From contig NZ_JANTHX010000007.1 of the NCBI RefSeq assembly GCF_024752305.1, positions 67,627 to 131,626 of the forward strand: 64,000 bases of DNA, given 5' to 3'. The stretch comes from Protaetiibacter mangrovi (GTDB lineage Bacteria > Actinomycetota > Actinomycetes > Actinomycetales > Microbacteriaceae). Position numbers and translations under genes: made by a program. Under the pieces are notes generated by a model. That model was not told where the DNA came from, made no database searches, and worked only from the letters and a program-made list of their open reading frames with translations. Shown piece after piece: positions 1-64,000 of this stretch (the first letter of the stretch is position 1; each line of letters starts with the position of its first letter).

Positions 1-35
1 TTTTTTAATGATACGGCGACCACCGAGATCTACAC
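1..35. other. Sequencing adapter left at contig end (Illumina P5)
   Basis: Six T residues are followed at 7-35 by a 29-base string identical to the Illumina P5 flow-cell adapter. Translated in frame 2 it gives the peptide beginning MIRRPPRST, a well-known artefact of this adapter. Genomic sequence resumes at about base 36, inside a permease reading frame. These bases should be trimmed and nothing annotated on them. Confidence 0.97.
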
Positions 36-36
36 C

Positions 37-225
37 GACAACCCGATCACGCTGTCGGTGCTGGCGTTCCAGATGGCCTTCCGGGATCCGAGCGTCGCGG
101 GGGCCGAGTACCCGGAGCTGCTCCTGCTGCGGCTCCTCATCGCAGCCCTCCTGGGCCTCGTGCTCGCGTTCTTCGCGCAGCGCGCCTTCGCCCGCATGCA
201 GGGCAGTTTCGCGCAGGAGCTGTGA
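37..225 (+). CDS. ABC-2 type polysaccharide export permease, C-terminal fragment
   Basis: This is the last 62 codons of a membrane permease. The 5' part is missing because the contig ends here and is joined to adapter sequence. The fragment begins DNPITLSV, a stretch typical of Wzm/TagG-type permeases just before their last membrane segment. A strongly hydrophobic helix (ELLLLRLLIAALLGLVLAF) follows, then a basic amphipathic tail. The stop TGA shares one base with the ATG of the ATP-binding gene that follows, so the two are translationally coupled and form one exporter. It most likely moves a lipid-linked polysaccharide across the cytoplasmic membrane; the substrate is inferred from the rhamnose genes nearby. 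Confidence 0.8.
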   Translation, partial: DNPITLSVLAFQMAFRDPSVAGAEYPELLLLRLLIAALLGLVLAFFAQRAFARMQGSFAQEL

Positions 226-1436
226 TGACGACCGACTCGACCATCGGCGCACCGCCGGACGTGATCGTGCTGGACGATGTCGCGAAACGCTTCGTCATCC
301 GCAAGGACCGCTCGCTGAAGGAGCGGATCGTCACCCTCGGCAACGGGCGGCGCCACCGCGAGGACTTCTGGGCGCTCGACGGCGTCTCGCTCACCCTCGA
401 GGCCGGGTCGACCATCGGGCTCATCGGCCACAACGGTTCGGGCAAGTCGACCCTGCTCAAGGTCATCGGCGGGATCCTCGAGCCGACCCGCGGCACGGTG
501 GCGCAGCGCGGGCGCGTCGCGGCGCTGCTCGAGCTCGGGGCCGGCTTCCACCCCGACCTCACGGGGCGCGAGAACGTCTACCTCAACGCGTCGATCCTGG
601 GCCTCAGCTCCGAGGAGGCGAGCGCGCGCTTCGACGAGATCCTCGAATTCTCGGGCATCGGCGACTTCATCGACACGCAGGTCAAGTTCTACTCCTCCGG
701 CATGTACGTGCGCCTGGCGTTCGCGGTCGCGATCAACACGGATCCCGACATCCTGCTGGTGGACGAGGTGCTCGCCGTCGGCGACGAGGCGTTCCAGCGC
801 AAGTGCCTCGACAAGATCCGCGAGTTCCAGCAGCAGGGACGCACCATCGTGCTGGTGACCCACTCGCTCGGCCAGGTCCTCGAGCTGTGCGATCGGGCCG
901 TCGTGCTCCACCACGGCAAGGTCGCCGCAGACGGCGACCCGCGGATGGCCGTCGCGCTCATGCGCGACCTGCTCGAGGAGCGGCGACTGGCGGAGGAGGA
1001 CCACCGCGAGCAGAACCGCACCGGCTCCGCCCGGATCGTGTCGGTATCGGCGGCGGCGTCCGGACGGGGAGCAGCCGAGGTGGTGTCCCCGGGCGACGAC
1101 CTCGACATCGACATCGAGCTGACCGCGGACGAGGCCCTGGACGACTGGTTCCTCGGCGTGCAGATCGACTCCTCGCTCGGACAGGTCGTCTACGGCACCA
1201 CCACGAAGCGGCTGGGAGTCGAACTGGGGCAGCTCACGGGACCCCGCCGCCTGCGGGTGCGCCTCGGCGACGCGCGGTTCGGCCCCGGCAAGTACTTCGT
1301 CAACGTGTCGATCATCGACGGCGTCGGCCGCCACGTCGACGACGCGGTGCAGGCGGCCTCGTTCAACACCGCCGACGACGGCCTCGCGGTCGGGGTGATC
1401 CACACCCGACCGGAGCTCACGGAACTCGACGCGTGA
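225..1436 (+). CDS. Polysaccharide ABC transporter ATP-binding protein, Wzt type
   Basis: The 403-residue nucleotide-binding subunit of the glycopolymer exporter. Walker A (GHNGSGKST) lies at residues 68-76, the signature region is YSSGM near 156-160, and Walker B (ILLVDEVLAVGDE) at about 176-188. The last ~135 residues form a beta-rich extension that fits the Wzt C-terminal carbohydrate-binding domain, which in O-antigen exporters reads the cap of the polymer. The ATG at 225 overlaps the permease stop; a GTG three bases upstream is also in frame. The 3' end overlaps the next glycosyltransferase by GTGA. Exporter identity is firm; the polymer is inferred to contain rhamnose from context. Confidence 0.92.
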   Translation: MTTDSTIGAPPDVIVLDDVAKRFVIRKDRSLKERIVTLGNGRRHREDFWALDGVSLTLEAGSTIGLIGHNGSGKSTLLKVIGGILEPTRGTVAQRGRVAALLELGAGFHPDLTGRENVYLNASILGLSSEEASARFDEILEFSGIGDFIDTQVKFYSSGMYVRLAFAVAINTDPDILLVDEVLAVGDEAFQRKCLDKIREFQQQGRTIVLVTHSLGQVLELCDRAVVLHHGKVAADGDPRMAVALMRDLLEERRLAEEDHREQNRTGSARIVSVSAAASGRGAAEVVSPGDDLDIDIELTADEALDDWFLGVQIDSSLGQVVYGTTTKRLGVELGQLTGPRRLRVRLGDARFGPGKYFVNVSIIDGVGRHVDDAVQAASFNTADDGLAVGVIHTRPELTELDA

Positions 1437-2272
1437 ACGCCCGGGTCGCCGTGGTGACGGTGAGCTACAACTCGGCTCGGGTGCTGCCGGAGTTCCTCGC
1501 CTCGATCCCGCCCGCCGGAGGCGCCGAGCCGATCGTGATCGCCGACAACGCCTCACCCGAGTTCGGCGACACCGAGCGCATCGCGCGCGAGCACGACGCC
1601 CGCGTGCTGCGGCTCCCCGACAACCGCGGCTACGGCGGTGCCGTGAACGCGGCGATGGCCACGCTGCCCGACGAGACCGAGTACGTGGTGATCGCGAACC
1701 CGGATGTCGTGCTGCACGCCGAGGCGATCACCCGACTCGTCGCGGTCGCCGATCGCACGCCCGGCGCGGGGGCGGTGGGGCCGCAGATCCTCGACCCCGA
1801 CGGCACCACGTATCCGTCGGCCCGGCGTCTGCCCTCGCTGCGCACCGGGGTGGGCCACGCCCTGTTCGGGCCCGTGTGGCCGGGCAACCCCTGGACCCGC
1901 TCGTACCGCGAGGACCGGCAGGAGCCGGTGGAGCGCGACGCCGGCTGGCTCTCCGGCGCCTGCCTGCTCGTGCGGCGCCGCGCCTTCGCGCAGATCGGCG
2001 GCTTCGACGAGGGCTACTTCATGTACTTCGAGGACGTCGACCTCGGCAAGCGCCTCGGCGACGCGGGGTGGAGCAACCGCTACGCCCCGGACGCCGTGGT
2101 GACCCACAGCGGCGCCCACTCCACCTCGGGTTCGAAGGGTGCGATGGCCCGCGCCCACCACCGCTCCGCCTACCGCTACGTCGCACGGCGCTACTCGAGC
2201 TGGTACCTCGCCCCCGTGCGGCTCGTGCTGCGGGTGGGGATCGCGCTGCGCGAGGCGATCACCGTCCGCTGA
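1433..2272 (+). CDS. Family 2 glycosyltransferase, rhamnosyltransferase-like
   Basis: A 279-residue GT-A fold enzyme. It opens with a typical VAVVTVSYNS nucleotide-sugar strand, carries a metal-binding NPDVV motif near residue 89 and an acidic EDVDL motif near 196 after the FDEGYFMYF segment. This pattern is shared by WbbL/RfbF-type rhamnosyltransferases, so dTDP-L-rhamnose is the likely donor, but donor and acceptor cannot be read from sequence. The GTG start at 1433 overlaps the transporter stop (GTGA), so exporter and transferase are co-translated. The open frame runs much further upstream, but that part is antisense or out-of-frame to the ABC gene and is not coding. Confidence 0.88.
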   Translation: MNARVAVVTVSYNSARVLPEFLASIPPAGGAEPIVIADNASPEFGDTERIAREHDARVLRLPDNRGYGGAVNAAMATLPDETEYVVIANPDVVLHAEAITRLVAVADRTPGAGAVGPQILDPDGTTYPSARRLPSLRTGVGHALFGPVWPGNPWTRSYREDRQEPVERDAGWLSGACLLVRRRAFAQIGGFDEGYFMYFEDVDLGKRLGDAGWSNRYAPDAVVTHSGAHSTSGSKGAMARAHHRSAYRYVARRYSSWYLAPVRLVLRVGIALREAITVR

Positions 2273-2275
2273 GGT

Positions 2276-3055
2276 TCAGCGCTCGCGCCGCAGCCAGTCG
2301 TAGAAGGTCGCCTTGATGTCGCCCTGGCCGTGGAACTGGTTCGTCTCGTGCAGCACGAACTCGATGCGGGTGTCGAGCTTGCGCAGCACGAGGCCCCGCT
2401 CGACCGCGTAGTAGCTCAGCCAGATGTCGTCGAGCATGCGGAACTCGTCGGGGATGTCGGTGAAGAACCGGGGGTCGGCGACGACGGCCGACGACATCAC
2501 CGATCCGCCCGGGCCGACGTGGTCGACGGGTTCGCCGACCTCCGCGAGGCGCCGGTCCCAGTAGTAGCCGCTCTGCATGCGCCACGCCCACCACGCCGTC
2601 ACGGCGCCCGGGTCGTACTGCCGCAGCGCATCCGAGACGAACGACGGCGTGACGTCCTCGTCGTCGTCGAGCACGATCACCGGGTGCCCGGGGGCCGCGA
2701 TCTCGAGCTTGCGGGCCCAGTAGAAGCGCGCGATCGAGCCGATGTTGTGGGGCGACTTGACGATCGAGGCGCCGCGCAGCGCACCCGCGGGCGCGAACTC
2801 CTCGAGCGCGGCGAGATAGCGCGGGTGATCCTCGCGGCGGTTGTTCCAGAGGTAGAGGCGCACGCCGTCCGGGTGGTCCTGGGCGTCCAGCAGGCGCAGC
2901 ACGTCGCCGATCCGCTCCGGGCGGTTCCAGAGGCACATCAGCACCGGGGTGCCGCCGTCGCCCCAGGCGAAGTCGCGCGAGCGGAACCAGCCGCGGATGA
3001 GCGCAGACCGGACGAGGTGCCGCGCGCCGCGCCGCATCCGGAGGTTCCACGACAT
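2276..3055 (-). CDS. Glycosyltransferase family 2-like protein
   Basis: A 259-residue protein facing the preceding transferase, with stops only three bases apart. The motif VIVLDDDEDVTP near residues 125-136 supplies the acidic cluster expected to bind Mn2+ and nucleotide-sugar. The N-terminal segment VLMCLWNRPERI resembles the first strand of GT-A enzymes that transfer sugars in surface-polysaccharide pathways. Donor and acceptor are unknown. A TAGGCT -10 element six bases before the ATG suggests its own leaderless promoter, separate from the rfbC operon behind it. Confidence 0.78.
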   Translation of the reverse strand: MSWNLRMRRGARHLVRSALIRGWFRSRDFAWGDGGTPVLMCLWNRPERIGDVLRLLDAQDHPDGVRLYLWNNRREDHPRYLAALEEFAPAGALRGASIVKSPHNIGSIARFYWARKLEIAAPGHPVIVLDDDEDVTPSFVSDALRQYDPGAVTAWWAWRMQSGYYWDRRLAEVGEPVDHVGPGGSVMSSAVVADPRFFTDIPDEFRMLDDIWLSYYAVERGLVLRKLDTRIEFVLHETNQFHGQGDIKATFYDWLRRER

Positions 3056-3061
3056 CCCGCC

Positions 3062-3067
3062 AGCCTA
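3062..3067 (-). promoter_or_regulatory. Leaderless promoter -10 for the 3055 glycosyltransferase
   Basis: TAGGCT on the minus strand with six bases to the ATG, which places the transcription start at or next to the start codon. No Shine-Dalgarno fits in the gap. Confidence 0.6.
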
Positions 3068-3095
3068 TCGGCGGGAGCGCGGGTCGCAGCTCCGG

Positions 3096-3926
3096 TCAGC
3101 CGAGGAACGCGTCGGCCGACCAGTCCTGGATGGGGGTCGGCACGACGCCGAGGACGGCGCGCGCCCGAGCCGTGTCGGCCCACACCCGATCACGCGGGCC
3201 CGTCTCGTCGACGACGTGCACCCGCGCGATCCGCGCGACGAGGTCGACGAGGGCGCGATTGCTCGTCGCCGCGCCCGAGCCGACGTTGACCCGCGTGTGA
3301 CCCGGAGCGACGGCGGCGTCGACCGCGGCGACGACCGCGCGGGCGACATCGGCGGGGGTCACGTAGTCGCGCACGAAGTCGTCGAGGCCCCGGAGTCGCA
3401 CCGGTTCCGCCTCCGTCGACCGCACGAGACGTTGCGGAAGCGAGCCGGGCAGCTCCGGACCGCTGACGTTGAAGATCCGCAGCGAGAGCGCGGTGACGGC
3501 GTCGCCGAACGCGTCGAGCACCTCCTCCGCGCGCACCTTGCTGCGACCGTACGGGGTCGTCGGCGCGACGGCCTCGTCCTCGCGGGCCGGCGACTCGCGT
3601 ACGGATGCGTACACGGCCGCGGACGAGGCGAACACGAGCCGGGCGCCGACCGACGCCGCCGCATCCGCCACCCGTCGGGTGCCCTCGACGTTGACCTCGT
3701 CCAGGTCGTCGGAGGCACCGGGCAGCAGCGCAGCCAGGTGCACGACCACCCCGGGTCGCAGCCGCTCGACGAGAGCCCGCACCTCGGCCTCTCGCCGGAT
3801 GTCGAGCGGATGCTCCCGCGACGCCCGGGATGCGCTGGCGACCTCGCGGCCCGCCGCCCGCAGCGCCGCGACGATCGGGCGTCCGAGGACGCCGTCGCCG
3901 CCCGTCACGAGCACGGGGACGGTCAT
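3096..3926 (-). CDS. NAD-dependent epimerase/dehydratase (SDR)
   Basis: A 276-residue extended SDR. The Rossmann motif is VTGGDGVLG near the N-terminus, the catalytic Ser region is FASSAAVY, and the active-site YGRSK pair sits about 25 residues later. Such enzymes epimerise, dehydrate or reduce nucleotide-sugars; UDP- or dTDP-sugar 4-epimerase is the usual annotation but the substrate is not readable. The ATG overlaps the stop of the upstream FlaA1-like gene (ATGA), so it is the last gene of the rfbC-rfbA-dehydratase-epimerase operon and likely finishes a modified sugar for the same polymer. Confidence 0.82.
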   Translation of the reverse strand: MTVPVLVTGGDGVLGRPIVAALRAAGREVASASRASREHPLDIRREAEVRALVERLRPGVVVHLAALLPGASDDLDEVNVEGTRRVADAAASVGARLVFASSAAVYASVRESPAREDEAVAPTTPYGRSKVRAEEVLDAFGDAVTALSLRIFNVSGPELPGSLPQRLVRSTEAEPVRLRGLDDFVRDYVTPADVARAVVAAVDAAVAPGHTRVNVGSGAATSNRALVDLVARIARVHVVDETGPRDRVWADTARARAVLGVVPTPIQDWSADAFLG

Positions 3927-5290
3927 CGGATGGCGAAGCCCATCGCCCGCAGCGCGTCGACGACCTCGGCATCCGTGGAGGCCGATGCGGCGCACGCGGC
4001 CACGAGCGCGCGGATCCCCTCCGGGGTGACCGACGCCGGCTCGCTCTCGCGCAGCACGAAGATCTTGTCGTTCGCGGTGCCGGCGACGAGCTCGGGGTCG
4101 TAGCTCAGCTCCTCGTAGAGCTTCTCGCCCGGGCGCAGACCGGTGAACACGATCTCCACGCCCGGCGCCACCGTGCGCACCAGGCTGCGCGCCAGATCCT
4201 GGATCCGCACCGGCTCGCCCATGTCGAGCACGCAGATGTCGCCGCTGCGACCGACGACCGCCGACTGGATGATCAGCTGGCTCGCCTCGTCGATGGTCAT
4301 GAAGAACCGGGTGACCTCGGGGTCCGTGACGGTGATCGGTCCGCCCTCGCGGATCTGGCGGCGGAAGGTCTCCATGACGCTCCCGTTGCTCTGGATCACG
4401 TTGCCGAACCGCACCGTCGAGAACTGCACCTGGGGCGCCCGGGCGGCCCAATCGGCCACGAGCAGCTCGCCGAGGCGCTTGCTCGCGCCCATGACGTTGA
4501 CGGGGTTGACGGCCTTGTCGGTCGAGACGTAGACCACGTGCGAGACTCCGTGCGCGACCGCGAGCTCGAGCACGGCGTCGGTGCCGCCCACGTTGTTCGC
4601 GATCGCCTCGCCGGGGTTCTCCTGCATCAACGGGACGTGCTTGTAGGCCGCCGCGTGGAAGACGAGCTCCGGGCGATGGCGGGCGAAGACCGCCTCCATG
4701 CGGGCGCGGTTCTTCACGTCGGCGACGACGAACTCGGTGCCCTCGGCCGCCTCGAGCCGATGCTGGAGGCGGAACACGCCGTTCTCCCACCAGTCGACGC
4801 ACACGACCTCCGCGGCGCCGAGCGCCGAGAGGAGCCCCGCGAGGCGCGAACCGATCGAGCCGGCGGCACCCGTCACGAGCACCCGGCGCCCGCGGACCAG
4901 GTCGCGCGCGCCCTCCAGGTCGTGCTTCACCGGACGGCGGCCGACGAGGTCGAGCACGTCGACGTCGCTCAGGTCGTCGACGGCGACCGTCTCACGGCTG
5001 AGGGTCTGATAGGTGCGCGGGATGATCGAGAACGCGACGTCCGAGGTGTCGAGCACCTCCAGGAACGCCCGCAGCGAGGCGGCGTCGATCGACGGGATGG
5101 CGAAGTAGACGGCGTCGACCGCCTCGGCGCGCACCACCTCGTTGACCTCCGACAGGGTGCCCCGCACATCGGAGGCGGTCTCGACGTCGTCGAGGAAGCC
5201 GACGACGACGTCGCCGTGCTGCTGCGCGTCGGCGGCGAGCGCCTGCCCGGCGGTGCCGCGGCCGACGATGAGGATCCGCCGTGCAGTCAT
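3923..5290 (-). CDS. FlaA1/CapD-like nucleotide-sugar 4,6-dehydratase, soluble form
   Basis: 455 residues. An N-terminal Rossmann-like region (1-125) of the kind found before the catalytic part of CapD proteins precedes an SDR domain with TGAAGSIG at 140-147. The region STDKAVNPVNVMGASKR carries Met where classical SDRs have the catalytic Tyr, the known hallmark of the UDP-GlcNAc 4,6-dehydratase (FlaA1/PglF) group. Unlike typical CapD/WbpM proteins it has no four-helix membrane anchor, so it should be cytosolic. It probably makes a 4-keto-6-deoxy sugar for the surface polymer. Its ATG shares one base with the rfbA stop, giving tight coupling. Confidence 0.85.
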   Translation of the reverse strand: MTARRILIVGRGTAGQALAADAQQHGDVVVGFLDDVETASDVRGTLSEVNEVVRAEAVDAVYFAIPSIDAASLRAFLEVLDTSDVAFSIIPRTYQTLSRETVAVDDLSDVDVLDLVGRRPVKHDLEGARDLVRGRRVLVTGAAGSIGSRLAGLLSALGAAEVVCVDWWENGVFRLQHRLEAAEGTEFVVADVKNRARMEAVFARHRPELVFHAAAYKHVPLMQENPGEAIANNVGGTDAVLELAVAHGVSHVVYVSTDKAVNPVNVMGASKRLGELLVADWAARAPQVQFSTVRFGNVIQSNGSVMETFRRQIREGGPITVTDPEVTRFFMTIDEASQLIIQSAVVGRSGDICVLDMGEPVRIQDLARSLVRTVAPGVEIVFTGLRPGEKLYEELSYDPELVAGTANDKIFVLRESEPASVTPEGIRALVAACAASASTDAEVVDALRAMGFAIR

Positions 5291-6156
5291 CAGGCGCGCG
5301 CGAGCAGCTTCTCGAGGTAGCTGCCGTACCCGCTCTTCCTGAGCGGGGCCGCCAGGCGCGCGAGCTGCGCGTCGTCGATCCACCCGGCGCGCCAGGCGAT
5401 CTCCTCGATGCATCCGATCTTGAAGCCCTGGCGGTCCTCGATCACGCGCACGTACTCCGACGCCTGCATCATCGACTCGAACGTGCCGGTGTCGAGCCAC
5501 GCGGTGCCGCGGTCGAGCACGTGCACCTGCAGTTTGCCCGCCTGGAGGTAGCGGTCGTTGACGGTCGAGATCTCGAGCTCGCCGCGAGCGCTCGGCTCGA
5601 TCGTCTTCGCGATGCCGATGACGTCGTTGTCGTAGAAGTAGAGGCCGGGCACCGCGTAGTCGCTCTTCGGCGTCGTGGGCTTCTCCTCGATCGACACCGC
5701 GCGGAGCTCGTCGTCGAACTCGACCACGCCATAGGAGGTCGGATCGGCGACCTGGTAGGCGAAGATCAGCCCACCGTCGATCTCGCCGTGCTTGCGCAGG
5801 TTCGATCCGAGGCCCGAGCCGTGGAAGATGTTGTCGCCGAGCACGAGCGCGACGGAGTCGTCGCCGATGAACTCCTCGCCGATGATGAACGCCTGGGCGA
5901 GCCCGTCGGGCGAGGGCTGGATCGCGTACTCGATCCGCATGCCGAGCTCGGAGCCGTCGCCGAGGAGGGCGCGGAACTGCTCGTTGTACTCGGGGGTCGT
6001 GATGACGAGCACCTCGCGGATGTCGGCCATCATCAGCGTCGAGAGCGGGTAGTAGACCATCGGCTTGTCGTAGATGGGCATGAGCTGCTTCGAGATGCCC
6101 TTGGTGATCGGCCAGAGCCGCGTTCCGGACCCGCCGGCCAGGATGATGCCCTTCAT
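5290..6156 (-). CDS. rfbA: Glucose-1-phosphate thymidylyltransferase
   Basis: 288 residues, normal family length. It condenses glucose-1-phosphate with dTTP to dTDP-glucose, the first step to dTDP-L-rhamnose. The nucleotide-binding motif LAGGSGTRL lies at residues 6-14, followed by [11 protein letters not shown], and the sugar-binding LGDNIFHG and EEKP segments are intact. The start overlaps the rfbC stop by ATGA and its stop overlaps the dehydratase start. Together with rfbB, rfbC and rfbD in this window the four-step rhamnose pathway is complete. Confidence 0.97.
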
Positions 6157-6767
6157 CGGGCGCTCTTCGCGTCGAGCGATGCGTAGTAGGCGAGGGCCGC
6201 ATCCCAGGTCGGCAGCAGCCCCTGCGCCTCCGCCTCCGCGAGGGTCGGAGCGGCCAGGTCCTTCGGCGACAGCAGCGGCTCGCCGGCCTCGGCGGGGAAC
6301 TGCAGCCCGATCACGGGGTCGAGGGGGTCGATGGCGTGCTCGGCCGTTGGGTTGTAGACGTCGGTCACGAGGTAGCTCACGACCGCGTCGTCGCTGAGGG
6401 CGACGAACGCGTGCCCGAGCCCCTCGGCGATGTAGATCGCGCGGCGGTCGACGTCGTCGAGGCGCACCGCATCCCACCGACCGAACGTCGGCGAACCGAT
6501 GCGGATGTCGATCGCGAAGTCGAGCACGGCGCCGTGCGTGACGGTGACGTACTTCGCCTGGCCGATCGGGAAGTCGGCGAAGTGGATGCCGCGCACCACT
6601 CCGCGCTTCGAGACCGAGGTGTTCGCCTGCCGCAGATCGATCGGGTGGCCGACGGCCTCCGCGAGCCGGTCGAAGCGGTACCACTCGAGGAAGACCCCGC
6701 GGTCGTCGCCGTGCTTCTGCGGCGTGATCTCCCACGCCCCGCGGACGCTCAGTTCTCGGATCTGCAC
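6153..6767 (-). CDS. rfbC: dTDP-4-dehydrorhamnose 3,5-epimerase
   Basis: 204 residues, cupin fold. It epimerises C3 and C5 of dTDP-4-keto-6-deoxyglucose. The catalytic His is H62 in RGIHF, and the active-site tyrosines are in the [10 protein letters not shown] segment (Y132, Y138). Substrate contacts such as the early FLEWYR and [12 protein letters not shown] segments are present. It heads the minus-strand operon rfbC-rfbA-dehydratase-epimerase. The GTG start at 6767 has a TAGGAT -10 six bases upstream, so the operon mRNA is predicted to be leaderless. Confidence 0.95.
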
Positions 6768-6773
6768 CCGACG

Positions 6774-6779
6774 ATCCTA
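6774..6779 (-). promoter_or_regulatory. Leaderless promoter -10 for the rfbC operon
   Basis: TAGGAT on the minus strand, six bases before the GTG of rfbC. The geometry puts the first transcribed base at the start codon. Confidence 0.6.
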
Positions 6780-6823
6780 GTCGGTGCCGCTGGGGCCGCC
6801 CGGCGGGGGCGACCCCGGCGGAT

Positions 6824-9085
6824 TCAGCAGGAGACGAGCTGTGCGACCGAGTTCGTGAGGGAGGCCGTGCCGCCGAACAGGGTCACGCGATCGACGTCCC
6901 GCGCGGCGAGCTGCGCGAGCACGCTCGCGGGGACGCACGAGCCCGGGGTGCCGTAGAGGGGCGCCCCCTTCGTCGCCGCGAGCACGGAGCCCGCGAGGGC
7001 GTCGGGGAAGTTCAGCCCCGTCGCGATGAAGGCGTCGCCGAGGGTGCCGCTCGGGAACGCCTGGGCGTTGATGTTGGCCGAGGCCTCGAAGCGGTCGGCG
7101 CCGGAGATGCGCTGCACCGTGAAGCCCGCGCCCTGGAGCGAGGTGAGGATGCCGTTCGACACCGAGTTCGGTCCGCCGGCGATGAGCACCGTGGTCGTCC
7201 CGAGCGAGTGCAGCAGGTCGATGGTCGCCTGGTCGGCCGAGGTGGAGACGCCGTTCACGAGCACGACCGGTCGCCCGAGCGACCCGCCTGCGGCGCCCGC
7301 CGAGAGCGCATCCGGGAAGTTGAGGCCGGTCGCGAGGTACACCGTCGGGGCTCCGCTGCCGAGGAACCCGCTCGAGACGATCGCGCGGGATGCCGCGAAG
7401 CGGTCCGACCCGCCGAGGCGGTCGATCACGAGCCCGCTGCCGAGGGCGGAGCGCAGCTGGCCCTCGATCGCCACCGGCACGGATGCGGGACCGCCCACGA
7501 TGACGACGCGGTCCGGCGAGAGCCGCTGCAGCTCGGTCACCACCGAGGAGGTCAGGCCCCCGGGCGGGGTCAGCAGCACGGGCCCGCCGAGCTTGGCCGC
7601 GAGGGGCCCGGCCGAGAGCGCATCCGGGAAGTTCATCCCGGTCGCGAGGAACACCGTGTCGACGGTCGTCGCGAAGGTGGCCTGCGAGATCGCGACCGCC
7701 ACCTCGTAGCGGTCGGCTCCCGCGATGCGGTCGACGGTCGGCGCGGTCGCGGTCGCGTACCAGGCGCCCGCGGTGATGCGCACCTGCGCCGTGGCGCCGG
7801 TGGCCGAGACGACCTCGACGTGCACGCCCTGATCGGCGGTGTGGAACGCCTCGCCCGCGTCGAGGGCGAGCTCGCGACGCGTCGACCCCGTCGGCATCGC
7901 GAAGGCCTGCAGCTCGTACGCGCCGCCGTCGAGCACCAGCCGGCTCACCAGCACCCCGGTGCCCGCCGAGATGGTGTGCGACGCGTCCGGATACGACGCC
8001 GAGTTGAAGTAGCTCGAGGTGTAGAAGGCGCCGCTGTCGCCGCCCGTGCCGTTGCGGTACTCGACGTAGTAGACGGCGCTCGGGTCGTAGGGGTCGACCA
8101 CGCGGACGCCGCGCACCCCCGAACCGGCCGTGACCGCGTTCAGCGCCACGGTCGACTGGGTGGCGATGCCCGAGGTGCGGGTCACGGTGGGCACCTCCGA
8201 CCCGCCGAGGAAGCCGAGCTCGTAGCGGCGCGGCATGCTGAGCGCCGGCGCCGGCTCGTCCGACCATCCGTAGCCCATCACGTCGTAGATGTCGGCGTAC
8301 TCGTAGGTGTCGCAGCCGCTCGGCGTGACGCGTCCCGCGGAGGTCGGGCACCAGTCGATGTTGCTGTGACCGAGTCCCAGGTTGTGGCCGATCTCGTGCG
8401 ACAGGCCGGGCACGAGCACGTTGGCGTTCTCGGGGATGATGACGGCGCCGCCGTCGCCGTAGTCGCCGATGCTGCCGAGGCCGGAGAAGGCGCCCCCGCA
8501 GATCGAGGGGGTGATCACGACGAGATGGTGGTTCGTGGACTGCCAGTAGTAGTTCGAGCTGTGCCCGAGCGCGACCGAGATCTGCCCCCAGAAGGTGAAC
8601 AGGTTGCTCGCGATCGCCGAGCAGCTCGACCCGGTCGCCAGGGCGGTGGTGGACGCGCGGGAGAACGACGTGATGTCGCCGTCGCTCTGGGCGACCCACC
8701 ACGCGAGCGAGGAGGCGAGATCCGTCTCGAGGGCGCTCGTCGAGCGGGCGGGGGCGACACCCTGCACGGTGAGCACCACGAGGTCGGCGTCGCGCACCGA
8801 CGCGACCGAGATCGCTCCGACCGCGAGACCGCGCGCGCCCTCCGGGGCGGCGTCCGCGGCGACCGCGTCGCCCACCGGATCGCCCGTGCGGGCGCCCTCC
8901 GGCAGCTCCCCGAGGTACGGCTCGATCCCCGAGCCGGTGTCGACGGCGACGGAGACGGAGGCGCCGTCCTCGTGGTCGACGGATGCGACGAGAAGCGTTC
9001 CCGACGGGTCCGCGGACACGACGGTGGGCGCTGCACCTCCCGCGACGAGCAGGACGGTGGCGAGCGCGGCGACGACGGTATTCAC
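6824..9085 (-). CDS. Secreted zinc metalloprotease with three CWB2 cell-wall-binding repeats
   Basis: 753 residues. A Sec signal peptide covers roughly residues 1-25 (hydrophobic core [14 protein letters not shown], Ala-X-Ala-like site). The zinc motif [11 protein letters not shown] at 230-240 fits HExxHxxGxxH metzincins of the gametolysin/reprolysin-like group. After a beta-rich middle region come three CWB2 repeats (about 445-753), each with an R(I/L)(A/G/S)G(A/S)DR(Y/F) start and an (F/Y)LATG-like FPDALS or FPDALA core. In clostridia CWB2 repeats dock proteins on an anionic wall polymer. The GTG start at 9085 has a G-rich Shine-Dalgarno at 9094-9099. Lying between the two halves of the rhamnose gene set, it may dock on that polymer; this is inference. 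Confidence 0.9.
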
Positions 9086-9089
9086 GTGA

Positions 9090-11050
<1,961 letters not shown>

Positions 11051-11090
11051 CGGGCCGCACGCCGACAGTTCCGACGATCGAGGAGGTCCG

Positions 11091-12203
11091 ATGGTGCAAC
11101 GGCTCAACGTCGTCCTCGACGGGCTGGACGGCCCGCCGAGCGCTCTGCGCCGTTCCGCCGAGGAGCTGACCGGCGCCCTGATCGCGCAGGCTCCCGACGG
11201 ATGCGAGGTCGCTGCGATCATCGCCTCCTCCCCCGAGCCCGTCTACGCGCACATCGTCGAGCGCCTGCCCGGTCTGGCATCGCTCGAGAAGAGCGCGCTC
11301 GCCCGGCGGGAGCTCGCCGCGAGCTGGCGGGGAGGGTTCGCGCGGGTCCACGGGATGACGCACGCCGTCAACCTGCTCGCTCCTCTCGCGGCCCACGACC
11401 GGCTGAACGGCTCGGCGCAGCTCACCGTCACCGTCCACGACGCGATCGCGTGGACGCATCCGGAGCTGCTCGACTCCGGGCGTGCCGGGTGGACCCGCGC
11501 GATGGGGCGGCGTGCCGAGCGGTACGCCGACGCCGTCGTGGTGCCCAGCCATGCGGTCGCGGCGGAGCTCGGCGAGGCGCTCGACCTGGGCGACCGCATC
11601 CGCATCGTGCCGGGGGCGCCGAGCGCCTCGCTGCTGCCGACGGGTGATCCGCGGCGTCGCGCCCGCGAGCTCGACCTCCCCGAGCGCTACCTCCTCACGG
11701 TCGCGGGGCCCGAGCCGCGCAAGGACCTCGCGACGACCCTGGCGGCCGTCTCCCTGTCGTCATCCGGGCTGCCGCTCGTCGTCGCGACCGCGGACGCCGA
11801 GGGCGTGCGCGCGCTCGCCGCCGAGGCCGGGACGACACCCGAGCTGCTGCACGTCGTCGACACGCCTCCGGATGCGGATCTCGGCGTGCTCTACCACGGA
11901 GCCCACGCCTACCTGTGCTCGAGCGTCGCCGAAGGCTTCGGGCTCGCCGTGCTGGAGGCCCTCGCCTTCGGGCTCCCCGTGGTGCACACCTCGCTCCCCG
12001 CCCTCGACGAGCTGACCGCGGGCGCGGCGATCTCGGTGGAGCGCGACGATCCGCACACCCTGCCCGCGCGGTTGGCGGAGGCGATCGACGCGATCGACGG
12101 CGAGCTCGCCGACCGGCTCTCGACGGCCGCGGGCGACCGCTCGCGCGCCTTCTCCTGGCGCGACTCGGCCGACAAGATCTGGCAGCTGCACGCCGACCTC
12201 TGA
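11091..12203 (+). CDS. Family 4 (group 1) glycosyltransferase
   Basis: 370 residues of GT-B fold. The C-terminal half has the GT4 pattern: LTVAGPEPRKDL for the second Rossmann start, and an E-X7-E type motif in VAEGFGLAVLEALAFGLPVV that binds the donor nucleotide-sugar. The N-terminal acceptor domain is less conserved. A clear AGGAGG at 11081-11086 sits four bases before the ATG, one of the few canonical Shine-Dalgarno sites here. Placed right after rfbD and before the LCP gene, it probably adds a sugar to the rhamnose polymer or its linker. Donor unknown. Confidence 0.85.
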   Translation: MVQRLNVVLDGLDGPPSALRRSAEELTGALIAQAPDGCEVAAIIASSPEPVYAHIVERLPGLASLEKSALARRELAASWRGGFARVHGMTHAVNLLAPLAAHDRLNGSAQLTVTVHDAIAWTHPELLDSGRAGWTRAMGRRAERYADAVVVPSHAVAAELGEALDLGDRIRIVPGAPSASLLPTGDPRRRARELDLPERYLLTVAGPEPRKDLATTLAAVSLSSSGLPLVVATADAEGVRALAAEAGTTPELLHVVDTPPDADLGVLYHGAHAYLCSSVAEGFGLAVLEALAFGLPVVHTSLPALDELTAGAAISVERDDPHTLPARLAEAIDAIDGELADRLSTAAGDRSRAFSWRDSADKIWQLHADL

Positions 12204-12217
12204 GGCGCGCCTCCGCG

Positions 12218-13564
12218 CTACGGCGCCGGCTCGGCGGATGCCGGGTGCAGGAGCGCGTCGATGGTCGCGTGGATGGCGTCGTAGTCCGGGGCGGACGGGT
12301 CGACCTCCGGCGGCACCAGGTCGTGCGTGACGATCGGCTGCGCCTTCGACTTCCCCGCGAGGTCGACGAAGTACGACAGCATCTGCTTCGGGATGTCGGT
12401 GCGCACCACCTGCTTGCCCGCCGCGGAGATCGCGATGAAGTGGGTGAGCACGGTGGCGGGCGTGAACTGGTCGAGCATGGCCTGCTGCACCTGCCGCTGG
12501 TGCTGCATGCGCTGGTAGTCGGTCGTGCCGTAGCGCGTGCGCGCGTAGGTCAGGGCCGTCCCGCCGTCCATGTGGTAGTCGCCCGGCTCGAAGTAGCCGG
12601 CGGGCGGCACCGAGTTGCCGTCCAGATCCTCGTTCGCCCCGTAGGCGACCCGCTCGCTCACGGTGATGTCGATGCCGCCCATCGCGTCGATCAGGTCGGC
12701 GAACCCCTGCATGTCGATGAGCACGTAGTACGGGATCGTGATGCCGAGCACGCCCTCGACGGCGTCGCGCATGGCCTCGACACCCGGGTTGGAGTTGTTC
12801 GCCTCGGCGTCGGGGTAGAGGTAGGCCCAGTCGAGCTCGCCGTAGGTGTAGAGGTAGTCGATGAGGCACTTGCTGCCGCAGTCGTAGCCGTTCGGCATCA
12901 CCTGGTACAGCGGCGAGCCCTCGACGAACGGCACGTGCTCGAGGTTGCGGGGGATGCCGATGAGGGTGACCTGGCCGGTGGTGGCGTCGACGCTCGCCAC
13001 CGAGATGCTGTCGGGACGCATGCCCTGGCGGTCGGGACCGGCGTCGCCGCCGAGCAGCAGGATGTTGTACCGCCCGTCGACGGGCGGCTGCGACGGGCCC
13101 TGCGCGAACACCGTGTCGAGCAGGTCGATCCCCGCCCCCGCCGACACCGCGCCGTAGGCCGCGGTGCCGGACACGCCGGCGAGTGCGATGACCGACAGCC
13201 CCGCCACGAACGCGCGCGCCGCCGGAGCCACCCGGATCAGCCGCACGAGGCGCAGGGTGTCGAGGGTCAGCACGACCCACAGCACGGCGTAGAACAGCAG
13301 GGCGAGGATCGCCACGGCGAGCAGCCAGGTCTCGGTCGCCAGCGTGATCAGCACGCCGCGGGCGAAGACGGCCATCAGCACCAGCACCACGGCGAGCACC
13401 CAGAAGACGATGGTCGCCGAGAGCCCGAAGCGGCCGAGTCGCCGGTTGCCGGCGAGCACCTGGGCGGATCCCGGCACGAGCAGGTTGAGGGCGACGAGCC
13501 ACCAGGCCCGCTTCGTCATGAACGCGGTGTCGGAGCGGTCGGGATCGCGCAGCACGCTCGCCAT
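12218..13564 (-). CDS. LytR-CpsA-Psr (LCP) family cell-wall glycopolymer transferase
   Basis: 448 residues from the ATG at 13564, one base after the purE stop; an alternative ATG at 13519 removes 15 residues. About four N-terminal membrane segments (residues 20-150) precede the extracellular LCP domain. LCP landmarks are LLLGGDAGPDRQGMRPDSI, the GIPRNLEHV segment (canonical IPRD) and the arginine-rich YARTRYGTTDYQRMQHQRQ, where Arg residues bind the pyrophosphate lipid carrier. LCP enzymes move glycopolymers from polyprenyl diphosphate to peptidoglycan, so this protein likely anchors the polymer made by the preceding cluster. M. tuberculosis has its LCP gene in the matching place. Confidence 0.9.
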   Translation of the reverse strand: MASVLRDPDRSDTAFMTKRAWWLVALNLLVPGSAQVLAGNRRLGRFGLSATIVFWVLAVVLVLMAVFARGVLITLATETWLLAVAILALLFYAVLWVVLTLDTLRLVRLIRVAPAARAFVAGLSVIALAGVSGTAAYGAVSAGAGIDLLDTVFAQGPSQPPVDGRYNILLLGGDAGPDRQGMRPDSISVASVDATTGQVTLIGIPRNLEHVPFVEGSPLYQVMPNGYDCGSKCLIDYLYTYGELDWAYLYPDAEANNSNPGVEAMRDAVEGVLGITIPYYVLIDMQGFADLIDAMGGIDITVSERVAYGANEDLDGNSVPPAGYFEPGDYHMDGGTALTYARTRYGTTDYQRMQHQRQVQQAMLDQFTPATVLTHFIAISAAGKQVVRTDIPKQMLSYFVDLAGKSKAQPIVTHDLVPPEVDPSAPDYDAIHATIDALLHPASAEPAP

Positions 13565-13565
13565 G

Positions 13566-14066
13566 TCAGAGCTTCTGCTGCAGCGCCGCGTTCTTCTCGG
13601 CGACGAGCGCCTCGAGCGACGCCGCGAAGTCGGCGAGACGCGCCGTGAGAGCGGCGTCGCCGGACGCGAGGATCCGGGCGGCGAGCAGTCCGGCGTTGCG
13701 TGCTCCACCGATCGAGACCGTGGCCACCGGGATGCCGGCGGGCATCTGCACGATCGAGAGCAGCGAGTCCAGCCCGTCGAGCTTCGCGAGCGGAACGGGC
13801 ACGCCGATCACCGGGAGCGTCGTGACGGAGGCAAGCATGCCCGGCAGGTGGGCGGCCCCACCCGCTCCCGCGATGATGACGCGCAGGCCGCGACCCGCGG
13901 CCTCCTCGCCGTAGGCGACCATCTTGTGCGGGGTGCGGTGCGCCGAGACGACCTCGACCTCGTACGGGATGCCGAACTCGCCGAGCGCGGATGCGGCATC
14001 CTGCATGACCGACCAGTCGGAGTCGGATCCCATCACGACACCGACCGCGGGCTTCAGTTCAGGCAC
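13566..14066 (-). CDS. purE: 5-(carboxyamino)imidazole ribonucleotide mutase
   Basis: 166 residues. It rearranges N5-CAIR to CAIR in purine synthesis, working directly after PurK. The conserved MGSDSDW near the N-terminus, SAHRTP, and [12 protein letters not shown] segments form the substrate pocket. The GTG start at 14066 has a TAGCAT -10 six bases upstream, inside the 16-base gap to purK, so besides read-through from purK it may have its own leaderless promoter. The downstream LCP gene starts one base after the purE stop. Confidence 0.97.
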
Positions 14067-14072
14067 CTGGCA

Positions 14073-14078
14073 ATGCTA
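14073..14078 (-). promoter_or_regulatory. Internal leaderless promoter -10 for purE
   Basis: TAGCAT on the minus strand between the purK stop (14083) and the purE GTG (14066), six bases from the start codon. Confidence 0.5.
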
Positions 14079-14082
14079 AAGG

Positions 14083-15195
14083 TCAGTCCTGGAAGAAGGC
14101 CGCCGCGGCGCGCGCGCGGGCGACCACGTCGTCCAGCTCCCCGCCGATCGCGGTCACGTGCCCGACCTTGCGTCCCGGACGGGACTCCTTGTCGTACGAG
14201 TGCAGCTTCACCTCGGGGCGGTCGGCCATCGCGCGCGGGTAGCGGTCGGTCATCCTCTCACCGGAGGGACCGCCGAGCACGTTGATCATGACGCTCACCG
14301 GCGCGATCGGGCTCGGGTCGCCGAGGGGCAGGTCGAGCGCCGCACGCAGGTGCTGCTCGAACTGGCTCGTGACCGCGCCGTCGATGGTCCAGTGGCCCGT
14401 GTTGTGCGGACGCATGGCCAGCTCGTTGACGAGCAGGCGCCCGTCCTCGGTCTCGAACAGCTCCACCGCGAGCACGCCGGTCACGTCGAGCTCCGTCGCG
14501 ATGCGCACCGCGAGCTCGCGTGCCACGTCGGGAAGGGTGCCCGCGCGCGGGGCGGGCGCGAAGACCTCGGCGCACACGCCGTCGCGCTGCACCGTCTCGA
14601 CGAGCGGCCAGGCCGCGACCTCGCCCGACGGTCGCCGTGCGACGAGCTGCGCGAGCTCGCGACGGAACGGCACGAACTCCTCCACGAGCAGGCCGTCGGC
14701 CGCGTCCGCGAACCAGTCGTCGGCGTCCGCGGCGTCGCGCACCACCCGCACGCCCTTGCCGTCGTAGCCGCCGCGGGGGGTCTTCACGACCGCGATCCCG
14801 GCGTGCGCGTCGAGGAACGCCCCGAGCTCGCCGGCGTCGGCGATGCGCGCCCAGTCGGGCACGGGCGCGCCGATCGCCGAGAGCCGCGCGCGCATGACGG
14901 TCTTGTCCTGCGCCACCGCGAGCGCGTGGGGCCCCGGGCGCACCGGGATCCCGGCGCGCACGAGCGCGTCGAGCACATCCTGGGGCACGTGCTCGTGATC
15001 GAAGGTCACGACGTCGACGTCGGCCGCGAACGCGAGCACGGTGGCCGCGTCGCGGTAGTCGCCGACGGCGGTCGCCGCGAGCGCCGCGGAGCTGCCCTCG
15101 ACCTCGGCGAGCACCCGCAGCTCGACGCCCAGCGCGACCGCCGGGGGGATCATCATCCGGGCCAGCTGACCGCCACCGATGACACCGACTCTCAC
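14083..15195 (-). CDS. purK: 5-(carboxyamino)imidazole ribonucleotide synthase
   Basis: 370 residues, ATP-grasp fold. It carboxylates AIR with bicarbonate and ATP to N5-CAIR. The N-terminal GVIGGGQLARMM motif, central KTPRGGYDGKG loop and the metal-binding ELAMRPHNTGHWT near the C-terminus are all intact. The GTG start at 15195 is preceded by GGAGAGGG four bases away, so this gene uses a leadered message. It is followed by purE, its pathway partner, and is divergent from the GtrA gene. Confidence 0.97.
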   Translation of the reverse strand: MRVGVIGGGQLARMMIPPAVALGVELRVLAEVEGSSAALAATAVGDYRDAATVLAFAADVDVVTFDHEHVPQDVLDALVRAGIPVRPGPHALAVAQDKTVMRARLSAIGAPVPDWARIADAGELGAFLDAHAGIAVVKTPRGGYDGKGVRVVRDAADADDWFADAADGLLVEEFVPFRRELAQLVARRPSGEVAAWPLVETVQRDGVCAEVFAPAPRAGTLPDVARELAVRIATELDVTGVLAVELFETEDGRLLVNELAMRPHNTGHWTIDGAVTSQFEQHLRAALDLPLGDPSPIAPVSVMINVLGGPSGERMTDRYPRAMADRPEVKLHSYDKESRPGRKVGHVTAIGGELDDVVARARAAAAFFQD

Positions 15196-15230
15196 AGCGC
15201 CCTCTCCAGATCCGTCCAGTTCTCCGCGGC

Positions 15231-15236
15231 TAGACT
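15231..15236 (+). promoter_or_regulatory. Promoter -10 for the GtrA-family gene
   Basis: TAGACT 45 bases before the chosen GTG start, in the gap between divergent purK and the GtrA gene. Confidence 0.4.
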
Positions 15237-15280
15237 GCCGCTTCTACGACCCTACGGCTCCGACGGGGAAGGCACGACGC

Positions 15281-15844
15281 GTGCGCAAGCTCATGACGCA
15301 GTTCGCGCGATTCGGCGTCGTCGGGGTCGTCGGGCTGGTCATCGACTTCGGGGTCTTCAACCTGCTCCGTGCGACCGTGCTGGCACCTGAGAACCTGCAC
15401 GAGGGGCCGGTGCTCGCGAAGGTCGTCTCGACGGCCCTCGCCATCGTGGCGAACTGGATCGGCAACCGGTTCTGGACCTTCCGCGAGCACCGCGGACGCC
15501 AGCTCTGGCGCGAGTTCGTCGAGTTCCTCGTGGTGAGCCTCGGCGGCATGGCGATCGGGCTGGCCTGCCTGTGGGTGTCGCACTACCTGCTGGGCTTCAC
15601 GAGCATCCTCGCCGACAACATCTCGGGCAACGTGCTGGGCCTCGCGCTCGGCACCGCGTTCCGCTTCACGTTCTACAAGCTCTGGGTGTTCGCCCCGCAC
15701 CGCGGCGAGACCGGTCCCGCGGTCTTCCCCGCGGCCGAGGCTCCCGAGCAGGTCACCGACGGCCGTAGGCCGTCGTCTCGTCGGGCGGCCGCGACTGCTC
15801 CTGCTGCCGGCGCGATGCCACCGGGTTCACCGACAGCTCCATGA
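15281..15844 (+). CDS. GtrA family membrane protein
   Basis: 187 residues from GTG 15281, chosen because GGGGAAGG at 15265-15272 is well placed; an upstream in-frame ATG at 15179 overlaps purK and is unlikely. Four membrane segments are visible, with the family landmarks RFGVVGVVGLVIDFGVFN at the start and NWIGNRFWTFREH after helix two. GtrA proteins are thought to help move polyprenyl-phosphate-linked sugars across the membrane, or to modify wall polymers; the polyprenol-sugar synthase 1.3 kb on fits this. The proline/alanine-rich tail overlaps the end of the convergent PH-domain gene by 92 bases. It corresponds in position to Rv3277. Confidence 0.85.
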   Translation: MRKLMTQFARFGVVGVVGLVIDFGVFNLLRATVLAPENLHEGPVLAKVVSTALAIVANWIGNRFWTFREHRGRQLWREFVEFLVVSLGGMAIGLACLWVSHYLLGFTSILADNISGNVLGLALGTAFRFTFYKLWVFAPHRGETGPAVFPAAEAPEQVTDGRRPSSRRAAATAPAAGAMPPGSPTAP

Positions 15845-16319
15845 GGTCGTGCAGGGTGGCCTGCACCAGATCGGCGCCGGGCACGTCGCGCAGCACGACC
15901 GGGCGCTCGAGCCCGGTGTTCACGAGCACGTTCCCCGAGCCGAAGAGGGGCTGGAGCCCCGCCTTGCGCACCGTGACGTCGTAGCCGCGGCTGTGCAGCA
16001 GCTCCTGCCGGGTGCGCACGAAGACGCCGTGCCGCAGCACGATGCGCCGGGTCGTGATGGTGTAGTTGCGGCCGAGCCAGGAGATCAGGGGGATCAGGAA
16101 CAGCACCACCGCGACGAGCAGCGCACCCCCCAGCACGGCCCAGTTCTGCCAGGCCTCGGGGAACGTGCCCCCGAAGTAGCCGAGCGCCGCGGCATCCGCG
16201 ACGAGCACGACGCAGGGCCAGAACAGCACCCGCCCGTGCGAGCGCAGTCGCGCGACCACGGTCTCCGGCTGCACGGTCCGCGCCGAGCCGGAGGCGGCCG
16301 TCGGCGTCGCCTGGGTCAT
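15753..16319 (-). CDS. PH domain-containing membrane protein
   Basis: 188 residues. Two hydrophobic helices near residues 32-50 and 60-82 are followed by a bacterial PH-like (bPH2) domain: SWLGRNYTITTRRIVLRHGVFVR... is the typical start, with the alternating strands LQPLFGSGNVLVNTG and ERPVVLRDVPGAD after it. The function of this family is unknown; it is membrane-bound with a cytosolic PH-like fold. It is convergent with the GtrA gene, overlapping by 92 bases, and follows birA with nine bases between them on the same strand. Position and fold match Rv3278c. Confidence 0.85.
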   Translation of the reverse strand: MTQATPTAASGSARTVQPETVVARLRSHGRVLFWPCVVLVADAAALGYFGGTFPEAWQNWAVLGGALLVAVVLFLIPLISWLGRNYTITTRRIVLRHGVFVRTRQELLHSRGYDVTVRKAGLQPLFGSGNVLVNTGLERPVVLRDVPGADLVQATLHDLMELSVNPVASRRQQEQSRPPDETTAYGRR

Positions 16320-16328
16320 GCTCCAGTT

Positions 16329-17120
16329 CTAGCGGACGTGCGTGACATCCCCGGCCGCGACAGACCGCGCGCGGCCGTCCCGGTCGGCGACCACGAGCCT
16401 GCCGTCCGCGTCGAGGTCGACGGCCGACGCCTGCAGCGCCTCGCCGCCCGGGAGCTCGATGCTCACCGGGCGCCCGAGTGTGAGGCAGGCGGCACGGGCC
16501 TCGGCGCGGAGCCCCGCGGCGTCGGCATCGGCGCCCGCGGCGAGATAGCGCGCGACGCGATCGCGCAGGCCCTCGAGATAGGCGGCGAGCACCGCGTCCT
16601 CGAGCGCGTCGGTCACCTCGGCCCCCTCGACCGCGAGGGAGGTCGCCGTCGGCACCGGGAGCTCCTCCTCCGACATCCGGGTGTTCACCCCCGCGCCGAC
16701 CACGACGCCCGTGCCCGCGGGGAGCAGCTCGGCGAGGATGCCGCAGATCTTGCGCCCGTCGACGAGCACGTCGTTCGGCCACTTGAACCCGACCGTGCGC
16801 CCGGGCAGCGCCAGGCGCACCGCCGCCGCCATCGAGACCCCGGCGATCACCGGCAGCCAGCCGAGACGCTCGGGAGGCACCGCGGAACCGTCCGGCATCC
16901 GGGGGCGCAGCAGCACCGACGCCGCCACCGCGGCGCCCGGCGGGGCGGTCCAGGATCGGCCGAGCCGCCCGCGCCCCGAACTCTGGTAGCGGGTGAGCAT
17001 GACCGTGAGATCGCCCATGCCCTCGCGGTCCGCGCGGGCCGACAACTCGGTGTTCGTGGAGCTCGACGAGGCCACCTCATACAGGACGCTCGCGACGCTC
17101 CTGCTCCGATCGAAGCTCAT
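16329..17120 (-). CDS. birA: Biotin-[acetyl-CoA-carboxylase] ligase
   Basis: 263 residues. It activates biotin with ATP and joins it to the BCCP lysine, here most likely K550 of AccA encoded at 25.2 kb. The adenylate-binding GRGRLGR loop is at residues 49-55 and the catalytic KWPND at 113-117; VVGAGVNTR follows. There is no N-terminal helix-turn-helix, so it is a monofunctional ligase and not a biotin repressor. It is divergent from the glycosyltransferase at 17145 with only 24 bases between start codons, and both starts have -10 elements that overlap each other. Confidence 0.95.
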   Translation of the reverse strand: MSFDRSRSVASVLYEVASSSSTNTELSARADREGMGDLTVMLTRYQSSGRGRLGRSWTAPPGAAVAASVLLRPRMPDGSAVPPERLGWLPVIAGVSMAAAVRLALPGRTVGFKWPNDVLVDGRKICGILAELLPAGTGVVVGAGVNTRMSEEELPVPTATSLAVEGAEVTDALEDAVLAAYLEGLRDRVARYLAAGADADAAGLRAEARAACLTLGRPVSIELPGGEALQASAVDLDADGRLVVADRDGRARSVAAGDVTHVR

Positions 17121-17127
17121 GGCGGCC

Positions 17128-17137
17128 AGCCTAGGAT
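17128..17137. promoter_or_regulatory. Overlapping divergent leaderless promoters (birA / 17145 gene)
   Basis: On the minus strand TAGGCT (17128-17133) lies seven bases before the birA ATG; on the plus strand TAGGAT (17132-17137) lies seven bases before the ATG at 17145. The two -10 hexamers share the TA at 17132-17133 within a CCTAGG palindrome, so one polymerase-binding site could fire in only one direction at a time. Confidence 0.6.
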
Positions 17138-17144
17138 GTCGTCC

Positions 17145-17972
17145 ATGCCGTCAGCGCGAGCCCTCCCCCTCGGGCGCGTCCTGGTGGTGACGCCGACCTA
17201 CAACGAGGTCGAGAACCTCGAGGCGACCCTCGCAGCGGTGGCCTCGTCCGGCGCCGCCTGCGACGTGCTCGTGGTCGACGACGCGAGCCCCGACGGCACC
17301 GGGGAGCTCGCGGACCGCCTCGCCGCACGCGACCCCCGGGTGCACGTGCTGCACCGCGCGGCGAAGGAGGGGCTCGGCCGGGCGTACCTCGCCGGATTCG
17401 CCTGGGCGCTCGAGCGCGACTACGACGTCATCGTCGAGTTCGACGCCGACGGCTCGCATCCGGCCGAGGCGCTCCCCGCCATGCTCGAGGCCCTCGCCGC
17501 GGATCCTGCGGCCGGTCTCGCGATCGGGTCGCGGTGGGTTCCCGGCGGACGGCTGGTCGACTGGTCCGCCGCGCGGCGACGCCTCAGCAGGACGGCCAAC
17601 GCCTACGCGCGGGCGATCCTCCGGCTGCCCGTGAAGGACGTCACGGCCGGATTCCGCGCCTACCGCGCGGAGGTGCTGCGCGAGATCGCCCACCAGGTGG
17701 TCGATTCGCGCGGGTACTGCTTCCAGATCGACCTCACCATCCGCACCCACGACGCCGGATGGGTCATCCGCGAGGTGCCGATCACGTTCCGCGAGCGTCG
17801 GGCGGGCGTCTCGAAGATGAGCGGGGGCGTGGTGGCCGAGGCCATGTGGCGGGTGACGGTGTGGGGCGTCGCGGGGCTGTTCCGACGCCGACGCCCTGGC
17901 GCGGCCGGCCAAGGTGCGGCCCCGGGTTTTGTCGGATCGCACAACCCCGTCCCCCCGGAGCGCGACGGATAG
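17145..17972 (+). CDS. Polyprenol monophosphomannose synthase-like glycosyltransferase
   Basis: 275 residues. The order [37 protein letters not shown] and IGSRWVPGG is that of dolichol/polyprenol-phosphate mannose synthases (Dpm1/Ppm1 catalytic domain). DADGSH holds the metal site. No acyltransferase domain or extra membrane helices are fused. It should load mannose from GDP-mannose on polyprenyl phosphate at the cytosolic face, feeding wall glycans; manC at 45.6 kb makes the donor. The start ATG 17145 was preferred over ATG 17136 because the latter lies inside the -10 element TAGGAT, implying a leaderless message. Confidence 0.85.
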
Positions 17973-17975
17973 GCT
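17970..17975 (+). promoter_or_regulatory. Leaderless promoter -10 for accD-accE
   Basis: TAGGCT starting within the stop codon of the preceding glycosyltransferase gene, seven bases before the accD GTG at 17983. Confidence 0.6.
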
Positions 17976-17982
17976 GAACGCC

Positions 17983-19572
17983 GTGACCGACGAATCCGAC
18001 CTCCACACCACCGCCGGCAAGCTCGCCGACCTCAAGGTCCGCTACCACGAGGCCGTGACCGCCAGCGGCGAGGCGGCGATCGCCAAGCAGCACGCGAAGG
18101 GCAAGAAGACCGCGCGCGAGCGCATCGAGCAGCTGCTCGACCAGGGTTCGTTCGTCGAGCTCGACGAGTTCGTGCGCCACCGCACGCACGCCTTCGGCAT
18201 GGAGGACAAGCGGCCCTACGGCGACGCGGTCGTCACCGGCACCGGCACCATCCACGGGCGACAGGTCGCGGTCTACGCGCAGGACTTCACGATCTTCGGC
18301 GGCTCGCTCGGCGAGGTCGCGGGCGAGAAGATCATCAAGGTCATGGAGCTCGCGCTCAAGACCGGCGTGCCGATCATCGGCATGCTCGACTCGGGCGGCG
18401 CGCGCATCCAGGAGGGCGTCGTCGCCCTCGGCAAGTACGGCGAGATCTTCCGGCTGAACACCGCGAGCTCCGGGGTCATCCCGCAGATCTCGATCATCCT
18501 GGGACCTGCGGCCGGCGGCGCCGTCTACGGCCCGGCCCTCACCGACTTCGTGATCATGGTCGACAAGACGAGCCAGATGTTCGTGACCGGGCCGGATGTC
18601 ATCCGCACCGTCACCGGCGAGGACGTCGGCATGGAGGAGCTCGGCGGCGCGCTCACCCACAGCCAGCGCACGGGCGTGTCGCACTACCTCGCCTCCGACG
18701 AGGACGACGCCCTCGACTACGCGCGCACGCTCGTGAGCTTCCTGCCCGACAACAACCAGGCCGAGCTGCCGGTGTACGAGTCGGAGACCGAGCTCGAGAT
18801 CAACGACTCGGATCGACGGCTCAACACCCTGATCCCCGACTCGCCGAACCAGCCCTACGACGTGCTCGAGGTCATCGAGCGCCTGGTCGACAACGCGGAC
18901 TTCCTCGAGGTGCAGGCCCTGTTCGCGCCGAACATCGTGATCGGCTTCGCCCGGATCGAGGGGCGCTCGGTCGGCATCATCGCCAACCAGCCCAGCCAGA
19001 TGGCGGGAACCCTCAACATCGACGCGGGTGAGAAGGCGGCGCGGTTCGTGCGATTCTGCGACGCGTTCTCGATCCCGATCCTGACGATCGTCGACGTGCC
19101 CGGCTACCTGCCCGGCACCGACCAGGAGTGGACGGGCGTCATCCGCCGCGGCGCGAAGCTGCTGTACGCGTACGCCGAGGCCACGGTTCCGCTCGTCACG
19201 GTCATCACCCGCAAGGCGTACGGCGGCGCCTACATCGTCATGGGCTCCAAGCAGCTCGGCGCCGACCTGAACTACGCGTGGCCGACGGCCGAGATCGCGG
19301 TGATGGGCGGCCAGGGAGCCGTCAACATCCTGTACCGCAACGAGCTCAAGGCCGCCGAGGCCGCCGGCGAGGATGTGGCCGCCGTGCGCACCCACCTCGC
19401 GAACGAGTACACCTACAACGTGGCCTCGCCGTTCCTGGCGGCGGAGCGCGGCGAGCTCGACGGCATCGTCGAGCCGGCCGCCACCCGTCTCGTGGTGATC
19501 AAGGCGCTGCGGGCGCTGCGCACCAAGCGGGCGGCACTGCCCGCCAAGAAGCACGGGAACATCCCGCTGTGA
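17983..19572 (+). CDS. accD: Acyl-CoA carboxylase beta (carboxyltransferase) subunit
   Basis: 529 residues, AccD5-like. It moves the carboxyl group from carboxybiotin to acetyl- or propionyl-CoA. The two crotonase-like halves are clear: the N-half has [23 protein letters not shown] and [13 protein letters not shown] for CoA binding, and the C-half has the oxyanion-hole segments [14 protein letters not shown] and [12 protein letters not shown]. The residue that sets acetyl versus propionyl preference was not assigned. The GTG start at 17983 is leaderless. The stop overlaps accE by GTGA. With birA upstream and maf and accA downstream the order equals the M. tuberculosis birA-accD5-accE5-maf-accA3 region. 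Confidence 0.96.
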
Positions 19573-19790
19573 CCGAGCAGGAGCAGCCGCTCACCGCGCA
19601 GGTCCGGGTCGTCGGCGGGGACCCGACCCCCGAGGAGCTCGCCGCGACGACGGCGGTGCTGCAGGCGGCGCTCGACGAGCTGGCCGGCATGCACCGGCGG
19701 GCGCACCGCTCCCCCACCCGCTGGCAGCGCGAGAGCAAGGGACTGCGGGCACCGCTCGAGCCGGGCGCCTGGAACCGCTGGGCCCGCTGA
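19569..19790 (+). CDS. accE: Acyl-CoA carboxylase epsilon subunit
   Basis: A 73-residue protein starting at GTG 19569, which overlaps the accD stop. After a short N-terminal strand, [20 protein letters not shown] is the helix start shared by this family, and the C-terminus ends with [19 protein letters not shown], typical of actinobacterial epsilon subunits. In mycobacteria and streptomycetes this small subunit stabilises the alpha-beta complex and raises activity. Gene position directly after accD makes the call strong despite the short length. Confidence 0.9.
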
Positions 19791-19894
19791 CCCCCGAACG
19801 GGGGTATCCGTCGCGGAACGGCCGGATCGCGACGGAATCCGTCGCCATCCGCCGCGCACGGCCCCCGATTCGCCGCACGCGCGTGCATGTACCC

Positions 19895-19948
19895 CGGAAT
19901 TGTGACAAAGTGGCCCGAAACGCCGGAACTGTCACCCGAAATTGTCCC
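19895..19948. repeat. Three degenerate direct repeats in AT-richer promoter region
   Basis: CGGAATTGTGAC at 19895, CGGAACTGTCAC at 19924 and CGAAATTGTCCC at 19937 lie in the 401-base gap after accE. The whole gap is noticeably richer in A and T than its surroundings. They may be operator half-sites for a promoter reading right; a TTGTCC/TAATGA pair at about 19942-19969 is one possible promoter. No regulator can be assigned. Confidence 0.35.
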
Positions 19949-20027
19949 CCGAAAGTCCCCCATAATGACGACTTACGAGGCTGTCGGAACCACGCATACT
20001 TATAACCAGCAGGTGTATCTCATCGAG

Positions 20028-20055
20028 TTACACAGCATCACCGGTCGTCTAGGGT
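20028..20055 (+). promoter_or_regulatory. Candidate promoter for a small RNA
   Basis: TTACAC (20028-20033) and TAGGGT (20050-20055) are separated by 16 bases, giving an expected transcription start near 20062 on the plus strand. No gene follows on that strand before the convergent gene ending at 20192, only two strong hairpins. Confidence 0.4.
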
Positions 20056-20061
20056 AAGCAG

Positions 20062-20155
20062 ACCGTTGATGTGGGGGCGAGTCAGGGCGATATTCGGGTT
20101 GTCGCCCTGACTCGAATCTTGCGAGGGGCCGGACGCTCTGTCCGGCCCCTCGTCC
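20062..20155 (+). ncRNA. Candidate small RNA with two tandem perfect hairpins
   Basis: About 90 bases. Hairpin 1 pairs 20078-20090 with 20102-20114 (13 perfect base pairs, 11-base loop); hairpin 2 pairs 20122-20134 with 20140-20152 (13 perfect pairs, 5-base loop). Seven bases separate them. A promoter-like TTACAC-TAGGGT lies just upstream. Hairpin 2 could also end the convergent membrane-protein transcript, but hairpin 1 would not be needed for that. I do not recognise a known RNA family; transcription is not shown. Confidence 0.4.
20122..20152. terminator. Strong GC hairpin, probable bidirectional terminator
   Basis: A perfect 13-base-pair stem with a GCTCT loop, 40 bases past the stop of the convergent gene at 20192. 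There is no run of T after it on the plus strand (TCCCATG), as is common for actinobacterial terminators. Confidence 0.6.
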
Positions 20156-20191
20156 CATGCTGGGGCCCTGCCGCCGCGTCCGGGTCCGCGC

Positions 20192-21229
20192 CTACGGGGC
20201 GGAGTTCCGCGGGATCTCGAGCCAGAGCTCGACCTCGTCGTCGGGCTCGCCTCCGAGCAGCGTCACCGACTCGTCGTCGACGCTCCGCAGCCCCACGACC
20301 GTGACGGCGACCTCCGAGCCCTCCGGCACGGTGCGCGCGATCACCCGGTCGGCCGTCGTCTCGCGCAGGGCGAGCGCCAGACGCCCGAGCACCCGATCCA
20401 GCTCCGCGTCGACGAGCTCGTCGATGCCGCCCTCGTCCAGCAGCGTCACGATCGTGCCGCGGCGGCGCGCGAGCATGACCTGCTCGCGCACGGCGTCGTT
20501 GAGCAGCTTGCGCCCGCGGATCTCGTCGCGGATGGCGGCCTCCAGATGCAGGCACTCCGCACGCTGCGAGGCGGTCAGGTCGCCGCCGGAGGAGCGGATC
20601 GTGCGCAGCATCGGGAGAGCCATGACGCTCGTCTGACCGAGCCGGAACTGCCGCTCGTTCAGGTGCGCCTCCTGGGCGGCCTGCCACTCCGTCGCCTCGC
20701 GCTCCGCGTGCGCGAAGCGCTCCGAGTCGCGGGTGGCCTTGGCGAGGGTGTTGGTGAGGATGTGGGCGACGCCGACCCACGACGCCGACCCGATGACGCC
20801 GATCGTGCCGAGCGCACCGGGCCCCGACCAGAACAGCGTCTGCACGACCAGGAAGATGATGCCGGCCCAGGCGAAACCGGGTCGCAGCCGCACCGCCGTG
20901 ATGGTCATCAGCGTGCCGATCGCCGCGACGTACCAGGTGGCGTAGCCGTTTCCTCCGGGGCGGGCGGGGTCGAGCACGCTCGTGATGAGCGGCGGCAGCG
21001 CCACGGCCACGCCGATCGAGAAGGACGCCAGCCAGATCGGCATCCGGGTCTCCGCTCCCGGCCACAGCACCGCGGTCGTGACGACCGCGTAGAGCAGCAT
21101 GCCGGCGAGCACCGCCCCCGGCTGATCGGCGTACGGGAAGGTGAGCGAATAGCCCGCCAGCACCAGGTGATAGCCCGAGAACACGGCCGCGAGCGCGACG
21201 ATGAGCACCCGGGGGACGCCGATCTTCAT
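20192..21229 (-). CDS. Orphan membrane protein coupled to a two-component system
   Basis: 345 residues, unrecognised. Five or six membrane segments fill residues 5-160, including VLIVALAAVFSGYHLVLAG and MPIWLASFSIGVAVALPPL. A cytosolic part of about 185 residues follows, beginning with a helix rich in charged residues (TRDSERFAHAEREATEWQAA) and ending in a beta-rich acidic tail. The overall plan resembles the histidine kinase encoded just upstream, but I see no phospho-accepting His in an H-box, no N box and no G boxes. Its ATG overlaps the kinase stop (ATGA), so it is the third gene of that operon. A role as sensor, modulator or degenerate kinase paralogue is possible. Confidence 0.6.
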   Translation of the reverse strand: MKIGVPRVLIVALAAVFSGYHLVLAGYSLTFPYADQPGAVLAGMLLYAVVTTAVLWPGAETRMPIWLASFSIGVAVALPPLITSVLDPARPGGNGYATWYVAAIGTLMTITAVRLRPGFAWAGIIFLVVQTLFWSGPGALGTIGVIGSASWVGVAHILTNTLAKATRDSERFAHAEREATEWQAAQEAHLNERQFRLGQTSVMALPMLRTIRSSGGDLTASQRAECLHLEAAIRDEIRGRKLLNDAVREQVMLARRRGTIVTLLDEGGIDELVDAELDRVLGRLALALRETTADRVIARTVPEGSEVAVTVVGLRSVDDESVTLLGGEPDDEVELWLEIPRNSAP

Positions 21230-22461
21230 CGCGACCCCTCCCGCACCGCAGGCCAGTGCAGCGACACGACCGTGCCGGCACCCGGCGCCGTGTCGATCGC
21301 CGCGGCGCCGCCGACGCTCGCGACGCGTTCCAGGATCGAGACCCGCACCCCGAGCCGCTCGTTCGGCACCGCGTCGCGGTCGAACCCGGAACCGCGATCG
21401 CCGACCTCCACCACGAGGTCCTCGTCGCCGCCCCGCACGATCGCCCAGCGGCGCACCCCGGCCCCGGCGTGCTGCAGGCTGTTGACCATCGCCTGCACGG
21501 CCGCCGAGTACATCGCCTCCGCGACGGCGACCGGCACCCGGCCCGGCCGCACACCGTCCGAATCCACCTCCACCGGTTCGGACAGGGCGGCGGCGGCGTC
21601 GGCGATCCGGTTCGCGAGCGCGGCGACCGAGATCTCCGCGTCGCCGGAGGGCGCATCCGACACGGCGTCACGCAGGTGGCCGATGGCGTTGCCCGCCATC
21701 CGCGCCGCGAGCTCCTTCGCCTCGCCCGACTCCGCCCGGGCCGCCGAGAGCAGCGTGGTGAGCACGCTGTCGTGCACGATCGCGTCCACCTGCACGCGCT
21801 CGGCCTCGATCGCATGCTGACGGACCGCGTGGCCGTAGCGCTCGAGCGCGGTCGCCTGGGCCCGGTCGACCGAGGAGGCGGCCCCCCGCAGGATCGCCGT
21901 GATGATGGTGATGGCCCCGCCGAGGATGATCGCGTAGACGGAGTCGAGCACCGCCTGCGTGATCGTCACCCCGCCGCCGGGCGGCGTGAGCCGCACGACG
22001 CCGTAGATGAGCGGCACGACCACGACGTAGGCGGTCGCGAGCCGGATGCCGAGGCCCACCGTCGCCATCGCGGTCGCGATCGTCAGCGTGTAGTACAGCC
22101 AGTAGCTGTCGGGCGACGGCGCCTCGGCCGGGTCGACCACCGCGAACGGCCAGCTCACGAGGGCGACGAGGTAGATCGCGGCGAACGCCACGTGGCCCGC
22201 TCGCAACCAGCGATCGGCCGCCGAGACGATCACCGTGACCGCGAGGCTCGCCACGAGCGCGCCGACCATCACGATCGACCAGACCGGGTTCATGTTCGGC
22301 AGCTGGTCGATCATCGCCGGGATCGACTGGATCATGAACGCCACGCCGAAGCCCGCGGCCGTCCGTGCGATCGCCGTCGTGACGCGCACGAGGCTCAGCG
22401 GGTTGCGGACGACGCGCCCGCGCGGGACCGACGCGAGTCCCGCCGGCAGACCGTCAGCCAT
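21226..22461 (-). CDS. Membrane sensor histidine kinase, NarL-partner type
   Basis: 411 residues. Six or so membrane segments (residues 28-192) are followed by a dimerisation helix with the probable phosphorylated H230 in DAIVHDSVLTTLLSAAR, then an ATPase domain with the N-box AMVNSLQHAG and G-box VEVGDRGSGFD. The C-terminal GLGVRVSI-like and GAGTVVSLHWP segments complete the fold. These features place it in the HisKA_3-like kinases that partner LuxR-type regulators. It overlaps the regulator gene by eight bases and the next membrane-protein gene by four. The signal is unknown; there is no extracellular sensor domain of any size, so it probably senses the membrane. Confidence 0.87.
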   Translation of the reverse strand: MADGLPAGLASVPRGRVVRNPLSLVRVTTAIARTAAGFGVAFMIQSIPAMIDQLPNMNPVWSIVMVGALVASLAVTVIVSAADRWLRAGHVAFAAIYLVALVSWPFAVVDPAEAPSPDSYWLYYTLTIATAMATVGLGIRLATAYVVVVPLIYGVVRLTPPGGGVTITQAVLDSVYAIILGGAITIITAILRGAASSVDRAQATALERYGHAVRQHAIEAERVQVDAIVHDSVLTTLLSAARAESGEAKELAARMAGNAIGHLRDAVSDAPSGDAEISVAALANRIADAAAALSEPVEVDSDGVRPGRVPVAVAEAMYSAAVQAMVNSLQHAGAGVRRWAIVRGGDEDLVVEVGDRGSGFDRDAVPNERLGVRVSILERVASVGGAAAIDTAPGAGTVVSLHWPAVREGSR

Positions 22462-23149
22462 CGCTGTCGGGGTCGAGCCCCGGCAGGATGCCGTCCTCGA
22501 CCGCCCGACGCAGCAGGTCGACCTTCGTCGGTGCGGGTCGACCGACCTCGACGTACTTCGCCCGGATGCGGTCGAGGTACTCGCGCGCCGTCGAATAGCC
22601 GATGCCGAGCTGCTCGGCGGCGAGCTTCAACGGCAGCCCCGAGGCGTACAGGTGCAGGATCTCGCGCTCACGACGCCCCAGCTCCGCCTTCGCGAAGTCG
22701 CGGTCGGCGTCGATCGCGGTCGCCCACTCGAGGTTGTTGAGCACCTCGCCGCGGGCCACGGTCGCCGCCGCGGTCACGACGGTGCGCATCGACGCCGACT
22801 TCGGGATGACGCCCGCCGCGCCGGCCGCGAGCGCCTCCCGCACGAGATCGACGCGGTCGGCGATCGAGTGGACCAGCACCGGGGCGCCGATCGCCTGCAC
22901 GCTCTTGACGTTCTGGGTGACGCTCGAGCCGTCGCCGAGCGACAGGTCGAGCACGACGACGTCGACCTCGCGGCCGCCGAGGCCCGCGATGAGCTCGGCG
23001 ACGTTGGGCGCGGCGAGCATGAAGTCGTGTCCGGCCTCCACGAAGGCCGCCTTCAGCCCGACGCGCACGGACTCGTGGTCGTCGACGACGGCCACGCGCG
23101 CCGGATGCGTCTGGACATCCGACTCCGGGCGATCGATCACCGTGCTCAT
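22454..23149 (-). CDS. LuxR/NarL family response regulator
   Basis: 231 residues. A receiver domain with the acidic pair VVDDHE (21-26), phospho-acceptor D68 in VVVLDLS and conserved Lys in VIPKSAS is joined to a C-terminal LuxR-type helix-turn-helix (LGRREREILHLYASGLPLK... to about residue 215). It heads the three-gene operon regulator-kinase-membrane protein. The operator is not known; the AT-richer region with direct repeats at 19.9 kb is a possible target, but that is a guess. The 88-base gap upstream contains a GGCGGTCCGCC inverted repeat (23170-23180). Confidence 0.92.
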   Translation of the reverse strand: MSTVIDRPESDVQTHPARVAVVDDHESVRVGLKAAFVEAGHDFMLAAPNVAELIAGLGGREVDVVVLDLSLGDGSSVTQNVKSVQAIGAPVLVHSIADRVDLVREALAAGAAGVIPKSASMRTVVTAAATVARGEVLNNLEWATAIDADRDFAKAELGRREREILHLYASGLPLKLAAEQLGIGYSTAREYLDRIRAKYVEVGRPAPTKVDLLRRAVEDGILPGLDPDSDG

Positions 23150-23237
23150 GCTGACTCCCGATCAGGGGCGGCGGTCCGCCGTGGCTCATGGTACCCCGCG
23201 GCATCCGTACGGGGGTGGAACGTCCTGTCCGGCGCGG

Positions 23238-24467
23238 TCATGCGCGCACGAACGCGCCGACGGCTTCGACGTGGTGGGTGCTCGGGAACAGGTCGAACGC
23301 GCGCAGGCCCGTGAGCGCGTACCCGCGCTCGGCGAGCAGCCCCGCATCGCGCGCGAACGCGACCGGATCGCATGCCACGTACACGAGCTGGGCCGGGCGC
23401 ACGGCGGTGAGGGCGTCGAGCACGGCGCGCCCCGCGCCGGAGCGCGGAGGGTCGAGGACGACCGTCGCCGCCTCGAGCCGCGCGCGCTCGGCGGGTGAGG
23501 AGTCGGCGAGCGCCGTCACCCAGCGCTCGACCCGGGCCGTCACCGCCTGGGCGCCCAGCCAGTCGGCGAGGTTCTCCTGGGCGTGCTCGGTGGCGCGCTC
23601 GTCGGACTCGACCGAGGTGATCCGCACCGTCGAACCGAAGCGGTCGCCGACCGCGGCGGCCAGCAGGCCGACCCCGCCGTAGAGGTCGAGGTTCGCGGCG
23701 CGCGGGTCGAACAGGCTCCCGTCGATCGCGTCCTGCACGGCGCGCGTGAGTGCGAGGGGGGCGGCGGCGTGCACCTGCCAGAACCCGGAGTCGTCGACAC
23801 GGAACTCGCGCTCCCCCACGCGCTCCCGGATCACGGACGGCGCCTGCCGCCCGACGATGAGGCGCGCGCCGCCGACGCTCGGCGCGAGCACCTCGACGGC
23901 GCCGCCCGCGTGCTCCGGCATCCGCTCGCCGAGCGGGGCCACCTCGCGCAGCTCGTCGGTGCCGAGCGGCAGACCCGCCACCCGGATCACCCGGTGCGAG
24001 CGCGCCGCGTAGGGACCGACGGTGCCGTCGTCGGCGACATGCAGTCGCTCGCGGGTGCGCCATCCGCCTCCGTCGGCGGGACCGTCGACGGCCTCGACCT
24101 CGACGGAGCGCTCGATGCGCGCCATGCGCTGCAGGGCGTCCGTCAGCACGTGGGCCTTGAGCGCGCGCTGGTGCTCGGGCGCGATGTGGCCGAAGTCGGC
24201 GCCTCCCGGCCGCACGGCGGGATCGCGCGAGACGTCGGCCTCCGGCCAGAGGTGCGGACGCCGGTGCGGGCTGGCCTCGAGCACCTCGACGGTGTCCGCC
24301 CACCAGAAGCGGTCCTTGCGGTCGTCGACGATGCGCGCCCGGATCCGCTCGCCGGGGATCGCCTCCGCCACGAAGACGACGCGCCCGTCGAGGCGGGCGA
24401 CGCCGTAGCCCCCGTGGGCGATGTTGGTAGCCTCGACCTCGACCTCGCGGCCCCGCATGTCACCCAT
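23238..24467 (-). CDS. TrmA/RlmD-like RNA (uracil-C5)-methyltransferase without the Fe-S cysteines
   Basis: 409 residues. An N-terminal TRAM domain (about 1-60, starting REVEVEATNIAHGGYGVARL) precedes a SAM-dependent methyltransferase domain with DLYGGVGLLA, VLDPPRSGAG and YVACDPVAFARD; the Cys of the last motif is the expected catalytic nucleophile. FPSTHHVE near the end replaces the usual FPQTxHVE. The region that holds the CxxxxxCxxC cluster in RlmD reads RPHLWPEADVSRDPAVRPGG, without cysteine, so no 4Fe-4S cluster is expected. ATG 24467 was chosen because TATGCT lies seven bases upstream. The target base in tRNA or rRNA is unknown. Confidence 0.87.
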   Translation of the reverse strand: MGDMRGREVEVEATNIAHGGYGVARLDGRVVFVAEAIPGERIRARIVDDRKDRFWWADTVEVLEASPHRRPHLWPEADVSRDPAVRPGGADFGHIAPEHQRALKAHVLTDALQRMARIERSVEVEAVDGPADGGGWRTRERLHVADDGTVGPYAARSHRVIRVAGLPLGTDELREVAPLGERMPEHAGGAVEVLAPSVGGARLIVGRQAPSVIRERVGEREFRVDDSGFWQVHAAAPLALTRAVQDAIDGSLFDPRAANLDLYGGVGLLAAAVGDRFGSTVRITSVESDERATEHAQENLADWLGAQAVTARVERWVTALADSSPAERARLEAATVVLDPPRSGAGRAVLDALTAVRPAQLVYVACDPVAFARDAGLLAERGYALTGLRAFDLFPSTHHVEAVGAFVRA

Positions 24468-24474
24468 CCCCCCG

Positions 24475-24480
24475 AGCATA
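24475..24480 (-). promoter_or_regulatory. Leaderless promoter -10 for the RNA methyltransferase
   Basis: TATGCT on the minus strand, seven bases before ATG 24467. Confidence 0.55.
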
Positions 24481-24519
24481 GGCGCGGATGGGCGGGCCGC
24501 CACCGGGAGGGAGCGATCC

Positions 24520-25146
24520 GTGCGGCTGTACCTGGCGTCCACCTCGCCCGCGCGGCTCGCGACCCTGCGCGCCGTCGGCATCGACCCGGTGCCCGTGCCG
24601 TCGCACGTCGACGAGGACGCGGTCGCCGCTGCAGCCGGTCCGCAGGATCCGGACGCCTTCGTCACCCTGCTCGCGCGGGCGAAGGCGGAGGCGGTGGCGG
24701 AGCGACTGGTCGACGACGGCGGGCTGGACGGCCTCGTGCTCGGGGGCGACTCGGCCTTCGTGCTCGACGGCGTGATCTACGGCAAGCCGCACCTGCCCGA
24801 GGTGGCCCGCGAGCGCTGGCGGGCGCAGCGGGGTCGATCCGGGGTGCTGCACTCCGGGCATTGGCTCATCGACGCCCGCGGCGGCCTGCTCGGGCGGGCG
24901 GTCGGCGGGGCGACCTCGGCGGTCGTGAGCTTCGCGGCCGACATCACCGACGACGAGATCGACGCCTACATCGCCACGGGCGAGCCCCTCGAGGTGGCGG
25001 GCGCGTTCACCGTCGACTCCAAGGGCGCCGGCTTCGTCGAGCGGGTCGACGGCGACCCGCACACCGTCGTCGGTCTCGGGGTGCCGTACCTGCGCACGCT
25101 CGTGCGCTCGCTGGGCGTCGAGTGGACCGAACTCTGGAACCTCTAG
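24520..25146 (+). CDS. maf: Maf family nucleotide pyrophosphatase
   Basis: 208 residues from GTG 24520, with GGGAGGGAG just upstream. It hydrolyses non-canonical or excess nucleoside triphosphates to monophosphates. The N-terminal LYLASTSPARLATLRAVGI matches the Maf SxSPRR-type loop (here SPARLA), KAEAVAERL supplies the conserved lysine region, and GGDSAFVLDG stands where most members have GADTxV. The C-terminal KGAGFVERVDGDPHTVVGL is the usual ending. It sits between the acyl-CoA carboxylase genes, as in mycobacteria. Confidence 0.92.
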   Translation: MRLYLASTSPARLATLRAVGIDPVPVPSHVDEDAVAAAAGPQDPDAFVTLLARAKAEAVAERLVDDGGLDGLVLGGDSAFVLDGVIYGKPHLPEVARERWRAQRGRSGVLHSGHWLIDARGGLLGRAVGGATSAVVSFAADITDDEIDAYIATGEPLEVAGAFTVDSKGAGFVERVDGDPHTVVGLGVPYLRTLVRSLGVEWTELWNL

Positions 25147-25201
25147 CGGATCGGGTGCGTGTTTGTGCGCGGTCGACAACGGCGACACCGCGGATCGCCC
25201 C

Positions 25202-25207
25202 TAGGCT
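25202..25207 (+). promoter_or_regulatory. Near-leaderless promoter -10 for accA
   Basis: TAGGCT nine bases before the accA ATG at 25217, implying a leader of only two or three bases. Confidence 0.55.
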
Positions 25208-25216
25208 GGGGTCACT

Positions 25217-26974
25217 ATGCCTCGCATCTCGAAGGTCCTGATCGCGAATCGGGGTGAGATCGCGGTGCGCGTGATCCGCGCCGCCCGCGACGCCGGCATC
25301 TCATCCGTCGCCGTGTACGCCGACCAGGACCGCGGTGCGCGGCACGTGGTCCTCGCCGACGAGGCGTACGCCCTCGACGGGTCGACGAGCGCCGAGACCT
25401 ACCTCGTCATCGACAAGCTGCTCTCCATCGCCCGGCGCTCCGGCGCCGACGCCGTGCATCCCGGTTACGGCTTCCTCGCCGAGAACGCCGACTTCGCGCG
25501 CGCCGTCATCGACGCCGGCCTCATCTGGATCGGCCCCTCGCCGGATGCCATCGAGCGCCTCGGCGACAAGGTGTCGGCTCGCCACGTGGCCGAGAAGGTC
25601 GGCGCACCGCTCGCCCCCGGCACCCTCAACCCCGTGGCGGACGCCGACGAGGTGCTCGCCTTCGTCGACGAGGTCGGCCTGCCGGTCGCCATCAAGGCGG
25701 CCTTCGGCGGCGGCGGGCGCGGCCTCAAGGTCGCCCGCACCCGCGAGGAGGTGCCCGAGCTCTTCGAGTCGGCCACCCGCGAGGCCGTCGCGGCGTTCGG
25801 CCGCGGCGAGTGCTTCGTCGAGAAGTACCTCGACAAGCCGCGCCACGTCGAGACCCAGTGCCTCGCGGATGCCGCCGGCAACGTCGTCGTCGTGTCGACG
25901 CGCGACTGCTCGCTGCAGCGCCGCCACCAGAAGCTCGTCGAGGAGGCACCCGCGCCCTTCCTGACCGACGCCCAGAAGGAGCTGCTCTACAGCTCGTCGA
26001 AGGCGATCCTGAAGGAGGTCGGCTACGTCGGCGCCGGCACCTGCGAGTTCCTCATCGGTCTCGACGGCACCGTCTCCTTCCTCGAGGTCAACACGCGCCT
26101 CCAGGTCGAGCACCCCGTGTCCGAGGAGGTCACCGGCATCGACCTCGTCCGCGAGCAGTTCCGCATCGCCGAGGGCGGCACGCTCGACTACCCGGACCCC
26201 GAGACCAAGGGCCACTCGTTCGAGTTCCGCATCAACGGCGAGGACCCGGGGCGCAACTTCCTTCCGACCCCGGGCCCGATCCAGGCCATCCGCTACCCCG
26301 GCGGCCCCGGCGTGCGCATCGACTCCGGCGTCACCACGGGCGACGTCGTCTCGGGCGCGTTCGACTCGATGCTCGCGAAGCTCATCGTCACCGGCTCCTC
26401 GCGCGAGGACGCGCTCGAGCGCGCACGCCGCGCCCTCGACGAGTTCGAGGTCGCGGGCCTGCCCACCGTCATCCCGTTCCACCGCGCCATCGTGCGCGAG
26501 CCCGCCTTCACCGCCGAGGACGGCGCGTTCGGCGTCTACACGCGCTGGATCGAGACGGAGTTCGCGGGCGAGCTCGAGCCGTGGGGCGGCGTCCTCGCCG
26601 ACCCGGCGCCCGCCGAGAAGCGCCACTCGGTCGTGGTCGAGGTCGAAGGCAAGCGGGTCGCGGTGTCGCTGCCGACGACGCTGCTGCCCTCGGCCACCGT
26701 CTCCGCCCCGCCTCCCCCGCGTCGCCGCGGCGGCGCCGGCGCGGTGGCCACGGCCACCGGCGACGCGGTCAAGGCGCCCATGCAGGCCACGATCGTGAAG
26801 CTCGCGGTCGCCGAGGGCGACAAGGTCGTCAAGGGCGACCTCGTGGTCGTGCTCGAGGCGATGAAGATGGAGCAGCCGCTCACCGCCCACAAGGACGGCA
26901 CGATCGGCTCGATCGACGCGACGGTCGGCGCCACCGTCTCGTCGGGCCACCTGCTGCTGACGATCGCCGACTGA
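25217..26974 (+). CDS. accA: Acyl-CoA carboxylase alpha subunit (biotin carboxylase plus BCCP)
   Basis: 585 residues. The biotin carboxylase part (1-450) starts [20 protein letters not shown], holds the ATP-grasp loop [12 protein letters not shown] and the active-site [15 protein letters not shown]. After a proline-rich hinge (about 485-500, PPPPRRRGG), a biotin carboxyl carrier domain ends the protein with EAMKM at 547-551; K550 is the lysine biotinylated by BirA. This makes it the alpha partner of AccD/AccE encoded at 18 kb, comparable to AccA3. A family-A palindrome begins 17 bases past its stop. Confidence 0.97.
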
Positions 26975-26990
26975 CCCCTCTCCCCCCTCC

Positions 26991-27062
26991 CGCGAGCGCT
27001 ACCCGTTTCGGCGAGCGCTACCGGTCTATCGGTAGCCGTCGCCGGTTTCGGTAGCGCTCGCG
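26991..27062. repeat. Family A palindrome, copy 1
   Basis: Outer arms 26991-27003 and 27050-27062 pair perfectly (13 base pairs), then a five-base mismatch block, then six further pairs, with an inner CTACCG/CGGTAG hairpin at 27018-27035. Bases 26991-27044 are identical to 28039-28092 in the same orientation, so the copies are 54-base direct repeats 1,048 bases apart that flank the gene at 27064-27987. It ends one base before that gene's stop codon and may end both convergent transcripts. Confidence 0.85.
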
Positions 27063-27063
27063 G

Positions 27064-27987
27064 TCAGCGGATGCCGTGCTGGCTCAGGAGTCGACCGAGG
27101 CGCGCGGGCGACGCCGCGGTCGCGGCATCCCAGCGCGCGACCGAACGGACGCCCCGCTGGCGGCGCAGGCGCTGCTCACGCCACTTCTCGTCGAGCAGCA
27201 CCTGTTCGAGGGTTCGGCCGTCGCGGTAGCGCTCGTCGAGGTACTTCACCTTGCCGTCGAACTCGCCGACCGCACCGAACCGCGGCCACCAGAAATCCAC
27301 CATCATCAGGCCGTCACGGTCGTGGAACTCGTGCTGCAATTCGGGTGCGGGAAGCCCCGCCTCCGCGATCGAGACGCGACTCAGGGACTCGAGCGGCGAG
27401 CCGCTGCGTGCGTCCGCGAACGCGACCACCTCCCGCGCGCGACGTGCACCCCGGTAGCCGGGCTCCGGGAGCCCGTCGACGAGTGCCTCGCGGGGGATAC
27501 CGCGGGCGAGCACAGCATCCGCGACCATCACCCCCTCCGCGAAGCGCGACGTGCGCGCGACGTCGACCGCCGTGCGCGCGAGCGTGGTCACCTCCAGCCC
27601 GTCGAGGACGACGGTGTCGCGCGGGATGTCCAGGCAATGGCGCACCAGCCTGTCGTCGGAGCGACCACCACCCGCCCGCAGGGCGATCACATGGACGTCG
27701 TCCGGAGGGTCGCCGAGGAGCGGAAGCCCCCAGGCGGTGGCGGCGGTCCGGTGCGACAGCACGAGGCGCCGCTCGCGCATGAGGACGACCGCGCGCGCGA
27801 GCGTCAGATGCCGCTCCCGGACCGACATCGGCTCCCACCGGGCGGCCGGGATGTAGACCCCGCGCACCAGCCGCAGCAGCTCGCCCGTCCTCACCCTCGC
27901 CGCGATGCGATCCGCTTCGCTCTCGGGAGCCTCTCGCGCCAGCACGAACTCCTCCCGCCACGGCGAGGTGATGACGGTCTCGTCCAT
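27064..27987 (-). CDS. AbiEi-like/DUF559 (Vsr-like nuclease) protein, family A associated
   Basis: 307 residues. An N-terminal half like the AbiEi antitoxin domain has RLVRGVYIPA (39-48), LSHRTAATAWGLPL (77-90) and TTLARTAVDVA. The C-terminal third looks like a PD-(D/E)xK fold of the DUF559/Vsr group: after DARSGSPLES and GLPAPELQHE come D231 (VDFWWP), E242, D244 and K246 (GEFDGKVKY). I infer a nuclease-like or DNA-binding protein; no activity is shown and no AbiEii toxin gene is adjacent. It is bracketed by the two copies of palindrome family A. The paralogue at 37236 shares every landmark and has its own, different palindromes. Confidence 0.7.
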   Translation of the reverse strand: MDETVITSPWREEFVLAREAPESEADRIAARVRTGELLRLVRGVYIPAARWEPMSVRERHLTLARAVVLMRERRLVLSHRTAATAWGLPLLGDPPDDVHVIALRAGGGRSDDRLVRHCLDIPRDTVVLDGLEVTTLARTAVDVARTSRFAEGVMVADAVLARGIPREALVDGLPEPGYRGARRAREVVAFADARSGSPLESLSRVSIAEAGLPAPELQHEFHDRDGLMMVDFWWPRFGAVGEFDGKVKYLDERYRDGRTLEQVLLDEKWREQRLRRQRGVRSVARWDAATAASPARLGRLLSQHGIR

Positions 27988-28036
27988 CCCGCAACCCTGC
28001 CGAATCCGACCGCGGCGCCCCGTCGTCTCTCCACAG

Positions 28037-28112
28037 CTCGCGAGCGCTACCCGTTTCGGCGAGCGCTACCGGTCTATCGGTAGCCGTCGCCGAAACGGGT
28101 AGCGCTCGCGAG
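28037..28112. repeat. Family A palindrome, copy 2
   Basis: A perfect 26-base inverted repeat (28037-28062 with 28087-28112) around a 24-base centre that itself contains CTACCG/CGGTAG. It lies between the lpdA-like gene's stop (28148) and the start of the DUF559 gene (27987). Bases 28039-28092 equal 26991-27044. The 3' arm here is a perfect match to the 5' arm, whereas copy 1 has a five-base block that differs. Confidence 0.9.
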
Positions 28113-28147
28113 GGTCAGGGGCGGGTGCAGGCACTCGGAGGGGACGG

Positions 28148-29584
28148 CTACGAGACGATGTGCATCGCCCGGGCCGCGTCCGTGACGGCGCCCGACAGGG
28201 AGGGGTAGACCGAGAACGCGCGCGCCAGCTGGTCGACCGTGAGCCGGTGCTCGACCGCGAGCGCGATCGGCAGGATGAGATCGGACGCCTTCGGGGCGAC
28301 GACGACCCCGCCGATGACGGTGCCGGACCCGGTGCGGGCGAACAGCTTCACGAAGCCGTCCTTGATGCCCTCCATCTTCGCCCGCGGGTTCGACGCGAGC
28401 GACAGCTTGTAGATCTCGCCCTGGGCGATGCCGTCCTCGATCTGCTTCTGCGACCACCCGACCGTCGCCACCTCGGGGTGCGTGAAGATGTTGCTCGTCA
28501 CGTTGCGCAGCTCGGTCGGCGTGACCGCGTCGCCCATGGCGTGGTAGACGGCCGTGCGCCCCTGCATCGACGCGACCGAGGCGAGCGGGAGGAAGTCACT
28601 GCAGTCGCCGGCCGCGTAGACCATCGGCATCGAGGTGCGCGCGACGCGGTTGACGCGGATGTGGCCGGACTCGGTCAGCTGCACCCCGGCCTCCTCGAGG
28701 CCGAGGCCCGCCGTGTTGGGCACGGATCCGACGGCGAGCAGGCAGTGCGACCCCTCCACCGTGCGCCCGTCGGAGAGGGTGACCACGACACCGTCGCCTC
28801 TGCGCTCGACCGACTGCATGCGCGACTTGGAGAGCACGGTCATGCCCCCGCGCACGAAGACGTTCTCGATGACGCGCGCCGCATCCGCGTCCTCGCCGGG
28901 GAGCACCTGCTCGCGGCTGGACACGAGCGTGACCTGGGCGCCGAGGGCGCGATACGCCGACGCGAACTCCGCACCGGTGACGCCGGAGCCGACGACGATC
29001 AGGTGCTCGGGCACCTCGTCGAGGTTGTAGAGCTGGGTCCAGGTGAGGATGCGTCGCCCGTCGGGCTTCGCGCTCGGCAGCACGCGCGGGCTCGCGCCGA
29101 CCGCCACGACGACCGTGTCGGCGACGAACTCGTCGAAGTCGACGCGCTTCTTGCCCTTGCCGGTCGAGACGACGAGACGGTCCGGTCCGTCGAGGCGGCC
29201 GTCGCCCGCGACGATGCGCACGCCCGCCTTGATGAGCTGGGACTTCATGTCCTCCGACTGCTGGCGCGCGAGCAGCAGCAGTCGCTGGTTGACGGCCGCG
29301 AGGTTCACCGTCACCTCGGGACGCACCGCGCGCCCCGCATCCGTGCGCGAGAAGAACTGCACGCCCAGATCGGCCGCCTGCCCGACATCCGTCGCCGCAC
29401 CCGCGGTCGCGATGAGCGACTTCGACGGCACCACATCGGTGAGCACCGCCGAGCCGCCGACGCCGGCGCGCTCGACGAGCGTCACCTCGGCGCCGAGCTG
29501 GGCGCCGGTGAGCGCCGCCTCGTAGCCGCCGGGGCCGCCCCCGAGTACCGCGATGCGCTGGGTCCGCTCGAACTCGTAGGGCAT
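28148..29584 (-). CDS. lpdA: NAD(P)H-quinone/FAD pyridine nucleotide oxidoreductase (LpdA-like)
   Basis: 478 residues with the dihydrolipoamide dehydrogenase fold: FAD motif VLGGGPGGYEAAL near residue 12, NAD motif VVGSGVTGAEFASAY, second FAD motif VYAAGDCSD, and a C-terminal interface domain. The place of the redox disulphide reads GGSAVLTDVVPSKSL with no cysteine, so it cannot act as lipoamide dehydrogenase. This fits M. tuberculosis LpdA (Rv3303c), a quinone-reducing flavoprotein found at the equivalent map position. ATG 29584 starts MPYEF; an upstream in-frame ATG would add six residues. Confidence 0.87.
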   Translation of the reverse strand: MPYEFERTQRIAVLGGGPGGYEAALTGAQLGAEVTLVERAGVGGSAVLTDVVPSKSLIATAGAATDVGQAADLGVQFFSRTDAGRAVRPEVTVNLAAVNQRLLLLARQQSEDMKSQLIKAGVRIVAGDGRLDGPDRLVVSTGKGKKRVDFDEFVADTVVVAVGASPRVLPSAKPDGRRILTWTQLYNLDEVPEHLIVVGSGVTGAEFASAYRALGAQVTLVSSREQVLPGEDADAARVIENVFVRGGMTVLSKSRMQSVERRGDGVVVTLSDGRTVEGSHCLLAVGSVPNTAGLGLEEAGVQLTESGHIRVNRVARTSMPMVYAAGDCSDFLPLASVASMQGRTAVYHAMGDAVTPTELRNVTSNIFTHPEVATVGWSQKQIEDGIAQGEIYKLSLASNPRAKMEGIKDGFVKLFARTGSGTVIGGVVVAPKASDLILPIALAVEHRLTVDQLARAFSVYPSLSGAVTDAARAMHIVS

Positions 29585-29648
29585 GACTCCATCTTCGCGC
29601 ATCCGCGGGACGGATTCGCGCGCCCGCCCGCGCGTGCGGCCTGCCGAA

Positions 29649-29654
29649 TAAGGT
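29649..29654 (+). promoter_or_regulatory. Leaderless promoter -10 for deoD
   Basis: TAAGGT six bases before ATG 29661. GAGGGG immediately before the ATG is too close to serve as a good Shine-Dalgarno. Confidence 0.5.
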
Positions 29655-29660
29655 GAGGGG

Positions 29661-30488
29661 ATGCAGACCTCGCACCCCCTCGACGACGAGGATGTCGATC
29701 CCTTCGCCGTCGCCCGCATCGCCGCCGGGCAGCTCGCGGAGGCGACCGGCGTCGAGCGCCACGACCTCGCGCTGACCCTCGGCTCCGGATGGGCGAAGGC
29801 CGCCGACCTCATCGGCGAGACCGTCGCGACCATCCCGGCGACCGAGATCCACGGCTTCAGCGCGCCCGCCCTCACTGGCCACGTCGGCACGCTGCGCAGC
29901 GTGCTGCTGCCGAACGGCAAGCACGCGCTCGTGATCGGCGCGCGCACCCACTTCTACGAGGGCCACGGGGTGCGCCGCGTCGTGCACTCGGTGCGCACCG
30001 CGGCGGCGGCGGGGGCGACGACGATGATCCTCACCAACGGCGCGGGCGGCATCAAGGAGCACTGGACGCCGGGCACCCCGGTGCTCATCGGCGACCACAT
30101 CAACCTGACGGCCGCGTCGCCGCTCGAGGGCGCCACCTTCATCGACCTGACCGACCTCTACTCGGCCCGACTCCGCGCCGTGGCGCGGGGCGTGCAGCCC
30201 GACCTCGACGAGGGCGTCTACGTGCAGTTCCGCGGCCCGCACTACGAGACGCCCGCCGAGGTGCAGATGGCGAAGACCATCGGCGGCCACATCGTGGGCA
30301 TGTCGACCGCCCTCGAGGCGATCGCCGCGCGCCAGGCGGGTATGGAGGTGCTCGGTTTCTCCCTCATCACCAACCTCGCGGCCGGCATCTCCCCCGAACC
30401 GCTCAGCCACGCCGAGGTGCTCCAGGCGGGCAAGGACGCCGAGCCGGTGATCTCCGAGCTGCTCGCACGCGTCGTGGCGGCGATCTGA
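29661..30488 (+). CDS. deoD: Purine-nucleoside phosphorylase
   Basis: 275 residues, trimeric (PNP/MTAP) class rather than the hexameric DeoD fold. It cleaves inosine and guanosine with phosphate to base and ribose-1-phosphate. The landmarks are LTLGSGWAKAAD, ARTHFYEGHG with the phosphate-binding His, LTNGAGGIKEHWTPG, FRGPHYETPAE, and GMSTALEAIAARQAGMEVLGFSLITNLAAG compressed over the purine-binding region. Its stop shares a base with the next start (TGATG), coupling it to the phosphosugar mutase that may handle the released ribose-1-phosphate. The gene symbol follows the M. tuberculosis name for the same locus. Confidence 0.94.
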   Translation: MQTSHPLDDEDVDPFAVARIAAGQLAEATGVERHDLALTLGSGWAKAADLIGETVATIPATEIHGFSAPALTGHVGTLRSVLLPNGKHALVIGARTHFYEGHGVRRVVHSVRTAAAAGATTMILTNGAGGIKEHWTPGTPVLIGDHINLTAASPLEGATFIDLTDLYSARLRAVARGVQPDLDEGVYVQFRGPHYETPAEVQMAKTIGGHIVGMSTALEAIAARQAGMEVLGFSLITNLAAGISPEPLSHAEVLQAGKDAEPVISELLARVVAAI

Positions 30489-32155
30489 TGGGCACCGAGC
30501 TCGACCCGGTCGCCGCGGCCCGGGCATGGGCGGCGCAGGACCCGGACGAGGTCACCCGCGCCCAGCTCGAGGCGCTGCTCGCCCGAACCGACGCGGGCGA
30601 CCCGGACGCGCGAGCCGAGCTCGCCAGCCGGTTCGCCGGGCGGCTGACCTTCGGCACGGCGGGACTCCGCGGTGAGCTCGGGGCGGGGCCGCTGCGCATG
30701 AACCGCGTGCTCGTCGCCCAGGCCGCGGCAGGACTCGCCGCCTACCTGCTCGCCCGCGACCCGCATCCCTCCGTCGTGATCGGCTACGACGGCCGCCGCA
30801 ACTCCGCCGTCTTCGCGCGCGACACCGCCGAGCTCATGGCGGGCGCGGGCGTGCGCGCGGTCCTGCTGCCGCGGATGCTGCCGACCCCGGTGCTGGCGTT
30901 CGCCGTGCGCCACCTCGACACGAGCGCGGGGGTGATGGTGACGGCGAGCCACAATCCCGCGGGCGACAACGGCTACAAGGTGTACCTCGGCGGCCTCGAC
31001 CACGGTTCGCAGATCGTGCCGCCCGCCGACGCCGCCATCCAGGCGGCCATCGTGGACGCCGCCGCCGGGTCGATCGCCGACCTCCCCCGTTCGGACGCCT
31101 ACGAGACCGCCGACGACGAGGTGGTCGACGCCTACATCCGCCGCACCGCGGCGCGCATCGGGGATCCGCAGCCGCTGACGGTGGTCTACACCGCCATGCA
31201 CGGCGTCGGGTGGGAGACCGCGAGCCGCGTCTTCGCGGAGGCCGGCTTCGCGCAGGTGGTCTCGGTCGAGGCGCAGCAGGATCCCGACCCGGACTTCCCG
31301 ACGGTCGACTTCCCGAACCCCGAGGAGCCGGGGGCGATGGACCTCGCCTTCGCGACCGCCGCGGCACACGACGCCGACCTCGTGATCGCGAACGACCCCG
31401 ACGCCGACCGCGTCGCCGTGGGCGTCCCCGACGGCGCGGGCGGCTGGATGCGGCTCTCGGGCAACGAGGTCGGCTGGCTGCTCGGCTGGCGCGCCGCGCG
31501 CCGCGTCGCCGAGCGGAACATCGACCACGGCACCCTCGCCTGCTCGCTCGTCAGCTCGCCGGCGCTCGGCGTGGTGGCGCGCAAGGAGGGTCTCGACTTC
31601 GCCGAGACCCTGACCGGCTTCAAGTGGATCTCGCGCGTCGGCGACCTGCTCTACGGCTACGAGGAGGCGCTCGGCTACCTGGTCGACCCCGACAAGGTGC
31701 GCGACAAGGACGGCATCTCGGCGGCCGTCGAGGTGCTCGGCCTGTTCTCCGACCTCCGAGCCGCCGGCACGGACTTCGCCGAGCACCGCGCGGCGTTCGC
31801 CGACCGCTACGGGGCCTTCGCATCCGGCCAGATCTCGGTGCGGGTGGCGGACCTCGCCCGCATCCCCGAGCTGATGGCGCGCCTGCGCCACGACCCGCCG
31901 CGGGCGATCGGCGGCATCCGGGTCGAGCGGATCGACGACTTCGCGGGCGGGTTCGGGCAGTTCCCGCCGAGCGACATCCTGCGGTACCAGCTCGAGGGCG
32001 GATCGCGGGTGATCGTGCGCCCCTCGGGCACCGAGCCGAAGCTCAAGTGCTACCTCGACACCCGGTGCGACGAGGGCAGCCCCGAGGAGCGCCAGGCGAC
32101 CGCCGACGCCGCGCTCACCGCGCTCGACGAGGGCATGCGCGCGCTGCTGACCTAG
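30488..32155 (+). CDS. pmmB: Phosphosugar mutase (phosphoglucomutase/phosphomannomutase/phosphopentomutase type)
   Basis: 555 residues, alpha-D-phosphohexomutase family. The N-terminal GTAGLRGELGAG is typical of the PGM2/PmmB branch; the phosphoserine loop is VTASHNPAGDNGYK; the metal loop is ANDPDADRVAV; the sugar-recognition GYEEALG and the phosphate-binding RPSGTEPKLKCY complete the active site. In the PGM2 branch ribose-1-phosphate is often a good substrate, which suits the coupling to purine-nucleoside phosphorylase. Mannose-1-phosphate production for ManC is the alternative. The same pair (deoD-pmmB) stands in M. tuberculosis. Confidence 0.9.
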   Translation: MGTELDPVAAARAWAAQDPDEVTRAQLEALLARTDAGDPDARAELASRFAGRLTFGTAGLRGELGAGPLRMNRVLVAQAAAGLAAYLLARDPHPSVVIGYDGRRNSAVFARDTAELMAGAGVRAVLLPRMLPTPVLAFAVRHLDTSAGVMVTASHNPAGDNGYKVYLGGLDHGSQIVPPADAAIQAAIVDAAAGSIADLPRSDAYETADDEVVDAYIRRTAARIGDPQPLTVVYTAMHGVGWETASRVFAEAGFAQVVSVEAQQDPDPDFPTVDFPNPEEPGAMDLAFATAAAHDADLVIANDPDADRVAVGVPDGAGGWMRLSGNEVGWLLGWRAARRVAERNIDHGTLACSLVSSPALGVVARKEGLDFAETLTGFKWISRVGDLLYGYEEALGYLVDPDKVRDKDGISAAVEVLGLFSDLRAAGTDFAEHRAAFADRYGAFASGQISVRVADLARIPELMARLRHDPPRAIGGIRVERIDDFAGGFGQFPPSDILRYQLEGGSRVIVRPSGTEPKLKCYLDTRCDEGSPEERQATADAALTALDEGMRALLT

Positions 32156-32192
32156 CGTCGCGATCAGGCGGCACCGACGTCAGCCGACGAGA

Positions 32193-32465
32193 TCAGCCCA
32201 GGGCGTTCTCGAGCTTGCGCTGCAGTTCGGCGGTGTCGAAGTAGTTCTCGACGACGATCACGTCGGCGAAGGTGCGCCCGATCGTCTCGACGAACTCCGG
32301 TCCCGTGAGGATCACCTGGGCGTCGTCGAGCTCGCTCTCGAGCATCGAGGCGTCGATCGCCACCACGCGCGCGTCGATGCCCAGGCGCTGCAGCGCCCGC
32401 TCCGCATTCACCTTGAGGATGCCGCTCGTTCCGATGCCCGCGCCGCACAGGGTCAGGATCTTCAC
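32193..32465 (-). CDS. PTS IIB component, ascorbate/galactitol type
   Basis: 90 residues, a single SgaB/GatB-like domain. MKILTLCGAGIGTSGIL carries the phosphocysteine C7 in the usual loop, followed by the alternating strand-helix pattern (ARVVAIDAS, AQVILTGPEF, DVIVVENYFD). It would accept phosphate from the IIA protein encoded just upstream. The ATG at 32465 overlaps the IIA stop. No IIC permease gene is found in this window, so either the permease is elsewhere or the pair acts as a regulatory relay. Confidence 0.87.
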   Translation of the reverse strand: MKILTLCGAGIGTSGILKVNAERALQRLGIDARVVAIDASMLESELDDAQVILTGPEFVETIGRTFADVIVVENYFDTAELQRKLENALG

Positions 32466-32920
32466 GGGGCGACCCCGAGGATCCCGCGCACCTCGTCGAC
32501 CGTCGCGGCATCCGCGATGCGCTCGACGGCATCCGAGTCGTTGAAGATGTTGGCGATCTCGGCGACCAGCTGCAGATGCCGCGCGCTCGAGGCCCCTGCG
32601 AGGGCGAGCACGACGCGCACCGGATCGTTGTGCGGATGCCCGAACGGCACCGGATCGGCGAGGGTCACGATCGCGAGGCCGTCGCGCCGCACGGCGGGAC
32701 CGGGGCGCGCGTGTGCGAGTGCGAGGCCGGGCGCCACGACGACGTACGGTCCGTGGGCCTCGATCATGCGGATCATGTCGACCGCGTAGCCGGCATCGGT
32801 GGCACCGCTCGCCGTCAGGGCGCGTCCGGCGATCTCGACGGCCTCGCGCCAGTCGCGCGCGCGGGCACGCAGGACGACCGCCTCGTCCGGCAGCGGGGGC
32901 AGGGTGGCGGTGTCGTCCAT
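32462..32920 (-). CDS. PTS IIA component, mannitol/ascorbate type
   Basis: 152 residues. The phospho-accepting histidine is H70 in APGLALAHARPGPAVRRDG, with the conserved FGHPHNDPVRVVLALAG and HLQLVAEIANIF segments after it (UlaC/SgaA-like IIA). It would take phosphate from HPr and pass it to the adjacent IIB. The ATG shares one base with the adenosine deaminase stop, so add, IIA and IIB form one leaderless operon. The link between a PTS pair and adenosine deaminase suggests a nucleoside or pentose-related substrate; this is inference. Confidence 0.86.
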   Translation of the reverse strand: MDDTATLPPLPDEAVVLRARARDWREAVEIAGRALTASGATDAGYAVDMIRMIEAHGPYVVVAPGLALAHARPGPAVRRDGLAIVTLADPVPFGHPHNDPVRVVLALAGASSARHLQLVAEIANIFNDSDAVERIADAATVDEVRGILGVAP

Positions 32921-34041
32921 CAGGCGGCGCCGAACCCGCGTTCGAGCAGCTCGACGAGCTCCGCGCGATCCTCCAGGGGCAGGAACGCGGCCTCGGCGGC
33001 GTTGATCTGGAACGTCAGCAGGTCGTCGAGGTCGTAGCCGAAGGCGTCGACGAGCAGGGCGAGCTCGCGCGTGAGGCTCGTGGCGCTCATCAGGCGGTTG
33101 TCGGTGTTCACGGTGACCCGGAAGCCCAGCTGGTAGAGCAGGTCGAAGGGGTGCGCGGTCAGGTCGTCGCCCCACGCGGCGATCGCCCCGGTCTGCAGGT
33201 TCGAGCTGGGGCTCGTCTCGAGGGCGATCCCCCGATCCTTCACCCACTGCGCGAGCCGGCCGAGGCTCACGTAGCTGGCCTCGTCGTCCTGCGACTCGAT
33301 CGTGATGTCCTCGGCGATCCGCACCCCGTGACCGAGCCGCAGGGCGTGACCGTCGACGAGGGCGCCGCGGATCGACTCGAGGCCGTCGGCCTCGCCCGCG
33401 TGGACGGTCGCCGGGAAGCACTCGCGGGCGAGCAGGTCGAAGGCCTCGGCGAACCGACCGGCGGGGAATCCGGCCTCCGGGCCGGCGATGTCGAAGCCGA
33501 CCGCGCCGCGGTCGCGGTGGCGCAGTGCCAGCTCGGCGATCTCGGTGCCGCGGTCGAGGTGGCGCATGGCGCTGATGAGCTGCCCCACCCGGATGCCGTG
33601 GCCGACCTCCGCCGCCGCGTCCACGCCCTCGTCGAGTCCGCGCTGCACGGCCTCGACCGCCTCGTCGAGGCTGAGACCCCGCGCCAGGTGCTGTTCGGGC
33701 GCCCAGCGGATCTCGCCCCACACCACGCCGTCGGCCGCGAGGTCCTCGACGAACTCGCGGGAGACGCGCGTGAGCCCCTCGGCGGTCTGCATGACGGCGG
33801 TGGTCAGGTCGAAGGTCTTCAGGTACTCGACGAGCGAGCCGGAGTCGGACTTCTCGGCGAACCAGGCGGCGAGAGAGTCGGCGTCCGATGCGGGCAGCTC
33901 GAGGCCGAGCGGCTCGGCGAGCTCGATGATCGTCTGCGGCCGCAGCCCCCCGTCGAGGTGGTCGTGCAGGGACACCTTGGGCAGTGCCCGCAGGTCGATC
34001 CCGTCGACGACGTGGTGGTGTGCGGATGCTCCGTCGCTCAT
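32920..34041 (-). CDS. add: Adenosine deaminase
   Basis: 373 residues. It deaminates adenosine or deoxyadenosine to inosine, feeding the purine-nucleoside phosphorylase encoded at 29.7 kb. Zinc ligands are H26 and H28 in SLHDHLDGG, the later His in FPATVHAGEADG, and Asp in VNTDNRLMS; LGHGVRIAED carries the catalytic His. The TDN motif replaces the more common TDDP. A TACGCT -10 element six bases before the ATG predicts a leaderless message. It is in the same map position as Rv3313c. Confidence 0.95.
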   Translation of the reverse strand: MSDGASAHHHVVDGIDLRALPKVSLHDHLDGGLRPQTIIELAEPLGLELPASDADSLAAWFAEKSDSGSLVEYLKTFDLTTAVMQTAEGLTRVSREFVEDLAADGVVWGEIRWAPEQHLARGLSLDEAVEAVQRGLDEGVDAAAEVGHGIRVGQLISAMRHLDRGTEIAELALRHRDRGAVGFDIAGPEAGFPAGRFAEAFDLLARECFPATVHAGEADGLESIRGALVDGHALRLGHGVRIAEDITIESQDDEASYVSLGRLAQWVKDRGIALETSPSSNLQTGAIAAWGDDLTAHPFDLLYQLGFRVTVNTDNRLMSATSLTRELALLVDAFGYDLDDLLTFQINAAEAAFLPLEDRAELVELLERGFGAA

Positions 34042-34047
34042 GGTTCC

Positions 34048-34053
34048 AGCGTA
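34048..34053 (-). promoter_or_regulatory. Leaderless promoter -10 for add-PTS operon
   Basis: TACGCT on the minus strand, six bases before the add ATG. Confidence 0.5.
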
Positions 34054-34110
34054 GTCGCGCGGGGGGTGCCGATCCTGTGCCGGAGCCGAATGCCGGCGCC
34101 CCGGGACGGG

Positions 34111-34848
34111 CTATCCTGCGGCGCCGCCCGCGCCCGCGAGGCGGGTCGTGATGGCCGCCGCGGCCTCGATCGCGAGGTCGCGCACCCGGTCGGCGTCGGC
34201 CTCGCTGAAACTGGTGGCGACGTACGGCACGGTGAGGGCCGCGCGGGCGTGCCCGCGGGCGTCGCGCACGGTGGCGACGAGGTCGGCGATTCCGGGTTCG
34301 CGGGGGTCGTGGCGGCGCAGCGAGCCGTCGGTCGCGACCTCCGCGAGCGCGGCCGGGTCGACGGCCCCCGCGAGCGCGGCACGCAGCTCCGGCGGGGCGC
34401 CCGCCACCAGCACCGTGCCGGTCGCGCTGGCGAGCGGGAAGGCCGCACCCACCCGTACGCGGTATCCGAAGTCCGCCGGGCTCTCCACCTGGGCCACCAC
34501 CCGCACCGCGTCGCCGTCGAGCACGGCCAGGTTGCAGGACTGCCGGATCTCGGCGGCGAGCCCGCGCATGACCGGCGTCGCCGCCACGAGCAGGCCGCGC
34601 AGCGGCGGGTGGCGATGGGCGAGGTCGAAGGGCGCCATCGAGAGGGAGTAGAGCCCCGACGCGCGGTCGCGGATGATCCAGCCGCGGTTCTCGAGCACGA
34701 CCAGCACGCGGAAGATCTGCCCGACGCTGCGCCCGGTCGCCTCCGCGAGCTCGGTCTGGGTCGCGCCCTCGGCGCGGTCGGCGAGCACCTCGAGCACGTC
34801 GAGCGCCTTGTCGACCGCGGGGGCCGAGTAGTCGGGCTGGCCGCTCAT
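34111..34848 (-). CDS. IclR family transcriptional regulator
   Basis: 245 residues. A winged helix-turn-helix occupies about 8-65 (VDKALDVLEVLADRAEGATQ, then TELAEATGRSVGQIFRVLVVLENRGWI), and an effector-binding IclR domain covers 80-240 with NLAVLDGDAVRVVAQVESP and FPLASATGTVLVAG. It follows the SAHH-like gene by five bases on the same strand. The inverted repeat ATATGAA-N7-TTCATAT at 36070-36090, in front of the SAHH-like gene and the nucleosidase, resembles IclR/KdgR operators, so this protein likely controls both. Effector unknown, perhaps a nucleoside or pentose. Confidence 0.9.
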   Translation of the reverse strand: MSGQPDYSAPAVDKALDVLEVLADRAEGATQTELAEATGRSVGQIFRVLVVLENRGWIIRDRASGLYSLSMAPFDLAHRHPPLRGLLVAATPVMRGLAAEIRQSCNLAVLDGDAVRVVAQVESPADFGYRVRVGAAFPLASATGTVLVAGAPPELRAALAGAVDPAALAEVATDGSLRRHDPREPGIADLVATVRDARGHARAALTVPYVATSFSEADADRVRDLAIEAAAAITTRLAGAGGAAG

Positions 34849-34853
34849 GCCGC

Positions 34854-36044
34854 TCAGCGATCCGCGCCCATCGCTCGCAGCATGCGCCGGGCGATCTCGC
34901 GGTCGATGTCGTCGGGAACCGGCTGCGCCCCCGGGGCGAGCGCAGCGGCGCGCGTCGCGATCCGCTCGAGCGACAGGGTCTGCAGCAGGAAGCCGAGGTC
35001 CATCGACTCGAGCGAATTGCCCTTCGGCTCGCGCCCGGCGAGGTTCATCATCCGCCCGCCGGCGAGCAGCACCACGTGCCGACCGTCCGGCAGTTCGACG
35101 CGCTCGATCGCCTCGTCCATCCGGATGACGGATGCCGCGCCCGCCATGAGCTCCGGAACGTCGATCTCCCACGGGAAGTGGCCGCAGTTGGCGAGCACCG
35201 CGCCGTCGGCGACGCGCGCGAAGAACTCCGCACCGAGCACCCCCGGTCGGCCCGTCGCCGTGATGAACACCTCGCCCCAGTCGGCGAGGTCGAGCAGGGA
35301 TGCGACGCGGAAGCCGTCGAGCGCCGCCTCGAACGCCTTCAGCGCGTCGACCTCGACGACCGCCACCTTTCCCCCGAGCTGGCGCAGGTAGTGGGCGACG
35401 CCGCGCCCGCACCATCCGTAGCCCGCGACCACGAAGCGGCGGCCCGGCACCATCAGGTTGGTGAGACGCATGAAGCTCTCGACCACCGACTGGCCGACCG
35501 CGTGCTTGTTCTCGCCGATCGCCTTCAGCAGGCTGTCGTTGATCACGATCACCGGGAACGGCACGCGCCCGGCGAGCTCGCCGCGCAGCCGGTCGCCGCC
35601 GGAGGTGGTCTCCTCGGTGCCGCCGAGCACGCGGGCGGTCTCGCCGCGTGCGACGATGCCGGCGGCGAGGTCGGCGCCGTTGTCGAGCAGGATGTCAGGC
35701 GCGGCCTCCAGCACCGAGGCGACGTTCGCGTGGTGCTGGTCGAGGCTGTCGTCGCGGCTGCCGAACACCGTCATGCCGGCCGCGCGCAGGTGGGCGACCA
35801 CGTCATCCTGCGTGGAGCCGTGGTTGCCGGTCGCGACGATCTCGGCCCCGCCGGCCACGAGCGTCTCGAGCAGCACCGCCGTCTTCGGTTCGAGGTGCAG
35901 CGACATCCCGATGCGGTGTCCGGCGAAGGGCCGCGAGCGGCCGAGGTCGTCGCGGGCGGCGGCGAGCAGCGGCATGCGCGAGCGGATCCAGGCGATGCGT
36001 GCGGCGCCGCGAGCGGCGAGGTCGTCGGTGGCGAGGACGGTCAT
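34854..36044 (-). CDS. Adenosylhomocysteinase-like protein, divergent short form
   Basis: 396 residues, SAHH family. Conserved parts are LHLEPKTAVLLETL, GNHGSTQDDVV, LGGTEETTSGGDRL and an NAD motif VVAGYGWCGRGVA. But the catalytic stretch reads NDSLLKAIGENKHAVGQS, with Glu and His where SAHH has Asp-Asn-X-Tyr, and the C-terminal KxxxYRY tail of canonical SAHH is absent. It could cleave SAH to adenosine, or act on a related thioether nucleoside such as S-inosylhomocysteine. Adenosine deaminase and an IclR gene lie next to it. Start ATG 36044 is chosen; an in-frame start about 13 codons upstream would overlap the operator. Confidence 0.78.
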   Translation of the reverse strand: MTVLATDDLAARGAARIAWIRSRMPLLAAARDDLGRSRPFAGHRIGMSLHLEPKTAVLLETLVAGGAEIVATGNHGSTQDDVVAHLRAAGMTVFGSRDDSLDQHHANVASVLEAAPDILLDNGADLAAGIVARGETARVLGGTEETTSGGDRLRGELAGRVPFPVIVINDSLLKAIGENKHAVGQSVVESFMRLTNLMVPGRRFVVAGYGWCGRGVAHYLRQLGGKVAVVEVDALKAFEAALDGFRVASLLDLADWGEVFITATGRPGVLGAEFFARVADGAVLANCGHFPWEIDVPELMAGAASVIRMDEAIERVELPDGRHVVLLAGGRMMNLAGREPKGNSLESMDLGFLLQTLSLERIATRAAALAPGAQPVPDDIDREIARRMLRAMGADR

Positions 36045-36069
36045 GCGGCCATCGTCGCACGGCTTGCGT

Positions 36070-36090
36070 ATATGAACAAGCATTTCATAT
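36070..36090. promoter_or_regulatory. IclR-type operator between divergent genes
   Basis: ATATGAA at 36070-36076 and TTCATAT at 36084-36090 form a perfect inverted repeat with a seven-base spacer; GATATC follows at 36093-36098. The pattern resembles the TGAAACA/TTTCA operators of KdgR-like IclR proteins. It lies upstream of the nucleosidase promoter and just before the SAHH-like gene, and is the most AT-rich spot for kilobases around. Confidence 0.6.
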
Positions 36091-36103
36091 CTGATATCGC
36101 TGC

Positions 36104-36109
36104 TAGGAT
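36104..36109 (+). promoter_or_regulatory. Leaderless promoter -10 for the nucleoside hydrolase
   Basis: TAGGAT six bases before ATG 36116, 13 bases downstream of the IclR-type operator, so a bound regulator would cover the -35 region. Confidence 0.6.
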
Positions 36110-36115
36110 CGGCCC

Positions 36116-37063
36116 ATGCCCCGCCGCATCATCCTGGACTGCGACCCCGGACACGACGACGCCATCGCGCTGCTGCTCGCCCACGGCAACCCCGAGATCG
36201 AGCTCGCGGCGGTCACGACCGTCGCCGGCAACGCCGGCATCGAGAACGTCACCCGCAACGCGCTGTCGGTCGCGCGCATCGCCGGCATCGCCGGGGTGCC
36301 GTTCGCGCGAGGCGCCGCCCGCCCGCTCGTGCGCAGCGTCGAATTCGCCCCCGACATCCACGGCGACTCCGGCCTCGACGGCCCGGCACTGCCCGAGCCG
36401 CTCTTCGACGTCGACCCCCGCGGCGCGGTGCAGCTCATCATCGACACCGTCATGGCATCCGAGCCGGGCGAGATCACGCTCGTCCCCACCGGCGCGCTCA
36501 CCAACATCGCGCTCGCCGCGCGCATCGAGCCGCGCATCGTGTCGCGGGTGCGCGAAGTGGTGCTCATGGGCGGCGGCGTGCATGTGGGCAACTGGAACGC
36601 CACGAGCGAGTTCAACATCGTGATCGACCCCGAGGCTGCGCACATCGTCTTCAACGAGTCATGGCCGCTCACCATGGTCGGCCTCGACGTGACCCACCAG
36701 GCGCTCGCCACCCCGCAGGTGCGCGAGCGGATCGCCGCCGTGGGCACCCGGCCCGCCGCCTTCGTCGGCGAGCTGCTCGACTTCTTCGGCGCCACCTACC
36801 TCGAGGCGCAGGGCTTCACCTCGCCCCCCGTCCACGACCCGGTCGCGGTGGCGTACGTGATCGACCCGTCAGTGCTGCAGGTCGTGAAGGCGCCCCTCGA
36901 CGTCGAACTCGCGGGCACGCTGACGCTCGGCATGACCGTCGCCGATCTGCGTCGCCCGGCACCCGCCGACTGCACGACTCAGGTCTCGCTCGGCCTCGAC
37001 GAGCGCCGCTTCTGGGACCTCGTCGTCGACGCGCTGGAGCGCATCGGCGACCCCGACGCCTGA
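36116..37063 (+). CDS. Nucleoside hydrolase (inosine-uridine type)
   Basis: 315 residues. It hydrolyses ribonucleosides to base and ribose. The N-terminal DCDPGHDDAIAL is the calcium-binding DxDxxxDD signature (IILDCDPGHDDA), the VPTGALTNIALA and LMGGGVHVGNWNATSEFN segments are typical, and the substrate-facing VHDPVAVAY is present. IunH/RihA-C members differ in base preference that cannot be read here. It is divergent from the SAHH-like gene with a shared IclR-type operator, so it probably belongs to the same regulon. A family-B palindrome starts 17 bases after its stop. Confidence 0.92.
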   Translation: MPRRIILDCDPGHDDAIALLLAHGNPEIELAAVTTVAGNAGIENVTRNALSVARIAGIAGVPFARGAARPLVRSVEFAPDIHGDSGLDGPALPEPLFDVDPRGAVQLIIDTVMASEPGEITLVPTGALTNIALAARIEPRIVSRVREVVLMGGGVHVGNWNATSEFNIVIDPEAAHIVFNESWPLTMVGLDVTHQALATPQVRERIAAVGTRPAAFVGELLDFFGATYLEAQGFTSPPVHDPVAVAYVIDPSVLQVVKAPLDVELAGTLTLGMTVADLRRPAPADCTTQVSLGLDERRFWDLVVDALERIGDPDA

Positions 37064-37079
37064 CGCGCGGACTCATCCC

Positions 37080-37135
37080 GAGGCGTCACTTTGCGTCGCT
37101 TCTGGCGCTGTCTAGGCGACTCAAACCGACGCCTC
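37080..37135. repeat. Family B palindrome, copy 1
   Basis: Arms 37080-37100 and 37115-37135 match at 17 of 21 positions, starting GAGGCGTC and ending with GACGCCTC. It sits between the nucleoside hydrolase stop and the second DUF559 gene. Mismatches fall at the same inner positions as in the other copies. Confidence 0.8.
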
Positions 37136-37235
37136 ACCACTCACCGGTCCTGCCCATCACGCTGGAGCACCGTCGCTCCCCCGTTTCGGGCTCCATGTTC
37201 TTCCGGGTATCGGTGGCACCACCAAGGTCGTCGCC

Positions 37236-38144
37236 ATGCCGACACCGCCCGCTCCACTACCGCCCGACCTCGCGGCACCGGCGTTCGCCGTGCGCGACGC
37301 CCGTCGCATGGGGATCGATCGCAACAGGATGCGGCGTGGCGACCTGACCAGCCCGTTCCGCGGTGTACGCGAGACCGTCCCGTCGTCAGGCATCCGGGAT
37401 CGATGTGCCGCCTACCAGACGATCATGCGGCCAGATGCGTACTTCTGCGGACCCACGGCTGCTCTCCTCTGGGGTCTGCCGCTCCCGCGTCGCCTGGAAC
37501 TCGGCGAACCGCTGCACGTCGGACTCCCCCACGGGCAACGCGCGACCCGGCTCGCCGGAACCGCGGGACACCACTTCGTGATCACGGCCTCCGAGCTGAC
37601 CATGCTCGACGGCATGCCGATCACGACGCCCGCCCGCACCTGGTGCGACCTCGCACCGTATCTGAGTCTCGAGGACCTCGTCGCGGCGGGCGATCGGGTG
37701 ATCTGGCGGCGCGCCCCGCTCGCGTCCCTCGCTGACGTCCGAGAGATGGCCCGGGTGCATCCCGGGCGTCGTGGCGCACTCACGCGTGCGACCGCCCTGC
37801 CGAAGCTGAACGACCGATCGGATGCGAGGTCGGAGACCCAGCTGCGGCTGCGGTTCGCCGACGCCGGCTTGCCGCCGATGGTGGCGAACCACGAGGTGTG
37901 GAAGGACGGTCGGCTGATCGCCGAGATCGACCTCGCCAGCATCCGCTACCGCGTGGGCATCGACCACGAGGGAGACCACCACCGCACCGATCAGGCGCAG
38001 TGGCGGCGAGATCTGCGTCGCTTCGTCGAGCTCGAAGATGACAGCTGGTCGATGATCCGCTCCACTGCCGACGATCTGCGCGACACGAGTCGCCTCATCG
38101 AGACCGTCGAAGCCCGTTTGCGTCGCCGCGGCTGGACAGGCTGA
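37236..38144 (+). CDS. AbiEi-like/DUF559 (Vsr-like nuclease) protein, family B associated
   Basis: 302 residues, a paralogue of the protein at 27064-27987. Matching landmarks: FRGVRETVP (41-49), CGPTAALLWGLPL (71-83), TTPARTWCDLA (130-140), SDARSETQL (195-203) and GLPPMVANHE (211-220). The C-terminal nuclease-like core is AEIDLASIRYRVGIDHEGDHHR, with D232, D243, E245, H248 and H249, close to Vsr/DUF559 proteins. Function is unknown; no partner toxin gene is adjacent. Family-B palindromes lie on both sides, the downstream one overlapping its own TGA stop. The two paralogues are far apart in sequence, so this is not a recent duplication. Confidence 0.7.
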   Translation: MPTPPAPLPPDLAAPAFAVRDARRMGIDRNRMRRGDLTSPFRGVRETVPSSGIRDRCAAYQTIMRPDAYFCGPTAALLWGLPLPRRLELGEPLHVGLPHGQRATRLAGTAGHHFVITASELTMLDGMPITTPARTWCDLAPYLSLEDLVAAGDRVIWRRAPLASLADVREMARVHPGRRGALTRATALPKLNDRSDARSETQLRLRFADAGLPPMVANHEVWKDGRLIAEIDLASIRYRVGIDHEGDHHRTDQAQWRRDLRRFVELEDDSWSMIRSTADDLRDTSRLIETVEARLRRRGWTG

Positions 38145-38199
38145 GGCGTCGCTTTGTGTCGCCCCACCCCAGTCCACGACGACACGAAGTGACGCCTCA
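38142..38199. repeat. Family B palindrome, copy 2 (overlaps a stop codon)
   Basis: Arms 38142-38163 and 38178-38199 match at 19 of 22 positions. The left arm begins with the TGA stop of the DUF559 gene (TGAGGCGTC). It would form a stem immediately at the end of translation. Confidence 0.85.
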
Positions 38200-38234
38200 A
38201 GTCGAGCCTCGAGGGAAGCAGGATCAGTGACGGG

Positions 38235-38294
38235 TCGAGGCGTCGGTTTGCGTCGCCAAGATCGCACCTGAGGCGACCCAAAGTGACGCCTCGA
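38235..38294. repeat. Family B palindrome, copy 3
   Basis: Arms 38235-38257 and 38272-38294 match at 20 of 23 positions. It lies 36 bases after copy 2 and 13 bases before the deoA stop. The deoA stop region itself reads TGAGGCGTGAC on the minus strand, a fragment of the same arm. Confidence 0.85.
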
Positions 38295-38306
38295 AGAAGT
38301 CACGCC

Positions 38307-39596
38307 TCAGGCGAGGCGGGTGCGGATGAGGGGGCGCTCGGGCAGGGGGGTGCCGACGGGCGCGATCGTGTAGGCGCCCTCGAGCGACTCGAGCGCGCGG
38401 GGGAAGCGCGCCGGGTCGTCGGCGTGGAGCGTGAAAAGCGGATCGCCCGCACGCACCGCGTCGCCGGGTTTCGCGTGCAGGTCGATGCCGGCGGCGTGCA
38501 CCACGGGGTCCTCCTTACGGGCGCGCCCGGCGCCCAGACGCCATGCGGCGACGCCGAACGGGAGCGCCTCCTGGGTCGCCAGCACACCGTCGGACTCCGC
38601 ACGCACCGTGTGCGACTCGCGCGGGGTGGGCAGAGGCGCATCCGGATCGCCGCCCTGAGCGGAGATCATGGCGCGCCAGGTGTCCATCGCGCGACCGTCG
38701 GCGAGGGCCGCCTCGACGTCGGCATCCGGCAGGCCCGCCAGCTCGAGCATCTCGCGGGCGAGCGCGACCGTCAGCTCCACGACGTCCGCCGGACCACCCC
38801 CGGCGAGCACCTCCACCGACTCGCGCACCTCGTTGGCGTTGCCGATCGCGAGCCCGAGGGGCACGTTCATGTCGGTCAGCAGCGCACGCGTCGCGACGCC
38901 CGCCTCGTTGCCGAGCCGCACCATGGTGGCCGCGAGCTCGTGCGCGCGGTCGTAGTCCTTCATGAACGCGCCCGAGCCGAACTTCACGTCGAGCACGAGG
39001 GATGCGGTGCCCTCCGCGATCTTCTTCGACATGATCGACGACGCGATCAGCGGGATGGCCTCGACGGTGCCGGTGATGTCGCGCAGCGCGTAGAGCTTGC
39101 CGTCCGCCGGGGCGAGGTCGGCTCCCGCGGCGCAGACGACGGCGCCGACCGCGCCGAGCTGTGCGAGGAACTCCTCGTTGCTGAGGCGAGCGCGCCATCC
39201 GGGGATCGATTCGAGCTTGTCGAGGGTGCCCCCGGTGTGGCCGAGCCCGCGGCCCGACAGCTGCGGCACCGCGACACCGAACGAGGCGACGAGCGGGGCG
39301 AGGGGCAGCGTGATCTTGTCGCCGACGCCGCCCGTCGAGTGCTTGTCGGTCGTGGTGCGGCCGAGCCCCGAGAAGTCGAGCCGCTCCCCGCTCGCGACCA
39401 TCGCGAGGGTCAGCTCCCGGATCTCGTCGCCGGTCATGCCGTTGAGGAACACGGCCATCGCGAACGCGGACATCTGCTCGTCGGCCACGTAGCCGCGGGT
39501 GTACGCGTCGACGAGCCAGGCGATCTCGGCGGCCGACAGCTCGCCGCGGTCGCGCTTGCGGTGGATGAGGTCGACGGTGTCGAACGGTTCGACCAT
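38307..39596 (-). CDS. deoA: Thymidine phosphorylase
   Basis: 429 residues, pyrimidine-nucleoside phosphorylase family. It converts thymidine or deoxyuridine and phosphate to base and deoxyribose-1-phosphate. The signature SGRGLGHTGGTLDKLESIPG is complete, DKHSTGGVGDK binds phosphate, and a C-terminal domain with the KPGDAVRAGDPLFTLHA hammerhead fold is present. The ATG shares a base with the cdd stop, coupling it to cytidine deaminase, which makes its uridine-type substrates. Matches Rv3314c. Confidence 0.96.
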   Translation of the reverse strand: MVEPFDTVDLIHRKRDRGELSAAEIAWLVDAYTRGYVADEQMSAFAMAVFLNGMTGDEIRELTLAMVASGERLDFSGLGRTTTDKHSTGGVGDKITLPLAPLVASFGVAVPQLSGRGLGHTGGTLDKLESIPGWRARLSNEEFLAQLGAVGAVVCAAGADLAPADGKLYALRDITGTVEAIPLIASSIMSKKIAEGTASLVLDVKFGSGAFMKDYDRAHELAATMVRLGNEAGVATRALLTDMNVPLGLAIGNANEVRESVEVLAGGGPADVVELTVALAREMLELAGLPDADVEAALADGRAMDTWRAMISAQGGDPDAPLPTPRESHTVRAESDGVLATQEALPFGVAAWRLGAGRARKEDPVVHAAGIDLHAKPGDAVRAGDPLFTLHADDPARFPRALESLEGAYTIAPVGTPLPERPLIRTRLA

Positions 39597-40039
39597 CAGT
39601 CGTGGGCCTCGCGGTAGGCGGCGAGGGTCCGCGGGCCGAAGGCGTCGGGGATCACCTCGTCGATCGTCTTCACACCCGAGACGGTCTGCAGCAGCATCCC
39701 CTCGGCCGAGTGCTCGAACAGCAGCTGCCGGCAGCGTCCGCAGGGCATGAGCGCGTTGCCGTCGCCGTCCACGCACGTGAAGGCGACGAGCTTGCCGCCC
39801 CCCGTCATGTGCAGGGTCGACACGAGCGCGCACTCGGCGCACAGCGTGAGCCCGTAGGAGGCGTTCTCGACGTTGCAGCCCCAGATGAGACGACCGTCGT
39901 CGACGAGCGCCGCGACGCCCACCGGGAACTTCGAGTAGGGCACGTAGGCGTGCGGCAGGGCGGCGATGGCCGCCTCCCGCAAGCTCGCCCAGGTCTCGTC
40001 GGTGATCTCGACGGGCTCGGCGGGACGGGCGTCGCTCAT
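39596..40039 (-). CDS. cdd: Cytidine deaminase
   Basis: 147 residues, homotetrameric class. It deaminates cytidine and deoxycytidine. Zinc ligands and the catalytic Glu are in GCNVENASYGLTLCAECAL (Cys and Glu) and PCGRCRQLL (two Cys). YSKFPVGVAALVDDG is the nucleoside-binding start. Its ATG overlaps the stop of the upstream permease (ATGA), and its stop overlaps deoA, so transport and pyrimidine salvage are in one transcript with the BMP transporter genes. Confidence 0.96.
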   Translation of the reverse strand: MSDARPAEPVEITDETWASLREAAIAALPHAYVPYSKFPVGVAALVDDGRLIWGCNVENASYGLTLCAECALVSTLHMTGGGKLVAFTCVDGDGNALMPCGRCRQLLFEHSAEGMLLQTVSGVKTIDEVIPDAFGPRTLAAYREAHD

Positions 40040-41322
40040 GACTTGATGTACGGCGTGCCGTCGGCGGCGGGCGCCCGCGAGACGCCCACCAGCCCGGCGA
40101 CCGCGAAGATCGTGACGACGTAGGGCAGCATCAGCATGAAGTCGGACGGCACGGGCGATCCGATGATGCCGAGCACGCTCTGCAGGTTGGTGGCGAATCC
40201 GAACAGCAGGCCCGCGAGGGTGGCCCGGATGGGATCCCAGCGCCCGAAGATCACCGCGGCGAGGGCGATGAAGCCCGCACCGTTCGTCATCTCCTTGCCG
40301 AACTGGCCGACCACGTCGAGCGTGTAGTACGCACCGCCGATGCCGACGACCGCGCCCGCGAGGGCGACGTTCCAGAAGCGCGTGCGGTTCACGTTGATGC
40401 CGACCGTGTCCGCCGCCTGCGGGTGCTCGCCGACGGCGCGCAGGCGCAGGCCCCAGCGGGTCTTGAACAGCCCGAACCACACCAGGAACACCGCGATGTA
40501 CATGATGTAGACGATCACCGTCTGCCGGAACAGCACGGGGCCGAGGATGGGGATCTCGGAGAGCCCGGGGATCGGCCAGATGGGGAACTTGACGGGCGAG
40601 TTCAGCGACGGGTCGGAGGTGAGCACCTTCGAGTAGAAGAAGCTCGTGAGGCCCACGACCAGCACGTTGAGCACGACGCCGACGATCACCTGGTCGACGA
40701 GGTACTTGATCGAGAACGCGGCGAGCACGAACGACACCAGCATCGCGCCGACCATCGCGGCGATCAGCGCGATGACGGGCTGCCCGGTGATGGAGCCGAT
40801 GATCGCCGCCGAGAACGCGCCGAAAAGCAGCTGGCCCTCGATCGCGATGTTCACGACGCCGCCGCGCTCGGAGATGACCCCGCCGAGCGCGCCGAAGATC
40901 AGCGGAACGCTGAGCGCGAGCGTGCCGACGAGCATGCCCGGCACGGGGATGTTCTTGTCGGCCGCCACCCAGGTGAGGAAGGCGAACAGGAACAGCACCG
41001 CGAACACGACCGAGATCCACAGCGGGGCACGGCCCGGGCCGAAGCGCACGAAGGCGACGGCGCCCAGGGCGGCGAGCACGAGCAGCACGGCGACGACGAT
41101 CACCGTGATCTGCGTCGGCACCACGAGCGGCGCGAGCTGGATGGCGTCGACTGTGGTCGAGAGTGTGAAGGTGGTCTCCCCGGAGTTGGGGAACACGAAC
41201 GCCATGAGCAGCGCGACGAGCGCGAAGACGCCCAGGATGATGGGGGTCTTCCAGCTGCGGACGAGCGCCTTCTCGTGCACGATCGGCGCGGATGCGGCGG
41301 GGGCGGGAGCGGTGGTCGTCAC
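40036..41322 (-). CDS. BMP-type nucleoside ABC transporter permease 2 (NupQ-like)
   Basis: 428 residues, about ten membrane segments after a cytosolic N-terminus. The core carries the BPD_transp_2 family features: GGVISERGGVVNIAIEGQLL, GLRLRAVGEHPQAADTVGIN and the late GRWDPIRATLAGLLFG. This matches NupQ/YufQ and the second permease of the ribose/nucleoside-type importers. GTG 41322 overlaps the stop of the first permease. Together with the ATPase and BMP lipoprotein it imports nucleosides, consistent with cdd and deoA directly downstream. Confidence 0.92.
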   Translation of the reverse strand: MTTTAPAPAASAPIVHEKALVRSWKTPIILGVFALVALLMAFVFPNSGETTFTLSTTVDAIQLAPLVVPTQITVIVVAVLLVLAALGAVAFVRFGPGRAPLWISVVFAVLFLFAFLTWVAADKNIPVPGMLVGTLALSVPLIFGALGGVISERGGVVNIAIEGQLLFGAFSAAIIGSITGQPVIALIAAMVGAMLVSFVLAAFSIKYLVDQVIVGVVLNVLVVGLTSFFYSKVLTSDPSLNSPVKFPIWPIPGLSEIPILGPVLFRQTVIVYIMYIAVFLVWFGLFKTRWGLRLRAVGEHPQAADTVGINVNRTRFWNVALAGAVVGIGGAYYTLDVVGQFGKEMTNGAGFIALAAVIFGRWDPIRATLAGLLFGFATNLQSVLGIIGSPVPSDFMLMLPYVVTIFAVAGLVGVSRAPAADGTPYIKS

Positions 41323-42656
41323 TTGGTCACCGCCTCGGGGGTCGCCGTGGTGCGCTTTCGACGGGCGGGCGGCTCCGCGTCGGGCCGGGGAAGCCGGAAG
41401 ATCGAGCGCACCAGCGGGGGCGCCGCGATGAGCAGCACGATGACCGACTGCACGACGAGCACGATGTCGATCGGGATGCCCTGGCTCGCCTGCATCGTGT
41501 ATCCGCCCGCCTTGAGCGCGCCGAACAGGATGCCCGAGAAGAAGACGCCCCACGGCTTCGAGCGTCCGAGCAGAGCGACCGTGATCGCGTCGAACCCGAT
41601 CCCGGCGTCCACGCCGGCGGCGAAGCCGGTCGTCGTCGTGCCGAGCACCTGCGATGCGCCCGCCAGGCCCATGAGCCCGCCGGAGAGCAGCATCGCCACG
41701 ATGTACACGCGGGTCACGCTGATGCCGGCGACGCGCGCCGCGTGGGGGTTCTCGCCGACCGCGCGGAAGCGGAAGCCCATGCTCGAGCGGTTGAGCAGGT
41801 ACCACAGCCAGATGGTGGCGATGATCGCGAAGAGGAAGCCGAGGTGCAGGCGGTAGGAGCCCACGCCGAGCAGGTCCGACAGGGTCGGGTAGACGGCGCT
41901 CGGCAGGGCGGGCGGCGACTTCGGCGTGTTGGCGCCCGGCGCCTGCAGGGCGCCCGGCGTCTTCAGCAGGTAGGAGATCAGGTAGAACGCGACGTAGTTG
42001 AGCATGATCGTGACGATCACCTCGTGGGCGCCGGTGCGCGCCTTGAGCACGCCCGCGATCCCCGCCCACACGGCGCCGCCGACGCACGCCGCGACCGTGG
42101 CGAGCAGGATGTGCAGGGGCGCGGGGAGGTCGATCGACCAGCTGACCCATCCGGCGCACGCGGCCGCCACCAGGATCTGACCGCGTCCACCGATGTTGAA
42201 CATGCCGACACGGAAGGTGAGCGCCACGGCGAGACCGGCCGTGATGAGCGGCGTCGCGAAGGTGAGCGTCTCGGTGAGCGGCTTGATCGCGTTGACGAAG
42301 TCGCCCCGCTTCGGGTTGTAGACCGCACCCTGGAACAGCGAGACGTACGCTCCGGACACCGACTCCCAGATGGCGCGGAAGGTGTCCCCCGGCCGGGCGA
42401 AGAAGTATCCGGCCGCCTTCTGCACGGCGGGGTCGGTGACCGCGATGAGGATCGCGCCGATGAGCAACGCGACCACGATCGCGAGCAGCGAGATCAGCCA
42501 GTTCGAGGTGAGGATCTCGCGCAGCACGCGGTTGGCCGCCGGCGGCGGGTCGGCCTGCGCGACCGGCGCCTCGGGAGCCCGCTGCTCCACGGGCACCTGT
42601 TCGGTCTCGACCGCCTCGGGGGTCTCGCCCGCGGGGGGCGTCGTCTTGTCGCTCAC
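41319..42656 (-). CDS. BMP-type nucleoside ABC transporter permease 1 (NupP-like)
   Basis: 445 residues. A proline- and glutamate-rich cytosolic N-terminus (1-45) precedes about nine membrane segments. The family landmarks are RVGMFNIGGRGQILVAAA, ARTGAHEVIVTIMLNY, FRAVGENPHAARVAGIS and GFDAITVALLGRSKPWG. It pairs with the second permease downstream, with overlapping stop and start codons, and its own start overlaps the ATPase stop (ATGA). Confidence 0.92.
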   Translation of the reverse strand: MSDKTTPPAGETPEAVETEQVPVEQRAPEAPVAQADPPPAANRVLREILTSNWLISLLAIVVALLIGAILIAVTDPAVQKAAGYFFARPGDTFRAIWESVSGAYVSLFQGAVYNPKRGDFVNAIKPLTETLTFATPLITAGLAVALTFRVGMFNIGGRGQILVAAACAGWVSWSIDLPAPLHILLATVAACVGGAVWAGIAGVLKARTGAHEVIVTIMLNYVAFYLISYLLKTPGALQAPGANTPKSPPALPSAVYPTLSDLLGVGSYRLHLGFLFAIIATIWLWYLLNRSSMGFRFRAVGENPHAARVAGISVTRVYIVAMLLSGGLMGLAGASQVLGTTTTGFAAGVDAGIGFDAITVALLGRSKPWGVFFSGILFGALKAGGYTMQASQGIPIDIVLVVQSVIVLLIAAPPLVRSIFRLPRPDAEPPARRKRTTATPEAVTK

Positions 42657-44164
42657 GCGGCGGCTCCTGTCGTCTCGCCGGCCATCATGAGGCCGAGCAC
42701 GTCGCGCGGGGTGTCGCCCGGGACGATGCCCACGATCCCGCCGCGGTACATCACCGCGATGCGGTCGGCGAGCGCGACGACCTCGTCGAGCTCGGTCGAC
42801 ACCACGATCACGGGGATGCCCGCGTCGCGCGCCTGCACGATGCGGGTGTGGACGAACTCGATCGAGCCGACATCGAGGCCGCGCGTGGGCTGCGAGGCGA
42901 CGAACAGCCGCAGTTCGCGGCTCAGCTCGCGGGCGAGCACGACCTTCTGCTGGTTGCCGCCGGAGAGGCGCCCGGCGTGGGTGTCGATGCCCTGGGCCCG
43001 GATGTCGAACTCCTCGAGCTTCTCCTGCGCGAAGTCGGCGAGCTCGCGCAGCTGCAGCGTGCCGACCTTCACGAACGGCTCGCCGACGGAGCGGTCGAGC
43101 ATGAGGTTCTCGGCGATCGTGAACTCCGCGACGAGGCCGTCCTCCTGGCGGTCCTCGGGCACGAACCCGACTCCCGCATCGAGCACACGGCGCACGCTCT
43201 TGCCCACGAGCTCGACGCCGTCGAGGGTGATGGACCCGCTGGTGCGCGGCTGCAGGCCGAGGATCGCCTCGGTGAGCTCGGTCTGCCCGTTGCCCTGCAC
43301 CCCGGCGATCGCGAGGATCTCACCGGCTCGCACCGTGAACGAGACGTCCTTCACGACGTACTGGTCGCGCGGATCGACCACCGAGAGCTCGGAGACGACG
43401 AAGGCGTCGGCGCCCGGGTCGGCGGGCGCCTTGCTGATGGTGAGCTCGACCGCGCGGCCGACCATCATCGACGCGAGCTCCGTGTTGGTCGCCTGAGGCG
43501 AGGCCTCGCCGACGACCTTGCCGAGGCGGATGACGGTGATGCGGTCGGCGACCTCGCGCACCTCGCGCAGCTTGTGGGTGATGAAGACGATGGCGGTGCC
43601 CGCCTCCTTGAGCTGGCGCATGATCGCCATGAGCTCGTCGGTCTCCTGCGGCGTGAGCACCGCGGTCGGCTCGTCGAACACGAGCACCTGCGCGTCGCGC
43701 GAGAGCGCCTTGATGATCTCGACCCGCTGCTGCACGCCCACCGGCAGCTCCTCGACGATCGCGTCGGGGTCGACGTCGAATCCGAAGCGGTCGGAGATCT
43801 CCCGCACACGGGCGCGGGCGGCGGCCAGGTCGAGCACGCCGGGGCCCCTGGTCTGCTCGTGGCCGAGCATGACGTTCTCGGCGACGGTGAACACCGGGAC
43901 GAGCATGAAGTGCTGGTGCACCATGCCGATGCCCGACTTCATGGCGTCGCCGGGTCCGGCGAAGTGCTGGACCTCGTCGTCCAGCAGGATCTCGCCCTCG
44001 TCGGCCTGGTAGAGGCCGTACAGCACGTTCATGAGGGTGGACTTGCCTGCGCCGTTCTCGCCGAGCAGGCAGTGGATCTCACCGGGTTCGACCGTGAGGT
44101 CGATGTGGTCGTTGGCGACCAGGGCACCGAACCGCTTGGTGATGCCGCGGAGTTCGAGCTTCAT
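42653..44164 (-). CDS. BMP-type nucleoside ABC transporter ATP-binding protein (NupO-like)
   Basis: 503 residues with two fused ABC domains, as in sugar and nucleoside importers of the RbsA/NupO group. Domain 1: GENGAGKSTLMN, the unusual signature LPVGVQQRVEI, and LVFDEPTAVLTP. Domain 2 starts near residue 258 and has a degenerate Walker A (GVQGNGQTELT), LSGGNQQKVVLA and the Walker B region LFVASQPTRGLDVGS. One active and one degenerate site is normal for this family. A TAGATT -10 six bases before the ATG suggests a second, leaderless promoter after the BMP gene hairpin. Confidence 0.94.
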   Translation of the reverse strand: MKLELRGITKRFGALVANDHIDLTVEPGEIHCLLGENGAGKSTLMNVLYGLYQADEGEILLDDEVQHFAGPGDAMKSGIGMVHQHFMLVPVFTVAENVMLGHEQTRGPGVLDLAAARARVREISDRFGFDVDPDAIVEELPVGVQQRVEIIKALSRDAQVLVFDEPTAVLTPQETDELMAIMRQLKEAGTAIVFITHKLREVREVADRITVIRLGKVVGEASPQATNTELASMMVGRAVELTISKAPADPGADAFVVSELSVVDPRDQYVVKDVSFTVRAGEILAIAGVQGNGQTELTEAILGLQPRTSGSITLDGVELVGKSVRRVLDAGVGFVPEDRQEDGLVAEFTIAENLMLDRSVGEPFVKVGTLQLRELADFAQEKLEEFDIRAQGIDTHAGRLSGGNQQKVVLARELSRELRLFVASQPTRGLDVGSIEFVHTRIVQARDAGIPVIVVSTELDEVVALADRIAVMYRGGIVGIVPGDTPRDVLGLMMAGETTGAAA

Positions 44165-44170
44165 TGTCTC

Positions 44171-44176
44171 AATCTA
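44171..44176 (-). promoter_or_regulatory. Leaderless promoter -10 for the nucleoside transporter ATPase
   Basis: TAGATT on the minus strand, six bases before ATG 44164, downstream of the intergenic hairpin. Confidence 0.5.
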
Positions 44177-44193
44177 GGAAGTCGGTCTGCGAC

Positions 44194-44235
44194 ACGGCAA
44201 CGGGGAGACCGGCGATGCCGGCCTCCCCGTGCCGT
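44194..44235 (-). terminator. Intergenic hairpin between BMP lipoprotein and ATPase genes
   Basis: ACGGC...GCCGT arms with a CGGGGAG/CTCCCCG stem and a CCGGC/GCCGG top form a nearly perfect 19-pair stem with one bulge. In the 85-base gap it would trim or protect the 3' end of the abundant lipoprotein mRNA and lower read-through into the ATPase gene. Confidence 0.6.
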
Positions 44236-44249
44236 GGTGCGAAGAGGGG

Positions 44250-45350
44250 TTACTGCGGGGTCGCGGGCGAGGTGACCTTGAGGTCGCCCGAGATGATCTG
44301 AGCCTTCAGGTCATCGAGGGTGGCGCTCAGGTCGGCCGGGACCTTGGACTCCCAGTCGTGGAACGGGGCGATTCCGACGCCGCCGTTCTCGAGGGTGCCC
44401 ACGTACGGCGCGATGTCGAACTTGCCCTCGGCCGCCGCCACGACGGTGTCGTGGACACCGGCGTCGACGCCCTTCATCACCGAGGTGAGGAGCAGGTCCT
44501 TGACCGACTCGTCGGTGTTGTACACGTCGGCGTCCACACCGATGAGGGCGATGTCGCCGCCCTTCTCGCGGATGGCCTCGGCGGCGCTCTGGTAGATCGG
44601 TCCGCCGACCGGCAGGATCACGTCGGCGCCCTGGTCGAGCAGGTTCTGGGCCGCGGTCTTGGCCTCGACACCGGCGGCGAAGCCGCCCGTGAAGGAGCCG
44701 GTCTGCGAGGCCTTGTCCCAGCCGATGGCCTTGACGGAGGTGCCGTTCTGCTCGTTGTAGTACGCGACGCCGTCGACGAAGCCGTCCATGAAGATGGTGA
44801 CGGGGTTGATCTGGATGCCGCCGAAGGTGCCGACGACGCCGGTCTTCGAGGTGGCGGCGGCGGCGTAGCCGGCGAGGAACGCGGCCTCGGCCGTGTTGAA
44901 GAGGATCGGCTTGCCGTTCTCGGTGTCGTTGACGCCGTCGAAGTCGCCGTCGAGGCTGTCGTCGACGATCGCGAACTCGACATCCGGGTTGGCCTGCGCC
45001 GCGGTGATCGTGGCGGCCGACAGCAGGAAGCCGACGGTGACGATCATGTTGCAGCCCTCACCGAGGAGGCTCTCGATGTTCGGCGCGAAGTCGTCCTCCG
45101 AGCTCGACTCGACGTGCTTCTCCTCGATGCCCAGCTCCGAGGCGGCGTCCTGCAGGCCCTGCAGACCGAGCTCGTTGAACGAGTGGTCGTCGAACCCACC
45201 GGAGTCGGAGACCATGCAGGCCAGGAAGTCGGGAGCGGCGCTCTCCGAGGGCGTGTCCTCGGGCGCGGCGGCGCAGCCGCTGAGCACGATGGCGCTCGCG
45301 CCGAGGATGGCGAGGCCGGAGAGACCGGCCTTGCGGGTCGTGATTGTCAC
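44250..45350 (-). CDS. BMP family nucleoside-binding lipoprotein
   Basis: 366 residues. A lipoprotein signal peptide ends in the lipobox LSGC (about residue 26), so the mature protein is tethered to the outer face of the membrane. The Bmp/Med fold follows: DSGGFDDHSFNELGLQGL is the classical substrate-binding start, then NPDVEFAIVDDS, and VGTFGGIQINPVTIFMDGF near the middle. It captures nucleosides for the permeases encoded downstream. GTG 45350 has GGAGG five bases upstream; GTG is preferred over later ATGs because of this site and the complete signal peptide. Confidence 0.93.
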   Translation of the reverse strand: MTITTRKAGLSGLAILGASAIVLSGCAAAPEDTPSESAAPDFLACMVSDSGGFDDHSFNELGLQGLQDAASELGIEEKHVESSSEDDFAPNIESLLGEGCNMIVTVGFLLSAATITAAQANPDVEFAIVDDSLDGDFDGVNDTENGKPILFNTAEAAFLAGYAAAATSKTGVVGTFGGIQINPVTIFMDGFVDGVAYYNEQNGTSVKAIGWDKASQTGSFTGGFAAGVEAKTAAQNLLDQGADVILPVGGPIYQSAAEAIREKGGDIALIGVDADVYNTDESVKDLLLTSVMKGVDAGVHDTVVAAAEGKFDIAPYVGTLENGGVGIAPFHDWESKVPADLSATLDDLKAQIISGDLKVTSPATPQ

Positions 45351-45555
45351 TGTGTCCTCCAAGAAGTCGCCGGGCAGGATGACCGGCGGATTGCGCAACA
45401 CGTTACCTTCTGTGACGCGCGCCGAGACGTGAGCACCGGCGCTCGCAACAGAACAGTTACACAGCCGATCGGCTTCGGAAATACCTCGGAAATGTTCGTG
45501 CTCAGATGAGCACGCGTCGGCACCGCGTCCGCGGATTATCGCGGGCCACGAGCGC
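45351..45555. promoter_or_regulatory. Regulatory gap before the nucleoside transporter operon
   Basis: 205 bases. A TAACGT -10 candidate lies on the minus strand at 45400-45405, and a 10-base palindrome GCCGATCGGC at 45464-45473 may be an operator. Two CGGAAAT direct repeats are at 45476-45493. No regulator can be named. Confidence 0.35.
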
Positions 45556-46671
45556 TCAGAGCACGTCGTCGCGGCCCGACAGCTTGAGCGCGTCGACCAT
45601 GCTCTTGACCCGCTGGGCGTTGGCCGTGGTCGTGACCAGCAGCGCATCCGGGGTGTCGACCACGACGATGTCGCGCACGCCGATGAGCGACACGATCCGG
45701 TCCGACTGGCTCACGACGATCCCGCTCGACGCATCCGCGAGCACCCGGGCGTTCTCGCCGATGATCGACAGATCGCTGGCGCGTCCGCCCGACTTGAGCT
45801 TCGCGACCGACGCGAAGTCGCCCACGTCGTCCCAGTCGAAACGGCCGGGGATGACCGCCAGCCGTCCCTCCGCGGCGGCCGGTTCGGCGACCGAGTAGTC
45901 GATCGCGATCCGCCGCAGCGCGGGCCACAGCCGGTCGACCGCCGGTCCGCGGGCCGCCGGGTCGTCCCAGGCCTCCGCGAGCTCCTCGAGCTGCGCGCGC
46001 AACTGCGCATCGTAGGCGCCGATCTGATCGAGCAGGCGGTCGGCGCGGGAGATGAACATGCCGGCGTTCCACAGGTGCCTGCCGTCGGCGAGGTACCGTG
46101 CGGCGGTGTCGGCGTCGGGCTTCTCGACGAAGCTCTTGACGAGCAGGGCACCCGGGGCGCCCTCGATCGTGGCCGGGTCGCCGCACTCGATGTAGCCGAA
46201 CCCGATCGCCGGCTCCGTGGGCTGGATGCCGATCGTCGAGATGTAGCCCGCGTCGGCGGCGGCGATGGCCTGCGCGACGGCGGCGCGGAACCCGTCCTCG
46301 TCGCCGATGACGTGGTCGGCGGCGAACGAGCCGACGATGACGTCGGGCTCGCGGCGCACCAGTATCGCGGCCGCGAGACCGATGGCGACGGTCGAGTCGC
46401 GCGGGTCGGCCTCGAGCACGATGTTGTGGTCGTCGAGCTCGGGGATCTGCTGCTCGATGGCGGAGCGATGCGCGCGACCCGTGACGATCAACACGCGCTC
46501 CGGTCCGGCCAGCGGGGCCAGCCGCTCCCACGTGCCGCGGAGCAGGGTGCGCCCCGACCCGGTGAGATCGTGCAGGAACTTGGGCGCGTCGGCACGGGAC
46601 AGCGGCCACAGGCGCGAACCCACCCCGCCCGCCGGGATGATGCCGTAGAAGCGGTCGCGCGCCGAAGTCAT
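45556..46671 (-). CDS. manC: Mannose-1-phosphate guanylyltransferase
   Basis: 371 residues. It makes GDP-mannose from mannose-1-phosphate and GTP. The nucleotidyltransferase motif is IPAGGVGSRLWPLSR, followed by KFLHDL; FVEKPDADTA and NAGMFISRAD are the sugar-binding segments. No C-terminal phosphomannose isomerase domain is fused, so it is the short mycobacterial-type enzyme (Rv3264c group). It supplies the polyprenol-phosphate mannose synthase and other mannosyltransferases. A TAGGCT -10 six bases before the ATG predicts a leaderless message. Confidence 0.94.
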   Translation of the reverse strand: MTSARDRFYGIIPAGGVGSRLWPLSRADAPKFLHDLTGSGRTLLRGTWERLAPLAGPERVLIVTGRAHRSAIEQQIPELDDHNIVLEADPRDSTVAIGLAAAILVRREPDVIVGSFAADHVIGDEDGFRAAVAQAIAAADAGYISTIGIQPTEPAIGFGYIECGDPATIEGAPGALLVKSFVEKPDADTAARYLADGRHLWNAGMFISRADRLLDQIGAYDAQLRAQLEELAEAWDDPAARGPAVDRLWPALRRIAIDYSVAEPAAAEGRLAVIPGRFDWDDVGDFASVAKLKSGGRASDLSIIGENARVLADASSGIVVSQSDRIVSLIGVRDIVVVDTPDALLVTTTANAQRVKSMVDALKLSGRDDVL

Positions 46672-46677
46672 GACGAC

Positions 46678-46683
46678 AGCCTA
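46678..46683 (-). promoter_or_regulatory. Leaderless promoter -10 for manC
   Basis: TAGGCT on the minus strand, six bases before ATG 46671. Confidence 0.55.
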
Positions 46684-46704
46684 GAGAGCGCCCCGCCCCG
46701 TTTA

Positions 46705-46718
46705 TCTCGATATCGAGA
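46705..46718. promoter_or_regulatory. Perfect 14-base palindrome upstream of manC and sdhC
   Basis: TCTCGATATCGAGA in the 139-base gap between divergent manC and sdhC. The even symmetry and AT centre suit a dimeric repressor such as a MarR or PadR family member; the identity is not known. Confidence 0.5.
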
Positions 46719-46722
46719 CAAG

Positions 46723-46741
46723 TTAGGTGAGCCTCAATCGC
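46723..46741. promoter_or_regulatory. DtxR/IdeR-like iron box upstream of sdhCDAB
   Basis: TTAGGTGAGCCTCAATC matches 11 of the first 12 bases of the DtxR/IdeR consensus (TTAGGTTAGCCTAACC), with a weaker second half. It lies about 20 bases upstream of the sdh -10 (46761-46766), where it could overlap the -35 region. Iron control of succinate dehydrogenase, an iron-sulphur and haem enzyme, is plausible. Confidence 0.5.
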
Positions 46742-46760
46742 GGCCCCCGAGGGCCGGGCA

Positions 46761-46766
46761 TAGACT
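46761..46766 (+). promoter_or_regulatory. Promoter -10 for sdhCDAB
   Basis: TAGACT 45 bases before the sdhC GTG, implying a start near 46773 and a leader of about 38 bases with a GAGGGAGA ribosome site. Confidence 0.5.
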
Positions 46767-46810
46767 GGAGACCGTTCCGACGACGAGCGACTCGCGAGGG
46801 AGATAGCGCC

Positions 46811-47248
46811 GTGACGAGCCAGGCCGCACCACCCGAGAGCCCCGCGGCATCCGTCCCCCTTCCCAAGAAGCGCAAGCTTCCCGCCGGCACGCTGTACCGC
46901 GGTCGCGAGGGGATGTGGTCGTGGGTACTGCACCGCATCACCGGAACGGCGATCTTCTTCTTCCTGCTGGTGCACATCCTCGACACCTCGCTCATCCGCA
47001 TCAGCCCCGAGGCCTACGACGCCGTCATCGGCACCTACAAGACGCCGATCATGGGCCTCGGCGAGACGGCCCTGGTGGCGGCGATCGGGCTCCATGCCTT
47101 CAACGGCCTGCGCATCATCTTCATCGACCTGTTCTCGTGGGGCCCGCGCGCCCAGAAGGCGATGTTCTGGGTCGTCATCGGACTGTGGATCGTGCTGCTG
47201 ATCGGATTCGTGCCGCGGCACCTGATGGTCGTCTTCGGAGGCGAGTGA
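46811..47248 (+). CDS. sdhC: Succinate dehydrogenase cytochrome b556 subunit
   Basis: 145 residues with three membrane helices. It anchors SdhAB in the membrane and helps bind haem b and quinone. WSWVLHRITGTAIFFFLLVH gives the quinone-site Ser-X-X-X-Arg-like segment with His, and IGLHAFNGLRIIFID carries the likely haem-ligand His. The start GTG 46811 follows GAGGGAGA at 46797-46804. One base separates it from the sdhD start. The operon order C-D-A-B is the standard one. Confidence 0.94.
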   Translation: MTSQAAPPESPAASVPLPKKRKLPAGTLYRGREGMWSWVLHRITGTAIFFFLLVHILDTSLIRISPEAYDAVIGTYKTPIMGLGETALVAAIGLHAFNGLRIIFIDLFSWGPRAQKAMFWVVIGLWIVLLIGFVPRHLMVVFGGE

Positions 47249-47249
47249 G

Positions 47250-47702
47250 ATGAGCACGCAGAACATCGCCGCGCCCCGCAGCCCCCACCTCAGCCACCGC
47301 AAGCGCCGCTTCAACATCGAGAAGTGGGGCTGGATCTACATGCGCGCCTCGGGCGTGCTGCTCGTGGTGCTGGTCTTCGGCCACCTCTTCTACAACCTGA
47401 TCTTCCCCGGCAAGGTGTCGATCCTCGACTGGGCCTTCGTGGCCGGCAAGCTCGCCGACCCGATCTGGATCGTGTGGGATCTGCTGCTGCTGTGGCTCGC
47501 CCTCATCCATGGCTCCAACGGCATGCGCACCCTCATCAACGACTACGCACACGGCCGCTTCCGCACGTTGCTGCTGTGGGCGCTCGGCGCGACCACCGTC
47601 GTGCTGCTCGTGCTCGGCACCCTCGTGCTGACGACCTTCGACCCGTGCATCGGCGGCACCGACAACGCGGAGTTCGCCGCGATCTGCGCCGCCGCCCAAT
47701 AG
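47250..47702 (+). CDS. sdhD: Succinate dehydrogenase membrane anchor subunit
   Basis: 150 residues, three membrane helices (about 30-52, 68-88, 105-128). The segment [21 protein letters not shown] carries Arg and Ser near the predicted quinone site and a His that may bind haem, and [14 protein letters not shown] is the matching second-helix landmark. It ends 11 bases before the sdhA start. Loop and tail sequences are typical of actinobacterial SdhD. Confidence 0.92.
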
Positions 47703-47713
47703 TGAGAGAGAAC

Positions 47714-49522
47714 GTGAGCGACTACCTCGAGTTCGAAGACGGGGACGTCATCGACGGCGTCCACTACCACCGCCACGACGTCGTCATCGTCGGGGCGGGA
47801 GGTGCAGGGATGCGCGCGGCCATCGAGGCCGCTCCTCGCGCCAACACCGCCGTCATCACGAAGCTCTACCCGACCCGCTCGCACACCGGTGCGGCGCAGG
47901 GCGGCATGGCCGCCGCCCTCGCGAACGTCGAAGAGGACTCCTGGGAGTGGCACACCTTCGACACCGTCAAGGGCGGCGACTACCTCGTCGACCAGGACGC
48001 TGCCGAGATCCTCGCGAAGGAGGCGATCGACGCCGTCCTCGACCTCGAGAACATGGGCCTGCCCTTCAACCGCACCCCCGAGGGACGCATCGACCAGCGT
48101 CGCTTCGGCGGCCACACCCGCGACCACGGCAAGGCGCCGGTGCGCCGCGCCTGCTACGCCGCCGACCGCACCGGCCACATGATCCTGCAGACGCTGTTCC
48201 AGAACTGCGTGAAGCTCGGCGTCAACTTCTTCAACGAGTACTACGCGCTCGACCTCGTGATGACCGAGGTCGACGGGGTGCCGCAGCCCTCCGGCGTCGT
48301 GGCCTACGAGCTCGCCACGGGCGAGCTGCACGTGTTCCAGGGCAAGTCGATCGTGTTCGCCACGGGCGGCTTCGGCAAGATCTACAAGACCACCTCCAAC
48401 GCCCACACCCTCACGGGCGACGGCGTCGGAATCATCTGGCGCAAGGGCCTGCCGCTCGAGGACATGGAGTTCTTCCAGTTCCATCCGACCGGCCTCGCCG
48501 GCCTCGGCATCCTGCTCACCGAGGGCGCCCGCGGCGAGGGGGCGATCCTGCGCAACGCCTCCGGCGAGCGCTTCATGGAGCGCTACGCCCCCACCATCAA
48601 GGACCTCGCACCGCGCGACATCGTCTCGCGCTGCATGGTGCAGGAGGTCGCGGAGGGGCGCGGCGCCGGACCGCACAAGGACTACGTGCTGCTCGACTGC
48701 ACCCACCTCGGCGCCGAGGTGCTCGAGACGAAGCTGCCCGACATCACCGAGTTCGCCCGCACATACCTCGGCGTCGACCCCGTGGTGGAGCCGGTGCCTG
48801 TGATGCCGACCGCGCACTACGCCATGGGCGGCATCCCGACCAACGTCAAGGCCGAGGTGCTGCGCGACAACGACACCGTCGTGCCCGGTCTCTACGCGGC
48901 AGGCGAGTGCGCGTGCGTCTCGGTGCACGGATCGAACCGGCTCGGCACCAACTCGCTGCTCGACATCAACGTGTTCGGCAAGCGCGCAGGCAACAACGCC
49001 GTCGACTACGCCAGCACCGTCGACTTCACCCCGCTGCCCGCCGACCCGGCGAAGGCCGTGCGCGAGCTCGTCGAGGGCCTGCGCGACGCGTCGGGCACCG
49101 AGCGGATCGCCGCGCTCCGCAAGGAGCTGCAGGACGAGATGGACCGCAACGCCCAGGTGTTCCGCACCGACGAGTCGCTCGCGAAGGTCACCGAGACCAT
49201 CCACGAGCTGCGCGAGCGGTACAAGAAGGTCTCGATCCAGGACAAGGGCCACCGGTACAACACCGACCTGCTCGAGGCGATCGAGCTCGGCTTCCTGCTC
49301 GACCTCGCGGAGGTCGTCGTGTACTCGGCGAAGAACCGCAAGGAGAGCCGCGGCGGCCACATGCGCGACGACTACCCGAAGCGCGACGACGAGACCTACA
49401 TGAAGCACACGATGGCGTACCTGACGGGCGATCCGCACTCGGCCGACGCGGCCGACCACATCTCGCTCGACTGGAAGCCGGTCGTGATCACGAACTACCA
49501 ACCGATGGAGAGGAAGTACTGA
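47714..49522 (+). CDS. sdhA: Succinate dehydrogenase flavoprotein subunit
   Basis: 602 residues from GTG 47714. It oxidises succinate to fumarate with covalent [20 protein letters not shown] is the FAD motif; [15 protein letters not shown] contains the histidine that binds FAD covalently; [20 protein letters not shown] and [14 protein letters not shown] supply the substrate-binding His and Arg residues; [12 protein letters not shown] closes the FAD site. The stop shares a base with the sdhB start. GAGAGAGA about ten bases upstream is the probable ribosome site. Confidence 0.97.
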
Positions 49523-50304
49523 TGGCGGGCGCTGCCACGCTCGAGGCGGTCGACAACACGGCGAAGGCCGAGGCTCCGATCCAGGCCTTCACGGTGACCC
49601 TCAACATCCGTCGCTACGACCCGGAGAAGGACGCGGAGCCGTACTGGCAGGACTTCGACGTCGAGCTCTACGCGACCGACCGCGTGCTCGACGCGCTGCA
49701 CAAGATCAAGTGGGAGCAGGACGGCTCGCTGACCTTCCGCCGTTCGTGCGCCCACGGCATCTGCGGCTCGGACGCGATGCGCATCAACGGCCGCAACCGT
49801 CTCGCCTGCAAGACCCTCATCAAGGACCTCGACATCTCGAAGCCGATCTACGTCGAGGCCATCAAGGGGCTGCCGCTCGAGAAGGACCTGATCGTCGACA
49901 TGGACCCGTTCTTCGCGTCCTACCGCGAGATCCAGCCCTTCCTCATCGCGTCGTCCAAGCCCGACAAGGAGCGCATCCAGTCGGTCGCGCAGCGCGAGCG
50001 CTTCGACGACACGACCAAGTGCATCCTCTGCGCCGCGTGCACCTCGAGCTGCCCGGTGTTCTGGACCGACGGACAGTACTTCGGCCCCGCCGCCATCGTC
50101 AACGCGCACCGCTTCATCTTCGACTCGCGCGACGAGGCGGCGAACGTGCGCCTCGACATCCTCAACGACAAGGAGGGCGTGTGGCGCTGCCGCACGACCT
50201 TCAACTGCTCGGAGGCCTGCCCCCGCGGCATCGAGGTCACGAAGGCGATCGCCGAGGTGAAGGCCGCGGTGCTGCGCGGCAAGCCCGACATCCCCAAGAA
50301 GTAA
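49522..50304 (+). CDS. sdhB: Succinate dehydrogenase iron-sulphur subunit
   Basis: 260 residues. It carries electrons from FAD to quinone over three clusters. The 2Fe-2S ligands are in RSCAHGICGSDAM and the later NRLACKT; the 4Fe-4S motif is CILCAACTSSCP, and the 3Fe-4S ligands are in FNCSEACPRGIEV. All cysteines expected for the three clusters are present. It ends the sdhCDAB operon. A new leaderless promoter for the next gene lies 34 bases past its stop. Confidence 0.97.
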   Translation: MAGAATLEAVDNTAKAEAPIQAFTVTLNIRRYDPEKDAEPYWQDFDVELYATDRVLDALHKIKWEQDGSLTFRRSCAHGICGSDAMRINGRNRLACKTLIKDLDISKPIYVEAIKGLPLEKDLIVDMDPFFASYREIQPFLIASSKPDKERIQSVAQRERFDDTTKCILCAACTSSCPVFWTDGQYFGPAAIVNAHRFIFDSRDEAANVRLDILNDKEGVWRCRTTFNCSEACPRGIEVTKAIAEVKAAVLRGKPDIPKK

Positions 50305-50338
50305 CGTCAAGCCCCTCCGTGGGATCCGCGCACCTCGA

Positions 50339-50344
50339 TAGCGT
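50339..50344 (+). promoter_or_regulatory. Leaderless promoter -10 for the YihY-like gene
   Basis: TAGCGT six bases before ATG 50351. Confidence 0.45.
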
Positions 50345-50350
50345 GGAGTG

Positions 50351-51391
50351 ATGGTCGACACGGATGCGAAGCAGCCGCCCGCCCTCATCGCGTGGGTGCA
50401 GCGGGTGGTCGCCTGGGTGATGGGGCTGCGCCCCGTGCGGGTGTTCCTCGACTACGGCGCGCATCGCGGGCCGCTGCTGGCCGCCGGGCTCTCCAACCAG
50501 GCGATCTTCGCCGTCTTCGCCGCGATCTGGGTGGCGTTCTCGGTGTTCGGTCTCGTGCTCGCCGGCAACATCGGGCTGCAGCAGGCCCTGCTCGACCTCA
50601 TCGGGAACGCCGTGCCCGGCCTCATCGACACCGGTGACGGCACCGGGGCGATCGACCCGGCCGACCTCGTCAACACGACCGTGCTCGGCTGGACGGGCGC
50701 GATCGCCCTCGTCGGCCTGTTCTTCACGGCCCTCGGATGGCTCGCGTCGGCGCGCGACGCCATCCGGGTGCTCGGCGACCTGCCCGGCCCGCGCACCAAC
50801 TTCCTGCTGCTCAAGCTCAAGGACCTGGGGCTCGCGCTCGGCTTCGGCGCGCTCCTGCTGATCTCCGCGGGACTGTCGGTGCTGTCGTCGGAGGCGCTCG
50901 ACGGCGTGCTCGCCTGGCTCGGCATCCGCGACTCCACCTCGACCACCGTCACCGCGCGCATCCTGTCGATCGCCCTCATGTTCGCGCTCGACACCGTGGT
51001 GCTCGGGGCGCTCTACCGGGTGCTCGCCGGTGTGCACATCCCCCTGCGCTTCCTCGCGCAGGGAGCCCTGCTCGGCGCCGCGGCTCTCGGCGTGCTCAAG
51101 GTGCTCGGCACCGCCCTGCTCGGCGGCGCGACGAACAACCCGCTGCTCGCCGGATTCGCCGTGATCATCGGACTGCTCATCTGGTTCACCCTGATCTGCC
51201 AGGTGATCCTGATCGCCGCGTGCTGGGTGTTCGTGTCGATGAAGGACGCCGGGGTGCCGCTCGACGAGCGACTCGCCGCGGAGGCGGCGGCCGAGGCGGA
51301 GGCCGAACGCGAGAAGCTCAAGCAGGAGCTCCGGGCCGAGCTCGCCGCCGAGAGGCCTGGCTTCTGGAAGCGGCTGTTCGGCCGGAGGTGA
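50351..51391 (+). CDS. YihY/BrkB-like inner membrane protein
   Basis: 346 residues with about six membrane segments. The conserved DYGAHRGPLLAAGLSNQAIFA near residues 34-54 corresponds to the YihY/UPF0761 start (usually ...GAHRxxxLAAALAYYxxxS), and FTLICQVILIAACWVF to the last helix. The C-terminus is a charged helix (EAAAEAEAEREKLKQELRAE), probably a coiled coil. Molecular function is unknown; the family was once wrongly called ribonuclease BN. In M. tuberculosis a homologous gene (Rv3335c) is next to trpS, as here. Confidence 0.82.
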   Translation: MVDTDAKQPPALIAWVQRVVAWVMGLRPVRVFLDYGAHRGPLLAAGLSNQAIFAVFAAIWVAFSVFGLVLAGNIGLQQALLDLIGNAVPGLIDTGDGTGAIDPADLVNTTVLGWTGAIALVGLFFTALGWLASARDAIRVLGDLPGPRTNFLLLKLKDLGLALGFGALLLISAGLSVLSSEALDGVLAWLGIRDSTSTTVTARILSIALMFALDTVVLGALYRVLAGVHIPLRFLAQGALLGAAALGVLKVLGTALLGGATNNPLLAGFAVIIGLLIWFTLICQVILIAACWVFVSMKDAGVPLDERLAAEAAAEAEAEREKLKQELRAELAAERPGFWKRLFGRR

Positions 51392-51408
51392 GCGTCCGCG
51401 GTGCTGGC

Positions 51409-51414
51409 TAAGGT
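51409..51414 (+). promoter_or_regulatory. Leaderless promoter -10 for xthA
   Basis: TAAGGT seven bases before GTG 51422. Confidence 0.5.
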
Positions 51415-51421
51415 GGAGAGC

Positions 51422-52255
51422 GTGTCGCGCCCCCTCCGCATCGCCTCGGTCAACGTCAACGGCGTGCGCGCCGCCTTCCGCAAGGGCATGGGCGAGTGGC
51501 TCGCACCACGCGGCGTCGACATCCTGGCGCTGCAGGAGGTGCGTGCCGAGACCGACGATCTGACCGCGCTGCTCGGCGACGAGTGGGACGTGCTGCACGA
51601 CCCGGCGACCGCCAAGGGTCGCGCGGGGGTCGCGCTCGCGAGCCGCCGCAAGGCCGAGATCCACCGCGTGACCTTCGGTCCCGACGACTTCGACTCGGCG
51701 GGGCGCTGGCTCGAGGCCGACTACGACATCGACGGCACGATCGTGACGGTCGTGTCCTGCTACGTGAACTCGGGCGAGGCCGACACCCCCAAGCAGGTGG
51801 AGAAGTACCGCTTCCTCGACGCGATGGCCGAGCACCTGCCGAAGCTCGCGGCCCACAACCCGCTCGCGCTCGTCGTCGGCGACCTGAACGTGGGTCACCG
51901 CACGCTCGACATCAAGAACTGGAAGGGCAACGTGAAGCGCGCCGGCTTCCTGCCCGAGGAGCGGGCCTACTTCGACCGGTTCCTGGGGGCCGAAGGCGAG
52001 GGCGGCTACAACGCGGGCGCCGGGTTCGGCTGGGTCGACGTGGGTCGCCGCTGGGCCGGCGAGGTGCCCGGCCCGTACACGTGGTGGTCGCAGCGCGGTC
52101 AGGCCTTCGACACCGACACCGGATGGCGCATCGACTACCACCTGGCCACACCCGAGCTCGCGGCCACCGTGGTCGACTACACGGTCGACCGGGCGAAGGC
52201 GTACGACGAGCGATGGTCCGACCACGCTCCCGTCGTCGTCGACTATGCGGTCTGA
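51422..52255 (+). CDS. xthA: Exodeoxyribonuclease III
   Basis: 277 residues, AP endonuclease/3'-exonuclease of base excision repair. The EEP fold landmarks are SVNVNGVRAAF with the metal-site Asn, LALQEVRAE with the catalytic Glu, GDLNVGHRTLD with Asp and Asn, and WSDHAPVVVDY with the final Asp-His pair. Start GTG 51422 is leaderless. Length matches the family. Its stop is followed after ten bases by a hairpin (family C) and then trpS. Confidence 0.93.
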   Translation: MSRPLRIASVNVNGVRAAFRKGMGEWLAPRGVDILALQEVRAETDDLTALLGDEWDVLHDPATAKGRAGVALASRRKAEIHRVTFGPDDFDSAGRWLEADYDIDGTIVTVVSCYVNSGEADTPKQVEKYRFLDAMAEHLPKLAAHNPLALVVGDLNVGHRTLDIKNWKGNVKRAGFLPEERAYFDRFLGAEGEGGYNAGAGFGWVDVGRRWAGEVPGPYTWWSQRGQAFDTDTGWRIDYHLATPELAATVVDYTVDRAKAYDERWSDHAPVVVDYAV

Positions 52256-52265
52256 CAAGACCGCA

Positions 52266-53323
<1,058 letters not shown>

Positions 53324-53324
<1 letters not shown>

Positions 53325-53884
53325 TGGAACCCGTCGTGCTGCGCACCGAGCGGTTGGTGCTCTCACCCGCGCGGCTCGACGACGTCGACCACGCGACCGC
53401 ACTGCTGCAGGAGCCCGTGATGGCGACCATGCTCGCCTCGCTCCCCTGGCCGTACACCCGCGCGGATTCCGTCCACTACATCGGCACGATGGTGCCGGCG
53501 GGGTGGGCGTCGGGTGACGCGCTCAGCTGGGCGATCCGCGAGAGCGCCGACGGGCCGCCGCTGGGCGACATCTCCTGGCGTCCCCCGCGGGGCGACGTCG
53601 GCTACTGGCTCGGGGCGCCGTACCGCGGCCGCGGCTACATGACCGAGGCGCTGCGGGCCGTCGTCGACTGGGTCTTCGCGCGCACCCCCGAGCTCGACCG
53701 CGTCGGCTGGGAGGCGGTGGTGGGCAACGTCGCGTCGGCACGGGTCGCCCGCGCCGCCGGCTTCCGCTACGACGGCGAACGGCCGGTCGAGATCGACTTC
53801 CGCGACGGCACCCGCCCGATGGGCTGGCACGGATACCGCCTGCGCGACGACGACGGCGGGGTGCACGCGGGGTGGCCGCTGTGA
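53324..53884 (+). CDS. GNAT family N-acetyltransferase, RimJ-like
   Basis: 186 residues. VLRTERLVLSPARLDDVD is the typical RimJ/RimL-type start, VGYWLGAPYRGRGYMTEALR contains the acetyl-CoA pyrophosphate-binding R-G-R-G-Y-M loop, and SARVARAAGFRYDG is the C-terminal Asn/Ser-X7-GF landmark. Substrate unknown; ribosomal protein or small amine acetylation are both possible. It is coupled to trpS by overlapping codons and to the HAD gene by GTGA. Confidence 0.88.
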
Positions 53885-54600
53885 GCATCCGCGCCGTGCT
53901 GTTCGACCTCGACGACACCCTGTTCGCCCATCGCGAGTCGGTCGAGGCCGGCATCCACGCGCACCGCGCGGAGCTCGGCGGGGCGCTGGCCGAGGCGGAG
54001 CCGGCCGCGGAGTTCGCCCGGTGGAACGCCCTCGAGGAGGAGCACTACCACCGCTATCTCGCGGGTGAACTCGACTACCTGGGTCAGCGCCGCGCCCGCG
54101 CCCGCGCCTTCGTCGCGCCGTACGGGATCGAGCTCGACGACGAGGCCGCGGAGGCCTGGTTCGAGTCGTACCGGGTGCACTACGAGACCGGCTGGCGCCT
54201 GCACGACGACGCGGTGCCGTGCCTCGACACGCTCGGCCCGCGTCGGCTGGGCATCATCACCAACGGCGATCTCGCGTTCCAGACCTCGAAGGTGCAGGGC
54301 GTCGGGCTCGCGCGGCACATCCCGCTGGATGCGCTGGTGGCGAGCGGCGAGGTGGGCGTCGCGAAGCCCGACGCCCGCATCTTCGCCCTCGCCGCGGAGC
54401 GGCTCGGCGTGACGCCGCCGGAGGCCTGCTACGTGGGCGACCGCCTGCACACGGATGCCATCGGTGCGGCGCGTGCCGGCCTGCTGGGCGTGTGGATCGA
54501 TCGCCGCGGCACTGCGACCGTGGAGCAGCTCGCGGAGGCCGCCGCGGAGGGCGTTCCCGTCATCCGCTCGCTCACCCAGCTGCCGTCGATCCTCGTCTGA
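53881..54600 (+). CDS. HAD family hydrolase
   Basis: 239 residues. The nucleophile motif FDLDDTLFAH (Asp 8 and 10), a cap domain up to about residue 95, motif II ITNGD, motif III GVAKPD and motif IV GDRLHTDAIGA are intact, so it is an active phosphatase. The cap resembles YjjG/pyrimidine nucleotidase-like enzymes. Substrate is not known. GTG 53881 overlaps the GNAT stop. The TGA stop is the first base triplet of a family-B palindrome. Confidence 0.9.
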   Translation: MSIRAVLFDLDDTLFAHRESVEAGIHAHRAELGGALAEAEPAAEFARWNALEEEHYHRYLAGELDYLGQRRARARAFVAPYGIELDDEAAEAWFESYRVHYETGWRLHDDAVPCLDTLGPRRLGIITNGDLAFQTSKVQGVGLARHIPLDALVASGEVGVAKPDARIFALAAERLGVTPPEACYVGDRLHTDAIGAARAGLLGVWIDRRGTATVEQLAEAAAEGVPVIRSLTQLPSILV

Positions 54601-54656
54601 GGCGTCGCTTCGTGTCGCGTCGCGCCTCCGGCAGGCGACACCAACTGACGCCTCGA
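54598..54656. repeat. Family B palindrome, copy 4 (overlaps a stop codon)
   Basis: Arms 54598-54619 and 54634-54655 match at 17 of 22 positions and begin with the TGA stop of the HAD gene, as in copy 2. It stands alone, 16 kb from the other copies and without a nearby DUF559 gene, so the family is dispersed. Confidence 0.8.
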
Positions 54657-54716
54657 GCTCGGACGGGAGGCGGTGAGGTCGGATGACGCGGGAATGTCTC
54701 GGCGACGCGTGCGTTG

Positions 54717-54722
54717 TAGACT
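54717..54722 (+). promoter_or_regulatory. Promoter -10 for the riboflavin operon
   Basis: TAGACT about 15 bases before the riboswitch P1 stem, so transcription would begin near 54729 and include the whole aptamer. Confidence 0.55.
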
Positions 54723-54735
54723 CCGAAAGCAGTAG

Positions 54736-54866
54736 CACGTGCTCCGGGGGCGGTGGAATTCCGCACCGGCGGTGATAGTCCGCGAACCCCGTTCCGCGAG
54801 GAACGGGGCCGATCCGGTGGAATTCCGGGACCGACGGTCAGAGTCCGGATGAGAGGAAGCACGCGT
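54736..54866 (+). promoter_or_regulatory. FMN riboswitch (RFN element)
   Basis: The aptamer core is recognised by GCTCCGGGGGCGGTGGAATT followed by CCGCACCGGCGGTGATAGTC, then the GATCCGGTGGAATTCC and GACCGACGGTCAGAGTCCGG arms, and the closing GATGAGAGGAAGCACG. P1 pairs CGTGCT (54738-54743) with AGCACG (54858-54863). It controls the ribD-ribE-ribAB-ribH operon. The expression platform is the 78 bases to ribD and contains a GTCGGCG/CGCCGAC stem (54865-54893); no T-rich terminator is visible, so FMN probably acts on translation or through another termination route. Confidence 0.95.
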
Positions 54867-54943
54867 CGGCGGGCGTCTCTGACGATCGCCGACGGGCGCC
54901 GACTCGTGTCGCGCATCCCCGGACCGGAACCGGAAGGGATGCC

Positions 54944-55963
54944 ATGGCCGAGACCGTCTCGTTCGACGCCGCCATGCGCCGCGCCCTCGAACTCGCCGCC
55001 CGTGGCCCCGTCACGGGAGGCAACCCGCAGGTCGGCTGCGTGCTGCTGGACGACTCGGGCGCGATCGTCGCCGAGGGCTGGCACCGGGGCGCCGGCACCC
55101 CGCACGCCGAGGTCGACGCGCTGTCGCACCTCGCCGACGCGCACGGCCTCACCGCCGTCGTCTCGCTCGAGCCCTGCAACCACACCGGACGCACCGGACC
55201 GTGCAGCGAAGCCCTCATCGCCGCGGGCGTGGCGCGCGTGGTCTACGCCGTGTCGGACCCCGGCCACGAGTCCGCCGGCGGCGCGCAGCGCCTGCGCTCG
55301 GCGGGCGTCGAGGTGGTGCCCGGTGTGCTCGCCGACGAGGTGCGCGCGTCCCTGCATCCGTGGCTGACCGCCGTGGCCCGCCGCCGCCCCTGGGTGACCG
55401 TCAAATGGGCGTCGACCCTCGACGGGCGCGCCGCGGCCGCCGACGGCACGAGCCAGTGGATCACCGGCACGGCCGCGCGGCAGCGGGTGCACGAGCAGCG
55501 GGCCGCATCCGACGCGATCCTCGTCGGCACCGGCACCGTGCTCGCCGACGACCCGTCGCTCACCGCTCGGGGCGACGGCGGCGAGCTGCTGCCGCACCAG
55601 CCGCTGCCCGTCGTGGTCGGCGAGACCGCGGTGCCGGCGGATGCCGCCCTGCGCCGCCACCCCGCCGGGCTCTACGAGACCGGCACCCGCGACCTCGCGG
55701 CGGTGCTCGCCGCACTCGACGCCCGCGGCATCCGACGGGTCTACGTCGAGGGCGGCCCCACGCTCGCATCCGCCGTGATCGCCGCGGGCTTCGCCGACGA
55801 GTACGCGGTCTACCTCGCACCGGCGCTGCTCGGCGGCGCCCGGCTCGCCGTGGGCGACCTCGGCATCACGACCATCGCCGAGGCGCGCCGCCTCGCGATC
55901 ACGAGCATCGAGCAGCTCGGAGACGACCTGCTCGTGATGGCACGACCTGCGAAGGGACACTGA
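54944..55963 (+). CDS. ribD: Bifunctional riboflavin deaminase/reductase
   Basis: 339 residues. The N-terminal cytidine-deaminase-like domain (1-140) deaminates the pyrimidine; zinc ligands are in TPHAEVDAL and EPCNHTGRTGPC. The C-terminal reductase domain (about 145-339) starts PWVTVKWASTLDGRAAA and ends with VEGGPTLASAV for NADPH binding. The full two-domain length and all zinc ligands are present. It is preceded by the FMN riboswitch and GGAAGGG just before its ATG, and it heads the rib operon. Confidence 0.96.
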   Translation: MAETVSFDAAMRRALELAARGPVTGGNPQVGCVLLDDSGAIVAEGWHRGAGTPHAEVDALSHLADAHGLTAVVSLEPCNHTGRTGPCSEALIAAGVARVVYAVSDPGHESAGGAQRLRSAGVEVVPGVLADEVRASLHPWLTAVARRRPWVTVKWASTLDGRAAAADGTSQWITGTAARQRVHEQRAASDAILVGTGTVLADDPSLTARGDGGELLPHQPLPVVVGETAVPADAALRRHPAGLYETGTRDLAAVLAALDARGIRRVYVEGGPTLASAVIAAGFADEYAVYLAPALLGGARLAVGDLGITTIAEARRLAITSIEQLGDDLLVMARPAKGH

Positions 55964-55964
55964 C

Positions 55965-56579
55965 ATGTTCACCGGCATCATCGAGGAGCTCGGCACCGTG
56001 CTCGCCTGGGAACCGACGGCGGATGCCGCCCGCATCACCGTGCGCGCCCCGCTCGCCGTCTCGGATGCCTCGCACGGAGACTCGATCTCGGTCTCGGGCG
56101 TCTGCCTGACGGTGGTCGACCAGGGCGACGACTGGTTCACGGCCGACGTCATGGGCATCTCGATCGACGTCACCACCCTCGGCGAGCGCCGTGCGGGCGA
56201 CCGCGTGAACCTGGAGCGCGCCGCGGCCGTCGGCGACCGCCTCGGCGGGCACATCGTCCAGGGGCACGTCGACGGCACCGCGACCGTGCTGAGCGTGGAG
56301 GACGGATCGGCGTGGAGGGTCGTGCGCTTCGCCCTCGCGCCCGAGCTCGCACCGCTCGTGACCCGCAAGGGCTCGATCGCGATCGACGGCACGTCGCTCA
56401 CCGTGAGCGCCGTGGCCGAGGCCGCGGAGACCGAGCAGTGGTTCGAGGTGTCGCTCATCCCCGAGACCCTCGAGGCGACCACCCTCGGCGCGCTCCGCCC
56501 GGGCGACCGGGTGAACCTCGAGACCGACATCCTGGCCCGACACGTGGAGCGGATGCTCCGGATGGGAAGTGCACGATGA
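55965..56579 (+). CDS. ribE: Riboflavin synthase alpha chain
   Basis: 204 residues made of two similar barrels. The invariant start MFTGIIEELG and the repeated HIVQGHVDGTA (first barrel) and DGTSLTVSAV, SLIPETLEATTL (second barrel) are present. It disproportionates two lumazines to riboflavin, the last step. It starts one base after the ribD stop and ends overlapping ribAB (ATGA). Also called ribC in some species. Confidence 0.95.
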   Translation: MFTGIIEELGTVLAWEPTADAARITVRAPLAVSDASHGDSISVSGVCLTVVDQGDDWFTADVMGISIDVTTLGERRAGDRVNLERAAAVGDRLGGHIVQGHVDGTATVLSVEDGSAWRVVRFALAPELAPLVTRKGSIAIDGTSLTVSAVAEAAETEQWFEVSLIPETLEATTLGALRPGDRVNLETDILARHVERMLRMGSAR

Positions 56580-57856
56580 GCCTCAGCGACATCCCCGGCG
56601 CCCTGCAGGCGCTGCGCGAGGGTCGACCCGTGATCGTCGCCGACGACGAGGGCCGCGAGAACGAGGGCGACGTGGTGCTCGCCGCCGAGACCGCCAGTCA
56701 GGAGTGGATCGCCTGGGCGGTCAAGCACTCCTCCGGCTTCATCTGCGCGCCGATGACCAACGAGATCGCCGACCGCCTCGACCTGCCGCCGATGGTCGCG
56801 AGCAACCAGGACCCGCGCGGCACCGCCTACACGGTGTCGGTCGACGCGGCCGACCGGCTCTCGACGGGCATCTCGGCATCCGACCGCGCCCACACCCTGC
56901 GGGTGCTCGCCGACCCGGCGTCGACCCCCGAGAGCGTGACCCGCCCCGGCCACATCCTGCCGCTGCGCGCCGTCGACGGCGGCGTGCGCGCCCGCGACGG
57001 GCACACCGAGGCCTCGGTCGACCTGATGAAGCTCGCCGGGCTCACCCCCGTCGCCGCGATCGTCGAGATCGTCGACGAGGACGGCGAGATGATGCGCCTG
57101 CCGAACCTCATCCGCCTGGGCGAGCGTGAGAACGTGCCGGTCATCACGATCGAGGCGCTCATCCGGTTCATGGAGGAGCGCCGTTGCGAGGCCGACCCGA
57201 AGGCCGAGGTGACGGTGCCCGAGTGGCAGCGGGTCAGCTTCGAGGTCGAGACCCACGTGCCGACGGCGCACGGCACCTTCCGGGTGCGGGCGTATCGCGA
57301 CCGCTCGACGGGCGCCGACCACGTCGCGTGGATCGCCGGTGAACCCCGTGACGGCGCACTGGTGCGCGTGCACTCCGAGTGCCTGACGGGCGAGGCGTTC
57401 GGGTCGCTCAAGTGCGAGTGCGGCCCCCAGCTGGATGCGGCGCTCGCCACCATCCAGGCGGAGGGCGGCGTGGTGGTCTACCTGCGCGGTCAGGAGGGGC
57501 GAGGGATCGGCCTCATCAACAAGCTGCGCGCCTACCGGCTGCAGGAGGACGGCTTCGACACGCTCGACGCCAACCTCGCGCTCGGTCTGCCCGCGGACGC
57601 CCGCGACTACGGAGCCGCCGTCGCGATCCTGAAGGATCTCGGCATCCACCGGGTGCGCCTGCTCACCAACAACCCGGAGAAGGCGCGCCAGCTCGACGAG
57701 CGGGGCGTCGAGGTCGAGCAGCTGGTGCCGCTCGTCGTGGGCGTCGGCGAGTACAACGAGGGCTACCTCGACGCGAAGCGCGACCGCATGGGTCACGCAC
57801 TGCCCACCCACCAGGAGCTCATCGGTCAGCTGACCGCGAAGGGAGTCGACGAATGA
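56576..57856 (+). CDS. ribAB: Bifunctional DHBP synthase / GTP cyclohydrolase II
   Basis: 426 residues. The first ~205 form the 3,4-dihydroxy-2-butanone-4-phosphate synthase domain: [27 protein letters not shown], and [10 protein letters not shown] then [14 protein letters not shown]. The C-terminal GTP cyclohydrolase II domain has the zinc-binding [18 protein letters not shown] and the GTP loop [16 protein letters not shown]. Both active sites look complete. It supplies both branches of riboflavin synthesis and overlaps ribE and ribH by ATGA. Confidence 0.97.
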
Positions 57857-58335
57857 GCGGCGAGGGTCGCCCCACGGAACTCGACGTCGACGGCGGCGGT
57901 CTGCGGATCGCGGTCGTCGCCGGAACGTGGCACGAGCGCATCACCGAGGGTCTGCTCGCGGGCGCGCTGCGCACGCTCGAGGCCTCCGGTGCCGAGATCG
58001 AGGTCATCCGGGTGCCCGGCAGCTTCGAGCTGCCGGTGGTCGCGAAGGCGGCTCTGGATGCCGGTGCCGACGGGGTGGTGGCGCTCGGCGTGATCATCCG
58101 CGGCGGCACGCCGCACTTCGACTTCGTCTCGAACGCCGCCACCGACGGGCTCACCCGTGTCGCCCTCGACACCGGCAAGCCGGTGGGCTTCGGCGTGCTG
58201 ACCCTCGACGACGAGCAGCAGGGGATCGACCGCGCCGGCTTGCCCGGGTCGAAGGAGGACAAGGGCCGCGAGGCCGCCGAGGCTGTGCTCGCGACCGCTC
58301 GGGTGCTCGCCCGCCTGCGGAGTCGGACGCCCTAG
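57853..58335 (+). CDS. ribH: 6,7-dimethyl-8-ribityllumazine synthase
   Basis: 160 residues. It condenses the ribitylamino pyrimidine with [24 protein letters not shown] with the Trp/His start, [15 protein letters not shown] for phosphate binding, and [18 protein letters not shown] with the catalytic His are diagnostic. It ends the rib operon. Its TAG stop lies in CTAG at 58332-58335, which also provides the stop of the convergent gene on the other strand. Confidence 0.96.
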
Positions 58336-58859
58336 CGGCGTGTGAGGTGGATCAGGGGGATCCGCCGGTCGGTGGCCTTCCGGTAGCCGAGCAGGGTGCG
58401 TCGGGCGACGGGGTGCATCGTCTCGAGGAGGGCCGCGAAGGTCACGTCGGCCTCGTCCGGGGCGAGCTGGCGGGCCGCGACCGGGATGCGCTCGCCGCCG
58501 ATCTCGATGACGGCCCGTTCCGGGTGCGCGGCGAGGTTGTAGTACCAGGCGGGGTGGTTCTTGGCGCCGGCCGCACTCGCGGTGATGAGCCATCCGCCCT
58601 CGTGCGGTCCATAGCCGACCGGGCTGGTCCGCTCGAGACCGGACTTCGCGCCGATCGTGGTGAGCGCGAGGACGGATGCGCCGTTCCGCGCGCCGGGCTT
58701 GCGGGGCTTGCGGGCCTGTCGCACGAGGTACCGCGTGATGAGGCCCTCGATCCCCCTGTTGGTCGGCTGCTTGCTGCCGTAGGTGCCGGCCGGAAGCGGC
58801 GGGAAGGTCGTGGGGGTCTCGTCGGCGGCGCGCGCGTCGCCGGTCGTCGGGTTCTGCAT
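58332..58859 (-). CDS. Deazaflavin (F420)-dependent nitroreductase-like protein
   Basis: 175 residues from ATG 58859. It fits the Ddn/Rv3547 family of split-barrel F420H2-dependent reductases: [22 protein letters not shown] at the sheet start, and [22 protein letters not shown] as the family signature. It may reduce quinones or act on a small-molecule substrate; actinobacteria with F420 often carry several. A GTG three codons upstream is in frame, but the ATG has TAGTGT seven bases upstream, the geometry of a leaderless start. The stops of this gene and ribH share CTAG. Confidence 0.88.
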
Positions 58860-58866
58860 ATTCCCC

Positions 58867-58900
58867 ACACTACCAGGGTGTTCAATATTTTATCAGGGTG
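58867..58900 (-). promoter_or_regulatory. Leaderless promoter with paired CAGGGTG sites in an AT-rich patch
   Basis: The -10 TAGTGT is on the minus strand at 58867-58872. Two direct CAGGGTG repeats (58874-58880 and 58894-58900) are exactly 20 bases apart, about two helical turns, with an AT-rich TTCAATATTTTAT between. This resembles an operator for a dimer binding one face of the helix. Confidence 0.45.
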
Positions 58901-58921
58901 ACGAACCTCGCTCCCGACGGG

Positions 58922-59386
58922 TCAGGCCGGGAGCGCGGCGAACACCGCCAGCGTGTCCGCGACCAGCGCGGGCTTCTCGGAGCCCTCGATCGCGACGGTC
59001 ACGCGCTGGGCGAGGCGCACGCCGAGCGGCGTGCGCTCTGCACCGGTGATCACCGCGGACGCCCGCACCCGGGCGCCCGCCGGCACCGGCTGCAGGAAGC
59101 GCACCCGCTCGAGCCCGTAGTTCACCGCCATCGCGAGCCGACCGACCTCGAGCAGCCCCTCGGCGAGCGCCGGCAGCAGCGACAGCGTGAGGTAGCCGTG
59201 CGCGATCGTGGTGCCGAACGGCCCGGCCGCGGCACGTTCGGGATCGACGTGGATCCATTGGTGGTCCCCCGTCGCCTCGGCGAACATCCGGATGCGCGCC
59301 TGGTCGATCGTGATCCACTCCCCCGCGCCGAGATCGGCACCGACCGCCTCGAGCAGTTCGTCGGGATGTGCGAACGACGTCGTCAT
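58922..59386 (-). CDS. MaoC-like (R)-specific enoyl-CoA hydratase
   Basis: 154 residues, hot-dog fold. The active site is in ATGDHQWIHVDPERA, with Asp and His of the MaoC hydratase motif, followed by GPFGTTIAHGYLTLSLLP, the helix-N-terminus that binds CoA thioester. It hydrates trans-2-enoyl-CoA to (R)-3-hydroxyacyl-CoA, which suits the SDR reductase encoded upstream with an ATGA overlap. It is the last gene of the five-gene acyl-CoA operon. Confidence 0.92.
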   Translation of the reverse strand: MTTSFAHPDELLEAVGADLGAGEWITIDQARIRMFAEATGDHQWIHVDPERAAAGPFGTTIAHGYLTLSLLPALAEGLLEVGRLAMAVNYGLERVRFLQPVPAGARVRASAVITGAERTPLGVRLAQRVTVAIEGSEKPALVADTLAVFAALPA

Positions 59387-60135
59387 GCGCGAGGTCCCCC
59401 CGCGACGTAGAGCACCTGTCCCGAGACGAATCCCGCCTCCTCCGAGCAGAAGAACGATGCGGCGGCGGCGATGTCGGCCGGGGTACCCGTGCGGCCGACG
59501 GGGATCTCCTTCGCCGCGAGTGCGAAGAACTCCTCGGGCTCGAGGCCGACCCGCCGTGCGGTGGCGGCCGTCATCTCGGTCTCGATGAACCCCGGCGCGA
59601 TGGCGTTGGCGGTCACGTTGTAGCGGCCCAGCTCGATCGCGAGGGTCTTGGTGAAGCCCTGCATCCCCGCCTTCGCGGCGGCGTAGTTCGCCTGCCCGCG
59701 GTTGCCGAGCGCCGAGGTGGACGAGAGGTTGACGATGCGCCCCCACTCGGCGGCGACCTGATGGGTCTGCACCGCCCGGGACATGAGGAACGCACCCCGC
59801 AGGTGCACGTTCAGCACGGCATCCCAGTCGTCGACGCTCATCTTGAAGAGCAGGTTGTCGCGCAGGATGCCGGCGTTGTTGACGAGGATCGTGGGCGCGC
59901 CGAGCTCGTCGACGGTGCGCTGCACGGCGGCGGCCACCTGCTGCTCGTCGGCGACGTCCGCTCCGATGCCGACGGCGCGACCATCTGCGGCGCGGATCGC
60001 CTCGACGGTCGCGGAGGTGGAGCCCTCGTCCAGGTCGACGACGGCGACGGCGTACCCGTCGGCGGCGAGGCGCGCGGCCACGGCGGCTCCGATGCCGCGG
60101 GCCGCGCCCGTCACGATGGCGGTTCTCTCGGTCAT
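59383..60135 (-). CDS. Short-chain dehydrogenase/3-oxoacyl reductase, FabG-like
   Basis: 250 residues, classical SDR. The cofactor motif is VTGAARGIGAAVA, the structural NNAG motif is LVNNAGI, Ser is in NLSSTSALG and the YAAAK gives the Tyr-X3-Lys pair. An Asp after beta-strand 2 (VVDLDEG) suggests NAD(H) rather than NADPH. With MaoC and thiolase it probably handles 3-hydroxyacyl- and 3-ketoacyl-CoA. Its 3' end overlaps maoC. FabG-like members are hard to assign to one substrate, so the broader name is used. Confidence 0.9.
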   Translation of the reverse strand: MTERTAIVTGAARGIGAAVAARLAADGYAVAVVDLDEGSTSATVEAIRAADGRAVGIGADVADEQQVAAAVQRTVDELGAPTILVNNAGILRDNLLFKMSVDDWDAVLNVHLRGAFLMSRAVQTHQVAAEWGRIVNLSSTSALGNRGQANYAAAKAGMQGFTKTLAIELGRYNVTANAIAPGFIETEMTAATARRVGLEPEEFFALAAKEIPVGRTGTPADIAAAASFFCSEEAGFVSGQVLYVAGGPRA

Positions 60136-60157
60136 GGGTTCCTCTCGATGGGTGGGG

Positions 60158-61258
60158 TCAGAAGACGATCAGCTGGCGCAGCGCGGCGCCGTCGGCCAGC
60201 GTGTCCATCGCGGCGGCGACGTCGTCGAGGCGGATGCGGTCGCTGACCAGCTGCTCGACGGGCAGCAGGCCGGCCCGCCACAGCTCCACATAGCGGGGGA
60301 TGTCGCGCTCCGGCACCGAGGTGCCGAGATAACTGCCGACGACGGTGCGGGCCTCCGCCGTGAGGGCCAGCGGCGAGATGCTCGACCGCGCATCCGGAGC
60401 CGGCAGGCCGACGGTCACGGTGGTTCCGCCGGGAGCGGTCGCGGCGAAGGCGGTTTCGAAGGCGCGCGGATGCCCGGCCGCCTCGATCACGACGGGGGCG
60501 CGCAGGCCGGAGCTCTCGAGGTCCGAGGCGAGCACGGTCTGCAGCGCACCGAGCGCCGCCGCCGCCTCGAGCTTGTCGGCGCGGGCGTCGACGGCGATCA
60601 CCGGATGCCCGAGGGCGCGGGCCACGAGCAGCGCCGCCATCCCGACGCCGCCGAGGCCCACGACCATGACGGTGTCGCCGTCGGCCGGGCGGGCGGCGTT
60701 CAACACGGCGCCCCCGCCGGTGAGCACCGCGCAGCCGAGAAGCGCGGCGACATCGGCGGGGACGTCGTGGGGTACCGGGACGACCGAGCGCCGCGAGACG
60801 ACGGCGTGGTCGGCGAAGGCGGAGACGCCGAGGTGGTGGAAGACCTCGCCACCGTCGGCATGCAATCGGCGACCGCCCTCGAGCAGCTCACCCGCGCCGT
60901 TCGCGGCCGAGCCCCGCTCGCACGGCATCCGCCCGTCGGAGGCGCAGCCGGCGCAGTCGCCGCAGCGCGGCAGGAAAGTCATGACGACGCGGTCGCCGAC
61001 CGCCACGTCGTCGACGCCCGGCCCTGCGGCCTCGACGATGCCGGCCGCCTCGTGGCCGAGCAGCATCGGCAACGGCCTCGGGCGGTTGCCGTCGACGACG
61101 CTCAGGTCGGAGTGGCAGACGCCCGCCACCTCGATGCGCACCAGCAGCTCGCCGGATGCCGGCGGGTCGAGCTCGAGCTCCCGCACCGCGAGCGGGCGCG
61201 ACGCGGCGTACGGACGGGGATCGCCCGTCCGCTCCAGCACCGCGCCCCGGATCCGCAT
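60158..61258 (-). CDS. Zinc-dependent alcohol dehydrogenase (MDR)
   Basis: 366 residues. The catalytic zinc site has GVCHSDLSVV (Cys) and GHEAAGIV (His-Glu); the structural zinc loop CGDCAGCASDGRMPC has four Cys; the Rossmann motif is VVGLGGVGMAAL. It oxidises an alcohol to an aldehyde or the reverse with NAD; the substrate may be a fatty or short-chain alcohol given the thiolase and dehydrogenase beside it. One base separates it from the thiolase stop, so the two are probably cotranscribed. Confidence 0.93.
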   Translation of the reverse strand: MRIRGAVLERTGDPRPYAASRPLAVRELELDPPASGELLVRIEVAGVCHSDLSVVDGNRPRPLPMLLGHEAAGIVEAAGPGVDDVAVGDRVVMTFLPRCGDCAGCASDGRMPCERGSAANGAGELLEGGRRLHADGGEVFHHLGVSAFADHAVVSRRSVVPVPHDVPADVAALLGCAVLTGGGAVLNAARPADGDTVMVVGLGGVGMAALLVARALGHPVIAVDARADKLEAAAALGALQTVLASDLESSGLRAPVVIEAAGHPRAFETAFAATAPGGTTVTVGLPAPDARSSISPLALTAEARTVVGSYLGTSVPERDIPRYVELWRAGLLPVEQLVSDRIRLDDVAAAMDTLADGAALRQLIVF

Positions 61259-61259
61259 G

Positions 61260-62483
<1,224 letters not shown>

Positions 62484-62518
62484 GGTGTCTCTCCTTCGAG
62501 GCGGATGCGGTTCCGGGC

Positions 62519-63715
62519 TCAGACGAAGGCGCTCAGGCCGGTGATCGAGCGCCCGACGATGAGGTTGTTCATCTGGTAGGTGCCCTCGTAGGTGTAGAGC
62601 GCCTCCGCGTCGGCGAAGCGGCGTGCCACGCCCTGGTCGAGCTGGATGCCGTTGCCGCCGAGCGCCTCGCGGCACCAGGCGACCACCTGCCGGCCGCTCG
62701 CCGTCACGAAGGCCTTCGCGAGGGCGGCCTGCTGGTCGTACGGGCGGCCCTCGTCCATCATCTGGCTGAGGCGCGCGCACATCGCGATCGACGCCGTGAT
62801 GTTGCCGAGCGACTTCGACAGCAGATCCTGGATGAGCTGGAACGAGCCGAGCTTGCGCCCGAACTGCTCGCGCTCCACGACGTAGCGCACCGCCGCCTCG
62901 TAGGCGCCGACGGCGTTGCCGACCGCCTGCCAGGCGACCTCGGCGCGGGTCAGGGCGAGCACGCGGGCGGTGTCGCGGAAGCCGTTGCCGAGCTGCAGGC
63001 GGCGCTCCTCGGGCACGCGCACGTCGACGAGCGTGATGTCGGCGTTCTGCACGACCCGCAGGCTCTGCTTGCGCTCGATCTTCGTCGCGGTGAAGCCGGG
63101 CGCGGTGGCCGTCTCGACGATGAACCCCTTGACCTGGTCATCGGCGACGTCGCGCGCCCAGATCACCACGACATCCGCGAACGTCGCATTGCCGATCCAG
63201 CGCTTGGCGCCGTTGAGCACCCACTCGTCGCCCTCGCGGCGGGCGGTGGTCTCGAGGCCGCGTGCGGTGTCGGAGCCGTGCAGCGGCTCGGTGAGCCCGA
63301 AGGCGCCGATCAGCTCGCCGCGCGCCATCTTCGGCAACCACTCGGCGCGCTGCGCGGCGTCGCCGCACATGCCGATCGCGTTCATGGCGAGCCCGGAGTG
63401 CACCCCCACGAAGGTCGCGACGGAGGCGTCGTTGCGTCCGAATTCCAGGGCGACCCAGCCCCGGTAGAGCGCCGTGTTCTCCCACAGCCGCGACTCCTCC
63501 CACAGCGGGCCGTAGACGCCCAGCTCGGGGAAGCCGGGCGTGATCCGGTGGGGGAACTCGGCGCGCTCCCAGTGGTCCTCGATGATCGGCGTCACCTCGC
63601 GCTCGAGGAAGTCGCGGATGCGCACGGCGCGCTCCTGCTCGACGTCGGAGAGCAGCTCCTGCACGTGGTAGAAGTCCACGTCGAGGAGGGCGTTCTCGAG
63701 GGTCGCTGTCGTCAT
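62519..63715 (-). CDS. Acyl-CoA dehydrogenase, glutaryl-CoA dehydrogenase-like
   Basis: 398 residues. The family landmarks are GAFGLTEPLHGSDTARGLETTA for FAD and substrate, RKLGSFQLIQDLLSK for the second FAD segment, and YTYEGTYQMNNLIVGRSITGLSAF at the C-terminus, split here by position about 374-397. The ending and YEGTY resemble glutaryl-CoA dehydrogenases, so oxidation, possibly with decarboxylation, of a dicarboxylic or branched acyl-CoA is possible; the exact substrate is unclear. ATG 63715 is preferred over ATG 63727 because GGAG lies eight bases upstream. It heads the operon and faces the TetR gene over a perfect operator. Confidence 0.88.
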   Translation of the reverse strand: MTTATLENALLDVDFYHVQELLSDVEQERAVRIRDFLEREVTPIIEDHWERAEFPHRITPGFPELGVYGPLWEESRLWENTALYRGWVALEFGRNDASVATFVGVHSGLAMNAIGMCGDAAQRAEWLPKMARGELIGAFGLTEPLHGSDTARGLETTARREGDEWVLNGAKRWIGNATFADVVVIWARDVADDQVKGFIVETATAPGFTATKIERKQSLRVVQNADITLVDVRVPEERRLQLGNGFRDTARVLALTRAEVAWQAVGNAVGAYEAAVRYVVEREQFGRKLGSFQLIQDLLSKSLGNITASIAMCARLSQMMDEGRPYDQQAALAKAFVTASGRQVVAWCREALGGNGIQLDQGVARRFADAEALYTYEGTYQMNNLIVGRSITGLSAFV

Positions 63716-63781
63716 CACTCGCTCCATCGCGGTCGGTACGGACTCCGGTCGCGGGGGTCGGACCGGTGGCGGTGACGACTA

Positions 63782-63805
63782 TGCAACATTTCTCCAGATG
63801 TTGCA
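63782..63805. promoter_or_regulatory. TetR-type operator in the ACAD-TetR gap
   Basis: TGCAACAT (63782-63789) and ATGTTGCA (63798-63805) form a perfect inverted repeat with an eight-base spacer. It lies between the divergent acyl-CoA dehydrogenase operon and the TetR gene, the usual place for TetR autoregulation and control of a fatty-acid-type operon. Confidence 0.75.
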
Positions 63806-63822
63806 AGCAGGCGGATTCCGGA

Positions 63823-63828
63823 TAGCAT
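63823..63828 (+). promoter_or_regulatory. Leaderless promoter -10 for the TetR gene
   Basis: TAGCAT seven bases before ATG 63836 and 17 bases after the operator. Confidence 0.5.
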
Positions 63829-63835
63829 TCGGGGC

Positions 63836-64000
63836 ATGCCCGAGAGCCCCCCGGTCGCCACGGTCGGCGTCGGAACCCGCGCCACGCTGCAGGTGCCGAG
63901 TGCACTCTCGGCCCGGCTGCGCGGCACGCCGCCGCATCGCGACGCGGAGCGGGCCTTCCAGCTGGCGCGCCGGGCCTTCATCGCGGGCGAGCGCATCGAG
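63836..64000 (+). CDS. TetR family transcriptional regulator, 5' part (cut by window end)
   Basis: The first 55 codons are present; the rest lies beyond the window. After a 30-residue extension, DAERAFQLARRAFIAGERIE matches the first helix of TetR-type DNA-binding domains of the kind often written ARRAFxxGERIDMxALA. Being divergent from the acyl-CoA operon with an inverted repeat between, it likely represses that operon and itself, released by an acyl-CoA. Family assignment rests on the helix and the context; only the part shown is seen. Confidence 0.7.
   Translation, partial: MPESPPVATVGVGTRATLQVPSALSARLRGTPPHRDAERAFQLARRAFIAGERIE

Follow-up and report, generated by a model that had tools for sequence, protein, structure and literature searches.

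A candidate REPIN-RAYT-like system in Actinomycetes: dispersed palindromes paired with an AbiEi-like and Vsr/EDxHD-type nuclease gene

In the parts of PMC3116915 and PMC8049555 drawn on here, bacterial repeat populations that persist for a long time beside a single-copy nuclease gene are tied to RAYTs, and REPINs are described as conserved arms flanking a diverse spacer. The locus analyzed in the present work, located in a stretch of 64,000 nucleotides of the Protaetiibacter mangrovi genome (the whole of which is referred to below as the window), is similar to the REPIN-RAYT systems of these sources in several respects: a single-copy chromosomal nuclease gene is flanked by its own palindromes, each gene having its own type; the repeats are dispersed intergenic inverted doublets with a variable centre; and copies are more numerous in gene-bearing genomes, while some gene-less genomes keep them (PMC3116915, PMC8049555). 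It differs in its enzyme, which is an AbiEi-like protein fused to a Vsr/EDxHD nuclease, whereas RAYT is a Y1 HUH transposase, as well as in the absence of the GTAG foot, in the number of arms (tens per genome, whereas REPs can reach many hundreds), and in its host, which belongs to Actinomycetes. The Y1 HUH tyrosine transposase corresponds to the Pfam family Y1_Tnp. Another similar group is that of the CGTC-tagged REPs, which are also dispersed extragenic palindromes and were reported without a dedicated transposase, the question of which enzyme, if any, moves them being left open in the consulted parts of PMC3733652; they have stems of 8–9 bp and an unpaired tag, whereas the elements described here are long and two-armed. 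From the AbiEi antitoxin of the type IV toxin–antitoxin system AbiE the protein studied here differs in its C-terminal nuclease and in palindromes that stand on both sides of the gene and are dispersed. The AbiE system is a two-gene operon with the AbiEii nucleotidyltransferase toxin. To our knowledge, no enzyme of the AbiEi–EDxHD fold mobilizes such repeats by itself, and a gene–palindrome pairing of this kind was not described in the titles and abstract beginnings of open-access literature among the matches listed.

The P0001 gene (302 aa ORF; Table 1) is located between a gene on the + strand (36116–37063) and a − strand gene that ends at position 38307, which we take to be thymidine phosphorylase (deoA). 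AbiEi-type N-terminal and middle domains, as in AbiE proteins, were present in P0001, and structure alignment of the predicted fold revealed the catalytic-domain fold of the EDxHD/Vsr group together with its E, D, H, and D residues. In a second-look structure alignment, the nuclease domain aligned best with the homing endonuclease I-Bth0305I, NGO0050, and Vsr; the fold assignment rests on this alignment, since Foldseek gave no match for P0001 at E ≤ 0.001, and the sole matches of the PDB-sequence profile search were 3r3p (E 0.35) and 3hrl (E 0.42). Residues E200, D232, H248, H249, and D259 showed no variation among the 59 aligned sequences, the E, D, H, and D residues presumably being the catalytic residues of EDxHD/Vsr enzymes. 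A predicted fold was thereby obtained for both halves of the protein, along with invariant residues of the catalytic type. The Y1 HUH tyrosine transposase was absent among the six Pfam families matched (E up to 0.1) by 27 members of the family, and no HUH-fold row was noticed in the second-look structure alignment of P0001. In contrast to EDxHD/Vsr homing endonuclease genes such as that of I-Bth0305I, the P0001 gene is free-standing between other genes, carries the AbiEi-like fusion, is tied to dispersed palindromes, and was found in 0 of 50,697 phage records. The gene is chromosomal; phage or plasmid cargo was rejected, as matches were limited to 5 of 72,556 plasmid records and to none of the phage records.

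Table 1. Coordinates of the nuclease genes and their palindromes in the window
Feature	Position	Strand	Remarks
AbiEi-like + Vsr/EDxHD-type endonuclease fusion gene (P0001)	37236..38144	+	AbiEi-like part, residues ~3–192; Vsr/EDxHD-type part, residues ~195–300
Upstream family-B palindrome, 56 bp	37080..37135	.	found at the P0001 gene
First downstream family-B palindrome, 56 bp	38143..38198	.	initial GA shared with the stop codon (TGA) of P0001
Second downstream family-B palindrome, 56 bp	38237..38292	.	inverted repeat with the upstream copy
P0002 gene (307 aa), a distant paralogue accompanied by palindromes of a separate family, A	27064..27987	−	related by anatomy
Family-A palindrome, one flank of P0002	26990..27063	.	
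Family-A palindrome, other flank of P0002	28037..28112	.	
Dispersed family-B element	54599..54654	.	overlaps the stop codon of gene 53881–54600

An earlier note on this DNA had reported one palindrome upstream of the P0001 gene and two downstream of it, and three units of family B were indeed located at these places. The first downstream copy starts within the stop codon (TGA-GGCGTC), while the two outer copies are mutual inverted copies (57 nt, 86%) enclosing the gene; the arms of the units have the form GAGGCGTC-RSTTTGY-GTCGC. When folded as single-stranded DNA, each of the three gene-flanking units was matched by 0 of 200 shuffled sequences, and the copy at 54.6 kb by 2 of 200. Elements of families B, C, and E start with GAGGCGTC, GAGGGG, and TCCGCGA/TCCCCGA, respectively, or with close variants, and none of these three families showed a GTAG tag at the repeat foot. 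Palindromes functioning as terminators were rejected, as no terminator-like site was found across positions 36900–38500, and so was their identity with a known RNA, the sole Rfam match in the window at the gathering score being an FMN riboswitch (RF00050, 91.5 bits, 54737–54864, + strand), located a short distance downstream of the 54.6-kb dispersed element of family B. It should also be noted that a hairpin unlike these palindrome families, CGAGTCAGGGCGA-N11-TCGCCCTGACTCG (window positions 20078–20114), was unchanged in 6 of the 6 genomes compared.

Dispersal of the palindromes throughout the genome is the key to the nature of this arrangement and lay outside the view of the earlier note. In the 2.98-Mb genome, the B arm pattern GAGGCGTCRSTTTGYGTCGC, with up to 3 mismatches allowed, had 35 matches, versus 1 for the reversed control pattern. 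Among the 30 loci listed, 14 paired B elements were identified (13 of 56 bp and 1 of 55 bp), all of them between predicted genes; three are at the P0001 gene and 11 elsewhere, while ~0.006 would be expected at the gene (P ~3 × 10−8). Placement was evaluated for 59 elements (14 B, 22 E, and 23 C, including five gene-flanking ones; the elements of genomes G006 and G001 were samples of 20 regions each) using our own gene caller. The unit lengths were near-fixed at 56, 68, and 55 bp, and 58 of the 59 elements were intergenic: 33 were found in codirectional, 19 in convergent, and 6 in divergent gaps, the remaining one being called intragenic, and the background gaps being 304 codirectional, 52 convergent, and 50 divergent. 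Gene 3′ ends next to elements were within 3 bp in 32 of 71 cases and within 20 bp in 52, while for 5′ ends the corresponding values were 2 and 9 of 45. Part of this 3′-end placement may come from selection in a compact genome.

The mismatches in the arms had previously been noticed to fall at the same inner positions, which was borne out (the varying B positions are mainly 9–15), and had been attributed to a defined stem with kept bulges, which was rejected: an element's own arms paired no better than arms swapped between elements. Pairing within versus between elements was 0.78 versus 0.763 for B, 0.868 versus 0.870 for C, and 0.795 versus 0.807 for E, and when arms were permuted within each family, with one 55-bp B element and two 67-bp E elements excluded, the observed pairing was reached in 324, 1186, and 1712 of 2000 permutations, respectively, so that no covariation of the arms was revealed in B, C, or E. 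Since pairing within elements equals that between elements, the arms appear to be conserved as sequence and not as a stem. In families B and E the arms are conserved and the centres variable, and in family C the centre is conserved as well. The arms thus kept look like two inverted half-sites for a protein dimer.

The paralogue at 27 kb (P0002) has a different palindrome (family A), as the earlier note had stated. The accompanying claim that the two proteins share all landmarks held in part: BLAST confirmed remote homology (217 aligned positions, 30% of them identical, E = 4 × 10−11), but the alignment ends at residue 231, shortly after the nuclease domain has begun, and visual inspection shows EFDGK in P0002 at the place of HEGDHH in P0001. 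Counts of family A arms at 3 mismatches were generally not above the control; matches with zero or one mismatch were found in G005 and in P. mangrovi (G000) among the matches listed, suggesting that family A is dispersed in both genomes. In total, at least five members of the nuclease gene family are present in the P. mangrovi genome. The fifth (L262, G000:C16:128700-132700) lies between imperfect inverted repeats of 88 nt, whose ends are palindromic.

A homologue of the gene was found in 64 of the 99 genomes searched, P. mangrovi included. The analysis covered 112 homologue loci, of which 80 came from named genomes (the best 80 of 376 loci in that scan) and 32 from the other genomes. After L057 (located at a contig edge and read in the wrong frame) and L064, L070, L082, L094, and L109 (same protein segment) were left out, 106 loci were retained, 103 of them with full flanks; pairs with 93–98% identity were kept among the 103, and these loci are therefore not fully independent. 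A strict hairpin was detected on at least one side of the gene in 59 of the 103 loci and on both sides in 22, in 21 of which the two hairpins matched each other, versus ~2% on a given side and 0 on both sides among 360 pairs of control windows. The similarity of the left and right flanks exceeded the 99th percentile of 432 control windows (4 controls above) in 65 of the 103 loci, with 38 failing this test; in the 65 passing loci, the left and right repeats aligned better in inverted (31) or direct (20) orientation or were undecided (14). Among 20 further loci, 19 were family members, and 10 of these passed the flank mark (L262 in P. mangrovi and nine in other class groups). Of the 45 loci scanned for arms of their own type in the outer flanks, only 5 had them. 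The gene–palindrome pairing, suspected in the earlier note, is supported by the hairpin and flank-similarity results and by the concentration of B elements at P0001, and we regard it as solid. In locus L113 (4591–4901), the sequence just downstream of the gene was amplified in tandem in steps of ~73 bp relative to L124.

The check proposed in the same note, i.e., whether palindrome type follows the clade of the protein, was performed on the 69 of the 106 loci with a hairpin, loci free of hairpins not entering it. Arm scores of at least 12 were obtained for 8 of the 12 pairs with protein identity of at least 75% and for 9 of the 11 pairs with 60–75% identity (17 of 23 above 60%), while in the lower identity bins such scores were found in 10%, 8%, 2%, 1%, and ~0% of pairs (~1 to 2% at 35–45%). 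Palindrome similarity was correlated with protein similarity (Spearman 0.11; Mantel 1 of 999). This supports the view that palindrome type tracks protein clade, the type usually being the same in proteins more than 60% identical and rarely so in less similar ones.

Arm numbers were compared in nine genomes of the genus, with both strands searched and up to 3 mismatches allowed. The genomes with a B gene had 35 (G000), 46 (G004), and 55 (G007) B arms, with the gene at 100, 65, and 57% identity, respectively, and the other six had 28 (G008), 16 (G002), 14 (G005), 10 (G006), 5 (G003), and 4 (G001). C arms numbered 14 in G000 and 45 in G001, where they flank the genes L002 and L047, respectively, versus 0–3 in the seven others. 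The genomes with E genes (L039–L041) had 67 (G006), 47 (G002), and 35 (G003) E arms, while 29 were found in G005, 22 in G001, 10 in G004, 5 in G000, 2 in G008, and 0 in G007; G001 has a relative of P0001 (38%) whose palindrome resembles E. Exact rank tests gave 1/84 for B, 1/36 for C, and 1/84 for E, values that refer to nine genomes only and ignore common descent. Two arm patterns from other genera were compared in one chosen set of 12 genomes: the first was found 33 times in G056 versus 0–1 times elsewhere in the set, and the second 15 times in G053 versus 0 in each of the remaining 11. However, a high copy number does not strictly require a gene present today, because G008 keeps 28 B arms with no B-like gene found (its three matches are 38%, 35%, and a partial 41%) and G005 keeps 29 E arms with no E-type gene in the deoA slot; we assume these arms to be relics.

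Comparison of orthologous slots showed that their occupancy is genome-specific. The deoA slot carries B-type genes in G000, G004, and G007, E-type genes in G002, G003, and G006, and another type in G001, and in G008 it is reduced to ~5 bp between aligned blocks, with neither gene nor palindrome. In the genomes with a gene in this slot, the neighbour is 78–90% identical to that of G000 and the nuclease 38–65%, which apparently represents fast change or replacement of the nuclease at a fixed place. In G005 (L152), repeats of the CCCAACTCAAGGAC type occupy the position where the nuclease gene stands elsewhere. The slot at 26978–28154 contains gene A in G000 and an A-type gene in G005 and G008; in G002, where an E gene is present, it contains an E palindrome, and in G007, where a B gene is present, a B palindrome of that genome's own kind. 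In G003 (L158, slot orthologous to window positions 26974–28154), an unrelated insert of 2.5 kb is found there, which by eye reads like glycosyltransferase genes. The slot at 54.6 kb is occupied by a B element in G000 and by another palindrome family in G002, and in G003 the aligned blocks are only ~10 bp apart; in L156 (G008) and L172 (G005) it is apparently filled, judging by eye, by a gene with tandem coiled-coil-like repeats. A further palindrome family, approximately TGAGTGGTCGSTTTCTGGCC, was noticed in L164 (G002) and L156 (G008). Some elements must be old, as one B site is common to G000, G004, and G008; its copy in G004 shows that genome's own GAGGTGTC variant, which suggests concerted change. 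No clean insertion boundary or target-site duplication was readable in the syntenic regions or in close named pairs, because the relatives are ~75–88% identical in the compared regions; in Cryobacterium, the element of L068 is missing at the matching place in L066, the region being too diverged for the join to be read. On the whole, the distribution of elements among the slots supports mobility of the palindromes.

The gene has its own repeat type on its flanks, the repeat is dispersed and extragenic, and each genome has one gene per type, as in REPIN-RAYT systems. The arrangement is not a RAYT by enzyme or tag, yet it appears to work like a RAYT system, and on balance we consider it rather probable that gene and palindromes belong to a single system of the REPIN-RAYT kind whose nuclease is unrelated to RAYT. 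The 38 of 103 loci that failed the flank test, the many palindromes kept by G008 and G005, the age of some elements, and the family A counts weigh against this reading. Recognition, cleavage, and mobilization of the palindromes we infer for nucleases of the P0001 type as follows. The nuclease gene remains single-copy for its type, often keeping its place in related genomes; a dimer of its product would recognize the palindrome of ~56 bp, with one arm of ~20–25 nt per AbiEi-like half, and the Vsr/EDxHD domains would cut or nick the DNA there. Excision of the hairpin with re-insertion, or repair of the break by copying, may then duplicate solo palindromes in trans, and the new ones would settle intergenically, often a few bases from stop codons. 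Divergence of the protein would carry divergence of the palindrome, and for this reason each genome would hold the palindromes of its resident nuclease along with relics of lost ones. According to the consulted parts of the sources, AbiEi of Streptococcus agalactiae binds inverted repeats extending up to 23 bp with N3 between them (PMC3985639), and I-Bth0305I dimerizes on nearly 60 bp (PMC3943268); both geometries fit a palindrome of 55–68 bp read by a dimer of the fusion protein.

The same AbiEi is described in the consulted part of PMC3985639 as binding the inverted repeats in its own promoter and repressing it, which would agree with an autoregulatory operator and a small regulon, the AbiEi-like half binding palindromes at its own and neighbouring genes and the nuclease serving, e.g., defence; the upstream palindrome of G002, G006, and G001 also stops a few bases short of the start codon. 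Against such an operator, the palindromes are present downstream too, where they overlap stop codons, the dispersed copies adjoin 3′ and not 5′ ends of genes, only 6 of the 59 elements are between divergent genes, and the orthologous slots are differently occupied in relatives, unlike a regulon, and we find this explanation unlikely, albeit with a real chance of being correct. Only a small chance is given to a homing-endonuclease gene, whose palindromic target would be spread by another agent and which would home into solo palindromes by break repair, leaving a palindrome–gene–palindrome array. The best alignments of the nuclease domain, the copies of the putative target bounding the gene, and the empty slot in G008 agree with homing, but that slot lacks a palindrome, only one gene of this type is present although the genome has 11 other palindromes, all of them without it, and a further agent would be needed to make the palindromes track the clade of each gene.

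The elements prefer 3′ gene ends and fold well, as would ordinary dispersed hairpins (terminators or mRNA stabilizers) that the gene adjoins by chance; such an origin is, however, already contradicted by the hairpin, flank-similarity, and clade tests and seems highly improbable to us. The three copies at the gene have no terminator-like site, the arms do not covary, two-sided hairpins accompany homologues in many genera versus 0 of the 360 controls, and palindrome type tracks protein clade.

As for the REPIN-RAYT-like system preferred here, we tentatively suggest, with slightly less than even confidence, that it represents a second, independently evolved form of REP mobilization, in which an AbiEi–EDxHD nuclease, single-copy for its type, moves in trans a palindrome that co-evolves with its DNA-binding surface, and that this form extends across much of Actinomycetes, with several orthogonal pairs per genome. 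If this is true, the copying of repeats by their own nuclease, which has until now been attributed to enzymes of an unrelated family, would mean that the REPIN-RAYT lifestyle has evolved more than once, with a non-homologous enzyme. Repeat families listed without a transposase would then obtain a candidate enzyme class, the many natural protein–site pairs would make a DNA recognition code readable, and genes now annotated as DUF559 or AbiEi-like would acquire a meaning.
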